Positions 1-64,000 of a DNA stretch of 64,000 nt are shown here, in pieces. Positions within the stretch are counted from its first letter, which is position 1. Each line of letters opens with the position of its first letter. The stretch comes from Lactarius indigo (Eukaryota > Basidiomycota > Agaricomycetes > Russulales > Russulaceae): the NCBI GenBank assembly GCA_025766275.1, contig JAFKAC010000089.1:62001-126000 (forward strand), written 5' to 3'. The notes below the pieces were generated by a model. That model was not told the DNA's origin and searched no databases. It was given only the letters and a program-made list of their open reading frames with translations. Both the position numbers and the translations under genes were made by a program.

Positions 1-3000
1 ATTGTTCGAGTTCTTGATTGACGCGTTCAGTTTCTCCATCGGTTTGTGGGTGGAAGGCTGTAGATAGCGTGGATTTGACTCCGAGTTTGTTCCAAATTTC
101 TTGCATGACCTTTGATGCAAATTGGGGGCCTCTGTCGGAAATAACCTGTCGAGGTAGGCCAGTACGTCTCCAGACGTTTTCAAGGTAGAGTTGGGCTGTT
201 TCGTCTGCAGTGATGGTTTTGTTGCAAGGGGAAATGACTATGGCTTTGCTAAGTCGGTCAACTACTACGAATAGTGAATCGTAGTTGTGGGATAGGGGAA
301 GGTCGGTGATGAAGTCCATTGTGATGGTTCCCCATATTTCTTCTGGTATTGCATTTGGTTGTAGGGGTACTTGGGTACGTGGTTTGATTTTAGTGGTTTG
401 ACATGTGGCGCAACCATCAACATAGGTCTTAACGAATGTTGATATGCCTGGCCACCAGAAGTCTCGAGATATTAACTCATAGGTCTTCCATCGCCCTGGA
501 TGTCCTGTGGCAATGTGGTCATGGTATGTTTTAACAATGTCTCTTCGTAAGTTGTCATCCTTTGGAACGTAGACTTGTCCTTTGAACAAGATAATGCCAT
601 CTTCTAAGTTCCATTCTTCTAGGCCTTTAGCTAGGGATCGAGGACCATTTTTTAGGAGAGACTCCAGAGCCATGCTGACTTCCTTGTCGTAGGTCTGGGT
701 GTTTTTGATACGCTGCCGGAGGGTGGTATCTCCTTGAATGGTTACTGCAGTTCGTTGTACTGCGTTAATGGAAAAATACTTGGTGTCCAGGAGTACTCGC
801 TTTTCATCTTCATCCGCTATCCCCTTTTTATGATCTGGACGCCGAGACAGTGCATCAGATTTGTTCTGCGTCCCAGGTTTGTGGATGATGATGAACTGGA
901 AGCGAGAGAGGAAAAGGGCCCAACGGGCCTGCCGGCGGGAAAGTTTCTGTTTTGTAGTAAAATAGACAAGGTTGCCATGGTCAGACCAGATTTCAGTAAC
1001 GTCTTCGCGGCCCTCCAGGTAGTGTCGAAAGGCATGAAGGGCGTGGATGATGGCGAGGAGTTCCTTATCACAGATTTCATAGTGACGCTCAGCAGGAAGG
1101 AGGGATTTTGAAAGGAAGGTGACAGGGTGCCATCGTTGCAAGGCATCAGGTTGTTCGAGAATGGCACCGGTAGCAAAATCGCTTGCGTCGGTGATGAGGC
1201 GGAAGGGCTTTGAATGGTCAGGCAGGGCAAGGACAGGAGCCGTGGTGAAGCATGTAATCAGGGTGCGGAAAGCGCTTTCCGCCGCGGTATCCCAAGAAAA
1301 GGGAACGTCTTTCTTGGTCAGATCAAACAAGGGGCGGGCGATAGTGGAGTAGTCTTTAATGAAGCGTCGATAGAAATTACAAAAGCCTAAGAAGGCTTGT
1401 ACTTGTTTGACAGTGCGCGGAGTGGGCCATTGAGTAATACCTGCAACCTTTGCAGGATCCATAGAGACTTGGCCATCGGAAATGACGATTCCAAGGTATT
1501 CGACTGAGGTTTGTGCAAATGTACATTTCTCAGGTTTCAGGTAGAGGTCGTGGCGTTCCAGCCGTTGAAGCACGTCATGTGTCAACGCTGTGAGTGAGGA
1601 GATATCTTCTGTGAAGATCAAGATGTCATCGAGGTAGACCACTACGTGTCCACCGTCAATCAAGGACTCGAAGATTTGATTCATGAATGTTTGGAAAGTG
1701 GCAGGGGCATTGCAGAGGCCAAAAGTCATTACGGTTGGCTCGAAAAGTCCTAAGGATGTTTTGAAGGCTGCCTTGTATTCATCACCTTCGCGGATGCGGA
1801 TATTGTTGTAACCCCAACGAATATCTAGCTTGGTAAAGTAGCGCGCGCCATGGAGTTTGTCGATAAGTTCAGGGATAAGGGGAAGAGGGGCTGCGTTTTT
1901 AATGGTTATATCATTGAGGGCGCGGTAGTCTTGCACAGGTCGGAGTTTGCCATCCTTTTTGTCGACAAAGAAGAAGGGGGAGGCCATGGGTGACTTAGAT
2001 GGTCGAATGTAACCTTTCTTTAGGTGTTCAGAGATGTATTCCTTGAGGGCATCGGATTCTTTTGGCGTGAGTCGATAAATGCCACAATTCTTCATAGTGG
2101 CTCCTGGTTTGAGATCGATGGCATGATCCCAAGGTTGGTGTTTGGGTAGTCGGTGGGACGCAGTTTCGCTGAATACTTTGGTGTAGCGTTGGAAGTGACT
2201 CGGAATGTGGTCGGTGGAAGGCTTGGGTGCAGTTCGTGCTGCTATCTTGGTGCTTGTAGTTACTTTGGATCGGATGGCAAGGTGGTCGTACTTGTTGAAG
2301 CTGTGAATCCACAGCCAGGGTTCGCAGGTATCTTGGATGAAGGTCGGTTCCAGGGGTTCAACTTCGTCATGCACAGGGAGGCAGGTTTCTTGGTCAAGGT
2401 CGAGTTCAAGGATGTTAATAGTCGTATGTCGCGTTTGTGGTGTTTTCGAAGAGATGACAACCGCTGAGGAGGACAGGGTGCAGGTTTTTGGGCATCGGGT
2501 GAAGGCTATTTTTGGTTGATGCCAATCGATTTCCGGATTATGCGCTTGGAGCCAATCTGTTCCTAAGATTATATCGTGCTCCCCTAGAGTAGTTGCATAG
2601 AGTTCCACAGTTTCGTCGTGGTAGTTGTCATCAGAAGTTCTGATCCGTAGTCTCTGGATCGTAGTATTCCTAACAGATCCCATCTTGTTGGGAGACCCAT
2701 CCACGTTTCTAACTGGTAAGGGTTTAATTAGTGTTCGCATTGTTAGGTTGTTTGCACGCGCAAACCCATCATCCACGATGATGCCCTCCGCACCACTGTC
2801 CAACAGGGCACGGGCACTGATTTCTTTGCCAGACTTCTTTCCTACTAGTGTAACTCTGAGAACAATTGAAGGAGCTCTCCTATTCCGAATTGTTTCTACA
2901 GGTACATGCTCGGCTCCGAGCGTCTCTAGTAGGGAAAGGCCGTGTACAACGCTACTGGCACGAATACTTCCAATCGACAGTGCTACGATGGAAGAGCCTA

Positions 3001-3007
3001 AAAATCC
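1..3007 (-). CDS. pol: Copy A pol polyprotein (PR-RT-RNaseH-IN), partial
   Basis: Aspartic protease, reverse transcriptase, RNase H and integrase for element replication. The protease motif LDSGAEG, RT motif YLDD, RNase H motif TDAS, the integrase HHCC finger and integrase D motifs are readable in one uninterrupted frame. The 3' end, including the GPY/F module and chromodomain, lies outside the window. The frame is -1 relative to gag and has no start of its own, opening just upstream of the gag stop, so it is expected as a Gag-Pol frameshift product. Every stretch compared with copy B pol is identical. Confidence 0.93.
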
Positions 3008-4548
3008 TCATTAATAGGCACCGAACGCGGACGTGCGTCCGGGTCAAAAGGGAGTATCTCTCGATATATCGCTCCAATGTTTGCTGGGTGGTCAGCAGGT
3101 GCTTCCTCCTGACTTGGTTCATCAACAAAGGCGCCGCGCGCCCTAGCATTGTTGTTGGATTGGCCTCCTTTGGCTTTCATGGCTGCCGTCTTGGCGTGAC
3201 ATTCTTTAAGTACGTGGCCTGGTTTGCCACAGTACAGGCAGAGTTTATTCTTGAAGCAATACTCTCGCTCTTCCTTGGTAAGTTTGGCTTTTGGTTTAGT
3301 GGTGCGCGATGAGGAGGCGTTGACATTTACGCTATCGTCCTCCGCCAGGACTGCTCGCCCTGAAGTAGGCTTATGGGTTTTGTTAAACTGGTTAATGGCA
3401 TGACCAGCGTAAATTCGATAGGTGCGATCGAATTCTCGTGCTTTCTCAACAAGGGTGTCGAAGGTGGTAGGGATGGGGGATATGCCGAGCAGCTTCATAT
3501 TCAGAGCTGTCGGAATAGCTTGTCGGAAAGCATACATCTTGGTTTGTTCATTTGCACCACTCCGTGTAGCATGGGTTGACCATTCTTGGAACCATTCGTT
3601 GAAAGGTCGGGTCCCCATCTTTAGAGAATACATTTTGTTGGTGGATTCCATGGCAGTATGACCAGGAACAAAGTGTGCATCAAAGTCAGTTTTGAACTGC
3701 GCCCAGGTGCCAAAGGATATTGCCGCTCCTCCGGTTGGGTTCAAGGCTTTCTTTTGTCTATCTTGAGCCCATTCTCCGGCTGAGGTCCCAACCTTGAAGT
3801 AGGTGAGAGCAGTAGATATCTTTTTATCGTCTGAATTAAAGATATCTTGGTTTAGGTGGAAGTAGTTGGCTAGGTTGTTCCAAAAAGCTTTGGCATGGTT
3901 GGGCTTGCCATCAAAGGGCTCAGGCGCTGCACCTAAGATTTTTGCGGGTGCAGGTGCTGCCATTGCAGTGGGTACAGGCGGAACAGGTAAGGGGGGTGCT
4001 GAGGAAGAGGCTTGAACAGTTAGGGGTGGTGATGGGAGTCGAGGTGGGGGAACTGTTGCAGGGAAACGGCTAGGGCCGGAGGTACTAGGGGAAATCTGGG
4101 GTGTCGAGGGTCGGGAGGTTACTTGGGATAGTAGACCAGAGAGTTTTTTGGTAGTAGTGTCTAGGATTTGCGATACTTCCTCTGTGTCACTGTCTGAATC
4201 TTCGGATTGACTAGGTGTGGTAAAATGGACTGGTTTGTTGTTTAGGTAGATCCACTGTTCGTTTACAAAGTTCCAACGAACGTTCTTTCCTTTGAAAGTG
4301 GCGTGTAGGGAATTGTAGCTTAAGTCTTTGACCTTGTCGATACCAGGAAAGGCTTCTTTTAAGTCTTGAAAAACGATTTGGTGTTGGGTGGCAACTATTG
4401 TCCACGGGTGTTTTCCTGTAGGACTACAGATATCCTCTTCCTTCCACTTGGTGTAGTAAAGATTATCGGTGAGGGAAAAATAGGGGTCGAAGAAGTATAC
4501 TGGGATGTGGGCTTTTTCTTCAGGTGTGAGAGGTCGTTGCGTATTCAT
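2998..4548 (-). CDS. gag: Copy A Gag
   Basis: Capsid and nucleocapsid precursor of 516 aa that packages the element RNA. It starts at a real ATG, the first useful AUG of the unspliced RNA. N-terminal 120 residues are family-specific; a Pro/Ser-rich linker follows (about 130-200), then a Ty3-type capsid region, and a CCHC zinc knuckle (CLYCGKPGHVLKEC, about residues 437-450). It differs from copy B Gag by only four substitutions seen (residue 12 and three near 103-116) and is identical after that. ORF3 ends with TAG four bases upstream of this ATG. Confidence 0.95.
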   Translation of the reverse strand: MNTQRPLTPEEKAHIPVYFFDPYFSLTDNLYYTKWKEEDICSPTGKHPWTIVATQHQIVFQDLKEAFPGIDKVKDLSYNSLHATFKGKNVRWNFVNEQWIYLNNKPVHFTTPSQSEDSDSDTEEVSQILDTTTKKLSGLLSQVTSRPSTPQISPSTSGPSRFPATVPPPRLPSPPLTVQASSSAPPLPVPPVPTAMAAPAPAKILGAAPEPFDGKPNHAKAFWNNLANYFHLNQDIFNSDDKKISTALTYFKVGTSAGEWAQDRQKKALNPTGGAAISFGTWAQFKTDFDAHFVPGHTAMESTNKMYSLKMGTRPFNEWFQEWSTHATRSGANEQTKMYAFRQAIPTALNMKLLGISPIPTTFDTLVEKAREFDRTYRIYAGHAINQFNKTHKPTSGRAVLAEDDSVNVNASSSRTTKPKAKLTKEEREYCFKNKLCLYCGKPGHVLKECHAKTAAMKAKGGQSNNNARARGAFVDEPSQEEAPADHPANIGAIYREILPFDPDARPRSVPINEDF

Positions 4549-4551
4549 ACA

Positions 4552-5253
4552 CTAGTTCTGCAGACGGGTGACAGTCCAACTGTCTATGTTCCAAGGGTAA
4601 TAGACCTTATAGGCAGGGAGCAAGATGGCACGGTCTGGGTGGTTGGTTCTTTGTTGTCGACGGATCCAATGGTATTCTTCCCAAATACCAAAGTGGGTTA
4701 GGATGGTCTTAGTTCTCCACAAGAAGTCTTGGAAGTATAGGGGGCTGGTGGTGATCTCTGTTGCCCTAGTGAGGGGTTGAGCGAAGAACAAGGTTTCGTT
4801 GGTATGTCGGTTTTGATAGAGGAGGGTACAGTGGCGCTTGAAAACGTCGAGTTCTCTGGGGGTTCGTGTGGGTAAACTTTTGGTTACGAGGATTGCTTCT
4901 GGAAGGTGACAGTAGATCTCTCTTGGTTGGGTTTCGAGGTACTGTGCTTCGTCACTGCTAGTGGTGTGTTGTCTAGGGATGTCTTGGATACTAGGGAAGA
5001 CAGGTTCGTGTGGGCTGGATTGGTTAATACTAGGGAGTTGGCTAGGGGTTCGTCGATGGGTACGGGCTGCTTGTCTTGGAATTACTGGGGTAGTGTTTGT
5101 AGAGGTAAGAGGACGGGTGTCTACTTGGGGACGGTGGTGACGCCTTCTTGTAGTGCGTTGAGAGGATGCCAGGGTGACTGCCCAATTTGTGATGGGTTCC
5201 AGGTTGATGTTTGACAGGTGTAATCTTCTCGGGTTTTCGCTTAAAGTTGCGAC
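4552..5253 (-). CDS. Copy A ORF3, pre-gag accessory protein (no Met codon)
   Basis: A 233-codon frame that opens directly after a TAA (5254-5256) as GTC and ends at TAG just before the gag ATG. It contains no ATG. The N-terminal part is Arg/Pro/Thr-rich and variable. The C-terminal 110 residues are well conserved with copy B ORF3, with short shared motifs such as LPTRTPRELDVF, HFGIWEEYHWIRR and LPAYKVYYPW. I recognise no family. Conservation of the protein despite base divergence argues that it is translated. The start is unresolved: the base triplet at the opening is AG|TC, which a splice junction would turn into AUC rather than AUG. Function unknown. Confidence 0.7.
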   Translation of the reverse strand, partial: VATLSENPRRLHLSNINLEPITNWAVTLASSQRTTRRRHHRPQVDTRPLTSTNTTPVIPRQAARTHRRTPSQLPSINQSSPHEPVFPSIQDIPRQHTTSSDEAQYLETQPREIYCHLPEAILVTKSLPTRTPRELDVFKRHCTLLYQNRHTNETLFFAQPLTRATEITTSPLYFQDFLWRTKTILTHFGIWEEYHWIRRQQRTNHPDRAILLPAYKVYYPWNIDSWTVTRLQN

Positions 5254-5291
5254 TTAACACTTTTCAGCAAAAGTAGGTCCCGACAAAATTT

Positions 5292-6331
5292 CTAAAAATC
5301 GTCTACGCTTCCTCGGTACGGTAAGTAATTAAGTCCGGGGGCCCACAATACGACGTTAGGAGGGGTAGGGGGAGTAGCTGGTCTAAATCCACAAGTGCAG
5401 ACTTCATTTGAACACCAACAAGGACTGGTGTTGATTGGGTTATTCCAAGTATCCACTACTGTTGCACCTTCTTCGTCAGTGTCTCCGTTATGGAGAGAGA
5501 CGTCACTGTCTCGTGGAGAGGGTACTTCGTCTGGAGGTGGGGGGGAATATTCAGGACTGGGGGTTGAAGGAACTAGGGGTTCAAAGCCTGGTCCGGCTTC
5601 TGCGATCCGAGCAAGTAGAGCGATCGACCGTGGTCGTTCAGAAGCTCTTCCTCCTCTGGCTTGTATGAGTTCTACTAGTTCTGGGTCGTCGGGTTCTCTG
5701 GGGGGCTCGAGGAATGTTCGTGGGTTAACTGGTGGTTGGTCTGGGTTGGGGAGCGTCGTTTCCCAAACTCCGGTGCTGAAGAGATAGGAAAATTCTTTTC
5801 CGTCAACAATAACAAGTCGAGGTGGGGAGTCGCCGACTCTAACCACCCGAAGTTCGTGAAAGTTGATTTGTAGTTGTTGATAGTTAAGGAGAACCCGGTT
5901 GATGTATCGTTTGGTACGCCCCGCTTCTATGCTCCTAATAAGTCGTTCTCTTCGAGGGGGAATGTAAATGAACCAGAGGAAGTCGCTCTTAGTCCAAACT
6001 AGGTATTGATCTGCTGGCCTGTTGTTGGTGGTGACGGCGCCTGAAAGGTGCCAGTAAAGGAGTTGCTCGTGGGCGTCGTCTACTAAGATAGGGAGGCAGT
6101 CGATAAGGGTTTCGTAGCCTTCTTCGCTTAGTATTCTTCCAAAGTCGAAGCTAAAGTGGAACTTGTTAAGGGCAGTGGGGGGGTCGGTCCAGGAGTCAGC
6201 GTTGTTTACAGCTGTTAAGTCGACAAGGGCAGTGGAGGGGTAGTATCGTTCAAGTTGTCGTCGTCTGTGGGTTTCAAAGTTGGCTTGGGCTAGCGCTAGC
6301 CTCTGAGCTTCTGTTAGTTGTTCTGGGGGCA
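5292..6331 (-). CDS. Copy A ORF2, pre-gag accessory protein with CWC-CTC cluster
   Basis: A 346-aa frame without any internal methionine. It opens right after TAA as GTG; joining an upstream exon ending in A to the TG at 6331-6330 would create ATG. Conserved blocks with copy B ORF2 include EQLLYWHLS, LVWTKSD, the FHELRVV/FQELRVV region, and near the C-terminus a cysteine cluster C-W-C-x4-C-T-C-G followed by PPTPPNVVLW. The region before the cluster is acidic and Pro/Ser-rich. The cysteine cluster could bind a metal, but no known domain is recognised. Identity with copy B is roughly half, far below that of gag and pol. Confidence 0.75.
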
Positions 6332-6380
6332 CTTAAAACCACTCGGTTTAAGACCTTCGTAGATAGTAGCGTTTACTTAC
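6332..6380 (-). promoter_or_regulatory. Predicted 49-nt intron creating the ORF2 start codon (copy A)
   Basis: On the minus strand the donor reads A|GTAAGT (exon ends at 6381) and the acceptor reads TTTTAAG|TG (exon resumes at 6331). Removal joins A to TG, giving ATG followed by the ORF2 codons CCC CCA. Copy B has the same arrangement with 52 nt. The acceptor AG sits in the 3' arm of a stem-loop with a GAGT loop. No strong branch-point consensus is visible, and the acceptor is AAG rather than CAG, so this is a prediction. Confidence 0.55.
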
Positions 6381-6468
6381 TATTTGCGTTGAGACTTAAA
6401 ACACTCGTTTTAAGTTACCAAGGCAAGTTTATTTCTTCAAAAAAAAGATACGTCCCCCTTGCTGACTT

Positions 6469-7724
6469 CTAGAGGGGTTGGGAGTCGGGAAAGGTAGTAA
6501 TGAAAGAGAAGGGGTCGGCAGGGATACGAGGGGTAAGACAGTAAGCAAGTAGGTGGGGGGAGGCGCGAACTAAGTCCTCAAAAAAGTAGGCTTGGTGGTA
6601 AGCGTAGATCTGTCCGTCAACAGCGAAACGAAGATGTCCGTAAGAAGTTACAATCCTCCCGTCCAAGAAGTCTTGAATCTCTAGAGTAACTAGAGAGTCA
6701 ATGTATCCGGCCCTATGAATGTTAGTAAGGGGGGCAAAAACACGCCGCAGGCCCTCCCTGAAGTCGTAGCGAATTGTTCCAAAAGGGGTGTCTGGAGAGG
6801 GAAGGTCGTAGACGGCCCTGGAACAGATGTAGAGAGGGGGGAAGTTGGGGTGTTGAGTGGGATCAACGATGCGGGGGAAAAGGGTGTAAACGTGGGGGGA
6901 AAGGAGACGAAAGGGGGTGACTGAGGGAAAAACTGGGGGGTAGTTGGCAAGGGTGGTAGCGAGGGGAACTCTGGTGATCAGTTCCCGAAGTGTAGTAGAG
7001 GCGGGCCGCCAAGATTCTCCCTGAGGAGTGATGACAGCGATGTAAAGATGGGGATGCTCTCCTTGGTGGAGGAGGCAAGGGGGAGCTTGATAGGCGGCGG
7101 CAGCAGCAGGAGGAAAGTTCTCCTGGTTGGGGTGAGGGGCAGGAGGGGCTTGTTCGGCTACCCTCTTGTAGTTAATAGGGGAGTCAGGGGTGGGGGGGTG
7201 CGAGGCAACTGGAGGAGGCGAGGGAGAAGGAGGGCACGGAGGAGTATCAACAGGTAGCGAAGGAGAGGCACGAGGGGTAGTTGCCGCGTGGGAAGGGAGA
7301 GGGGGACGAGGTGTGGGAAGACGAATGGGGGGTGCAGACTCGGCACGTAGTTCAGGAGAAGGAGTGCGAGAGAGTTCAACTATGTTTCCGTTGAGGTCTA
7401 CTATCTCGAGTACTTCTTCGTAAAATTGTGCGGTGCTTGGGGAGACAGGACAAGGGGAGGGACGAGGGGTGGCTTCAGGGTCAGGGTAAACTAACTCTGG
7501 GGTGACTTCCCGACTTTCTAAGACGGGTGAAGGAATGACAGGGGGGGAGAAGCTTGGAGTAGGAAGAGGAATGTAAGGGGGGTCTGGGAGACGAGAAGTG
7601 GATGCGACAGGAGAGCGAGTAAAAATGGAATCGAGGGGGCTACCCTGGAAGTAACTATCTTCCTGGTAGCTGCAGGAATCTCCGTCCCAATGTCCAAACT
7701 GCGAAAAGTCGTAGTCTGAATCCA
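6469..7724 (-). CDS. Copy A ORF1, pre-gag accessory protein (splice-made start)
   Basis: A 418-aa frame with no internal methionine. The first codon in genomic DNA is GTG, within CAG|TG; splicing from the LTR donor would place A before TG and give ATG GAT. The N-terminus is acidic and aromatic (DYDFSQFGHWDGD). A long Pro/Ser/Thr-rich segment occupies roughly residues 35-210. A C-terminal globular region (about 215-410) is highly conserved with copy B, for example LLHQGEHPH, GESWRPAS, TPFGTIRYDFREGLRR and the GYIDSLVTLEIQDFLDGR region. There is no signal peptide, transmembrane segment or recognised domain. The role is unknown; a structural or RNA-handling protein is only a guess. Confidence 0.75.
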
Positions 7725-7780
7725 CTGAGAAAGCCCGAGGTCAGTCTATTAAAGAGACTGTCCAAGTGTGGTGAACTCAC
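7725..7780 (-). promoter_or_regulatory. Predicted 56-nt leader intron spanning the PBS (copy A)
   Basis: The donor A|GTGAGT lies 14 bp inside the LTR end and the acceptor TTTCTCAG|TG is 56 nt away, with an ACTGAC branch-point-like motif in between. Joining creates ATG at the start of ORF1. The intron holds the primer-binding site, so the spliced RNA could not be reverse transcribed. Copy B has the same sites at the same spacing although the surrounding bases differ. Confidence 0.7.
7755..7764 (-). other. Self-priming PBS, copy A
   Basis: The minus-strand decamer TGGACAGTCT begins two bases after the LTR. It is the exact complement of AGACTGTCCA in the LTR (7949-7958), which sits about 30 nt downstream of the TATA box, that is, near the predicted RNA 5' end. 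This matches the Tf1/sushi self-priming scheme rather than a tRNA primer. Confidence 0.65.
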
Positions 7781-8461
7781 TGTCACTCGACAGCGAGGGA
7801 TACGGTTGAAGACGACGGCGGGCGAGGTAGAGACGGAGAGAGCGTCGGAGGGGACGAAGAGGAGGCGTCTTGGCTCAAAGAAGGTAGTGGCGCACACAAG
7901 GTGGGGCACTCGAAAGAGCTGAGAGGCAAGAGAGGAAGATGTCACAAGTGGACAGTCTGAGGGACTGTCCGATAGATTGAGCTAGCTTATATACTACAGG
8001 GGGTGGTCTGTGCGTAACTTTAGGGCAGGCTTAGGGCCTGTCCACGGGTGCTGCGCAATACTGCAGATTGGAACATTCCAGAGACAGGTTATTAATACTG
8101 TCCAATCAGAATACAGGATAAGCATGGTACGACTGCGCCGCAGTCGATGGCGCCATATTGCACCATAGTGGCGTGATTCCGCAGCAGCTGCGAAACCCGT
8201 GATTAGATCACGTGTTCCTTGTGACTTGGTTGATTATCTTCATTGATCGATAAACTATCAATCGTTGATTGATACACGTGCATGTGCACATGTGACTTGG
8301 AAAGACAGAGTAATCACGTGACGCATCACGTGATCGTCGGAGAGCGAAATTCAAACTCCGATTTCGGATTTCCCCTTTAGGAAGCTGATGACGTAAGCCC
8401 GGTCCGGTCCGGTCCGGTCCTAAGCGCCTTGAGTCACGACCAGGTTTATAGGTTCGTGACA
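7767..8461 (-). repeat. 5' LTR of copy A (695 bp)
   Basis: Starts TGTCACG and ends CACCACA on the minus strand, same length as both LTRs of copy B. At the sites where the two B LTRs differ, the U3 half of this LTR agrees with the B 5' LTR and the R/U5 half agrees with the B 3' LTR, so it is a mosaic. It contains a TATA box, CACGTG motifs and a GGACC tandem run. Confidence 0.95.
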
Positions 8462-8993
8462 ACTCCCCACAAAATTACAGAGAATGGAAGGAAGCCGTCA
8501 CCACCTGTCAACAGCAGTACATGCACCTCAAAGCCATGCTCAATAAAGGGGCACCACAGAAACAGGAAAGACCATGGCAACAATGGCAATGGCAGGGACT
8601 GCCAAGGAGTTCCTGGCAGCCCAGGAACTTACCAAGGGACCCAAATGCAATGGACACATTGGCAGATCACATCTGAGGGCGGCTGACAGGAGCAGAAGAT
8701 ATAATTGCCCCGCAACCCCCATATTGACCAAGGGGAGGATTCTTGCAGAGAGGAGGGCACAATAATCAAAGGCCAGTCACATGCTATAATTGTGGAAAGG
8801 ATGGACACATGGCTCACAATTGCAGGCAACCATGAGGTGGCCATCAACAACCACAAGCATCAACCAGTCAGTATATCAACACCAACTATCATCAACAAGA
8901 ACCTGAAGTCGCTACACATGCAGTCCAGGAATCACTGCTGTAACAGCACACCAATGACTGGCTCAACGGAGTGGCAGGAGAATCAGACAATGT
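8462..8993 (+). pseudogene. gag: H1 Gag, C-terminal part with zinc knuckle
   Basis: Continues the H1 gag broken at 27418. It begins in the capsid region (PQNYREWKEAV), passes a Gln-rich stretch, and reaches a CCHC zinc knuckle (CYNCGKDGHMAHNC, about 8783-8824). Several in-frame stops are present. The reading frame across the join with 27418-28509 is the key evidence for the inversion. Confidence 0.8.
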
Positions 8994-9017
8994 AAAGGAT
9001 ATTATCCTCCAACAATT

Positions 9018-11922
9018 GTGGAAAAAGGAGGGTTTTCAGGATGCCTGAACCCATTGGCCTGGGTGAGGGCAGTCAATTGTAACAGTGTAATCATGACTTG
9101 CTATTGTTCTATGAGAGTTCCAGTATCGATTTGCACCAGTTATGCAATGGCCGACATATGTGCATTAGTAGACTCAGGAACAACTCACTGCTTCATGAGA
9201 CCCTCCTTTGTCAAAAGGATGGGATTTGGGACAAAACAACTTGACATCCCAAAGAAAATATGGAACATCAACAACACAGAAAATAAATTGGGATGTATCA
9301 CTCACTACATTGATGTTGATGTTCAAACTGAAGGAATCAATAAGGAAATACGCTTCCTCATCACCAACATTGGCAACGAAGACATTGTTCTCGGATATCC
9401 CTGGCTTGCAATATATGACCCCCATATTAAGTGGTCACAAGCAGCCATACACAAAGACATGCTTCCCATTGTTATCCAGTCCATCAACCCCCACATTGAA
9501 CACATTGAGCCAGTAGTAGCGGTATCCTCTGTACAACACGAAGACTATGAAGTCATACACTCCTGCACCATCACTAACAAGGAGTGGCAACAATTTGAAG
9601 AAGAATGCCAGATCAGGGCAACTGCTACTGATCTTGCCATCACAGCCCAACTATACACTACCAAAGCTGAGTTACCCCCAGAATACCGAGAGTTTGAATG
9701 TCTCTTCAATGAAGAAGTGTCGGACAGGTTCCCTCCCAGCAGGCCCTGGGATCACACAATCAAGTTCAAGCCTGGCACAGCAGATGCCATAGATTGTAAA
9801 ATATACCCCATGACCCAAGAAGAAGACAAAAATTTGCGTGAATGGATTAACAAACAGCTAAAGAAAGGGTATATAAGACCCTCTAAGTCCCTGTACACAT
9901 CCTCCTTCTTCTTCATCGAAAAGATGGACAGAAAACTACACCCAGTACAGGACTACAGAAAAATCAACACAGTCACTATACACAACCAATATCCCCTTCC
10001 TCTCATATCTGATCTCATCACAGACCTCAGCAACGCTCACATCTATACCAAGCTTGACATTAGATGGGGATATAACAACATATGCATCAAAGAGGGGGAC
10101 GAGGAAAAGGCAGCGTTTAAAACACACTATGGACTATTCGAACCAATGGTGGTGTTCTTCAGCTTGACTAATTCTCTGGCAACATTTCAGACTATGATGA
10201 ATTTCATCTTCTGGGACATCATTGCCAAACACGAAGCATGTGGAATGGTCATACAGGTTTACATGGACGACATTGGCATCACTACTGGGATTAAACACTT
10301 ACTGACTGATCACATTGAAGCAGTAAAAGACATGCTCTGTGGATCTACAGAACACGACCTATACTACAAGTTGGAGAAATGCCTCTTTCACTCTCCACAC
10401 ATGGATTACCTAAGGGGTAATCCTTGAAAAGGGCATGACATGAATGGACCCTGTCAAAATTTTGGGCATTAAGGACTGGCCTATGCCAACCAAAGTTAAG
10501 GACGTCCGCTCTTTCCTTGGCTTTTGCAATTTTTACCAACCCCTCATCCACAGCTTTGCCACTAAAGCATGTCCACTCAACAAACTAATGTGTAAAGGCA
10601 TCGAATGGCACTGGGGAAAAGATGAAGAACAAGCCTTTCAAGACCTCAAACACCTCATAACCAGCGAACTGGTACTCACTCACCCAGACCTAACACAACA
10701 ATTCAAACTAGAGGTCAATGCATTGGGGTTCACAATGGGTGCAGTACTTCTACAATGAAAAGCAGATGGCAAACAGCATCCCATTGGTTACTACTCCTCC
10801 ACTCTTAACAAAGCGGAATGAAACTACAACATCTACAATCTTGAACTCCTGGCAATTGTCAAGGCTTTTCATCATTGGAGACCTCTTCTGGCGGGATCCC
10901 CTCACAAAATCAAAGTTTTCTCCAACCATCTGAACCTACAATACTGGAAGTTGCCACAAAAGATCAGTAGGTGTGTCGCCAGGGAAGTACTCCAGCTTTC
11001 AGAATACAACTTTGAGATTCACCACATCAAAGGAACATCCAATGGATGCGCCGATGCACTATCACTAAGGCCCGATTACAACCAAGGAGAAAGTGACAAT
11101 GAAGGAATAACCATGTTGCCCAAAAGTGTTTTTGTACACACAACCACCCTGGACAAACCACAACATCTACACTGGAGGCCAGAGATTTTGCCAACTGAGA
11201 TGACGCCTGAACACCCCATCTATGAACAGGATCTAGCTAAGTTAAAACCTTGGGTCAATGCTCACAAACTAAAAGACATCGAAGGAACATGGTACAAAGA
11301 CAGACACTGTGTGGTTACTGGTGGTATTCACAACAAGAGTACCATCATTGCTGCACATCACGATTCCCCTGTTCATGGTCATCCAGGAATCAAACACACC
11401 CTCACACTCACAGAATGAAGCTATTGGTGGCCACAGATGAAGAACAATGTTACAGATTATGTCAAAGGCTGTGCAGAGTGCCAATGACACAAAGTCAACC
11501 TCCACCCCATTAGAGCACCATTACAACCCATCTACCCCAAACCAGAAGCCCTGCTGTTTGAGATCATCACAGTGGACTTCATCACCAAACTCCCCATCTC
11601 ACATGGCTATGATTCTATCTTAATGATAACTGATCATGACTGTACCAAAGCCACCATCTTCATCCTGTGCAATGAAGAGATAACAGCTGAAGGCATGGCT
11701 GCTTTGTATGTTTCTCATGTATTTCCCCAGTTCAGACTCCCCTTGTGCATTATCAGTGACCGAGATCCCTGCTTTGTGTCCAAGTTCATGCAGGAGATAT
11801 GCAAAATTCGTGGCATCAGCCAAAATATCTCAACGGTGTATCATCCCCACACAGATGGCCAATTGGAGAGAACAAACCAATGGCTTGAACAGTATCTCTG
11901 CTTCTGGGTAAACAAGTGACAA
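9018..11922 (+). pseudogene. pol: H1 pol: protease, RT, RNase H, integrase (decayed)
   Basis: Protease motif ALVDSGTTH is near 9160, RT is at about 9680-10430 with YMDD (VYMDDIGIT near 10258), RNase H at about 10640-11060, and the integrase HHCC finger plus core at about 11330-11919 (VDFITKLP, ISDRDP). The frame is broken mostly by single TGA codons at positions where relatives have arginine, for example before MDPVKI and before the integrase HHCC region. A solo LTR interrupts the integrase at 11923; the frame resumes at 12503. Confidence 0.88.
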
Positions 11923-12502
11923 CGTTATGCCCAAGCAGGGGTGTGGGTTCTAGAGGTTCTAAGTCACACAAGTATCAAGTGAAGACATCTGTTGTCTTAT
12001 TGCTATGAAATACAAGTGACAAAAGTGTGGCACAATGTGCAGCACTACTCTGTAATGTAGGACTCCTTGTCCAAAGTGTCTAACACTTCTCTACACTTGA
12101 TCTTGCTAGTCCACAGAGTATAACAGGTGTGATGTGTTGATATAGTTCAACTGCAAAGACTTTGAAGTGTCCTGATTAGGGACTGAGGTAGGGGATGCAC
12201 AAGAAGAGGGGAATAGAGCGAGGTCACACCAAAGTACAAAGGCAAGGTTGCTAGATTGCAAACGAAGCCAAGTCTGGCTTCCTACAGTCTATGGTACAGG
12301 TTTATATAGGACGAGGTTCCAAACAACATGAACACAAGTCCACACAAGATCAAAGAGACCAAATGGGACAAGAAGATATTTGGAACAAGGGAACAGTGCC
12401 ACTAGTAGCAGTAGCTCCTTTGGTAACAAAGGTATAGTACCAAAGGGGAAAAGCAAGGTAGAAACATACTGTGACTAAGGTCTGAAGCATTGGATCATAA
12501 CA
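11923..12502 (-). mobile_element. Solo LTR, family L2
   Basis: A 580-bp solo LTR in minus orientation, flanked by a perfect 5-bp duplication GACAA (11918-11922 and 12503-12507), inserted in H1 integrase. Its first base on the plus strand is C instead of the expected T of TGTTATG. It resembles the copies at 37568-38146 and 43522-44100. Each has a TATA box followed by a short hairpin (GAAGCCA/TGGCTTC). Confidence 0.92.
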
Positions 12503-12837
12503 GACAAGATGACTGGGTTTGTTATCTGCCTATGGCAGAATTCATGCACAATAATTGGCCCAATGAAACTACATGAGAGTCACCCTTCTTCCTCTTATCA
12601 GGATTCAATCCCGTGCTGATTGGATTGATAGACCATCTCCTATCCCACAAGTCTTGCTACAGCTAGACCAATTCAAGCAGGCATGACAGTGTGCCTTCTC
12701 CTGCATGTTCTGAGTGCAGAAGTCATGGGTCAAGCACAAAGATCCGCCTAAATTCAAAGAAGGTGACCTCATGTGGCTTGAAGGATGCCACCTATGCACA
12801 CACCAACCAACCACAAAATTAGCTGCTAAGCACCATA
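12503..12837 (+). pseudogene. H1 integrase C-terminal fragment
   Basis: Continues H1 integrase after the solo LTR (LPMAEFMHNNWP, then a KFKEGDLMWLEG-like region and KLAAKH). It stops abruptly at about 12838, where D sequence of opposite orientation begins, without LTR ends or an obvious duplication. The H1 chromodomain and 3' LTR are missing here. Confidence 0.8.
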
Positions 12838-13860
12838 GTGTTGGTAGGTGATTCGCGTATCTTGCTGGCTTTGTGTAATTCAGGCGAGACTGATTGTGGC
12901 AATTCATCATGTAACTGGGGATAAGTAAGATGTCTGGGGTTAGTGGTAACGGCCTTGGCGAATGTGCGTGGCAGAGTTCGGGGAGGTATGGGGAGGATTT
13001 GTTCGGCCATTATTACAGCACAGTGATGGTGAAGTCATGGGTTGGAGACCCCGTTGTGTGTGAATACAGAAGATAGAGCCGTGGGCATGGGTTTTGGAAG
13101 GAATGGTGTTAGTCGCGTCACTGCACAGGCTTCCAGAATATGGGTATCGATAGCAGCGGTGTTTGCTGCCCAATCTACCATACTGTGTTTGGCTTCTCGC
13201 AGGTGTTGCAAAAGTATTTGTTGTTGTTGAACTGATTCTCTGAGTCAATGGACGTCAGCACTTAGACTGGGGTCGGCGAATTGTGCTAATGCTTTGTCGA
13301 TATTGGCGTGGGCCGGGTGTTCGGGGTGAAAGATGTCAATGAATTTTTTCTCCAGAATACGTGGTCGTATGTCAGGACATGGTCGTGCTGTCAGTTCGTC
13401 GTAGTAATAGGGTTTACCACGTCCCTCTGTGGCGATGGTAATGGGCTGACCACGTGGATTGACAACGAACTGTAAATAGGCTGCATTTCTGCGTTCCCCG
13501 TCGGACCACGGTATTTCGACCTGATAAGGGTGCTCAGGTAATACTTTCTGCCAGTCACCGACTGGTGGCGAGAGGTCATCAACTGGTTGTGCCGGCAATG
13601 GGTGGGGCTGTCGCTGTTCATTCTGTTTTGTGAGTTCCTTCAGTGTTTCCCGCCGCAGACGTTGCTGCCGTTGTTGTTTGGCCTGTGAGTGGCGATAGTG
13701 ATAGCCGTTGTCACCGATATGCATGCTAAGTCCCCACATGTCTTTGCACAAACATGGTGAGTTCAGCAGAGCGTTGTAAGACGGTCCCACTCTTGCCCAT
13801 TCATTTACCTCTCGGTCAATACATCAATTGACGTCGTCCAGGAGGTCTCGAGCAGCTATG
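12838..13860 (-). pseudogene. Element D post-pol accessory region
   Basis: Continues from the D chromodomain into an extra protein. A 181-aa open stretch (13245-13790) carries a basic Gln/Arg-rich segment, then a region with GERRNAAYLQFVVNPRG and GKPYYYDELTARP, and a segment FHPEHPAHANIDKAL. A further stretch at 12819-13248 is probably its coiled C-terminus. The order of blocks parallels the post-pol genes of E, H2 and H3. The end at 12838 is truncated. Confidence 0.6.
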
Positions 13861-16800
13861 ATTGGGAATTGAGGGGGATGGTGCTGCATGATGAGGTTGG
13901 TACTGATGTAGTTAATTGTTGTGTCTTTCCGAGCTTTATACTGCTGGATAAGCTCGGGAGCATTTATGTTAGAGATGGGTTCGCAGCTATCGTGTGCTGC
14001 GGAAAAACCTTTCCATCATATCAAATATTGTGGCGTTCTTCGTCTGCCCGTCAGGCAATGATCGAGGATGTCTTCTACTTCCCACTCCAACTCCCTGTTC
14101 ACTAATTCCAGGAGCGGGTGTTCTTCCTTTCCTCTGTTTGTCTCGGTTTCACGATAGGGGGTTAGAAGAGCGGTGTGAAATACGTCATGGATCTTCCATT
14201 TTTCCGGTAGTTGAAGTCGATAGGCTGTTTCCGAAACCTTCTGTGTTACGATTAGCGGTCCGTACCGTTTTGGTGCTAATTTTGTTGACGGGTGGGTAGT
14301 CTTCAGATTTGTGGCATCTAGCCACACTTTATCGCCCAATCAATAGGGTTGATATCGCGGCAATCCGACTATCCATTTCAACTGGGTGTTCTTCATCGCA
14401 GTTTGTGCGTCTGTTCATGCTTTAGTTAAAGCTGCGAGGCGTTCGTCGGCTGTTGGGGAGTTAGTGGAGTTCTTTGGTTGATGAACAGATGGGACAAAGC
14501 CCAGGAGTAACTCAAACGGGGATTTCCGTGTGGTATCTGATGACCACGCATTCAGTGCGTATTAGGCAATGGGGAGCATTGGTGCCCAATTATCCTGTTG
14601 GTAGTTAGCGTACATCCTTAGATACTGTTCCAGTTTTTGATTTGTCCTTTCCGATTGCCCATTGGTGCATGGATGGTATGCCGTACTGATGTTTTGTTGA
14701 ATGTTTAGGGCTGAACAAAGGGCCCTAGTGAGTGCGGCCGTGAACTGGGGATCGTGGTCCAAGATGACTTTGTTTGGCAAGCCATAATGAGGTAATATGT
14801 GTCGGACGTATGACTGCACAACTTCTTCGGCGCCATGTTTTTCTTTCCAAGGTATGAAGATGTTGGCCTTTGAACATCCCTGATTGGTGATGGTTAGGAT
14901 CGAATCGAATCCTCGGGATTTGGGGAGTTTAGTAATGAAATTGAGGGCAATTGTCTGGAATGGAAGGGAGTTATCTGGAAAGATTGGGCTTATCGGTACT
15001 TGGGGTCAAGTTGTTAAGTTTTTGTTAGCTTGGCAGACAACGCATCCTTGTACATAATCGGTGACATGGTCTGTCATATTAGGCCACCAGTAGTGATTGT
15101 TGATTGCTGACAGTGTGTTGGATTGTCCAGGGTGGCCTGTGGTGGTGAGGTCATGGAACGACCGAATTACCCCCCTCCTCAGGGAGGGGTCGTCCACAAT
15201 CACTAGTCGGTTGCGGTGAAACCAGAGGCCAGAGGGGTCGCATTGCAGAGGAGGGTGTGCGTTATGAAAAAGGTTCAGTCATGCAAGTTGGGCAGCACGA
15301 CATTGATCATCTAAAGTAGTGGTGCGGGTAAAATTGATAAAGAAGGAGGGTGGGAGAACAGTGACTGCCAAGTTGTCAGTGCCGTCGGGAACAAGTGTGG
15401 GGTGTCAAGAGAGGGCATTGGCATGCAGAGTGGGTCCTGGTACATGTTTGAGCACAATGTTGTAATCAGTGAGGATGTTGACCAAACATGCAACACGTCA
15501 GTTAATATGTTGAGGAGAACGGTAATGGAGAAGGTTCTGGTGGTCGATGAGGATGGTGATGGGATGAGAGGCGGCGACAAGCAAATGCCACCAGTGTTCC
15601 AGACTGTGGATGAGCGTGAGAAGTTCACGATCATAGACGTCATAGTTCCGTTCAGCAGCTGAGAGAGACTGGGAAAAGTAGCCCATGACCTGGTGTTTCT
15701 GGCGACTGTTGGGCTGAGTGAGTATGGCACCAATGGCATATAGGGAGGCATCAGTCTGCAGTTGGTATGGTACAGCGGGGTTTGGTTGACGTAGTGCAGG
15801 GCGCGAGCAAGCAATGGAAAGTAGAGTGTTGAGGGCGTGAGTACAGTCATTAGTCCAGAGAAATGGGACATCTTTTTTGAGTAGGTTTGTCAGGGGATGT
15901 GCAATATCAGCGTAGTGGGGTATGAATGGTCGTTGGTACCCGAGGATGCCAAGCGTGCTACATACTTGTTTGACAGATGTTAACATTTGTGGCCAATTGT
16001 GCCATCCTGATACTTTATCACTACCCATCTGTATAGTTTGGTTAGCGATCGTCATGCCTAGGTAATCAATTTCGGTGCGTTTGAAGGCACATTTTGACAA
16101 TTTTAGAAAGTAGCTCTCGTCCATTAGAATCTGGAGTACTTGCCCAACGATTAATCGATGACGGTGATAGTCTGTAACTGTGGTGATTAGAATATCGTCC
16201 ATGTAAATGAACAATTTGGTGGGGTATCGTTGAAGTAATGAGCGGAAGATGCGATTCATTGCCTGGACAAAGGTGGTGGGCGAATTAGTCAAGCCGAAAT
16301 ACATAACCATGGGTTCGAATAGTCCACGAGGTGTTTTGAACGCAGCCTTCCACTGGTTACCGTCTTTGATGCAAATATTGTTATAGCCCCATCGTATGTT
16401 GAATTTCGTAAACAGTGTTTTGTCAGCGAGTTGATTGAGAAGATTAGAGATCAACAGGATCGGATAGGTATCTTTCAACGTGATCTGGTTTAGTGGTTTG
16501 TAATCCTGGACCGGTCATAACTTTCTGTCTTTCTTTTTTAGGAAGAAAAATGATGATGCATAGGGTGATTTTGATTCACAAATGTACCCTTTGTTTAGAT
16601 GTTTGTTTAGGAACTCGTCCAGGTGATTTAGTTCTTTCGTTTTTAAGGGATAGATTTTACACTTTAGAGTCGGTGGAGCATTGGGCAAAAGTGTGATCAC
16701 GTGGTCATCTTCTCTTTCTGGTGGGAAGTGCATTGCGGCTTCTTCCGAAAAGACCGTGGCCCATTGTTGGTAATGTTCAGGGAGTTTGTCGTTTGTTTTT

Positions 16801-17351
16801 GTTTGTCGTTCCACCATTTGCTGAGCTATTGTATCGATCGTCATGACCTGGTTGATTTTTATATGTCACTCTGTTCCTTTGAGGCGGTTGTTGACCCAAT
16901 CGATTTTGGGATCGGTTTCTCAGAACCATGGATGACCGAATATGATGCGAGGTCGTCTGAGGTGTGTGACATACAACAGTGTGTGGTACTGTCTTTTTCC
17001 CCAGCTGATCATTGCTGAGCAGGCCTTTTTAATACTTCCCTGTTCGTTGAGTGTTCCATCGACGTTATAGACAAGTCTTTGTTTGACGTCTATTGTTTGA
17101 AGAGCGAATTTGTGGATACATTCGTCGTCTATGAAATTGTCAGATGCGCCAGAGTCAATTAGTACGGGAATGGTATGTGGGGTTCCTTCCATCAAGATCT
17201 GAAGGGTAAGTGTATCGTCCGAAGTACTATGGATCGCGTTGATACTTGACTCTTCAACTTTGTTGTCCTTGTCTAGGCTAGCTTCCATTAACAGTTGTGA
17301 GATCATATCTTTCCGTTGACTGATAGATAATCCCAGTATACCAGTCATCAA
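13861..17351 (-). pseudogene. pol: Element D pol (PR, RT, RNase H, IN, chromodomain), decayed
   Basis: Minus-strand Gypsy pol. Protease LIDSGASDNF (16920-17351), RT (15498-16844, with YMDD in FIYMDDILITT), RNase H (TDASLYAIGAIL), the integrase HHCC finger (15006-15203), the core (14562-14819), GPY/F module (14016-14339) and the start of a chromodomain (EVEDILDH, then WKGF after a TGA). Breaks are mainly single in-frame stops, many TGA. Confidence 0.88.
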
Positions 17352-17579
17352 TCAATCGGTAGTAAGTTCCTCTTTTACTTCACTTGAGGGTGATGGTTTT
17401 GTTGTAACTTCATTGACGCGAGCGGGTGGTTGCTTATTTGGACAGTCGCGAGACAAGTGGCCCATCTTCTTACATCTGAAGCATAGGCCCTCTTTGCAAC
17501 AGCGGTCCATTTCTGCGAGTTCTTGGGGTGTACGAGTTCGTGGAACATATGTTTGAACTGTGTCCACTTCCATGGGTAC
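17352..17579 (-). pseudogene. gag: Element D Gag C-terminus with zinc knuckle
   Basis: Ends in a CCHC knuckle CFRCKKMGHLSRDC and runs into protease in the same frame through a TGA. The frame is cut at 17579 by the LTR of copy B; under the inversion model its N-terminal part lies left of the window beyond copy A, ending in the duplicated bases GGTAC. Confidence 0.75.
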
Positions 17580-17708
17580 TGTCACGAACCTATAAACCTG
17601 GTCGTGACTCAAGGCGCTTAGGACCGGACCGGACCGGACCGGGCTTACATCATCAGCTTCCTAAAGGGGAAATCCGAAATCGGAGTTTGAATTTCGCTCT
17701 CCGACGAT

Positions 17709-17832
17709 CACGTGATGCGTCACGTGATTACTCTGTCTTTCCAAGTCACATGTGCACATGCACGTGTATCAATCAACGATTGATAGTTTATCGATCAATG
17801 AAGATAATCAACCAAGTCACAAGGAACACGTG
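17709..17832. promoter_or_regulatory. Cluster of four CACGTG motifs in LTR U3
   Basis: CACGTG occurs at 17709, 17721, 17761 and 17827, the first two as part of the longer ATCACGTGAT and GTCACGTGAT palindromes. Such E-box/G-box hexamers are bound by bHLH factors of the Cbf1/Pho4/SREBP type in fungi. The cluster is kept in all three LTRs apart from CpG-type changes nearby. Confidence 0.45.
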
Positions 17833-18047
17833 ATCTAATCACGGGTTTCGCAGCTGCTGCGGAATCACGCCACTATGGTGCAATATGGCGCCATCGACTG
17901 CGGCGCAGTCGTACCATGCTTATCCTGTATTCTGATTGGACAGTATTAATAACCTGTCTCTGGAATGTTCCAATCTGCAGTATTGCGCAGCACCCGTGGA
18001 CAGGCCCTAAGCCTGCCCTAAAGTTACGCACAGACCACCCCCTGTAG

Positions 18048-18092
18048 TATATAAGCTAGCTCAATCTATCGGACAGTCCCTCAGACTGTCCA
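18048..18092 (+). promoter_or_regulatory. Core promoter and 5'-end stem-loop
   Basis: TATATAA at 18048-18054 is followed about 17-37 nt later by an inverted repeat GGACAGT (18071-18077) / ACTGTCC (18085-18091). The right arm overlaps AGACTGTCCA (18083-18092), the segment complementary to the PBS, so the RNA start is predicted in or just before it. Confidence 0.6.
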
Positions 18093-18260
18093 CTTGTGAC
18101 ATCTTCCTCTCTTGCCTCTCAGCTCCTTCGAGTGCCCCACCTTGTGTGCGCCACTATCTTCTTTGAGCCAAGACGCCCCCTCTTCGCCCCCTTCAACGCT
18201 CTCTCCGTCTCTACCTCGCCCGCCGTCGTCTTCAACCGTATCCCTCGCTGTCGAGTGACA

Positions 18261-18316
18261 GTGAGTTCACCACACTTGGACAGTCTCTCCAATAGACTGA
18301 CCCCGGGCTGTTCCAG
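18261..18316 (+). promoter_or_regulatory. Predicted 56-nt leader intron spanning the PBS (copy B)
   Basis: Donor A|GTGAGT (exon ends 18260), branch motif CTGAC (18297-18301, 15-16 nt from the acceptor), acceptor TTCCAG|TG (exon resumes 18317). Length and signals are typical for a basidiomycete intron. The joined bases A+TG make the initiator ATG of ORF1 in the right frame. Copy A keeps all three signals and the exact length. Confidence 0.72.
18277..18286 (+). other. Self-priming PBS, copy B
   Basis: TGGACAGTCT lies two bases after the 5' LTR and is perfectly complementary to AGACTGTCCA in R (18083-18092). It does not look like the 3' end of a common tRNA primer. Self-priming by the RNA 5' end is established for Tf1 and related chromoviruses. 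Confidence 0.65.
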
Positions 18317-19578
18317 TGACTGACTATAACTACGAGTACGACTTCTCGCAGTACGGTCAGTGGGACGGAGACTCTGCCAGCTACCAGTCAGAGTTCGACA
18401 ACCAAGGTAGCCCCCTCAACTTTTCCCGAACTTCCCCTGTCCCCTCTTCCTCTGCTGTCCGTCTTGACAGCCTCCGCTTTACCGCCCCCTACACCCCCGC
18501 CACCTTCGGTGGTAACGAACCCCCTGCCCCTGTTGCCCTTGTTCGGGACGCAACCCCCGAACTAGTTTACCCCTACACTCCGGCTGAAGAAGCCACCCCT
18601 TGTCCTTCCCCTCATTCCCTTTCCCCCAGTGTCGCCCAGTTCTACGAAGAGGTCCTCGAGATCATCGACCTCAACGGGAACCTTGTCCCCTTGTCCCCTG
18701 AACCCCGCGCCGAGTCTGCGCCTCCCCTCCGAGTCCCGACCCCCCGCCCCCCTGTTTCTCTTCGTGGCTCTCCTTCGCCACCTCCTGTTCTTCCTCCGAC
18801 TCCTCGTCGCTCTTTGTCTCCTGTTCCGGTCCCCTCCCGCCTTGCAACCCCCGACTCGCCGATTAACTACGAGCGAGTAGCAGAACAAGGCCCAGTCTTT
18901 CCCCCGGCCCCTCACCCCCACCAAGAAAACCTTCCCCCGCTTGGCGCCACCGCCTACCAAGCCCCTCCTTGTCTCCTTCACCAAGGAGAACACCCCCACC
19001 AGTACATCGCTGTCGTCACCCCCCAAGGAGAATCTTGGCGGCCCGCCTCCACCACACTCCGGGAACTAATCACTAAAGTTCCCCTTGCCACCTCCCTCGT
19101 TACTTTTCCCCCCATCTTCCCTTCCGTCACCCCTTTTCGTCTTCTTCCTCCTCACGTTTACACCCTCTTCCCACGCATTATTGACCCCACTCAACACCCT
19201 GACTTCCCCCCCCTTTACGTCTGTTCCAAGGCCATCTACGACCTTCCCTCCCCCGACACCCCCTTTGGGACTATCCGCTATGACTTTAGGGAAGGCCTGA
19301 GACGTGCCTTCGCCCCCCTCACTAACGTCCACAGGGCAGGGTACATTGACTCTCTAGTAACCCTAGAGATCCAGGACTTTTTGGACGGAAGGATTGTTAC
19401 CACTTACGGACACTTACGCTTTTCTTTTAACGGACAAATTTACGCTTACCACCAGGCCTATTTCTTTGAGGACTTGGTTCGTTCTGCCCCTCATCTACTG
19501 GCTTATTGTCTTTCCCCCCGTATCCCTGCCGACCCCTTTAGTTTTATTTCCACCTTTCCCGACGACCAGCCACTTTAG
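18317..19578 (+). CDS. Copy B ORF1, pre-gag accessory protein (splice-made start)
   Basis: A 420-aa frame, methionine-free except for the start made by splicing A18260 to TG at 18317. Without splicing the frame begins only after TGA at 18298-18300 and has no ATG. N-terminus is acidic/aromatic (DYNYEYDFSQYGQWDGD); residues about 40-205 are Pro/Ser/Thr-rich low complexity; residues about 210-415 form a conserved globular part (LLHQGEHPH, GESWRPAS, TPFGTIRYDFREGLRR, FEDLVR). The C-terminal half is very similar to copy A while the linker is not. No hydrophobic signal or anchor. Unknown family and function. Confidence 0.75.
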
Positions 19579-19603
19579 ATAAGTGGTTATATATTTGCCT
19601 TGT

Positions 19604-19623
19604 CTTGAAACGAGTGTTTTAAG
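19604..19623 (+). other. GAGT stem-loop 1 after ORF1
   Basis: CTTGAAAC (19604-19611), loop GAGT, GTTTTAAG (19616-19623): eight pairs including one G-U. Copy A has a perfect nine-pair version with the same loop at 6394-6415. The 3' arm ends in AAG followed by TG, like a splice acceptor. Confidence 0.6.
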
Positions 19624-19635
19624 TGCAACGCAAAA

Positions 19636-19687
19636 GTAAGTAAGTGTTTACTTATTTGGGTTTTGGACTTAAATCGAGTGATTTAAG
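19636..19687 (+). promoter_or_regulatory. Predicted 52-nt intron creating the ORF2 start codon (copy B)
   Basis: Donor A|GTAAGT (exon ends 19635), acceptor TTTAAG|TG (exon resumes 19688). Joining gives ATG CCG CCT, the first codons of ORF2. Copy A has the same donor base context and acceptor with 49 nt. The leader donor at 18260 could use the same acceptor with the same outcome. The acceptor lies in a GAGT stem-loop (19667-19688). Confidence 0.55.
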
Positions 19688-19688
19688 T
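19667..19688 (+). other. GAGT stem-loop 2 overlapping the ORF2 acceptor
   Basis: ACTTAAATC (19667-19675), loop GAGT, GATTTAAGT (19680-19688): nine perfect pairs. The copy A counterpart (6332-6353) has different stem bases, a bulge and the same loop. The AG of the predicted splice acceptor and the TG of the start codon fall in the 3' arm. Confidence 0.65.
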
Positions 19689-20670
19689 GCCGCCTTCTAC
19701 TCCATTTACCTTCAACTTATCTGAAGAACAAAGGCTCGCACGAGCCCGAGTTAACTTCGAGCCCCACAGGCAGCGGCAACTTGACCGCTACTACCCCGTC
19801 ACTTCCACTTACGACCTCATCGATAACCCCCGTCTTGATTGTTGGACAGAACCCCCTACCGCCTTACGTACCCTTATCGACCTCTTTGACTTTGGAGAAG
19901 TCATCCCCGAAAGGGTTTACCACGAGTTTATTGACGATCTTTCTGAAGTTGTCAAGGCTGCCGACGAGCAACTCCTTTATTGGCATCTTTCAAACTCCGT
20001 CTCTGTCACCAACCACCCAACAGACCAACTCCTAGTGTGGACCAAGAGCGATTATCTTTGGTTTGTCCACATTCCCCCTCGTCAAGACCACTACATTCGG
20101 CAACTAGAAGACGGTTTCTCTCTTCATTATGTTGACCGACTCCGCCTCACGTATCAGGAAATACAGATTTCCTTCCAAGAACTCCGAGTGGTCATTCACC
20201 CTGACTCTGCCCCCCGTCTAGTCATCTCTGATAGTTCGGAGCTCACTTATTCCTTCGCCACCTCTGCGTGGGAAACTACCCTGACCAACCCTGACCGAAA
20301 CCTTGTCAATCCAAGTACCTGGCACTACCCCCCTTCTACCTCTGACGACCCAGAGTTAGTTTCAATTCTCAACGCTAGAGAAACTTTCCGGACTCCCCCC
20401 CTACTTTGCCGAATTACAGACCGGCTACCCCCTAGTTCCCCTGAAACTGAAGACGAATCTTCAGACTCCGACATCTCCCTACATAACGGAGATACCAACC
20501 AGCCGCCTAGTCCAAACGACGGTTGGGGACCAACTCTGACCTCAGGTCCCTGTTGGTGCTCTCAAGAAGTCTGCACCTGCGGTTATCGTCCCAACACCCC
20601 CCCGACACCCCCCAACGTAGTATTGTGGTCCCCTGGAGTTAACTATCTACCTTATAGAGAAACGGACTAG
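19688..20670 (+). CDS. Copy B ORF2, pre-gag accessory protein with CWC-CTC cluster
   Basis: A 327-aa frame with no internal methionine, opening immediately after TAA (19684-19686). The initiator would be made by splicing to TG at 19688. Shared blocks with copy A: an RQLDRYYP-like N-terminus, EQLLYWHLS, LVWTKSDYLWF, FQELRVV, a conserved acidic stretch SDSDISLHNGDT, and the cluster C-W-C-x4-C-T-C-G (about residues 289-299) followed by PPTPPNVVLW. The cluster suggests a metal-binding or disulfide element. No homologous family is recognised. Confidence 0.75.
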
Positions 20671-20691
20671 ATAGTATAGATTGTCGAGATA

Positions 20692-20711
20692 AATTTTACG
20701 AGTGTAAAATT
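20692..20711 (+). other. GAGT stem-loop 3 between ORF2 and ORF3
   Basis: AATTTTAC (20692-20699), loop GAGT, GTAAAATT (20704-20711): eight perfect pairs. Its sequence differs from loops 1 and 2 but the loop and the closing C-G pair are the same. Copy A has hairpins here too, but with other loops. Confidence 0.55.
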
Positions 20712-20725
20712 CGACAAATTCCTGA

Positions 20726-21403
20726 GTCAAAACCCTGGATCCAATCCATTGGGCAATTAACCTGGCATCCTCACACGTCGCCCAAAGAAGAACCCATCGT
20801 CGCTTCCAAGCGGACGATCGACCTATAGCCTCTACCCCTAGCACCCCTGTTACCCCAAGGAGGGCCCCCAGAGCTCGTCAAGCTACCAACACCCAGATTC
20901 CCCTTCCGAGTATTAACCAAGCTGGACCAAGTGAACCGGTGTACCCCAGTATCCAAGCAACTCCAACTGCAAGACAGCATTCCACAAGCAGCGACGAAGC
21001 GCAGTACCTCGAGACCCAACCCCGAGAAATCCATTGTCACCTCCCCGAGGCTATCCTAGTAACCAAGAGCCTACCAACCCGGACCCCCCGAGAACTCGAC
21101 GTGTTCAGGAGGCACTGTTCTCTGTTGTACCAAAACCGGCACAATCTTGAAACCCTGTACTTTTCCCAGCCCCTTACGCGCATAAGCGAGATTTCGACAA
21201 GCCCCTTGTATTTCCAAGACTTCCTGTGGAGAAGTAAGACAACCCTGACCCACTTTGGTATTTGGGAAGAATACCATTGGATCCGTCGTTCGCAAAGACC
21301 CCATCGTCCGGATAGAGCTATCCTTCTCCCCGCATACAAAGTCTACTACCCCTGGAACCTGGACAGTTGGACTGTCACCCGTCTCACCAGAAGAGGTGAA
21401 TGA
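20726..21403 (+). CDS. Copy B ORF3, pre-gag accessory protein (no Met codon)
   Basis: A 225-aa frame opening as GTC just after TGA (20723-20725), with no ATG. The N-terminal half is Arg/Pro/Thr-rich; the C-terminal 110 residues match copy A closely (LPTRTPRELDVF, HFGIWEEYHWIRR, LPAYKVYYPW). The stop TGA overlaps the gag start as ATGA, a geometry used for termination-reinitiation. The start codon is unresolved: the opening AG|TC would give AUC after splicing from an exon ending in A. Function unknown. Confidence 0.7.
   Translation, partial: VKTLDPIHWAINLASSHVAQRRTHRRFQADDRPIASTPSTPVTPRRAPRARQATNTQIPLPSINQAGPSEPVYPSIQATPTARQHSTSSDEAQYLETQPREIHCHLPEAILVTKSLPTRTPRELDVFRRHCSLLYQNRHNLETLYFSQPLTRISEISTSPLYFQDFLWRSKTTLTHFGIWEEYHWIRRSQRPHRPDRAILLPAYKVYYPWNLDSWTVTRLTRRGE
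21359..21378 (+). other. Hairpin just upstream of the gag AUG
   Basis: GACAGT, TGG loop, ACTGTC lies about 20-35 nt before the gag ATG and is kept in copy A although neighbouring bases vary. TGGACAGT here repeats the start of the PBS and is complementary to the RNA 5' end. It also encodes DSWTVT of ORF3. Confidence 0.5.
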
Positions 21404-22950
21404 ATACACAACGACCTCTCACACCAGAAGAAAAAACCCACATCCCAGTATACTTTTTCGACCCATATTTTTCCCTCACCGATAATCTTTACTACACCAA
21501 GTGGAAGGAAGAGGATATCTGTAGTCCTACAGGAAAACACCCGTGGACAATAGTTGCCACCCAACACCAAATCGTTTTTCAAGACTTAAAAGAAGCCTTT
21601 CCTGGTATCGACAAGGTCAAGGACTTAAGCTACAATTCCCTACACGCCACTTTCAAAGGAAAGAACGTTCGTTGGAACTTTGTGAACGAACAGTGGACCT
21701 ACCTAAACAACAAACCAGTCCATTTTAACACACCTAGTCCATCCGAAGATTCAGACAGCGACACAGAGGAAGTATCGCAAATCCTAGACACTACTACCAA
21801 AAAACTCTCTGGTCTACTATCCCAAGTAACCTCCCGACCCTCGACACCCCAGATTTCCCCTAGTACCTCCGGCCCTAGCCGTTTCCCTGCAACAGTTCCC
21901 CCACCTCGACTCCCATCACCACCCCTAACTGTTCAAGCCTCTTCCTCAGCACCCCCCTTACCTGTTCCGCCTGTACCCACTGCAATGGCAGCACCTGCAC
22001 CCGCAAAAATCTTAGGCGCAGCGCCTGAGCCCTTTGATGGCAAGCCCAACCATGCCAAAGCTTTTTGGAACAACCTAGCCAACTACTTCCACCTAAACCA
22101 AGATATCTTTAATTCAGACGATAAAAAGATATCTACTGCTCTCACCTACTTCAAGGTTGGGACCTCAGCCGGAGAATGGGCTCAAGATAGACAAAAGAAA
22201 GCCTTGAACCCAACCGGAGGAGCGGCAATATCCTTTGGCACCTGGGCGCAGTTCAAAACTGACTTTGATGCACACTTTGTTCCTGGTCATACTGCCATGG
22301 AATCCACCAACAAAATGTATTCTCTAAAGATGGGGACCCGACCTTTCAACGAATGGTTCCAAGAATGGTCAACCCATGCTACACGGAGTGGTGCAAATGA
22401 ACAAACCAAGATGTATGCTTTCCGACAAGCTATTCCGACAGCTCTGAATATGAAGCTGCTCGGCATATCCCCCATCCCTACCACCTTCGACACCCTTGTT
22501 GAGAAAGCACGAGAATTCGATCGCACCTATCGAATTTACGCTGGTCATGCCATTAACCAGTTTAACAAAACCCATAAGCCTACTTCAGGGCGAGCAGTCC
22601 TGGCGGAGGACGATAGCGTAAATGTCAACGCCTCCTCATCGCGCACCACTAAACCAAAAGCCAAACTTACCAAGGAAGAGCGAGAGTATTGCTTCAAGAA
22701 TAAACTCTGCCTGTACTGTGGCAAACCAGGCCACGTACTTAAAGAATGTCACGCCAAGACGGCAGCCATGAAAGCCAAAGGAGGCCAATCCAACAACAAT
22801 GCTAGGGCGCGCGGCGCCTTTGTTGATGAACCAAGTCAGGAGGAAGCACCTGCTGACCACCCAGCAAACATTGGAGCGATATATCGAGAGATACTCCCTT
22901 TTGACCCGGACGCACGTCCGCGTTCGGTGCCTATTAATGAGGATTTTTAG
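21400..22950 (+). CDS. gag: Copy B Gag
   Basis: 516-aa Gag that assembles the particle and packages RNA. It starts at the ATG overlapping the ORF3 stop; this is the third ATG of any frame in the 3.3-kb leader and the first with a long frame. N-terminal domain about 1-110, an acidic SEDSDSDTEE segment, a Pro/Ser linker to about 200, a Ty3-type capsid domain (about 205-400, with FDGKPNHAKAFW), and zinc knuckle CLYCGKPGHVLKEC (about 437-450). It ends at TAG after a T-run used for frameshifting. Confidence 0.96.
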   Translation: MNTQRPLTPEEKTHIPVYFFDPYFSLTDNLYYTKWKEEDICSPTGKHPWTIVATQHQIVFQDLKEAFPGIDKVKDLSYNSLHATFKGKNVRWNFVNEQWTYLNNKPVHFNTPSPSEDSDSDTEEVSQILDTTTKKLSGLLSQVTSRPSTPQISPSTSGPSRFPATVPPPRLPSPPLTVQASSSAPPLPVPPVPTAMAAPAPAKILGAAPEPFDGKPNHAKAFWNNLANYFHLNQDIFNSDDKKISTALTYFKVGTSAGEWAQDRQKKALNPTGGAAISFGTWAQFKTDFDAHFVPGHTAMESTNKMYSLKMGTRPFNEWFQEWSTHATRSGANEQTKMYAFRQAIPTALNMKLLGISPIPTTFDTLVEKAREFDRTYRIYAGHAINQFNKTHKPTSGRAVLAEDDSVNVNASSSRTTKPKAKLTKEEREYCFKNKLCLYCGKPGHVLKECHAKTAAMKAKGGQSNNNARARGAFVDEPSQEEAPADHPANIGAIYREILPFDPDARPRSVPINEDF

Positions 22951-22981
22951 GCTCTTCCATCGTAGCACTGTCGATTGGAAG
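22941..22981 (+). promoter_or_regulatory. -1 frameshift site between gag and pol
   Basis: The pol frame is closed upstream by TGA (22938-22940) and gag ends at TAG (22948-22950), so the shift must occur in nine bases. There the gag codons GAT TTT TAG allow a Phe tRNA to slip back on T-TTT. A stem CTTCCATCG (22954-22962) with CGATTGGAAG (22972-22981), one bulged T and a 9-nt loop, starts six bases after the slip codon, as expected for a stimulatory structure. Copy A is identical. Confidence 0.7.
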
Positions 22982-25900
22982 TATTCGTGCCAGTAGCGTT
23001 GTACACGGCCTTTCCCTACTAGAGACGCTCGGAGCCGAGCATGTACCTGTAGAAACAATTCGGAATAGGAGAGCTCCTTCAATTGTTCTCAGAGTTACAC
23101 TAGTAGGAAAGAAGTCTGGCAAAGAAATCAGTGCCCGTGCCCTGTTGGACAGTGGTGCGGAGGGCATCATCGTGGATGATGGGTTTGCGCGTGCAAACAA
23201 CCTAACAATGCGAACACTAATTAAACCCTTACCAGTTAGAAACGTGGATGGGTCTCCCAACAAGATGGGATCTGTTAGGAATACTACGATCCAGAGACTA
23301 CGGATCAGAACTTCTGATGACAACTACCACGACGAAACTGTGGAACTCTATGCAACTACTCTAGGGGAGCACGATATAATCTTAGGAACAGATTGGCTCC
23401 AAGCGCATAATCCGGAAATCGATTGGCATCAACCAAAAATAGCCTTCACCCGATGCCCAAAAACCTGCACCCTGTCCTCCTCAGCGGTTGTCATCTCTTC
23501 GAAAACACCACAAACGCGACATACGACTATTAACATCCTTGAACTCGACCTTGACCAAGAAACCTGCCTCCCTGTGCATGACGAAGTTGAACCCCTGGAA
23601 CCGACCTTCATCCAAGATACCTGCGAACCCTGGCTGTGGATTCACAGCTTCAACAAGTACGACCACCTTGCCATCCGATCCAAAGTAACTACAAGCACCA
23701 AGATAGCAGCACGAACTGCACCCAAGCCTTCCACCGACCACATTCCGAGTCACTTCCAACGCTACACCAAAGTATTCAGCGAAACTGCGTCCCACCGACT
23801 ACCCAAACACCAACCTTGGGATCATGCCATCGATCTCAAACCAGGAGCCACTATGAAGAATTGTGGCATTTATCGACTCACGCCAAAAGAATCCGATGCC
23901 CTCAAGGAATACATCTCTGAACACCTAAAGAAAGGTTACATTCGACCATCTAAGTCACCCATGGCCTCCCCCTTCTTCTTTGTCGACAAAAAGGATGGCA
24001 AACTCCGACCTGTGCAAGACTACCGCGCCCTCAATGATATAACCATTAAAAACGCAGCCCCTCTTCCCCTTATCCCTGAACTTATCGACAAACTCCATGG
24101 CGCGCGCTACTTTACCAAGCTAGATATTCGTTGGGGTTACAACAATATCCGCATCCGCGAAGGTGATGAATACAAGGCAGCCTTCAAAACATCCTTAGGA
24201 CTTTTCGAGCCAACCGTAATGACTTTTGGCCTCTGCAATGCCCCTGCCACTTTCCAAACATTCATGAATCAAATCTTCGAGTCCTTGATTGACGGTGGAC
24301 ACGTAGTGGTCTACCTCGATGACATCTTGATCTTCACAGAAGATATCTCCTCACTCACAGCGTTGACACATGACGTGCTTCAACGGCTGGAACGCCACGA
24401 CCTCTACCTGAAACCTGAGAAATGTACATTTGCACAAACCTCAGTCGAATACCTTGGAATCGTCATTTCCGATGGCCAAGTCTCTATGGATCCTGCAAAG
24501 GTTGCAGGTATTACTCAATGGCCCACTCCGCGCACTGTCAAACAAGTACAAGCCTTCTTAGGCTTTTGTAATTTCTATCGACGCTTCATTAAAGACTACT
24601 CCACTATCGCCCGCCCCTTGTTTGATCTGACCAAGAAAGACGTTCCCTTTTCTTGGGATACCGCGGCGGAAAGCGCTTTCCGCACCCTGATTACATGCTT
24701 CACCACGGCTCCTGTCCTTGCCCTGCCTGACCATTCAAAGCCCTTCCGCCTCATCACCGACGCAAGCGATTTTGCTACCGGTGCCATTCTCGAACAACCT
24801 GATGCCTTGCAACGATGGCACCCTGTCACCTTCCTTTCAAAATCCCTCCTTCCTGCTGAGCGTCACTATGAAATCTGTGATAAGGAACTCCTCGCCATCA
24901 TCCACGCCCTTCATGCCTTTCGACACTACCTGGAGGGCCGCGAAGACGTTACTGAAATCTGGTCTGACCATGGCAACCTTGTCTATTTTACTACAAAACA
25001 GAAACTTTCCCGCCGGCAGGCCCGTTGGGCCCTTTTCCTCTCTCGCTTCCAGTTCATCATCATCCACAAACCTGGGACGCAGAACAAATCTGATGCACTG
25101 TCTCGGCGTCCAGATCATAAAAAGGGGATAGCGGATGAAGATGAAAAGCGAGTACTCCTGGACACCAAGTATTTTTCCATTAACGCAGTACAACGAACTG
25201 CAGTAACCATTCAAGGAGATACCACCCTCCGGCAGCGTATCAAAAACACCCAGACCTACGACAAGGAAGTCAGCATGGCTCTGGAGTCTCTCCTAAAAAA
25301 TGGTCCTCGATCCCTAGCTAAAGGCCTAGAAGAATGGAACTTAGAAGATGGCATTATCTTGTTCAAAGGACAAGTCTACGTTCCAAAGGATGACAACTTA
25401 CGAAGAGACATTGTTAAAACATACCATGACCACATTGCCACAGGACATCCAGGGCGATGGAAGACCTATGAGTTAATATCTCGAGACTTCTGGTGGCCAG
25501 GCATATCAACATTCGTTAAGACCTATGTTGATGGTTGCGCCACATGTCAAACCACTAAAATCAAACCACGTACCCAAGTACCCCTACAACCAAATGCAAT
25601 ACCAGAAGAAATATGGGGAACCATCACAATGGACTTCATCACCGACCTTCCCCTATCCCACAACTACGATTCACTATTCGTAGTAGTTGACCGACTTAGC
25701 AAAGCCATAGTCATTTCCCCTTGCAACAAAACCATCACTGCAGACGAAACAGCCCAACTCTACCTTGAAAACGTCTGGAGACGTACTGGCCTACCTCGAC
25801 AGGTTATTTCCGACAGAGGCCCCCAATTTGCATCAAAGGTCATGCAAGAAATTTGGAACAAACTCGGAGTCAAATCCACGCTATCTACAGCCTTCCACCC

Positions 25901-26711
25901 ACAAACCGATGGAGAAACTGAACGCGTCAATCAAGAACTCGAACAATACCTCCGTGTCTTCTGCAACTTCCAACAAGATAACTGGGTAGATCTAATCCCA
26001 TTCATGGAATTTGCACACAATGCCCGACAACATAGCGCAACCCACAAATCACCCTTCGAGGTTTGGTATGGATACAAACCAGAGTTCATTCCCCCTACCC
26101 ACTTCACCACCAAAATACCTGCAGCAGAGGAGAGACTAAATGCGCTAAATCAAATCCGCTCCGAAGTTACCGCAGCCCTTAAGGTAGCAGCGGAAGTCAT
26201 GAGAGGGTTGAAAACACCCACCCCCTCTCACGAATTCAAGACAGGTGATCTAGTCTGGCTGGAAGGGACCAACATCCATACTACCCACCCCAAAGCTAAA
26301 CTTGCCCCACGACGCCACGGCCCCTTTAAAGTCCTTTCCACCTGGGGAGTCAATTGCAAACTCCAACTACCAAAGACATGGCGCATCCACCCAGTCTTCC
26401 ACAACTCCTTGATCTCCCCGTACAAAGAAAACACTACACATGGACCCAACTTCACTAGACCACCCCCGGAAATCATCCAAGGGGAAGACGAACACTACGA
26501 AGTAGAAAAGGTCCTGCAATCCAAGGTATCACCTAACAAAAAGGGCATACTCTACTTGATCAAGTGGAAGGGGTATCCTGACTCCGAAAACTCCTGGCTC
26601 CCCTCCTCCCAAATGACCCATGCGCAAGACCTTGTAAATCAATTTCACAAGGCCAACCCCAGTGCCCCTAAACCGAAGTCAACTAGTGCTAGTGGAATAG
26701 CACGACGTTAA
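22941..26711 (+). CDS. pol: Copy B pol polyprotein (PR-RT-RNaseH-IN-chromodomain)
   Basis: About 1256 codons made as a Gag-Pol fusion by -1 frameshift. Domains in order: protease LLDSGAEG (near 23140); reverse transcriptase with KLDIRWGYNNI and YLDD (about 24310); RNase H (LITDASDFATGAIL, KELLAI, about 24750-25100); integrase HHCC finger (HDHIATGHPG to CATCQ); DDE core (TMDFITDLP, ISDRGPQF, TERVNQELEQYL); GPY/F-type module (RRHGPFKVL); C-terminal chromodomain (YEVEKVLQ, YLIKWKGYPDSENSW), which in such elements directs integration to particular chromatin. The frame is unbroken and catalytic motifs are intact. Confidence 0.97.
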   Translation, partial: GFLGSSIVALSIGSIRASSVVHGLSLLETLGAEHVPVETIRNRRAPSIVLRVTLVGKKSGKEISARALLDSGAEGIIVDDGFARANNLTMRTLIKPLPVRNVDGSPNKMGSVRNTTIQRLRIRTSDDNYHDETVELYATTLGEHDIILGTDWLQAHNPEIDWHQPKIAFTRCPKTCTLSSSAVVISSKTPQTRHTTINILELDLDQETCLPVHDEVEPLEPTFIQDTCEPWLWIHSFNKYDHLAIRSKVTTSTKIAARTAPKPSTDHIPSHFQRYTKVFSETASHRLPKHQPWDHAIDLKPGATMKNCGIYRLTPKESDALKEYISEHLKKGYIRPSKSPMASPFFFVDKKDGKLRPVQDYRALNDITIKNAAPLPLIPELIDKLHGARYFTKLDIRWGYNNIRIREGDEYKAAFKTSLGLFEPTVMTFGLCNAPATFQTFMNQIFESLIDGGHVVVYLDDILIFTEDISSLTALTHDVLQRLERHDLYLKPEKCTFAQTSVEYLGIVISDGQVSMDPAKVAGITQWPTPRTVKQVQAFLGFCNFYRRFIKDYSTIARPLFDLTKKDVPFSWDTAAESAFRTLITCFTTAPVLALPDHSKPFRLITDASDFATGAILEQPDALQRWHPVTFLSKSLLPAERHYEICDKELLAIIHALHAFRHYLEGREDVTEIWSDHGNLVYFTTKQKLSRRQARWALFLSRFQFIIIHKPGTQNKSDALSRRPDHKKGIADEDEKRVLLDTKYFSINAVQRTAVTIQGDTTLRQRIKNTQTYDKEVSMALESLLKNGPRSLAKGLEEWNLEDGIILFKGQVYVPKDDNLRRDIVKTYHDHIATGHPGRWKTYELISRDFWWPGISTFVKTYVDGCATCQTTKIKPRTQVPLQPNAIPEEIWGTITMDFITDLPLSHNYDSLFVVVDRLSKAIVISPCNKTITADETAQLYLENVWRRTGLPRQVISDRGPQFASKVMQEIWNKLGVKSTLSTAFHPQTDGETERVNQELEQYLRVFCNFQQDNWVDLIPFMEFAHNARQHSATHKSPFEVWYGYKPEFIPPTHFTTKIPAAEERLNALNQIRSEVTAALKVAAEVMRGLKTPTPSHEFKTGDLVWLEGTNIHTTHPKAKLAPRRHGPFKVLSTWGVNCKLQLPKTWRIHPVFHNSLISPYKENTTHGPNFTRPPPEIIQGEDEHYEVEKVLQSKVSPNKKGILYLIKWKGYPDSENSWLPSSQMTHAQDLVNQFHKANPSAPKPKSTSASGIARR

Positions 26712-26721
26712 AAAGGGGATA
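26710..26721 (+). other. Polypurine tract
   Basis: The purine run AAAAAGGGGA overlaps the pol stop and lies directly before the 3' LTR (26723). It would prime plus-strand DNA synthesis. Confidence 0.85.
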
Positions 26722-26722
26722 C

Positions 26723-27417
26723 TGTCACGAACCTATAAACCTGGTCGTGACTCAAGGCGCTTAGGACTGGACCGGACCAGACCGGGCTTACGTCATCAGC
26801 TTCCTAAAGGGGAAATCCGAAATCGGAGTTTGAATTTCGCTCTCCGACGATCACGTGATGCATCACGTGATTACTCTGTCTTTCCAAGTCACATGTGCAC
26901 ATGCACGTGTATCAATCAACGATTGATAGTTTATCGATCAACGAAGATAATCAACCAAGTCACAAGGAACACGTGATCTAATCACGGGTTTCGCAGCTGC
27001 TGCGGAATCACGCCACTATGGTGCAATATGGCGCCATCGACTGCGGCGCAGTCGTACCATGCTTATCCTGTATTCTGATTGGACAGTATTAATAACCTGT
27101 CTCTGGAATGTTCCAATCCGCAGTATTGCGCAGCACCCGTGGACAGGCCCTAAGCCTGCCCTAAAGTTACGCACAGACCACCCCCTGTAGTATATAAGCT
27201 AGCTCAATCTATCGGACAGTCCCTCAGACTGTCCACTTGTGACATCTTCCTCTCTTGCCTCTCAGCTCTTTCGAGTGCCCCACCTTGTGTGCGCCACTAC
27301 CTTCTTTGAGCCAAGACGCCTCCTCTTCGTCCCCTCCGACGCTCTCTCCGTCTCTACCTCGCCCGCCGTCGTCTTCAACCGTATCCCTCGCTGTCGAGTG
27401 ACAGTGAGTTCACCACA
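26723..27417 (+). repeat. 3' LTR of copy B (695 bp)
   Basis: Same ends and length as the 5' LTR. Compared by eye it differs at about 12 sites, all C/T or G/A, many at CpG. It is followed by GGAGT, which matches the flank of copy A rather than the left flank of B. Confidence 0.97.
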
Positions 27418-28509
27418 GGAGTCTAGAGTGTAGGCCTTGGAATAGAGGTCTTTAGGTAGTCCACTTGTGAATAGATCCAACATCTGGGGATCATCAAGTC
27501 AATACTGAGCGCATTGTACCAATTGTTCAAATTGGGTGCAATACTCATCTAGATTGCTCCCAACCATTTTAAGCCCTCTTTTCAATTCATATTGGGCTTG
27601 CTCTTGTTCCATTGTATTTTGGAAGTGCTGCATAAAGCTGTGTGTAACTTCATTCCACAGTCCTTCACTGGTCCGGAGTATACCAGCTTGTATTTGGCCA
27701 TTGAGCCATGTGAGCATTGCCAATACCCATTTGCTGACATTGACACCCTTGATGTAAGAGAGGAAAAGTAGGGCATGTTGATAGGGTGTGGCCATGATGC
27801 CTTCATCAGCATTCATGCCCCAATAGACATGCCATTGTGTAAGGAACACCTCGACTTTGGCATGTTCTCCATTGAATACTGTGGGTGCTTCACCAGCTAA
27901 TTTGTTATTTTGGGGAGGGATGATAGGGCCTGCACCTGGTAATCCTCCTCTGGGATGTCCTCCTCCTGGTGGTCCTCCAGGAAACCCTCCAGAGAATCCC
28001 CCAAACCCACTTCCTCATGGTGGTGGTCCTCCTCCTGATAAATCACCAGGGGGTCTGCCTCCTCCACTAGGGGGGTCAGGTATGTCTGGTCCAATAGCAT
28101 GGTGAATGGCTACATCATTGTTGGTCATTCAATGACCAGTATATGGGTTGATAGGCATCAGGATGTTCTGCACTTCCTGTGTAATATGTTGTTGTTCTTC
28201 TTGGGCCATCCAATCTATGGCATCAGATGTCAGCTGTATCTCTTCTTGTGTGATAGTTGTTGTAATCATTGCAATGGCTGGGCTGTGAATGTGGATTACT
28301 TCTGGTTTGATGTTGTGAATGGTAAGAGACTTAGTTCGTTGTATGATGTGTTCTCTGATGGCTCCTAAGCTGGCATCTGCAGCAGGTGTATTCCCTCTGC
28401 TTGGGGATTGACTTTTGGAAGCTTCTTCTCCACTGATTCCTTCATCAGTGTGTCCCTGTGCTTGTCTGTCAATGGGACTGTAGTCTGCACAGCTATTGAG
28501 TTTGTGCAC
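27418..28509 (-). pseudogene. gag: H1 Gag, N-terminal and capsid part
   Basis: Minus strand. The N-terminal part (28129-28509) is followed by a Gly/Pro-rich segment (about 27890-28105) and a capsid region (27499-27849: KVEVFLTQWHVYWG, SNLDEYCTQFEQLV, then LFTSGLPKDLYSKAY). At 27418 copy B interrupts it in the middle of LDS; the continuation is at 8462. A few in-frame TGA stops are present. Confidence 0.82.
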
Positions 28510-28798
28510 GTCAATGTCACAATTGTAGTTTCTTCCTGCTGGCCTTACAATGTCCCAGCAATGATCTATGGGGTTCCATGTAACCTTGGTCCAACAAAGG
28601 TGATCAAAGTTGAACTCAACAGGTCAGAAATGGGTGGGACTGTTGAATTCTACAAAATATCTGGTATCTTCTCCTCGTTCTCTCCACTGGGTGGCTCCCA
28701 GGAATCTTGTTGGTACGTTGCAATCTCCTTGTCATTTGAGGTGATAAGGACAAAAGGACGTCCACTGTTCTCTGGTTGAATACACCACTTTTGAAGGA

Positions 28799-28810
28799 CC
28801 TTGGTCTTAA
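28799..28810 (-). other. H1 primer-binding site
   Basis: TTAAGACCAAGG on the minus strand abuts the LTR. Nine bases are complementary to CTTGGTCTT within a perfect 10-bp hairpin of the LTR (arms 29046-29055 and 29063-29072), again fitting self-priming. Confidence 0.5.
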
Positions 28811-29319
28811 TGTTATGCTCCACAGGCATTAGTCCAACTTGGACACATGACAGCGTAGACAACTTAGCAAAGACCAGGTTAATGGGGACTGTATATCAAC
28901 CCAACACAAGCTAAACAGGGGCTCAACAGGTGCATGCTGCAGTGAAATATATGAAGAGGCTATACCCTTGGTTGGTATAAGCGGAAAGGCACTTAGTTCT
29001 TAAGACTAAGGCAGATAAGAGATGAGTCAAGGTAGTGGATTGAAGAAGACCAAGATGGAGAGTCTTGGTCTTCTAGAGCAACTACTTATACAGGTACACA
29101 CAGGCTTTAAAGTGCTGCTAGAATACTAACTATCCAGTAGTGTAACTAGCTTGAACCCTAGTACAGCTATCCTAGGAATGAATCATACATGGGTTATGAA
29201 TCACATGCAAACTACATGCTGACTGATATGATGTAAGAGTCCATGACTAATGTTAAGTCAGACTGTAGTCATAACTGGTCATGAGTCACACAGAAGGAGT
29301 CAGAGTCTGTACCATAACA
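28811..29319 (-). repeat. 5' LTR of H1 (family L3, 509 bp)
   Basis: TG...CA ends (plus strand TGTTATGC to CCATAACA), related to 29889-30398 and to 43117-43521. It is adjacent to H1 gag on its inner side and H2 gag on its outer side, so H1 was inserted into H2. Its partner 3' LTR is not in the window. Confidence 0.85.
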
Positions 29320-29888
29320 GGAGGATTTTTACAGAGAGGAGGGGGAAGGAATATTCAAAGGCCAGTCACCTGTTATAACTGTGGAAAGGATGGACACATG
29401 GCCTGAGATTGTAGGTATCCAAGAGGTGGTTATCAACAACTGCAGGCATCAAGCAGTTGGTATATCAATACCAATTATCATCAGCAAGAACCTGAAGTCA
29501 CTATGCAAGCAGTGCAAGAAGCACCACTGCAACAGTGTGCCAATGATTGGCTCAACAGAGTGGCAGGAGAATCAGATGATGTAAAGGACATCATCCTCTA
29601 GCAGCTGTGGAAGAAGGAGGGTTTTCAGAACACCTGAACCCATTGGCCTGGGTGAGGGCAGTTAATTGTAACAGTGTAATCATGACTCACTACTGTTCTA
29701 TGAGAGTTCCAGTATTGATTCACACCAGTTATGCAATGGCTGACATACAAGCATTAGTCAACTCAGGAGCAACCCATTGCTTCATGAGACCATCCTTCAT
29801 TAAAAGGATGGTCTTCAGAACAAAACAACTCGACATCCTGAAGAAAATATGGAATATCAACAACACAGAAAACAGAGTGGGACATATC
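29320..29888 (+). pseudogene. H2 gag C-terminus and protease start
   Basis: Begins inside gag (GGFLQRGG) with zinc knuckle CYNCGKDGHMA and a stop replacing the residue after it, then a protease region (ALVNSGATH, with the catalytic Asp changed to Asn). Closely related to H1. Confidence 0.78.
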
Positions 29889-30398
29889 TGTTACGCTCCA
29901 CAAGCATTAGTCCAACTTGGACTCAAAATGGCATAGATGACTTAGCAAATATTAGATGAATGGGGATCTCATATCAACCCAATGTCGGCTGAACAGGGGC
30001 CTCCTTGGCACACACTGCAGCAAAAGGGTGAAGAGGCTCTACCCTTGGTTTGGTAGAAGCTGAAGCACACTTTGTCAAGGACTAAGGCAGATGAGAGTTG
30101 AATCAAGGTGGTGGATTGAAGAAGACCATGATGAGGACTCTTGGCCTTCCACAACTACTACTTATACAGATACATGTGGGCTTTGAAGCACCTCTAGAAC
30201 AATAGGTAACCAATAGTGTAACTAGCTCAAACCCAAGTACAGCTATCCTAGGAATGAGTCATGCACGAGTCACAATCACATGTAAACTACTATGCTGACT
30301 GATACGATGTAAGAGTCCATGACTAATATTGATACCAGACTGTAGTCATAACTGGTCATGAGTCATTTACAATGAGTCCTTCAGTTGGTACTGTAACA
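29889..30398 (-). mobile_element. Solo LTR, family L3, in H2 protease
   Basis: 510 bp, TGTTACG...TGTAACA on the plus strand, with a short duplication TATC on both sides (29885-29888, 30399-30402). The H2 protease frame continues across it. Confidence 0.85.
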
Positions 30399-31739
30399 TA
30401 TCACCCACTACATTGACATCAATGTTCAAACTAAAGGAATTAATAAGGAGATACACTTCCTCATCACCGATATAGGAAATGAAGACATCATACTAGGGTA
30501 CCCTTGGCTTGCAATATACAACCCCCATATCAAATGGTTGCAAGCTGCAATACACAAAGCTATGCTTTCTATAGTCATCCAATCAGTCAATCCACGCATT
30601 GAACGTATCACACCTGTAGTGGCTGCTGCCTCAGTACAAGATGATTACGAAGTCATACACTCCTGCATCATCACTGATGAACAGAGGCAGCAATTTGAAG
30701 AAGGATGCCGAATCAGGGCAACAGCCACTGATCTTGCCATTGCAGCTCAACAATATACCACTAAAGCTGAGTTACCCCCAGAATATCAAGAGTTTGCATG
30801 CCTCTTCAGTGAAGAAGCTTCGGACAGATTCCCTCTCAGCAGGCCCTGGGATCACACAATCAAATTCAAACCTGGAACTGCCAATGCCATTGACTGCAAG
30901 ATATATCCCATGACCCAAGAAGAAGATAAGAAGTTGCATGAATGGATTGACGAACAGTTAAAAAAGGGATATATAAGACCCTCTAAATCTCCGTACGCAT
31001 TGTCCTGCTTCTTTATTAAAAAGAAGGATGGAAAGCTACACCCTGTACAGGACTACTGAAAGATCAATGCTGTCACCATCCACAACCAGTATCCTCTCCC
31101 TCTCATCTCTGACCTCATCATGGATCTTAGTAATGCTCACATCTACACCAAGCTCAATGTTAGATGGGGGTACAACAATGTACACATCAAGGAGGGTGAT
31201 GAAGAAAAGGCTGCGTTCAAAACACGCTATGGATTATTTGAACCAACAGTGATGTTCTTTGGATTGATCAACTCCCCTGCCACATTTTAGACTATGATGA
31301 ACTTCATCTTCAGGGATATCATTACAAGATCACATAGAGGCTGTCAAAGACATGCTTCACATATCTGTGGAGCACAATCTCTACAACAAACTAGAGAAAT
31401 GTGTATTCCACTCTCCATGCATGGATTACCTGGGGGTAATCCTTGAAAAGGGGGTGACATGCATGGACCCTGTCAAAATTTCAGGTATTAAGGATTGGCC
31501 AATGCCAATGAAAGTTAAGGATGTCTGATCTTTCCTCGGCTTTTGCAATTTCTACCAACCATTCATCAGAGGCTTTGCCACCAAAGCACATCCTCTCAAC
31601 AAACTAACTCATAAAGATACCAAATGGTGATGGGGTGTAGAAGAAGAAAAGGCCTTCCAAGATCTCAAGACCCTTGTTACCAGCAAACCAGTACTGGCAC
31701 ACCCAGATTTAACGCAACAATTTGAACTTGAGGTCAACA
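30399..31739 (+). pseudogene. pol: H2 protease end and reverse transcriptase
   Basis: Protease end and RT similar to H1 (SRPWDHTIKF, KKGYIRPSKSPYA). About 80 bp present in H1 are missing near 31323, which removes the catalytic YMDD motif, so this copy was dead before further decay. Other breaks are stops such as TGA and TAG. It is interrupted at 31740 by element E within RNase H (FELEVN). Confidence 0.85.
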
Positions 31740-32116
31740 TGTTACACTACGTATTTTCGCCTCTTGTTTCTTCTCGACTGTTCTCCATACTTCCAAACGT
31801 CCTTCCAACTTGTTGACTCACACCTTCTGTATGATTCGAAGGACGTTCTCGTAGCTTCCATATGACTCACCTCAGTAGTACTTAAGGACTGACTTCCATG
31901 TAACAAGAGCTCTAAGCTCGACTTACTGTATTCAACTGCAGTAACCTCTCGTATAAACATCTTTGGCTTCACGAACCCGAACGATCGCTCGTCGCTGACT
32001 CGTGATTCCCCTCTCGTCTTGTGCATCATCGCTCCGCCGTCTGATTGTCGGCATTATCCGAACTCCGATTCGATCCCTGACTCGAATCCGAACGATATGC
32101 CTTACTGCGCGTAACA
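31740..32116 (+). repeat. 5' LTR of E (377 bp)
   Basis: TGTTACAC to GCGTAACA. Contains AAGCTCGACTTA (31914-31925), complementary over 12 bases to the PBS. Confidence 0.95.
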
Positions 32117-32117
32117 T

Positions 32118-32129
32118 TAAGTCGAGCTT
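32118..32129 (+). other. Self-priming PBS of E
   Basis: TAAGTCGAGCTT, one base after the LTR, is perfectly complementary to AAGCTCGACTTA in the LTR (31914-31925). Confidence 0.7.
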
Positions 32130-32170
32130 TCCCCGAACTTGATTCCTCGAATGAATACAACCGTTTTACC

Positions 32171-33889
32171 ATGTCTAGATCTACCTTTGCAGACGGCGAC
32201 AGAGGAGGAGTGATCTCTCTTCCATTTCAACTGAAACCCCGAACCACTGACAATGTCGCCTTGCCGGACGACCCCCTGCGAACTAACGTCGAATATCTAC
32301 AGAAAGGAGATAGCCAGGCCCCTTGGGCAGGCTATTACACACTATTCCGCGGCGTCAAAAAGGCTGTAGAGAACTACTGCGGTGTCTGGTTTGAACTGCA
32401 GTACAACCCGAACTCAAAACGACATTACGCTGCCTGAGTAGCAGCAGCCAATTTAGGACTTATACACGCTCCATGGGCTAACATGAATATCGATGAACTC
32501 AAAGCCCAGACAGTCCTCCAAACCGCCACCGAAGCAACCATTATCTCTCCAGTCCCGACTCAGTTCGCTCAACATGCCGCGTCATCTCAAGAAGTGGCGC
32601 ACGCATCCCGACCCCCGAGTGCTCATTCCGAAATTATCACCGGCACCGGTCTTAACTTCGACCGCAGCGACAAAACCACTGATAAAGGCAAAAAGAAGGA
32701 CGACGACAAGACACCGCCATCCTGTCGCACCACCATTACCCCAGGAGACACCACCGGAAAAGCTCCAGACGACGGAGACGGCAACAACAGCGACGACGGT
32801 GGACTTACTGCTGATGAACGTAACTTCGAAAAGATCCTCAGATCAATTCAAGGGGAACGTCTCGAAGGCACCGCTCCCCGGGCCTTCTCGGGCAAATGAT
32901 CAGATACACGCCGTTTCTTAGGCGCGTTTCAACACTACTGCTTCATGAACAAGGATGCGTCAATCATCAAGGATCCGTACAAACGAGCCACGCTCTTCCT
33001 CAACCTCTGTGAAGGAGGAGCCGAGAAATGGGTCACTCGCGCAACGGATTGGCTCACTCAGGTCAACGCCGGCACGAAGACAGTCCCGTTCGGCCACGAC
33101 GTTTGGCAACTCATTCTGCGTGAATTTAAGGATGCCTTTACCGACGTCTCCGACGCCGAAAGAGCCCAGCAAGCCCTTCTCAAGTTGCGCATGAAGGAAA
33201 GTAATCTCGATGACTACATTTCAGAATTCCAAGACCTTGCAGACTGCGCCGGAATGGATGCTGATGAGCCTAACGTCCTTCGAATGTTCGCACAAGGCCT
33301 CCCCCCGAAACTCGCCGGATCTTGCATTGGTCACGACAGCCCAGACAACTTCGCGCAGTGGATTCAAAGCGCACAGAAACGTCATCGCAACTGGCTTAAG
33401 AAGCAAGCCATCAAGGAGTTTAACCCATTCCCACAGAACACTGGCCGCCGCCCCGGCCAGAACATCTTTTCGCAAAAATGGACGACAAACGGCAACCGCG
33501 GCAGACAGCAGCAACAGTATCGCACACCACGCAACAATCCCGACACTATGGACGTCAACGCGCTCCATAAAGCAACTACCGAAGATGAAAAGCAGAAGTA
33601 TCGAACTGAAGGACGTTGCTACGCGTGCGGCAAGCAAGGACATCTTAGCCGCAACTGCCCCGACCGAAAACCTCGCATCGCAGTTGCCTCCTCATCGACT
33701 ACGCAAATTGTCCTGACCGTCCAAACGACTCCCGCTGTCATTACCAGCACTCCGCCACCCGTCAATAAAGACACAGTTGTCACGCACGAAGTTCTGGAAC
33801 AACTCGCCAAATTCTCATTAAAGCTTACGACGGAGCAACAAGATGACTTGGCTCAGATGCTCGCAGCTCGTGGCACGAATTTTCTCTAA
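32171..33889 (+). pseudogene. gag: E Gag (two in-frame TGA)
   Basis: One frame from ATG at 32171 to TAA at 33887-33889, interrupted only by TGA at 32435 and 32897. N-terminal domain, low-complexity Thr/Asp/Lys linker, capsid region (NLCEGGAEKWVTRATDWL, MKESNLDDYISEFQDLADC), zinc knuckle CYACGKQGHLSRNC. Both stops look like CGA to TGA changes. It ends in AAT TTT CTC TAA, where a T-TTT slip leads into pol. Confidence 0.88.
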
Positions 33890-36800
33890 GCTCGGGTCCT
33901 TCGGCCTGGATTCGAGCTCTCCTCCCTAGTAGTATCTTTGTACCTAAAGTAAATGCTCTAAAAATGAAGATCAAATTCCCTTACGAACGAAGATACGAAA
34001 CGGCCGAAGCTCTGGTAGACACCGGAGCAACCCACAACTTTATAACTCAAGAACTTGTTGATAAACTAAAGTTAACCTCACATGTTCTTCAACGACCACG
34101 AATTATCAGGAATGTCGATGGAACCGTCAACAAAAGTGGGAGTGTCACTCACTATGTCGATCTGGATCTCTGGATAGACCACGACGTCAGTCGAATTACG
34201 CTTGGATGACTACACCGATTCTACATTGCTGACCTAGGAACCGACCAAATGATCCTAGGCTACCCATGGATGGCCTCGAACCTGGTTAAGTTAGATTGGG
34301 AAGAACCAGAGAACAACCCCGCAATATTTGCACACCCTCAGCGATGGTTCCTTAAAGCCCTACACCTAGACAAGGACGATGAAATTATCATGAGAATCTG
34401 CAAAATGACTCACTCTCAAAAACTTGCCGAAGCCGCCCACGATAAGACCGAGAGGTCGTGGAAAGAACTGGTCCCAACCGAACTTCACGACTTCGAAAAG
34501 GTTTTTAGCGAACAAGAAGCTCAGCGATTCCCAGAGCCAAAACGCTGGGATCATGCTATCGACCTTCTAGAGAACGCTCCTGCCACTCTGGATTGCAAAG
34601 TCTACCCATTAACCCAGGAAGAACAGACGGCACTAGACAAGTTCTTGAAAGAACATATGGAGAAGCAATACATTCGTCCCTCAAATTCGCCATACGCCGC
34701 CCCTTTCTTCTTCGTCAAAAAGAAAGATGGGAAACTCCGACCTGTCCAAGATTATCGAAGGCTTAATACCTGGACCAGAAAGAATTGCTATCCTCTTCCT
34801 CTCATCACCGACCTCGTGACTCATGCCCCTGGGAATGACTGGTATACGACAATGGACATTAGATGGGGCTACAACAATATTTGCATTAAAGATGGCGACC
34901 AATGGAAGGCTGCCTTTAAAACAAATCGAGGCCTATTTGAACCTATGGTCATGTTCTTCGGCCTAACAAACAGCCCCGCCACTTTCCAGACAATGATGGA
35001 CGATCTATTTCGGAATGAGGTTGCCCAGGGATGGTTGAAGGTCTATATGGATGACATCCTAGTTACGACAAAAGGATCAAGAGAGGAGCACCTTGAACGA
35101 ATCCGACAGGTACTTCAAATACTCCAAGACAATGACCTGTTCCTTAAACCGGAAAAATGTAAATTCCTCTGCTCTTCAGTCGAATATCTTGGTGTCATCA
35201 TTGGTCGAGAAGGCATTGAAATGGACGCGGTTAAATTAACTGGCCTACTCGACTGGCCAGTACCACGTTCCGTCACTGAGGTTCGATCCTTTTTAGGATT
35301 CGGTAATTTCTACAAACCTTTCATTGCTGACTATGCACGTATTGCATGACCTCTACATGACCTAACGAAGAAGGGAACTATGTTCATTTGGGGTGACGCC
35401 CAGCAGACCGCCTTCCTGATGCTAAAAGAACGATTCGCCTCACGCCCCATATTAGCCACCATCAATTACAACAAACCATTCACGGTCCAAACAGACGCAT
35501 CTAAGTTCGCCATCGGAGCTACACTCACCCAACCACAAGACGATGGACATTCACACCCTGTCGCATTCTTCTCCGCCTCTCTTCTCCCCGCAGAAATAAA
35601 TTACGACATCTATGATCAAGAACTACTGGCAATCGTGAAGGCATTCCGTCACTGGTGCCACCACCTCTTGGGGGCTAGACACCCCATTTCCGTCCTCACT
35701 GATCATAATAATCTGTCGTACTTCCGTGCACCCCATAAAATTTCAGGACGACAGGCACAATGGATGGAAACCCTGGCCGAATTCGACTTCACGCTTCAAC
35801 ACATTCCCGGCCATTCCAATACAGTCGCCAACCTGCTCTCACGTCGCCCGGACCTTAACGAGGGGGTGGATTCCATCAACGACAACGTAACTATTCTCCC
35901 CAATCATCTTTTTTCACGCCTTATCACATTGTCCACGGATGACGAACGACGGAAAGCCCTACAAGAATGCCACAGTACCCCAATAGCAGGACACCCAGGG
36001 ATAGCAAATACCTGGGCACTCATGAAACGATGATACACCGGACAGGGACTGAAGGAATTCACGGAACAATACGTCAAGGGATGCCCAACGTGTCAGATGA
36101 ACAAAAGCAGAACACAAGGCAAGGCACCCCTACAACACGTAAACGTACCGGCAGAGGAAGGCCCATTCCAGTACATCAGTCTAGACCTGATAACGGACTT
36201 ACCATTGATGGGGAAGTACGACGCCATCCTCACCATTGTGGATCAAGGTTGCAGCAAGGCAACAAAGTTTATCCCATGCACCAAACAGATCACAGGAGAA
36301 GGGATAGCCACCCTCTACCTCCGATACGTATTTCCGTGGTTCGGAATCCCGAAGTGAATCATCTCGGATCGAGATCCTAGATTCACAAGCGCCTTTGCTA
36401 CGGCAATTTGTAAACAAACGGGAATTCAGCAAAACCTAAGCACCGCCTTCCACCCACGGACGGATGGACAAACGGAGAGATTAAACGCCTGGATAGAACA
36501 ATATCTGTGACACTGGGTAAGACAACAGGGTCAGGACGACTGGGATCAATACTTGCCAGTTGCAGAATACGCACACAATTCCTGGCCACACGACGTAACC
36601 AAGCGGACACCCCATGAACTGTTGTTTGGTATGAATCCCACAGTAAACGTCGAAGCAGATGGGGAAGACAAATCTCCGACAGCAACGGATCGATTACTCA
36701 AAGTTCAAGAAGCACGTCTGCATGCCGCACAAGCCATCCTAAAACGCTACAAAACAAGGGAACCTCGTGTCACTTATCAGGAAGGCGATCAAGTATGGTT

Positions 36801-37215
36801 AGATGGGCGCAATCTCAGAGTGACAGCACCCTCAAAGAAGCTGGCACCGAAGCGATACGGCCCTTTCACAATTACACAGAAGGTTTCACCAGTGGCATAC
36901 AGGTTATGACTTCCAGAAACCATGAGGATACACGATGTCTTCCATGTAGACCTTCTCTTCCCATTCTGCGAGACGAAAGCATATGGACCCGCATTCACAC
37001 CACCACCACCTGACCTAATCGATGGTGAAGAAGAACAGGAAGTCGAAGCCATCTTGGATGTACAACGGCGCAAAGGACACAAACTGGAATACCTAATCAA
37101 ATGGAAGGGATTCCCGTCATCGGAAAATGAGTGGGTCAGAAAAGAGGATATGCACGCTGATGACCTTGTCAAACAGTTCTACCTCCAGAAGCGTATAAAT
37201 ACCAGGGTGAATTGA
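33880..37215 (+). pseudogene. pol: E pol polyprotein (six in-frame TGA)
   Basis: A single frame, -1 to gag: protease VDTGATHNFI (34010), RT with YMDD (VYMDDILVTT, 35041), RNase H (TDASKFAIGATL, 35490), integrase finger (HPGIANTWALM to CPTCQM), core ([16 protein letters not shown]), GPY/F region and chromodomain (QEVEAILDVQ, YLIKWKGFPSSENEW). Stops at 34207, 35347, 36031, 36355, 36508 and 36907 are all TGA; relatives have Arg at several of these. Catalytic motifs survive. Confidence 0.9.
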
Positions 37216-37567
37216 AGAGAACGAATCATTCCCTTCATCCTTCACAATGTCTTCACCATCTCAGCTTTTCTCTAACTACAGTCACATCGTCCAAGAAGCA
37301 GCTGCCGTCGCACAGCTGTGGATCGCTGTCCGCACTGGGACGCACGACAAAGGAGATATCCCCACACTGCGACAAATACTCCACCCCAACCTTTTCACTG
37401 ACTACGTCGAACCACCTCCGCCCACTATCGAAGAGATTCACCAGGACGCATGGATCAACGCTCAACTTGCAGGAGAACTCCCATCTATTTCACCAATCCA
37501 ATCTCCCCCACGCTCCCTCATTCCCGATGACCACCCAGGCGATGACTGGCATTTCAATCACCCTCAC

Positions 37568-38146
37568 TGTTACGCCCTAGCAGGGGCGCGGGTTCTAAAG
37601 GTTCTGAATCGCACAAGTATCAAGCGAAGACCTCTGTTGTCTTATTGCTATGAAATACAAGTGATAAATGTGTGGCACAAGGTGCAGCACTACTCTGTAA
37701 TGCAGGACTCCTCGTCCAAAGTGTTTAACACTTCTCTACACTTGATCTTGCTAGTGCACAGAGTATGACAGGTGTAACGCGTTGATATAGTTCAACTGCA
37801 AAGACTTCGAAGTGTCCTGGTTAGGGACTGAGGTAGGGGATGCACAAGAAGAGAGGGATAAGGCGAGGTCACACCAAAGTACAGAGGCAAGGTTGCTAGA
37901 TTGCAAACGAAGCCAAGTCTGGCTTCCTACGGTCTATGGTACAGGTTTATATAGGACAGGGTTCCAAACAACATGAACACAAGTCCACACAATATCAAAG
38001 AGGCTAAACGGAGTAAACAGAAGTTCGGATCAAAGAAACAGCGCCACTAGTAACAGTAGCTCCTTTGGTAACAATGTATAGTACAGAAGTGGAAAGGCAG
38101 GGTGGAGACATACTGTGACTTAGGTCCGAAGCGTCGGATCATAACA
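37568..38146 (-). mobile_element. Solo LTR, family L2, in E post-pol gene
   Basis: 579 bp, TGTTACG...ATAACA on the plus strand, flanked by CTCAC (37563-37567, 38147-38151). Confidence 0.95.
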
Positions 38147-38747
38147 CTCACAGCAAACGTTTCTACGATTTTAATATATCCGCCAGTACCCGCCACCCAA
38201 TACGCACCAAATATGTCAAGTATCAACGGTTTGCACCATACCCCACCATCTGCGGCACCATGGGACGAAATCAAAATGTCTACGAAGAATCCTTAAGAGC
38301 GGCCGACAACAACCAAGGATACCCGGCACTCAAACCTTATCAAATACGCGTCTTCGACCCGGACATGACGATGTGTGCCGACGTCGACCGCGCACTGCAC
38401 ATCATGGACGATTGGCGTGTACAGGCCGAAGTACAACGTTTTAGGACCATGATGGAAGACCTTCAGAGCCAACACGACATCCTGGACAAGCTCAGAGTAG
38501 AGATCGCCGGAACCATGGGAGAAATCAAGGACTCGGTAAGGCGTCTAGGTCAGAACAATGTCTACCACCGCCTCCAACAGGTCATCCAAAACGAAGGCGA
38601 TCATCTTATGTGGGTGCCAAATGACAAGACCCGGCAACAAGTCCAAGAACATTTCCAACAAATCGAAGAACAGCACGCCGAGCTGCTCTGTCGCTGGTGT
38701 CAACATACCACCCACAACACCGAAGACTGCACCATGTTCGTCCAGTG

Positions 38748-39373
38748 TGTTGATAAGTGACCCTTGCGCACTTAGCGGCTCGTACGGTCTGGACTTGCAG
38801 CATGGACTGCTTTAGATTAGATATACAGGACTTGTAGATTAGATACTATTTGATCTGTACAATCTGGACTTACCATTGCGTCATCTATGACATCACTGTA
38901 CTTCTATGACATTATACATCCGGACTCTGCGTTGTATAACACTTTTGTACTTCTCTTTGTTCTTTACTTGGGATTATCTTTATTGTGATGTCAGTATGAT
39001 ATCATCTAGTTCTGGACTCTCCTTGTTCTCCTTTCCCTTGTTCTCAAAGCGTCCACTCTTTTGTCCCTTTGTAGAACAATAGCACCTTTGTATTCTGTGA
39101 CTAGCGTTACTTACCTTGTACTACTGTCACCCTCTGTAGGAGTATAAGTAGAGTACCATGTACGCTCCTGGTCCACATCAGTTCTCACTGTTTGTGTGCC
39201 AGGTAAGCTTCCTTCCCTCCAATGTAACAACATCAGTTCTCACTGTTTGTGTGCCAGACTCCCACTTTGCTTCACTCTGCTTGACACCCCTGTGCTGCTT
39301 CCAGTCACCCTCTATATCTCACCACAGTCTTATCAGTCCACTGTGAGTATAGTTCTTATGTGTCTGTTCATCA
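38748..39373 (+). mobile_element. Solo LTR, family L7, in E post-pol gene
   Basis: 626 bp, TGTTGATAAG...TTCATCA, flanked by CAGTG (38743-38747, 39374-39378). TATA-like GTATAAG near 39140. Contains a 28-bp direct repeat (39175-39202, 39230-39257) whose spacer begins GTAAGC and ends CAG. The orientation is inferred from the TATA-like box. Confidence 0.85.
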
Positions 39374-39601
39374 CAGTGTACTCTCTGCAAGAGGTACGGC
39401 CATGCCGACGTCAAATGTCACCAACCCCATCGCAAGTGCCAAGACGAGTGCAAGGTACCCCGCACTCATTGCCTCTTCTCCAAACCGTGCCGCTCACGCC
39501 CCTTCAGTGAGGATCCTGCTGATGCCGTCAGTCACCAGATGCAAGCCCGCGAGGACCGTCTCATTCGACGAACCAACCAACGCGCCTAAAGGAGGGGGTG
39601 A

Positions 39602-39978
39602 TGTTACACTACGTATTTTCGCCTCTCATTTCTTCTCGACTGTTCTCCATACTTCCAAACGTCCTTCCAACTTGTTGACTCACACCTTCTGTATGATTCG
39701 AAGGACGTTCTCATAGCTTCCATATGACTCACCTCAGTAGTACTTAAGGACTGACTTCCATGTAACAAGAGCTCTAAGCTCGACTTACTGTATTCAACTG
39801 CAGTAACCTCTCGTATAAACATCTTTGGCTTCATGAACCTGAACAATCGCTCGTCGCTGACTCACAATTCCCCTCTCGTCTTGTGCATCATCGCTCCACC
39901 ATCTGATTGTCGGCATTATCCGAACTCCGATTCGATCCCCGACTCGAATCCGAACGATACACCTTACTGCACGTAACA
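39602..39978 (+). repeat. 3' LTR of E (377 bp)
   Basis: Same termini as the 5' LTR, preceded by purine tract AAAGGAGGGGGTGA. Confidence 0.95.
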
Positions 39979-41856
39979 CAACACCTCCAGCTTCACAACT
40001 GGCACAGTACTACTCCAACATAAAGAAGATGGCAAGAGACATCCCATTGGCTACTATTTGTCTACACTTAACGAGGCCAAATGAAACTATGACATCTACA
40101 ACCTGGAACTCCTTGCCATCATTAAGGCCTTCTGACATTGGAGACCCCTTCTGGCCAGATCTCCCCACAAGATCAAGGTATTTTCCAACCACCTCAATCT
40201 TCAATACTGGAAGTCACCACAAAAGATCAGCTGATGCATAGCCAGAGAAGTACTCAAACTCTCTGAATACAATTTTGAAATTTACCACATTAAGGGAACA
40301 TCCAATGGATGCACTGACACCCTCTCACGATGACCAGATTATGATCAAGGGGAAAATGACAATGAAGGAATCACAGTCCTGCTCAAAAGCGTCTTTGTAT
40401 GTGCAAGCACCTTGGAAGAACTACATCACCCACACTGGAGACCAGAAGTACTACCCAGTGACATGGCCCCACAACACCCTATCTACAAATGAGATAAAGC
40501 TAAGTTGAAGCCATGGATTGATGCTCACTGACTAAAAGACATTGAAGGAATGTGGTACAAAGATGCACATCCATTGTCACCGGTGGTATCCATGACAAGC
40601 ACACCATCATCGCTGCACACCATGACTCCCCTGTTTATGGTCATCCTGGCATCAAATGCACTATCCAACTTATGGAGCGACACTACTGGTGGCTGCAAAT
40701 GAAAAATGATATTACTGACTATGTCAAAGGCTGCACAGAATGCCAATGACACAAAGTCAATCATCACCCCATCAAGGCACCCCTATGACCCATATACCCA
40801 AAACCAGAAGCCCTACTGTTTGAGACAATTGCAGTGGACTTTATTACAAGACTTCCTGTCTCACGCAGATATGACTCCATCCTAACCATAACAGATCACA
40901 ATTGTACTAAAGCAGCAATATTTATCCCATGCAACAAAGAAATAACCACTGAAGGGATGGCTGCCCTGTATGTTTCCCACGTCTTCCCTTGATTTGGACT
41001 CCCTCTGTGTGTTATCAGTGACTGAGATCCCTGCTCCACATCAAAGTTCATGTGGGAGATATGCAAAATCCTTGGCATCAGCCAAAATATCTCCACAGCA
41101 TATCACCCACGCACTGATGGCCAATCGGAGCACACCAATCAGTGGCTAGAACAATATCTCTGATTTTGGGTTAACAAATGACAAGATGACTGTGTTCATT
41201 ATCTGCCAATGGCAGAATTCACACACAATAACTGGCCTCACAAAACTACATGGGAGTCACCCTTCTTTCTCTTATCAGGGTTCAACCCTTGCACTGATTG
41301 GGTCAATAGGCCTTCCCCTATTCCACAAGTCTCCTTAAGGCTAGATCAGTTCAAACAGGCACAGCAACATGCCTTCTCCTGCATGGTCAGGGCCCAAAAG
41401 TTGTGGATCAAGCATAAAGATATGCCCAGATTCAAAGGAGACCTTGTGTGGCTTGAAGGGCACCATCTATGCATGCATCAGCCAACCACAAAACTAGCTG
41501 CCAAACATCATGGACCTTTTAAGGTCATCTAGGTGATGTCCCCTGTCAACTATCACCTCAAACTTCCCACACAGTGGAGTATCCACGATGTCTTCCATAT
41601 AGATCTTCTCACACCTTATCATGAGACACCCACACAAGGACCAAATTACCAGCACCCACCACTGGATCTGGTAGATAACAAAGAAGAATACAAAGTCAAG
41701 AAGATTCTGGACTCTTGGCAATTTGGCAGAAGATGTTGGCTCCAGTATCTTGTCAAATGGAAGGGCTATTCAGACTCCAACAATCAGTGGATTGATAAGG
41801 ATGATGTCTTTGCCAATGAAGCTGTGCAGGAATTCAAACAATCAAATCCCAACTGA
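39979..41856 (+). pseudogene. pol: H2 RNase H, integrase and chromodomain
   Basis: Continues H2 after E: RNase H (HPIGYYLSTLNEA), HHCC finger (HPGIKCTIQLMERHYWW), integrase core (VDFITRLPV), a GPY/F module, and chromodomain (EYKVKKILDS, YLVKWKGYSDSNNQW). Several TGA stops, for example after ECQ. Confidence 0.85.
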
Positions 41857-43116
41857 GAAATGCACATAAGGGCCACCGCTAACCGTGATAAGTCCCCAGC
41901 ATCCTCTTTCCATATGTCCTCTGCCCAACACAATGACCAGCTCACACTCCTCTCCACCCTTGTCAATGACTCCTCCACCACACTTGTTAACCCTGACCAC
42001 CAGTAACACCACACCTGCTGAGTCCAACACCACCATCAGTACTACCATGCAGCATGAGAACCACCAGCCTATCACTGCTGAAGAATTGTACCAGACACTG
42101 CAATGATTCCCTATGCCCATATAGGGAGTTGTTGACAACAATACAACAGCAAATCAACCAACACCTCCACCACTCTATGCCCTTACCAACCCAGACACTG
42201 GTGAGCCCAAAACCTTCATCACTGAAGACAAACTCTTTTGGCTTCAAGCAGCTGTCCTATGTGGTGAAACCACTGAATGCTATACAGAAGTATGAGCAAG
42301 AATGGAAGGAGACAGCGTCATGGTGGCAGTGGGAGCAACTGCATATTGCCACCTGCTGACACAAGATGAGGATGGAGCAGAAGGAATACTGGATGAAGTT
42401 GAGGATGAAGACTACATTTGAGACCATTACCCCCAAAGGCACACATTCCTCAAATATGAATACTACACTGACAACCCTTTGACCACTCCCTTCCTCATTG
42501 ATGCATCAGGAAACCCTTTGCACCAAGGACAAGTTGCTGTGGCACAGGCAGCTCGTTACATGCCAATGGGCAAGCAAGACCCAGCTACCTGCTGTGTCAT
42601 TTCTGAAGAGTTCTGGGTCAATCGAGGACCCGATTACATTCTGTTCCTGATCAAGCTCCCCCATGGACAAACAGTACAAGCATCCCACATACAAGTTATC
42701 CAAGCAGGAGACCCCTTCATACTCAGATTAGCTCCAGGATCCAGTTTCCTCTATGGGAAACCACTCTATGCCACACCACACCCCCCCCAAAACAATTGTG
42801 CCATCATTCCACATGAAGAGTACTTCCTACTCCATGACCAACACCCCACCAACATACTACTTGAGCATATTGGGGACATCACATTAATTCAAGAACTCTG
42901 CCACTTTCACCAAGCAGCATTTGTTGAAGACCAGCTAGAACAGCACATTCAACGATTGCAGGAGGACAAGTGGTTGGCTGCAGAGGACAAAAAGGCAAGT
43001 GTGTACTGCCTTGAATGAGCTAACATACTGGAGCATATAGAAGATGAAGCAGAGTGCATGAGGAAGGAATCAATAGCAGACTAGTGAGGTGGGCCTCACT
43101 CCTAAAAAGGGGGTGA
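41857..43116 (+). pseudogene. H2 post-pol accessory gene
   Basis: Shifted open stretches at 42054-42359 and 42479-43018. The second (179 aa) has a conserved block SHIQVIQAGDPF, GKPLYATPHPP shared with H3 and a Gln/Glu-rich helical end. A purine tract (AAAAAGGGGGTG) precedes the LTR. Unknown function. Confidence 0.6.
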
Positions 43117-43521
43117 TGTTAAGGTATGGATTGTATTGTAAGATAGGAATGACTCATGGTCAGTCATAACTACAGCCCAGTATCAGTATTAATCATGGAC
43201 ACTTACAACATATCAGTCATCATTGTAGTTTGCATGTGATTGTGACTCATGTATGACTCATTCCTAGGATAGTGGTACTAGGGTTCGAGCTAGTTACACT
43301 ATTGGTTACCTATTGTTCTAGCAGCGCTTTAAAGCCCACACATATCTGTATAAGTAGTAGTTGCGGAAGACCAAGAGTCCCCATCTTGGTCTTCTTCAAT
43401 CCACCATCTTGACTTGTCTCTTGTCTGCCTTAGTCTTTAACTAAGAGTGCTTCCACTTCTACCAACCAAGGGTAGAGACTTCTTCATCCTTTGCTGCAGC
43501 GCATGCTAGAAGAGCCCCTGT
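43117..43521 (+). repeat. 3' LTR of H2 (family L3), truncated
   Basis: Starts TGTTAAGG after the H2 purine tract; a TATA-like box is followed by a 10-bp hairpin AAGACCAAGA/TCTTGGTCTT. The last roughly 80-100 bp of the LTR are missing, cut at 43521 by an L2 LTR. Confidence 0.85.
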
Positions 43522-44100
43522 TGTTATGATCTGATGCTTCGGACCTCAGTCACAGTATGTTTCTACCTTGCTTTTCCCCTTTGGTACTATACCTTGTTAC
43601 TGAAGGAGCTACTGCTACTAGTGGCGCTGTTCCCTTGTTCCAAATATCTCCCTGTCCCATTTGGTCTCTTTGATCTTGTGTGGACTTGTGTTCATGTTGT
43701 TTGGAACCTTGTCCTATATAAACCTGTACCATAGACTGTAGGAAGCCAGACTTGGCTTCGTTTGCAATCTAGCAACCTTGCTTTCATACTTTGGTGTGAC
43801 CTCACTCTGTTCCCCTCTTCTTGTGCATCCCCTACCTCAGTCCCTAATCAGGACACTTCAAAGTCTTTGCAGTAGAACTATATCAACACGTCACACCTGA
43901 TATACTCTGTGCACTAGCAAGATCAAGTGTAGAGAAGTGCTAGACACTTCAGGCGAGGAGCCCTACATTACAGAGTAGTGCTGCATATTGTGCCACACTT
44001 TTGCCACTTGTATTTCATAGCAATAAGACAACAGATGTCTTCACTTGATACTTGTGTGACTTAGAACCTCCAGAACCCATGCCCCTGCTAGGGCATAACA
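43522..44100 (+). mobile_element. LTR of family L2 without target duplication
   Basis: 579 bp, TGTTATGATC to GGCATAACA. Left flank CCTGT and right flank TTGGG differ, and the sequences on the two sides belong to different places: an L3 LTR and an H-type RT. It looks like a recombination joint between two L2 copies. Confidence 0.88.
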
Positions 44101-46390
44101 TTGGGACAGTCATTCATGTCTACATGGACAACATTGGTATTGTGACATGTGAAGGCCATGACCTTGATGCACATGTTGCAGCAGTCACTGACATTCTTTG
44201 CATCACTGAAAAGCACAATCTGTACTTCAAACTGGAGAAATGCTTCCACCAACCTTGGATGGATTACCTGGGGGCAATCCTTGAAAAGGGGGTAACACAT
44301 ATGGACCTGGTAAAAATTCACAGCATCAAAGATTGGCCAACACCAAACAAAGTCAGGGATGTGAGATCCTTCCTTGGCTTTTGTAATTTTTACCATCTCT
44401 TTATCCAAGGTTTCACAACCCATGCACGACCGCTAAATTGACTCACAAGGAAAGATGCAGAGTGGAGATGGACAGATGAAGAGGACAATGCCTTCCAAAC
44501 ACTCAAACAACTCATAACAGAAGAACCAGTGCTTGTGCACCCATGTCTACAGTGGGTGCAGTACTCCTACAGAAGAAAAGCGATGGGCAAAAGCACCCCA
44601 TAGGATACTACTCAGCAACCCTTAATGAGGCAGAATGCAACTATGACATATATGACCTTGAGCTGTTGGCCATAGCCAAAGCCCTCCACCACTGGAGACC
44701 CCTTCTTGCTGGGTCTTCTAGTAAGATCAAGATCTTCTCTGACCACCTCAACCTCTAATACTGGAAGACCCCACAGAAGATCAGTAGACAAGTGGCACAA
44801 GAAATACTAGAACTGATGGAATACAACTTCAAGATCCGTCACATCAAAGGAAAAAATAACAGTAGAGCCAACACACTCTCTAAAAGACCAGACTACAATC
44901 AAGGAGAGGAGGACAACTGAGGTGTAGTAGTACTCCCACCTGAGGTATTCATATGAGCAGTTAACGTGGCATGTACTCTCAAAATATACCCGATGCTACA
45001 ACAACCGAGACACTGGCAAGACCCTATTATCATTGAATCCTGGGTCAACACACATCAATTAAAAGAAATTGATGGAGAATGGTATAAGGATGGACACCTC
45101 ATGGTCACAGGACCTGCCTCTACTCACAGAATCATCATCCACGACCACCATAACCCCATGGTCCATGGCCATCCAGGCATCTCAAGGATGCAAAGAATAA
45201 TAGAATGACACTATTGGTGGCCATGCATTCACAAGGATGTGTATGAAATGAGTATGTAACGGGGTGTGCAGAGTGCCAACAAAACAAAGTCAACACAAGA
45301 CCTATGAGGGCTCCCCTCCATCCCATTACACCACTGATGGACGCCCCTCCTTTCCATACCATCGTGTTGGACTTTATCACTAAGCTCCCCCCTTCTCAGG
45401 GGTTCAATAGCATCCTAACTGTCACAGATCATGATTGTAGCAAAGTGTCAATATTTATCCCATGCAATGAAGAAATCACAGCTGAAGGAACAGCACTTCT
45501 GTATGTCAATCATGTGTTTAAACAGTTCAGATTACTGCATAAAGTCATTAGTGATCGAGACCCATACTTCACCTTGAAGTTCACTTGGGAAGCATGTTGA
45601 ATCTTGGGGATCCAGCAGAATATCTCAACTGCATACCATCTGCATACTGATGGACAAAGTCAGAGTGAACCAATCAATGGTTGGAGCAATATCTTTGGTT
45701 CTGGGCCAATGAGTGTCAAGATAACTGGGCTTCTTATCTGCCAATAGCTGAATTTGTGCATAACAACTGGCCCCATGAGCATACAAAGAAATCACCATTC
45801 ATGCTCCTGATGGGGTACAACCCAGTTGCTGATTGGATAGATAAGCCATTGCCCATCCCTAATGTCATCACACACTTAACACAACTGAAAGAAGCCAGAT
45901 GCCAGGCACAAGACCTTATCAGAAAGGCACAAGAAGGATGGGTGAAACATAAAGATATGCCCAAGTACAAGATTGGTGACCAAGTATGGTTAGAAGGAAA
46001 ACACCTCCGAACCAATCAGCCCACAGCAAAACTAGCGGTGCGATGCGACAGCCCCTTTCGTATCATCCAGGTGATGTCCCCTTATAATTATCACCTTGAA
46101 CTTCCCACACAGTGGAGCATCCATCTGGTGTTCCACATAGACCTTCTCATGCTGTACAAACACACCTCCTTTCACAGAGAGAATGTCCCAAGATTGCCAC
46201 CAGACCTAATAGAAGGGGAAGAAGAATATAAAGTCAAAGCCATCCTGGATGCTCAGCATTATGGCAGACGTAAACAGCTCCAATATCTTATCAAATGGAA
46301 GGGATATCCTGACTTGGACAATCAGTGGGTTGATAAGGATGACATATTCACCCCAGAGGCAATTACAGAGTTTGAAAAGAAAAGGACCCG
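44101..46390 (+). pseudogene. pol: H3 pol fragment (RT end, RNase H, IN, chromodomain)
   Basis: Starts inside RT at VIHVYMDNIG, where the YMDD motif has become YMDN. RNase H (HPIGYYSATLNEAE), integrase finger (HGHPGISRMQRIIE), core (LDFITKLPPS, ISDRDPYF), GPY/F and chromodomain (EYKVKAILDA, YLIKWKGYPDLDNQW). Breaks are mostly single stops. The chromodomain part is open from 45681 to 46835. Confidence 0.86.
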
Positions 46391-48243
46391 CAGGGTTATA
46401 AGTGAGGATGATGACACACAAGAGCAGTATCCCCTCTTCATCCAAGCATTACATTCCTTTCATATGCTTACATCCCCTTTGCACCATGTCACTACCACTG
46501 CACAACTCCTAGACCAACTCACACAGGAGTCCACCGCCATCATTAACAACAATGATGCCACTGAAGTTCTGGCACCCAACAGACTCATCCCTTATGTGCC
46601 TGTCAGGGTGCAACCAGGGCATATCACTGTGCAAGAATGGGCGGCGGTACTCACCCATTTCCCTAATCCCATGCACCCGCCAGACGATGCTGAGCAGCAT
46701 GCTGTTGCTCATGTCTTCCACAATGAGCATGGTGAGCAAGAGCCCTTCACCATTGTCCCCCCAAGCAACAACCTCACCGGCATTTACAGAGTTTTCCCAA
46801 GCAGTTGCAACATCACAGGACCTACTGGAGTATGAGAAGAAGGGGTGGAAGAAGGTAGCAGAGGAGTGGCAGAAGGAGCAACTTGCATCAGCACAGAGGA
46901 GGCTGAGTGAAATGCAGGAGCACAAACAGAGGTGGAAGATGTTGAGGATGACCCTGATGACAAAGATTACTACCTGGCAAGACATCCCCTTATCTGAGCA
47001 CACAGCAACCCTACTAATCCCAGGATCACTCCATGGCTCATCAACACCAATGGAGCCCCCATGTTTAGAGGATGTGTGTGCATCCCCAGAGCCACAGCAC
47101 ACACCCCCTTCTCACTTGATGATGACCCAGCTTGTGTCATTGCACCAGAAGGGTTCCAGGTCAATCAGCAACCCAATCACATTCCATTCCCCATCACTGG
47201 CCTGGATGGCATAACCCTGGACACCTCTCATATCCAGGTCATCTCAGAGGCCAACCCATTTATGTTGGGAGTAATTCCAGGTTTGCCCCATCTCTATGCT
47301 AAGCCCCTTTACGCTACTGCATACATCCCCACTAAACAATGACCTTGCTACCTGCATGAGGACCTCTTCCTCCTCAGACCCAGCAAGCCCACAGACCATG
47401 TGCTCCACTGCTGTTATGCCACTACAGGAGCGTAAGGTACGACCTGTACCAAGTCAGTCAAGTCACGGTAGCGCAAGCTCTAAGGCTCAGCTTCAGCAGG
47501 ATGATGCACAAGGATCACAAGGATGATAGTCACTTGGATCATAGAGGAAGGCTAAGACTCGAAGGTCTAGCAAAGGCGAGGAGTTCTTGAGACAGGGGAA
47601 GGCACGAAGGCGTCCGTCTTAGACAAGTGTAGTATTACACAAGAAGTCTAGTCTACCGTACAAGCTAGGTATGACTAGGGTTAAATAGCAATCGTGGTGT
47701 ATGGTTGTTACAAATAGATGGCGCCATCGCCAGGTCGAGGAATAAAGGGATAGGCATAAAGGGAACAAGGCGTGGATGTATTGGGAACAAAGGGGGATCA
47801 CGTGGGGTTGCACGTGGATGGGAACAAGTTGGAAACTAGCACATGTTGAACTTTATCAGAAGAGAGCATCGATAAGTAGGGCACGCAATAGGAACTGGTT
47901 AATTGTAAAGTCCGCATAATCATACAGGGCTCGTATAGTGCGAGGAAAGGAATAGTAACATGTGAAAGGACGAGTCCCAAAGAAAATCATAACAACCGCA
48001 TCAGTGACAAGATGCTCACAGCTGAAGTAACATGCTACCATGCTGCCATCTTCAAGCAAGAGCATCTTCAACAACACATTTGTCAGTTGAGGGCAATGCT
48101 CCAGTGCACACAGGATGACACTTGTGACTGCCTCTACCAACTGGAGCTGGCAAATGTACTTGAACGGATCAACCTGGAGCAAGAGGATTGGCCAATCCAA
48201 GACTGTCTGTGAGTCTGAGGTCTCATGCTAAACAGAGGGTGAT
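46391..48243 (+). pseudogene. H3 post-pol accessory gene, split by a solo LTR
   Basis: Follows the chromodomain in frame, then continues in shifted frames. The block SHIQVISEANPF, GLPHLYAKPLYATAY matches H2. After the LTR (47412-47994) a helical tail resumes (48012-48212, QLRAMLQCTQDD) and ends before a short purine tract at 48230-48243. Confidence 0.62.
47412..47994 (-). mobile_element. Solo LTR, family L6
   Basis: 583 bp, TGTTATGCC to TCATAACA. Flanks ACTGC (47407-47411) and ACCGC (47995-47999) differ by one transition and are probably the target duplication. Similar to 55155-55740. Confidence 0.82.
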
Positions 48244-48782
48244 GTTATGTTTTGGGTTGTGGACACTTACCTATCAGGATGTGACTTCTTTGGTAAGGTG
48301 TAATATGTCATGGACTTCATGTGGATGTAACACATGTACAATAAGTGATGACTCAATCCTAGTACTAGTAGTAGTAGTACTAGGGTTTGCTCTACTTATG
48401 CAATTCATTGGACACTTCACAGGTGGCACTTCAAAGCTCAACCTAACTTGTATTTAAGATAGTAGGCAATGACCAAGATACACCATCTTGGTCTTCTTCA
48501 TTCATCACTTGTCTTCTCTTCTCAATCCCTACTTTCACAAACCACCTTGTACTATCATGAGTACAACAAGACTGCCTTTGGGCATAGCACTTGCAAGTGT
48601 CTACATCTGCCTTCATGCCATACACTGTCAAGTGTGATCTATTTGCTAAGTCCTTGTTGTCACCCTAAATTGAGCTCAAGTCAAGCTAATGTCATGATGG
48701 CATTACATAGGTGGCTTGCTCATTTGTGATGCAACACAACAGAAAGTGAGCACATGAGTCAATGAACAATGAGACAATAACA
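48244..48782 (+). repeat. 3' LTR of H3 (family L4)
   Basis: TGTTATGTTTTGG to GACAATAACA, about 539 bp, right after the H3 purine tract. It has a TATA-like box (TATTTAAG) and a perfect 9-bp hairpin GACCAAGAT/ATCTTGGTC (48469-48491 region). Confidence 0.78.
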
Positions 48783-48844
48783 TAGGATTGCTCTTATAAT
48801 ATTAATCACACATAGTAAGCAATGAAAAAAAATCAATTCTGAGC

Positions 48845-50366
48845 CTATTCAACACTAGCTGGGTACTGTAACTTTGAGATGTCAAGCGCTCCAATCAAGA
48901 ACACCACGGCAATCACAATCAGAATGAGTAACAACAAGAATAGAAAGGCAATAAATGTGATAGCAATTTGGTCACACCACATTGATGAGGAGTACTTTAC
49001 AGGAGGTTCCACCAATAGTTCCTTTGAGGTGACCAGGGCCTTGAGATGGATTTCAGAACATGTCCCATGATAAGCACAATACACACCTTCTGAGGTTGAT
49101 AATGCCATATTTTCAACTTGTATGGAGCTTTTCCCAAGGACACTGTAACTACTGTGCACTGATTGCCAGGGTTGACAAAAGCCTGCATTAAAAAGGTAAG
49201 CAATCAATTTGTTTCATGGCCATATATGGCTTACCTCAACAACCTGTATGAGCTGGCCATGAACTGCAACATGTCAATGGTTTGTCCAAAAGGTGGATAA
49301 GGTGGGTGCTTACCTCTGTGGTGGATCTCACCAACCAGCTGGCCACTGATCCAGTTGAACACCTGTGTGAAGCCATCATCACCACCTACAACAATGAGAT
49401 TCCCTTGTGGCAGTGACTTGGTTTGAAGAATACAGTTTGTCTCTATAGGGAAAGTGAATGTCTGAACCCTTTCCATGCTTGGAAACTGATATTTGTCAAT
49501 GCCATCTTTGAGATTGGATACAAGCAATAGCTTGCCATTGTGGTTTGGGGCTGCATAGCTGCTGTTTATAGCTGAGAACAAAATTAAAAAGAGAGGTGTT
49601 AGGAGCTGTACATCCAACTGTTCAGCCCTTTTGACCACCTCTTCTCCCAAGGGTCTATCAAATAACATATGCTGTAATGATACTTGAGCCAAGAGGGAAA
49701 TGGATAAATGTGCACACTTACCACTCATGATTATCTAAATAGCACATGACAACACTTGCCCCATTGTCACAAAATTGAGTGCACCTGCCATATCCCTCAG
49801 ATATAATTGGTGATGAAAGAACTGGAACCAATTTGTTCCCTTTGATCCTCCATAACAGGGCTGAATCCACACAGATAGAGGCAATATGGTCATGGGTTTT
49901 GTCATACACAATCTCCTCAATGGCCCTTTTCCTGCCTGATACACCAAGACTATCATGGTATGACTAAGAGCAATGGAAATAAGATTGATTCAGACTGTCA
50001 AAGTAATTTTGATTACCATTTCACTTTCACTCTGGAAAAGATGAAGATCTCTGCTGGTGAACCCAACAACAAAGCGACTGTTATCACAACTTGCCCAGGA
50101 TACGGCTGTAGCTGTGCCATTGAAAGGCTGTTCTACTGTGAAAAGCCTCTCACCAGAGGCAACAGACCAGATAACTATCCTAGAATTGTCACCTAACTGT
50201 TCATGAGCTGAGCAAAGTACGGAGGAGACACAACACAAGAACACACACCAATACTTATTAGACAAGTCTTATCCAGGCTGAGAGTGAGATGATTAATGGC
50301 TTTCATATGACAGCAAAGGGTGTTCTGGGGCATGAACTCTACAGTACTAGAAGTTGGGGATGACAT
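48845..50366 (-). CDS. WD40-repeat protein with C-terminal membrane anchor (8 exons)
   Basis: Intact host gene, minus strand. Predicted exons: 50366-50247, 50196-50017, 49963-49722, 49671-49612, 49561-49314, 49263-49235, 49182-49087, 49039-48845. All seven introns (47-53 nt) have GT...AG ends, and exon lengths sum to 1170, giving 389 aa without a stop. ATG at 50366. WD-like repeats are visible (SRIVIWSVASGERLFTV; LIVVGGDDGFTQVFNW). Near the C-terminus a run of about 24 hydrophobic residues (ITFIAFLFLLLLILIV) forms a tail anchor, followed by about 17 residues. A WD40 propeller with one C-terminal membrane segment recalls Sec12-like proteins but no diagnostic motif is seen. It is the only clearly intact host gene here. 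Confidence 0.85.
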
Positions 50367-51589
50367 TGTTGGTTGATGCATTTCTCATCAGGTGAATGAA
50401 CAAATTTTAATGTGTTCACACCTTGCGTTAGTTAGCCCAATAAGCATTGCATCATTATTGTATTCAATTGGTAGGTATACATGGATAAGTGTGACAATTA
50501 ACAACACCCAGTTTTCAATCACAAGACAAACAAAATAGCCCAGGGGTATGACCAGAACAACAGTGAATCACCAACCAGCTGAAGTGCAGATGCCAAGAAA
50601 ACAATGATAGTGAAATGGAATGAAACAAGCAAAAGTGGGCATCCGATGACATCATGTGGCATATAAACCCAGGGGCTACATGGCTGAAGAAGACATCACA
50701 CATGGGACTAGCTACAATCTCATGTGCATTTGGCTGTGTAGTGCACATGTATTTCACTATACCAGAAATTTCTGTGGCAATGTTTCACTTGGTTCTCATC
50801 TTCCTTGGGTGGTTGTCCTTGCTGGCTGGTTTCCTCCACTGCCAGGTTTAGTGAATAAAACATAAATATAATAAAATATCTTAGTAGACACAACAAAGCT
50901 AGCCTTTTTGTTTTTTTGCCTCACTAGTGGTATTCATCACTCAAGGGGGTCATTGCTGATGATTGAGGCTGCTAGCAAGTTCAGCATAACTGGAATGGAG
51001 CAATCAGTGAGAGGCAGATTCCTCCATTCTCACCTGACTTATTGTCATGCACAGCAGATATTACTGACCCTTGTCTGCTGCAGATACATCAAGTGAGATC
51101 ACCCTAGGCAATACATATATACTCTGTGCTTTCATTCTTGCCTATTATCACACAAGGTGGCAGATATTAGCAACAAGGTCATTGCATGCAAGAAACAAAT
51201 AACCATCTAAGTAAGTCACACTGGCTGTTATATTGCAGTCAATTTCTACTGCTGAAGCTACTCAACATTGCTTGGTGGATCTCATACATGTATACCAGGT
51301 GCCAACCAATTGTATGATCCAGTTATCCTTGCCATCCAGTGTTCCCAGTCTTTGAGATGAGGTTAGTTGTCACCATTCAACTATAAGAAGTTGAAGAAGT
51401 TGCCATTATGTGGTCATATACCAAAAATTGGTCCTATCTCCAAATGTCGGATCAATGAGGCATGGGTTCACACTCTTTGTCTTGCTCACTCTTACCATCC
51501 CAGGATGGCATGGTAATTGATCTCCACAAAGCCACAACACTCCCACTATTGCCCACTATATCCCAAATCTACACATATCTCTCCCTATC
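50367..51589. other. CpG-poor DNA without a recognised gene
   Basis: Contains the likely promoter of the WD40 gene at its left end. Short open stretches exist (for example 50654-50865) but show no family resemblance or splice-supported structure. Confidence 0.5.
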
Positions 51590-52560
51590 ATGAGAGATCC
51601 TCAATATCATCTACCATCTTTGTCACTTTCCCTTGTCTGCATCAAGGGGAGTTGGGAAGGCTATTGCTCACCTCCTCCATTATGTATTCATATTCACCAT
51701 TTTAGTACAGTTCATTCTATCTGGCATGTCAGGGGTTATGTTGCACCTGGCATCACAGGTTCATGCTGTTGCTTGAAACACACACTCAATCATGTTACCT
51801 ATTTGTACCCTTCCTGTACCCGTCAAGAACATATTCTGTGTGGAGATTAGCAATGGGACACTATCTCCACTTGATGTGGATAAACTGCTGTCATGGCATC
51901 CATTTCTCATCAATGAGGACATACATTGGCCCTGCAGTGGACTTTGTGATCCACAAGGCAACCAACATCACCTCCATTGTGTTGGTGCTCATACATGCAA
52001 GTGACCTCATTCAACATCATGAACTGTCAGACAAGCTCAAGGACTTTCTTCAATGTGCTTGGGCATCAGAACTCTCCTCTGGATCTCATGTTGCCCTTGT
52101 CAAGACTATGATCAATGAGTAAATCAACACAGTTCAAAAAAGATGCCCCTAAACAGTGTTTCAGGATGTTGCTGGAACACAATGCCATCTTCACCAAATT
52201 GCAAGCTGACCTGCTTCCAGGCTTGTTATCAAGACTTGTAGCATTCAATTGGGTTCACTGTTCCAAACAGGCTATTTTTTCCAAAGCACTTGCTCTCATT
52301 GAGGATACCACAACTGCCCATGCACATCACCTTGTCATGCATGGCGATTCTGTATACCATGACCTCCACTTCCTGGAATCCATTGCCCTGGAGATATCAA
52401 GTTCATTGGCTACTGAAGGTGCAGCTGTAAGGTGGGAGAAGGAGGAAATAAACTCCAGGTCGTTGACCATTTTCAGTGGACACCAAGGTGCACTATGCAT
52501 ATTAGAAGGTCAAGGTGCCAATTTGCACCACATCAGTAATCTCTGAAGAGAGGCAACAGA
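51590..52560 (+). pseudogene. Unrecognised gene remnant
   Basis: Successive open stretches in different frames (51763-52122, then 52115-52546, 143 aa) read like protein, for example LKDFLQCAWASELSSGSHVALVK, and then FRMLLEHNAIFTKLQADLLPG and LVMHGDSVYHDLHFLESIAL. They overlap around 52115 in different frames, suggesting an intron or a frameshift. I do not recognise the family. Confidence 0.35.
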
Positions 52561-53032
52561 GTTGTTGTCCTTAGGTATTCATGCATTCAATGGCATGTGA
52601 AGTGACCTCACTGCTCTCAGTGAGCACCAGACTGGCCCAAAAATTGCACAGTTCCATGTTCCTGCTAACAAACAGAACAGCAAATTTAAAGGATGGGTAA
52701 GGAGGATAGAGGCCTGATGTGTCTTGATGCTGGCTCAGGTGCCTTGAAGGTATGAAATCATATTTAACACAATCTCATCTAACACCTTTGTTCCAGAGGC
52801 ATGGTCATTAGAGTACATTATATGTATATAATATCTGAATATGTGTAAAGCTGAGCCATTCAATGGTAGTGACTTGTAGTTCCAACTTTTGGGTGGACAT
52901 GACAACATATTGAAGTGTTAATAATACATGCAAGTTGCTAATTAGAAGGAGTTGGGCACCACCTAAAGAGGAAGGAGCAAGCTGTGGTTCAAACCAGAGC
53001 ACTTGGCTCAGCTCATCTAATTGTCATTCAAC

Positions 53033-53288
53033 TGTTATTTGTGGTTAAAGCGTCGCTGTTTCCACCTATTCTGTGACTGTACATTGCCCTAAGTGGAGTT
53101 ACCTTATTTGGATATGCTTAGTCAGGTTGATATATCCTGCAGAGGACGGAAAATATCCCTTTAGTCTTATATCCTCCTCTGCAGGTGAGTAACTAGTTTT
53201 ACCTTGATCAATATAGTCTTATATCCTCCTCTGCAGTCCCCTTGTGTCCTCTGTGACTCAAGGGCCCTCTATAGGTCGCATTCCAACA
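53033..53288 (-). repeat. 256-bp LTR-like repeat, copy 1
   Basis: Plus strand TGTTATTTG to TTCCAACA, flanked by a perfect duplication TCAAC (53028-53032, 53289-53293). Contains CTGCAGAGGAGGATATAAG twice (reverse strand). Two more copies lie at 57601 and 58533. Confidence 0.82.
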
Positions 53289-53416
53289 TCAACTACATCA
53301 CTTCTCCCACACACTAAAAAATGACTGAATACTCTGTGAGTCCAAAGTCTGTTGACTTGAAAATTCAGATTTTGGAATCATGTTATTAATCCATTAGCTA
53401 TAGGCACACCAGTTCC

Positions 53417-55154
53417 TTGATGTTGAAGCAATCATTGTGGTTGAGGATGAAGAGGAAATGGACAAGGGAGAGATTCTCAGTAAGTCACACATGTCATTCA
53501 TTTATGATAATCTATGTATATTCTATAGGTGGGCTCTTTGATGATGAGATGTCAAATGATGAGGCAGATGTTGTCTCACATGCTGGCTTTTCCAACATAG
53601 ATACTTCTGCACAGGACCTCCAAGATGAGGCCACGAGACTTGTGGCAAGAGCTGGGAACAATACATGGTCCTCATACACAACATTTGAAGACATTCCCTT
53701 GCCATTTCGAGTGCCACACTCAACCAATCCTAGTATATGGTCCATCAGGGTGAAGGTTGGTATTCTGCATTATCTGCAAACAGATACTGACACCTAATGG
53801 ATAGCTTGGTCAAGAAACCGATGTCATATCCCAGATTTCCCATTGATGTCTTGCACTGAGCAAAGTCCACCCACCAGCCATTGCATTAGTCTTTGCTCTG
53901 TCCTCTATACCAGGACATGTGTTTATCAAGGTGTTTGATGTTGGAGGAGTTTGTCATGCAGCAAAGGGCTGGGTTACTATCTGCAACAAGCATCCATGGT
54001 TCATTGCACCGACAGAATATGTTGGAATACTCTCCCACTGACACCATCCATCTGCTGGGATAGAGGTTGGACAATGGTTGTGCTGTATAGCTGGTTGGTA
54101 TCATGATGATGTTGGGTATCTCTATGAATCAGACATCTTAATCCAGGGGGACATCATAGTGATATTTGTGCCCTGAATCCCTCAATCTGGAAGCAAGTGG
54201 AAGAGAGATGGTTGGCTGGCTCCACAGGTATGGACCATTGCAGAGCTTGTCCATCAATATGGCCAGAGGAAAGTAGAGGTTCTTGGTCCCAACAAGTTTG
54301 TCTTTAGAGGGAGCGTGTACAAGGATGGGCTTGTTATGGAGTGCATTCCATTGTCCTACCTTTGCATCTTGGGGAAATCCCCTCAGAACATTATGCTGTT
54401 TGTGCAGTCAGTGATGGTCCAATCTCATCTGCCTTTCTACCCATGTCTTAAGCGCTTTGTGCAGGATTCAAATTCAACTCAAGTAGGCAATAGGATGCTG
54501 GTGACATCTGGAGAATATGCTGGCATTATCAGCCACACTGAAAAAATCCAAGATAATGTCACAGACATAGTTACTCAAAGCCCTGAGCAACACTCTGGAC
54601 TGATCATTTGCATTGCTTTGCATGACCTAATTCCCCATTTTCTCCCAGGTGATAATGTCAAGAGCCACTGGTCAGACTCCTTTTTGGTATGGTAGTCGCC
54701 ATTGACCACCTTGAACAGAGGGTAACCTTTCTGGACAGGGAAGCCAATGCAGAGGTGCACCCACCTTCTCCTCTCCTTGTCTATCTCCCCTGATTGATTT
54801 ATGGACTTCATAGATTGATATGTTAACACTCAGCATCCAGTTCTTTAGTTCACCCCTTTGATTTTTTTTGTTTCACTCTGGGTCTCTATGTCAAATTTCC
54901 TGGGAAAGGCAGTGCAATGCACCAGGGCCATGTATTACAAGTACCAGACGGTGGCATCACCCAAGTCATTGACGAAGTAAGTCAACATGTAAGTCTAGGT
55001 CCATATGCCAACAACAAACTCATGACAGGTTCAGACCAATATCAATATAGATGAGATAATGGTATCAGGGGTCCAAGCTGCTGCTCTGCATAAGTCCAAG
55101 CACTGTTGCATTTGGGAGGGGAAGAGAGTAATGATTATGAAAGGCTCCCTTAAG
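53417..55154 (+). pseudogene. Spt5-like (NGN/KOW) gene, interrupted
   Basis: Reads as a paralogue of transcription elongation factor Spt5. An acidic N-terminus (53530-53600), then the start of an NGN domain (PFRVPHSTNPSIWSIRVK), an intron-like gap to about 53910, NGN continuation (GHVFIKVFDVGGVCHAAKG), and KOW-like parts (54315-54695: VGNRMLVTSGEYAGIISH, LPGDNVKSHWSDSF). Scattered stops break it, and an L6 LTR cuts it at 55155. Exon borders are uncertain; identification rests on recalled family features. Confidence 0.55.
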
Positions 55155-55740
55155 TGTAATGCCACAACAGGGGCATTAGATATGACCTGTATCAAGTTGG
55201 TCAATACACTGTAGTACAAGCTCAGTGGCTCAACTTCAGTAGAGTGATGCACAAGAATCACAAGGACACAAGTCACTTGGATTGTAGAGGGGAAGCTAAG
55301 GCACAAAGACCTAGCAGAAACAGGGGATTGCGAGACAGGGAATGCTCAGAGGCAACCTTTATTAGATGAGTGTAGTATTACACAAGAAGTCTAGTCTACT
55401 GTACAAGCTAGGTAGAACTAGGTTTAAATAGCTGATGATAAGTATAAATCATACAAATAGATGGTGTTATCAGCATAATACAGAACAAAGGGAAAGGCAT
55501 AAAGGGAATAAAGGGAAGTCATAATGAGAACAAAGGTGAATCACACGGGATCACATGTGGGTGAGAACAACATGGAAACTAGCACATATCTAGCTTTATC
55601 AAAGGAGTTCATCAATAAGCAGGGTGTGTGATAGGAACCAGTAAATCATAAAGTCTGTGTAATTGTACAGGGCTTGTATAGTAATGGGATGTGGGAGAGA
55701 AGTCAAAGAAAGGACAAGTCCAAGAAAGAAGTTGTAATAT
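55155..55740 (-). repeat. 3' LTR of element F (family L6)
   Basis: Degenerate match to the LTR at 47412-47994; begins TGTAATGCC on the plus strand. It abuts a purine tract (minus strand AAGATGGGGGGTAAT) of F. It has lost nearly all CpGs seen in the other copy. Confidence 0.75.
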
Positions 55741-55790
55741 TACCCCCCATCTTGACCTGAAGACACCTTGACTTCAGGCTTTGGGGTCAA

Positions 55791-56219
55791 TCAAGTTGTA
55801 AATGTTGGTGTCCAAGTTGTTTTCTGGCCATTCCAACACATCCTGGGGGCAGAAATGAGTGCATAAGAAGAGGAAGGGTCTGTGCCTTCTGCATTTACAG
55901 CACATCTTGTATTGAGGGCAGTGGATCTTGTCATGGTTAGCATTGGAATGGAAACAGTGTCCGCACCATCACCCCTGAGTATTGGCTGCAACAGTTGGTG
56001 GGGAGGGTGCTGTAAAGGATGGGGTATGATGGGTACTGGGTTGATGGTAATGGTGGGGGAATCAGATGCTGGTGGTAGTAGTGAAAGACATGGGATGCTG
56101 GGGATGGTGAAGGAGAGGTTGGTGACAGTGATTGTCTCTCCAGCAAGGAAGGCGGCCAAACGGGGGTCCATGTTGAGGGTGTTGACTGCAGTTGTGTTGG
56201 AAACTGGGGTGGTTGTCAT
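55791..56219 (-). pseudogene. Element F post-pol open frame
   Basis: 142-aa Pro/Thr-rich frame between the F chromodomain and its LTR. No similarity to the post-pol block of D, E, H2 and H3 is visible. Confidence 0.4.
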
Positions 56220-56259
56220 TGTGTGTGGTTGTTATTGTTGTGGGTCTTGATTGTTTCTT

Positions 56260-57600
56260 TATATCTTTTGTCCAGCTCCTACAGCAGATGGATATAGTCA
56301 GTAGTAATCTCTGATTGTGTCCTTGGCATGAGTCATATTGGTCGCAGGTTCCCATGTATTGTCACTCATAGGTAATCCCTTCCACTTTACAAGGAAGTGG
56401 AGTTTGCGCCCTCATAAGGGTTCCTGGGCATCTTCAATTTGCTCCACTTCATACTCTTCTTCATTGATAAGGTCAGGTGGAGGTCAGGTAAAGTTTGTCC
56501 CATGCATTCCATCTCCTTGTATGGTGTGAGAAGGTTGGCATGGAATATGGGGTGGATCTTCCATGATGCAGGAGGTTCTGACTTGTATAAAATGTTTGAT
56601 AGAGCTTTTGTTATCTTGAATGGTCCATATCTTTTCAGGGCTAGTTTGCTTGTGGGATAGAAGGTGCGGAGATTAGTCCCTTCTAACCATACACAGTCTC
56701 CTTGTTTATAGGGTATGAAGTCATCCTTCCTCATTGCGCCATGAGGTGTTGTGCATGCTTTATGCTATCCTGGGTGTGTTGTCTGTTGATCAGCATTTTA
56801 TCCAATCATTGGTCTGCCACTGGGCAACTAGACAGTTTGGGACTCCACATGGTGTGTGGTTCCCATTCCATAAGGAGTAAGAATGGAGAATGTTTGGTGG
56901 TGGTGTTTGTCCACAAGTTATGTGTGAATTGTGCCATAGGTAAGACCTTTGCCCAGTTGTCTTGTTTTATGTTACACCAGTGCCATAGATATTGTTTGAG
57001 CCATTGATTACTACATTCTGATTGTCCATCAGTTTGAGGGTGGTATGTGGATGATATGTTTTGTTGTATTCCTAGTGTGGAACACAGCTGCCTCATGAAT
57101 GTCAATGTGAATCTGGGGTCTCAGTCTGATATGATCTTTTGCAGTGATTTGTGGTAGGGGTATACATATTGGAGATATGGTTTTGCCACTCCTTCTGACA
57201 TAATTGTTTCATTGCATGGGATGAATATGGCTGCTTTAGAACAATTGTGATTGGTGATTGTGAGGATGGAGTCAAATCTGTCAGAGTTGGGGAGTTTGAC
57301 AATAAAGTCCATTGACACCACTTTGAAAGGTTCTGCAGAAGGGTTGGTTGTGATCAGGAATAAGTGTGGTTTTTGTCAATGTGGGTTGATCTCATTGCTT
57401 TGGCATGTGGCACATCCCTTGACATAGGCTTCTATGTCCTTCTGCATATTTGGCCACCAGAAATTGCATTGTACTAGTTCCAGAGTGTTCACAATTTCAG
57501 GGTGTCCAGCACTTGGAGTGTCATGGAAAAAGGTAATTACCCCCTGCTTAAGGTCATTGTTTCCCACAACAACAAGGGCATTGCCTTTCCACCATAACCC
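56260..57600 (-). pseudogene. pol: Element F integrase and chromodomain
   Basis: Minus-strand Gypsy fragment: HHCC finger (57376-57567, HDTPSAGHPEIVNTLELV to CATCQ), integrase core (MDFIVKLP, 57121-57321; TLGIQQNISSTYHPQTDGQ), a GPY/F-type module (56387-56734, LALKRYGPFKI) and a damaged chromodomain to about 56340. Cut at 57601 by a 256-bp repeat; RT and gag absent. Confidence 0.82.
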
Positions 57601-57856
57601 TGCTATTTGTGGCTAAAGTGTCGCTGTTTTCACCTATTCTGTGACTGTACATTGCCCTAAGTTGAGTTACCTTATGTAGATATGCTTAGTCAGGTTGATA
57701 TATCCTGCAGAGGACGGAAAATATCCCTTTAGTCTTATATCCTCCTCTGCAGGTGAGTAACTAGTTTTACCTTGATCAATATAGTCTTATATCCTCCTCT
57801 GCAGTCCCCTTGTGTCCTCTGTGACTCAAGGGCCCTCTATAGGTCGCATTCTAACA
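57601..57856 (-). repeat. 256-bp LTR-like repeat, copy 2
   Basis: Same orientation as copy 1; begins TGCTATTTG, ends TTCTAACA. Flanks AACCC and CAGGG do not match each other. Confidence 0.85.
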
Positions 57857-58532
57857 CAGGGGTGGTGCAATGTGTTCAACTTGAAGTCTGGTGGTGTGCA
57901 TGCCACTGATTTTCATAAATAACAATGCTATTTATTCAAGTGTACTACTAGTAATCATAATATAGTATTTACTGAAGTTAGTGGGGTGGCAGTTGTTGGC
58001 ATAGTGCGAAAAATCTGAGTCCTCTGCAGTGAGTCTTCAATGCCTTTCTGGGGCTGCATGTGTAGACACAAGCCTCTGAGTGATTTGTGCTGAAATGACA
58101 CTCATTCTCTCCATGTGGGACTTGGACACTTCCAGTGCTTGTTTATCCTGTACACATCAGTGTTGGTGAGCGATTCCCACCTTGCATCAGCGTCATCTCC
58201 TCCCATAGTCTACCTTAACAATCCCTGACAACCCTTAACCAATTAAATGTGAGTCATCTTCACATTCTCGCAAATAAATGACTTACCATGTACCTAGGAT
58301 GATATTCAAGCTTGCTCACTCACTCTTGTGCACACTCCTCAAGGCAGTGTGGAGGGGCCTGAGTTGGGCCATTGGACTGCTTGTAGTCAAGGTAAGTACC
58401 TCTTTTTGCGCTATCAAGGCAGCTGACTTACCTTTTCTATGGACCAGAGACATGGGATGGCACATCAGGATGGACCTGAATGTACATCTCTATGTCATGA
58501 ATGGATCAGGCAAGGTAATCAATCGGTCGTTT
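57857..58532. other. Segment between inverted 256-bp repeats, with exon-like piece
   Basis: Contains a spliced-looking fragment at 58278-58520: an open stretch ending in VVK, then GTAAGT, CTGAC and ACCAG signals of a roughly 55-nt intron, then more open sequence. Family unknown. Confidence 0.35.
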
Positions 58533-58788
58533 TGTTAGAATGCGACCTATGAGAGGCCATTGAGTGACAGAGGACACAAGGGGACTGCAGAGGAGGATAT
58601 AAGACTATATTGATCAAGGTAAAACTAGTTACTCACCTGCAGAGGAGGATATAAGACTAAAGCCATATTTTCCATCCTCTGCAGGATATATCAACCTGGC
58701 TAAGCATATCTAAATAAGGTAACTCGACTTAGGGCAATGTACAGTCACAGAATAGGTGAAAACAGCGACACTTTAGCCACAAATAACA
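58533..58788 (+). repeat. 256-bp LTR-like repeat, copy 3 (inverted)
   Basis: TGTTAGAATGCG to CAAATAACA, inverted relative to copies 1 and 2. Right flank CCCTG is the reverse complement of the right flank of copy 2 (CAGGG). Confidence 0.85.
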
Positions 58789-59672
58789 CCCTGACTCTGT
58801 TTTCATGTACACCACCAATGCTTGACATTTATCACTGGCCATATTTGTGTGCTACTTCCATACCATGGCTGGCCTTTATGACGCCATCCAAGTGAACTTT
58901 CCCTGATTATGACTCAGTGACTGTATATAAAATTCAGGCGCTTAGGGTTTGCATTGATACCCTAGACTGTCCCTGATCGCTAGGAAACAGATCTAAGATG
59001 CACATGCAGGCTTTTCAGGGTGTGAAGTGCCACAATGGGTCACACAGCACAGGATGTTGTATTGGTTCAAACTGCTAAGATCATGCATGGGTCCAGCGAG
59101 CTCAGTCATGGAAATGGTGGGCTGGGGCAGTCAGATGGTTGGAAGCAGTCACACATGCTTCCATGTGGCGCATAACTCCACAGGGGTGTCCACCACAGTC
59201 AGGGTCATGCTGCACATGAGTCACTGAACCCATGAGTGAGTGCCACACACAAACTATGGGCTACACAGAGCCTTTTGAGACCTAAAATGTAAGGAGAGAT
59301 GTCTCTTGTCCAAGTTGTAAGTACATGGAATGAGGAATGTATCTAGCAAGGATCTAGGGACCAGCCCTTACAATGGCATGCAGTTTTTGCTGGTTGATTT
59401 GGCTTTGGAGATGTGCTTAAATGTGCAATTGCCACACCAGGGTTCAGGTGTTCTGAATCATTGTCAGTCTCATTGTCGCTAGTACCCAGAGTGCCAAGAG
59501 TGTCAAGTAATAGTGCAATGCTGTTTCATGCTTCTGGGTTTCTATGATGGTTTAAGGTGTGGATCTTTCTTCTTCTATAATATGTCTACTTAATGTCAGC
59601 AATTGCAATTTGCACCATGAGAGGACACACACCTCTTGCCATCTCTGATACATCTGGTTAATCTTATCTGAC
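58789..59672. other. CpG-poor DNA without a recognised gene
   Basis: Only short open stretches. Very few CpG dinucleotides. No repeat boundary or RNA gene recognised. Confidence 0.5.
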
Positions 59673-60381
59673 TCAGGACTCTTTTGGGGGTTCAGGCAAG
59701 CACATTGTGATCTGTACAGTTTGCTCTGGCACTTTTTCCTTACTTTTATCCTCTGCCATTTGGGGCCAAGTGTGTTGGACAGGATTGTACATCCCCTGCT
59801 TGACTGCTGAGATGAACTTTCTCATCAGTATGTCTACCACCTCTTTGTTCCATTTCCCCTTGAATGCCTGCTTTAAGCAAATGTGAGGGATGCTGGGATC
59901 TAGTCCCAAAAGGCCATGCTCTTCATATGCCTTGACTATTCCTTGGTTGGGGTGACCAGGAGAGTAGTCCTTTGTTGTGAGGACCCCCATGCTTTCAAGG
60001 AACTTGTGCATTGCCTCCTATATGACATCAGCTGTGGCCATAAGTGCAAGTGTAAATAGCATACATCAACAAGCTTGTCCTCATTAGGATGAGGAACCCT
60101 CTTCTGCCCTGGGGGTTCTGGGGGAAAGACTCACATGACATATCTGCCAGAACACAAGCCTACATATGCTTGAAAGGCCAGAGATCACCTGTCTCAGACT
60201 CATTTCCATCTGGGCTTGAGGGGTCACAGGGAGCATGGGTACTGTGAGGCAATTTCAGAGTCCCATGTTTCAGGGCTCTCAAGGCCAATAGGGTTGCTGC
60301 CTCACTAGCAGTGTTAATGAGTTCGGTGTACAGGGCCTTAGGAAGGCTGCCTACAAGTAAAGTGAGCTTCAAGCAAGTCAA
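59673..60381 (-). pseudogene. Unrecognised spliced gene remnant
   Basis: Two minus-strand stretches (60160-60381: LPKALYTELINTASEAATLLALRALKHG; 59673-60011: MGVLTTKDYSPGHPNQGIVKAYEEHGLLG) separated by an intron-like gap whose right acceptor precedes a frame with a TAG. They read as real protein but I cannot assign a family. Confidence 0.4.
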
Positions 60382-63300
60382 GCTTTTTCTACTGACCTGG
60401 ACCTGTCACAGGATCCAAATGCATGCCAAGGTGCTGCTTGACAGCTTCATCTTCCATTTCACCAGTAAATTGGAAGGTGACCTCATTGGCAGCCAGAATT
60501 TGAGAGTCCTCATGTTGGCTTGCCTATAACCAGTCAGTGGTGTGGATACATAATGTGATAACAGACTCCACTGAGAGACTGGCAAAGCCAGAGGATGACT
60601 GCAGTTGACCATGTGGCTGGGAGGGTATGGGACATTGAGATGTAAATGAATTGGGATTGGCCATGTGGTGGATATTGAAGTCAACTTAGTATACTGCTGA
60701 ATCTTCACCATTTATTAAATTCACTGACAATAAAATGCAAAATGCCAACAGCACCAGATGGCTCCCCAATCAGAACAAAAGGTCGGACTATGAAAATAAT
60801 ATAAAGGGCATATGCAAATCAGTAAGCTGCCGGGACAAAGGGCTGACTTAGTTGAGGTATCAGGAAACTAGTGATAGGGTTTGCCAACTGGGGTCCATCT
60901 ACCTAATGTTAGTGCTCATGGTGATATGGTGCTGAGTGTATTACTATAAGCAAGGAAAGTATAATTACAAGGATTCCTGTACTTATGAGTGAGTTGAAAA
61001 GGTAGAGGGAATCAAGACAGAAAGAATGTAGGAACATCCTGAGGCAATCCAGAATGGGACAAAATGAGATAGAACACAGCAATGGTAAGTTATGAGTGGT
61101 GCACTAGATGGTGAAGCAAACAGACAAAGGAAAGGGGCCAAAGCTGATGGTGAGAACACATGCACTATAATAAAAGGGTTAGGGAGAATAAAGCAACTGG
61201 AGACTAATGTGGTGGTATGGCCCAGGTAATTGATGAATGGAGCAAGATGAAAAGATGAAAGGGAGGTGTTGAGATGGGCATAAGTTGTGATGGACTAGGA
61301 CAGCATGACCTTTGAATGACTGAAATTTCTGTAGTGCTGCATGGCTGAGATATACAAGGAACAGTGTAAGCAGCAAAGTGGCAGGATTGGAAAAAAAAAA
61401 AGTCCAGCTGCCCTTCACCTCAGTTTTCCTGGAGAGACATATGAGTAATGAACAACAAAAGTGGGCAACAGCCTTGGACAGACCCACACACCTTCTGGTA
61501 CACCTAGTTACACCTAGCACAAATCTGTTGAAACATTGTTCTGTGACTGAGCTGAATGCCTGATTCATGTTTGAGGATTGTCCAAAAACCACTACTCACT
61601 GTCAGAGACACTACCTCCTAGGACATTGAGTGGGCTACAAGACATTTGATCCCTACAGAATCCCCATTACTTAGTACATACTTGCAAACATTTTGTATGC
61701 AGACACATTTATAGTGGATGAATGATTTTGGCAAAGAAAAAAGAAAGTGTGCTTATGCAATTGATGGAGAAGAACCTGCCTGCTACATGGCCAATAGAGG
61801 TCAGAGAACTGGATCACTTTGTCAGGCCATCAGTCAATAAGAGTCTGTCTGGTGCATGGTTTGTTGGGCCTGGCATCAAGCAAAAAAAAAGATTTGTTTT
61901 TTATTTGTTGGTCCCCACAACATGACCATTTGGTGCGATTGGTCAGACCTGACCATGGCAATGTTGCACCTGACCACCCTGCCAAAAATAAAAACAGGTA
62001 TGGACCCATTTTTTTCATTGTCAGGCTCAACTTGATCAGCAAGGAGGTGACTGACCATACTTTATATAATAAAATTGTGCTTATGTCATTGTCAATTGCA
62101 CGCTCAATTTGTCTAAGGTGTGCAGGATTTGGGATATTAAAGTGGCGCATGCAGTCACACAGGCCTCCACATGGTGTGAGATAGTGTGAGTGTATTGAAC
62201 GAGGCTACAAACATGTCCTTATAAAATCTCTAAGGCTGTGTGCCAATGCAGTGAGGTCAGGTATGCAAGCAGTGGGCAACACAGAGCCCTGGTTGAGGGT
62301 AGTCAGAAATGGTTGTGCAATCTTCTTCACCACATGAAACTTCACAAGTGTGGCAACCTTTGTTGGGGAAGCACCATGTTCAAGTCTCTAAGGCCATGTG
62401 CGATCATGGAATGCTGGGGAATGCAAATGAGGTGCCACACTGAACTCTCTAAGGCCTCATCCTCCATCTGACCCACACAGGTTGCTCATGAATGTCGTGC
62501 TTACTCACATGTTTCAACAAATATACAAAAATAAATATATTTGCCTTTCACAACCGAGAGGTGTGTTTGGGGGTCTGACTAGATATTTTTATTGCTGGAG
62601 CTGACTGATTTCTCCCACTCATCAGACAGAGGTTGCAAGTGGCCATTTCTGAGGTGCAACTTTGCACTGGATGGGCTCTAAATCAACTACTGGTTGGCTA
62701 GACACTATGGGAAGGCACCCACTGTATCCCCTGGGTACTACATGGCCAGACAGTGGAACTGTCCTGAGCTTGCCCTGGGAAATGCAGCCTGAGGATTCCC
62801 TAGTTACAACCTGTGATAGTTTTTGGCTGCTGGATGGCATGGTAAATGACAGGATATAATTGTGTTGGTGGATACAAGCACTGTGGGCTGACAGTTGTTG
62901 GGCCTGGAGTTGGTTCTGGTTGCAACTGAGTGCCAGTTCCAGGTCTGCTTATGGATACATGCTGAATTGCACTCAGGTTGAAGTAAAGCCAACCTCAGGT
63001 TGATGTTCCCTCCAAGATCAGTTGGTAACAGATTGATCTGTATGCTGCCCTGAGTTTCACTCTGTGCATGGACCACAACAGCCTTATTTTATTTTAATTT
63101 CAAATCACATTTATTGTATACCCCATTATGATATGACACTACAACACAAAAGGGAAATGGGGGCAGGAATGAATGAATGGGACATAAAAAAAATGTACAG
63201 AAAGTTAATAAAATGGTAAACAATATAAACTAGAATGAGTAGATGCTGGGAATTTCCAGAGTTGAAGATATCTGGGAGGGATGGTGGTCAGCAAAAACCA

Positions 63301-63725
63301 GGTAAAAGACAGCCCCAGAAACAGCTCCTCAAGGGGAAAAATCCAGAAGATGTTGACTTAGGTGGAGGCCAGGGTAGTATTGACTCTTGAAAGGTCCAAA
63401 GCCCAAGGGTAGAGTTGATGGCCAAAGTATGAAGGAGCACTAAAGCCCAAAGGGTAGGAGGTCTGAGTTGTGGTGCTGGTACAAGTTCAAGTGAGGTGGC
63501 ACAATGAGTTTGAAACCAAGGCCTTGACCAAAGCAATGGAGTGCAAGACAAAGTCAGAGAATTGGCAATGGGAAGATGTGAAATAGAGGCCTGGGGGCAA
63601 CCAACAGACCAGGTTCTCAATAACTGGAGTGCCAATGCAGTTCAATTGACAGGTAGTCAGCACAAATCAGTGGACCTGCATGGTTTGCATCTGGTTTGAC
63701 ACCTTAATGACTTTACATACACAAA
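60382..63725. other. CpG-poor, A/T-rich DNA without a recognised gene
   Basis: Short scattered frames only. The motif TCTCTAAGGC recurs three times in 62228-62455, suggesting a decayed tandem or dispersed repeat. Nothing else supported. Confidence 0.4.
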
Positions 63726-64000
63726 TCATACTTTAAGTACATTCGCCACATCCTCAACCATAAATGATGTTATTTCTCCAGAAGACTCAAGCTCAATGGT
63801 GCAGCACTCATGTTCCAACTTGAGCAGTTTCCCCACTTGTCCAGTGCAATGGCATCCAATAATGACAACCCTATTCCCTTCAGATGGTGTCTGAGGTATG
63901 AGGTTTGATGGGTTGATGGAAATTTGTGCCAGTCTCTTCCTTTGGACCACAGACATGATGACTTCATTTAGTTCTGGTAGAATCTTCTGGTTTCCCACAG
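63726..64000 (-). CDS. C-terminal part of a second Spt5-like (KOW) gene
   Basis: Open to the window edge, ending at 63726. The stretch GNRVVIIGCHCTGQVGKLLKLE, then TIELESSGEITSF, is a KOW-type module like those at the end of Spt5-like proteins. The upstream part is off-window, so completeness is unknown. Orientation is opposite to the Spt5-like remnant at 53417. Confidence 0.5.
   Translation of the reverse strand, partial: VGNQKILPELNEVIMSVVQRKRLAQISINPSNLIPQTPSEGNRVVIIGCHCTGQVGKLLKLEHECCTIELESSGEITSFMVEDVANVLKV

Follow-up and report, generated by a model that had tools for sequence, protein, structure and literature searches.

A Ty3/Gypsy retrotransposon in this DNA carries, ahead of gag, a 3.1-kb leader almost devoid of AUG. 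The leader holds two short introns, and excision of one or the other is predicted to fuse an A with a following TG, which would build the start codon of an accessory gene, ORF1 or ORF2. We regard this reading, which is drawn from the sequence, as likely. The window (the whole 64-kb stretch of DNA analysed) holds two copies of the element, A on the minus strand and B on the plus strand; coordinates below refer to copy B unless copy A is named.

Copy B is bounded by LTRs recognized as repeat pairs, the 5' one at 17580..18274 (TG...CA) and the 3' one at 26723..27417. The element is a chromodomain Ty3/Gypsy element (chromovirus): pol (22941..26711) encodes a protease, RT, RNase H, integrase and chromodomain, with Pfam matches in the order PR-RT-RNH-INT and the chromodomain at the integrase end (Chromo, E 5e-13), and the LTR pair is accompanied by a gag (21400..22950) with a Retrotrans_gag domain (PF03732, E 2.9e-07). 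A probable TATA box in the sequence (TATATAA, 18048..18054), aligned across copies, points to AGACTGTCCA (18083..18092) as the probable RNA 5' end. This segment is complementary over 10 nt to the primer-binding site TGGACAGTCT (18277..18286), and we infer that the element may prime itself as Tf1 does. The motif of the putative RNA 5' end, AGACTGTCCACTTG, is present in 36/39 copies and that of the primer-binding site, CTTGGACAGTCT, in 38/39.

To find introns, we scanned 39 leaders for pairs of a GT[AG]NGN donor and an AG acceptor, spaced 42-85 nt apart, whose junction creates an ATG before at least 100 codons. The scan yields intron 1, which opens ORF1 (38 of 39 leaders), and intron 2, which opens ORF2 (35 of 39), both of the GT-AG type with A/TG at the first codon; at this threshold the 39 leaders have no other ATG-making junction, and none for ORF3. 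If ORF length is disregarded, the junction is found in 38/39 leaders for ORF1 and likewise in 38/39 for ORF2, and a scan of the same type at 250 codons across both strands of the window returns nothing but the same two introns as they occur in copy A and in copy B. Intron 1 of copy B (18261..18316, 56 nt, GTGAGT...CTGAC...CCAG) runs across the end of the LTR and contains the primer-binding site, and its excision would join the exon base A at 18260 to the TG at 18317-18318. Intron 2 (19636..19687, 52 nt) reads A/GTAAGTAAGT...TTTAAG/TG and has an alternative donor at 19640; in B-type copies this tandem donor gives an identical AUG. In copy A the scans place the two introns at 7725..7780 and 6332..6380 of the minus strand. 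Three host introns that we measured are 52, 56 and 64 nt long. The donor motif of intron 2 occurs at 55 B-type and 18 A-type places in the genome, the branch-point-like AGACTGAC and AG/TG are invariant in 30 aligned copies, and frame-breaking indels sit just 5' rather than 3' of AG/TG. The leaders thus have conserved splice sites that would give an accessory ORF, as expected of a spliced retroelement accessory gene. Among genomic copies, intron-less forms number 0 (exact) for the ORF1 junction and 0 for the ORF2 junction, an absence that fits the model but is no proof of splicing. An RNA lacking intron 2 alone would retain the primer-binding site, yet no intron-less copy was found.

The original prediction had described three conserved ORFs devoid of methionine, and these are borne out: stop-to-stop frames without Met run at 18301-19578, 19687-20670 and 20726-21403, and the dN/dS of ORF1-3 within subfamilies (0.035-0.23) lies well below 1, indicating purifying selection. 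Coding would, however, begin inside those limits. ORF1 (18317..19578) has 420 codons and ORF2 (19688..20670), which ends in a C-terminal CWC..CxCG motif, has 327, each count including the assembled AUG and each ORF lacking internal Met; ORF3 (20735..21403) probably starts at 20735. The original interpretation is partly supported: its suggestion that the ORFs are translated in another way left the mode open, and for ORF1 and ORF2 the sequence points to a specific one, the A/TG introns, through which both would gain an initiator Met on spliced RNA only. ORF3 alone looks to have a non-AUG (CUG) start, on weaker support. The ORFs represent three protein families present in Lactarius and soil metagenomes, with no Pfam match for ORF1-3 and no PDB match found for ORF1 or ORF2.

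In the genomic reading an invariant GTG opens both ORF1 and ORF2, and long ORFs free of AUG ahead of a main ORF have a proven example in rice tungro bacilliform virus (RTBV; PMC5902531). The two ORFs might then be initiated at this GUG by leaky scanning, like RTBV ORF I at its AUU, with the introns unused. We consider this improbable: it has no need of the GTGAGT/GTAAGT donors preceded by A or of the branch-point-like CTGAC, the GTG of ORF2 has T at position -3 and that of ORF1 mostly C, upstream GTGs in good context show no shortage (observed/expected 1.4), and Lactarius gene models splice at the junction. In these named NCBI models, which are themselves predictions, Met stands at the junction in 13 of the 17 with the ORF1 motif (the others having 2 Val and 2 Leu) and in 5/5 with the ORF2 motif. 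Val comes first in 57/66 JGI metagenome homologues, JGI retaining the genomic start letter.

For ORF3, the probable start is the CUG at 20735-20737, with A at -3 and G at +4. Across the region 5' of it, strong-context CUG is observed 19 times versus 84 expected, whereas the other near-cognates stand at 0.96 of expectation or above. When synonymous codons are shuffled within each ORF, strong CUGs are not significantly scarce in ORF1 and ORF2 (0.09-0.84 of shuffles at or below the observed count); four A-type copies have strong CUGs within ORF2, and in just 17/30 copies is the CUG of ORF3 preceded by no other strong CUG. The UGA of ORF3 overlaps the gag AUG (AUGA), which is the first AUG of the nearly AUG-free unspliced RNA and has a weak context (T at -3 in 39/39 copies); reaching it would require scanning of ~3.3 kb. 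Gag might alternatively be made from a long-spliced RNA lacking the whole leader, in which case the lack of AUG would serve ORF1-3 alone. Both leader types do have YAG triplets immediately 5' of the gag AUG, but inspection by eye saw no branch-point-like sequence there, and AUG is scarce throughout the leader including ORF3, which an unspliced RNA must traverse; we judge this possibility a little less probable than initiation at GUG.

Still less probably, the ORFs would serve as exons in accessory mRNAs of greater length (e.g., the ORF1 N-terminus joined to ORF2), with an incidental Met at the junction. Some Lactarius models (P0001 and P0028) fuse portions of ORF1 and ORF2; however, ORF1 and ORF2 each end in a conserved stop of their own, their spacing varies by non-multiples of three, and the coding conservation of ORF2 begins at AG/TG.

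The scarcity of AUG itself was confirmed in both copies. The copy B leader (18275-21399) has only the 2 ATG originally reported (19280 and 20129) against 28 CAT and a first-order Markov expectation of 17.6 ATG, and that of copy A (7766-4549, minus strand) has 1 ATG against 35 CAT and an expected 15.1. We extended the count to 39 leaders of the genome (3110-3224 nt), namely copies A and B and 37 of 40 others pulled, L037, L045 and L046 being left out for want of the anchor. A little-decayed set of 31 (CpG observed/expected > 0.7, near-duplicates L017 and L025 removed) has 20 ATG versus 530 expected by the Markov model, a ratio of 0.038, although the copies share kinship and such counts are non-independent. 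The deficit is stronger across the family than in the window, and neither ATG at its expected level in other copies nor a dN/dS near 1, the two outcomes that would have spoken against the original claim, was seen. Among the 64 triplets in these leaders ATG is the sole outlier (the next lowest, GGT, is at 0.71), 20/31 leaders lack it altogether, and CAT stands at 1.05 of expectation. ATG is regained in CpG-depleted leaders (28 in L040, 23 in L048, 11 in L043 and 10 in L047). The leaders have much C (35%) and little G, but composition or chance as the cause, already ruled out by the triplet counts in the 31 leaders, retains next to no probability given the ATG ratio, the normal CAT and the return of ATG in decayed copies. 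Shuffling synonymous codons within each ORF in 6 copies gives a mean of 0.9-5.1 ATG per ORF versus 0-1 observed, so that the deficit lies partly in Met-free proteins and partly in out-of-frame ATG. R-U5 is also without ATG in 32/36 copies. Together, the 39-leader counts, the triplet test and dN/dS support the proposed selection against AUG over the long leader, and the accompanying idea that scanning ribosomes need a path to gag fits the data.

On the reading with splice-assembled starts, unspliced RNA would be both genome and gag-pol mRNA because almost no AUG lies 5' of gag. RNA minus intron 1 would yield the ORF1 protein and, because that intron contains the primer-binding site, could not be primed for reverse transcription; RNA minus intron 2 only would yield the ORF2 protein. 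ORF3 would probably be initiated on unspliced RNA at its CUG, which stands in good context, and ribosomes that skip ORF3 or terminate on it would proceed to the gag AUG overlapping or closely 3' of its stop. AUG would have been purged from the leader such that a splice-made AUG, or otherwise the gag AUG, comes first. Three RNA hairpins with the loop GAGU lie at 19604..19623, 19668..19687 (its 3' edge coinciding with the 3' splice site of intron 2) and 20692..20711 (in B-type leaders). We lean, if only slightly, towards a wider proposal: a fungal Ty3/Gypsy clade uses splice-assembled starts as a gene switch, in which each tiny intron would be a start-codon cassette turning on one accessory gene, the intron 1 cut would both start ORF1 translation and withdraw the RNA from replication, and the conserved GAGU hairpins would tune intron retention, perhaps via an accessory protein. 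In retroelements a single RNA must be genome and mRNA for several proteins, and here a tiny switch, whether or not an AUG forms where two exons meet, would keep its two fates apart; selection is visible across ~3 kb of RNA. A single natural RNA thus lends itself to direct tests of how far ribosomes scan, which introns are kept and which start codon is chosen. Splice-made starts would also account for gene finders overlooking these proteins or placing their start at GTG.

Among known systems, the Tf1/sushi-type chromoviruses resemble this element in a Tf2-1-like SH3 plus chromodomain in pol and in an RNA 5' end (a probable one here) that can pair with the primer-binding site. Tf1 self-primes; unlike this element it is built around one ORF and is not known to carry ORFs in a 3-kb leader. 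As with retroviral env and accessory mRNAs, one RNA would serve as genome and mRNA, with accessory genes chosen by splicing. Retroviral splice donors lie 3' of the primer-binding site, whereas the donor here is in U5, 5' of that site, and splicing would therefore remove it. RTBV and badnaviruses, to which this fungal element is unrelated, use leaky scanning across the AUG-free ORFs I and II, an AUU start and a spliced RNA for P4 (PMC5902531). The likeness lies in long ORFs without internal AUG that precede the main ORF and let scanning ribosomes through, and such ORFs are found in our leaders. A non-AUG start on unspliced RNA fits ORF3 alone (CUG, weak in shuffles), ORF1 and ORF2 having a predicted splice-made AUG instead. 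The AUG-free span there is ~900 nt, compared with ~3.1 kb and three ORFs here, and splicing there places ORF IV behind the AUG of a pre-existing uORF, whereas here the junction itself would create the AUG, twice. Cer1 of Caenorhabditis elegans, also of the Ty3/Gypsy type, makes an extra protein, CERV, from spliced mRNA and Gag from unspliced RNA (PMC10309623, cited sections); CERV reuses gag sequence through multi-exon splicing, and those sections describe neither an AUG-free leader nor an assembled start for Cer1. In BARE1 and Drosophila copia, a short alternative intron divides RNA pools (PMC3735527); splicing there takes out pol or shifts its frame to the benefit of Gag, whereas here it would open accessory ORFs upstream.

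Almost no sense ATG had been noted in the ~3.1-kb pre-gag leaders of copies A (7766-4549, minus strand) and B (18275-21399, plus strand) of this chromodomain Ty3/Gypsy element, and a recount gave one and two, respectively, against 35 and 28 CAT, with 15.1 and 17.6 ATG expected. The 90.3-Mb assembly containing the window holds 126 ORF2 matches, fragments counted. We pulled 40 stretches from it, 37 of them with both leader ends, which together with the two window copies make 39 leaders; triplet statistics were computed on the 31 of these with a CpG observed/expected ratio above 0.7, two near-duplicates having been dropped. The deficit extends to these further copies: 20 ATG were found versus 530 expected (observed/expected 0.038), with none at all in 20 of the 31, and ATG is the sole outlier triplet (CAT 1.05, CTG 1.05, GTG 1.06). 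Four old, CpG-depleted copies (L040, L048, L043 and L047; CpG observed/expected 0.19-0.51) have regained 10-28 ATG, as would be expected from deamination of ACG to ATG once selection was lost, and offer a natural control for this kind of decay.

The three ORFs of the leader are genes. Nei-Gojobori dN/dS was computed for 18 B-type and 11 A-type copies, i.e., those with leaders resembling copy B or A (27, 26 and 27 of the 29 kept for ORF1, ORF2 and ORF3 after dropping short-ORF rows). The values, 0.10, 0.057 and 0.035 among B-types and 0.08, 0.23 and 0.037 among A-types, are all well under 1; the first 597 nt of gag gave 0.12 and 0.10 for comparison. Internal Met is absent from ORF1 (0/11289 residues) and ORF2 (0/8607) and occurs once in ORF3 (1/5907) across these copies, bearing out the original observation of Met-less ORFs. 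Homologues come from Lactarius and metagenomes (97, 21 and 14 matches for ORF1, ORF2 and ORF3); for the 98 non-NCBI ones among 131 distinct matches, the 34,856 residues include 35 internal Met, and 78 of the 98 proteins lack it entirely. An ORF2 match lies 718-1263 nt upstream of gag in 77 of 83 scored gag matches (the best 83 of 1524 candidates in the genome). Accessory ORFs of this element kind are found among the Lactarius sanguifluus "hypothetical protein" models P0001, P0028, P0036 and P0062.

In leader alignments, ORF1 directly follows …CAG|TG and ORF2 …TTTAAG|TG, with donor-like GTGAGT and GTAAGT, respectively, 47-56 nt ahead. As the base A precedes both donors, predicted splicing (introns 18261..18316 and 19636..19687 in copy B) would yield ATG. 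A scan of the 39 leaders, made without prior choice of place, recovered the A|TG junction of ORF1 in 38 (exception L043) and that of ORF2 in 35 (exceptions L026, L040, L041 and L043), and no other start-making junction; scanning the 64-kb window at >=250 codons found nothing beyond introns 1 and 2 of copies A and B. The AUG deficit and the conserved Met-less ORFs stand as originally described; translation of ORF1 and ORF2 can now be assigned predicted starts. The -3 base is G in 38/38 assembled ORF1 AUGs, variable for ORF2 and T in 39/39 gag AUGs. Three host chaperonin-gene introns measure 52, 56 and 64 nt (donors GTGTGT, GTAAGT and GTGCGT), so the element's predicted introns look ordinary for the host. 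The ORF1 N-terminal motif in 17 named Lactarius models has Met at the junction in 13, most commonly as …LSSD|M|SDY, Val in 2 and Leu in 2 (14/19 Met with P0025 (Val) and P0064 (Met), which were left out for want of an organism name); that of ORF2 has Met in 5/5. Model P0001 shows both junctions together, with parts of ORF1 and ORF2 joined. The 66 JGI metagenome matches begin with Val (57), Leu (8) or Met (1). As read from the sequence, the AUG-poor leader with predicted splice-made starts is a real, conserved design.

No such junction was found for ORF3 in the 39 leaders. A-versus-B conservation there starts at CTG GA, and the CTG, placed by its motif in 30 leaders (L039 lacks the motif), has A at -3 in 30/30; its own constancy is not independent, since it belongs to the locating motif. 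Ahead of this point, CUGs that combine a purine at -3 with G at +4 are scarce (19 seen versus 84 expected), other near-cognates not being so, and the ORF3 CUG is the first in such context in 17/30 leaders; the scarcity was not significant in synonymous shuffles of single ORFs. The chances that ORF3 starts at CUG appear about evenly balanced. In B-type leaders the ORF3 stop and the gag AUG share bases (AUGA), and in A-type leaders ORF3 ends three bases ahead of that AUG (exception L026; ORF3 is broken in L028, L038, L040 and L048).

Predicted RNA hairpins with a GAGU loop (GAGC once) occupy the gaps between ORFs (19604-19623, 19668-19687 and 20692-20711), and one ends exactly at a predicted 3' splice site. 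In the ORF1-ORF2 gap of 31 inspected copies, hairpin 1 always has an unbulged 8-bp stem; hairpin 2 has the same in B-types (7/8 pairs in L013 and L026) and requires a one-base bulge in A-types, where L030-L033 have T-A in place of an A-T pair. Hairpin 3 was seen in B-type leaders alone. Conceivably, they mask a decoy CGAG acceptor or bind a regulator. Further downstream, the gag stop falls within GATTTTTAGG (22941-22950) and the -1 frame there is open for pol; a -1 frameshift is likely.

The two leader types are 60% identical over ORF2, and the gag start is as alike between them (0.884) as within them (0.879 and 0.910). The closest gag relative has the other leader type in 8/31 copies, the closest ORF1 or ORF2 relative in 0/31. 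Copies A and B have leaders ~80% alike and, from just ahead of gag onward, share 4560 nt at 100% by the tool's rounding (1-4560 and 21388-25947). These comparisons point to leader modules of two kinds and gag-pol backbones that can be exchanged between them, with template switching during reverse transcription the likely cause. B-type leaders also precede a second, diverged gag type (534-aa frame, 73-77% identity) at L011, G000:C278:46572-48173 and similar places; to judge from these, the leader module moves across lineages of gag.

Predicted intron 1 contains the primer-binding site TGGACAGTCT (18277-18286), and splicing it out would remove that site from the RNA. Across the genome, 55 B-type and 18 A-type sites keep the intron 2 donor intact and a joined junction was not found, which suits an RNA that would go uncopied once spliced but would also be expected without splicing. 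Alternative splicing, leaky scanning and non-AUG starts are each known already; their combination as an AUG-purged genome RNA with start codons existing only after splicing was not found described in the literature searched. In the self-priming element Tf1, the RNA 5' end is complementary to the primer-binding site, and the same holds here for AGACTGTCCA (18083-18092), where the RNA probably begins.
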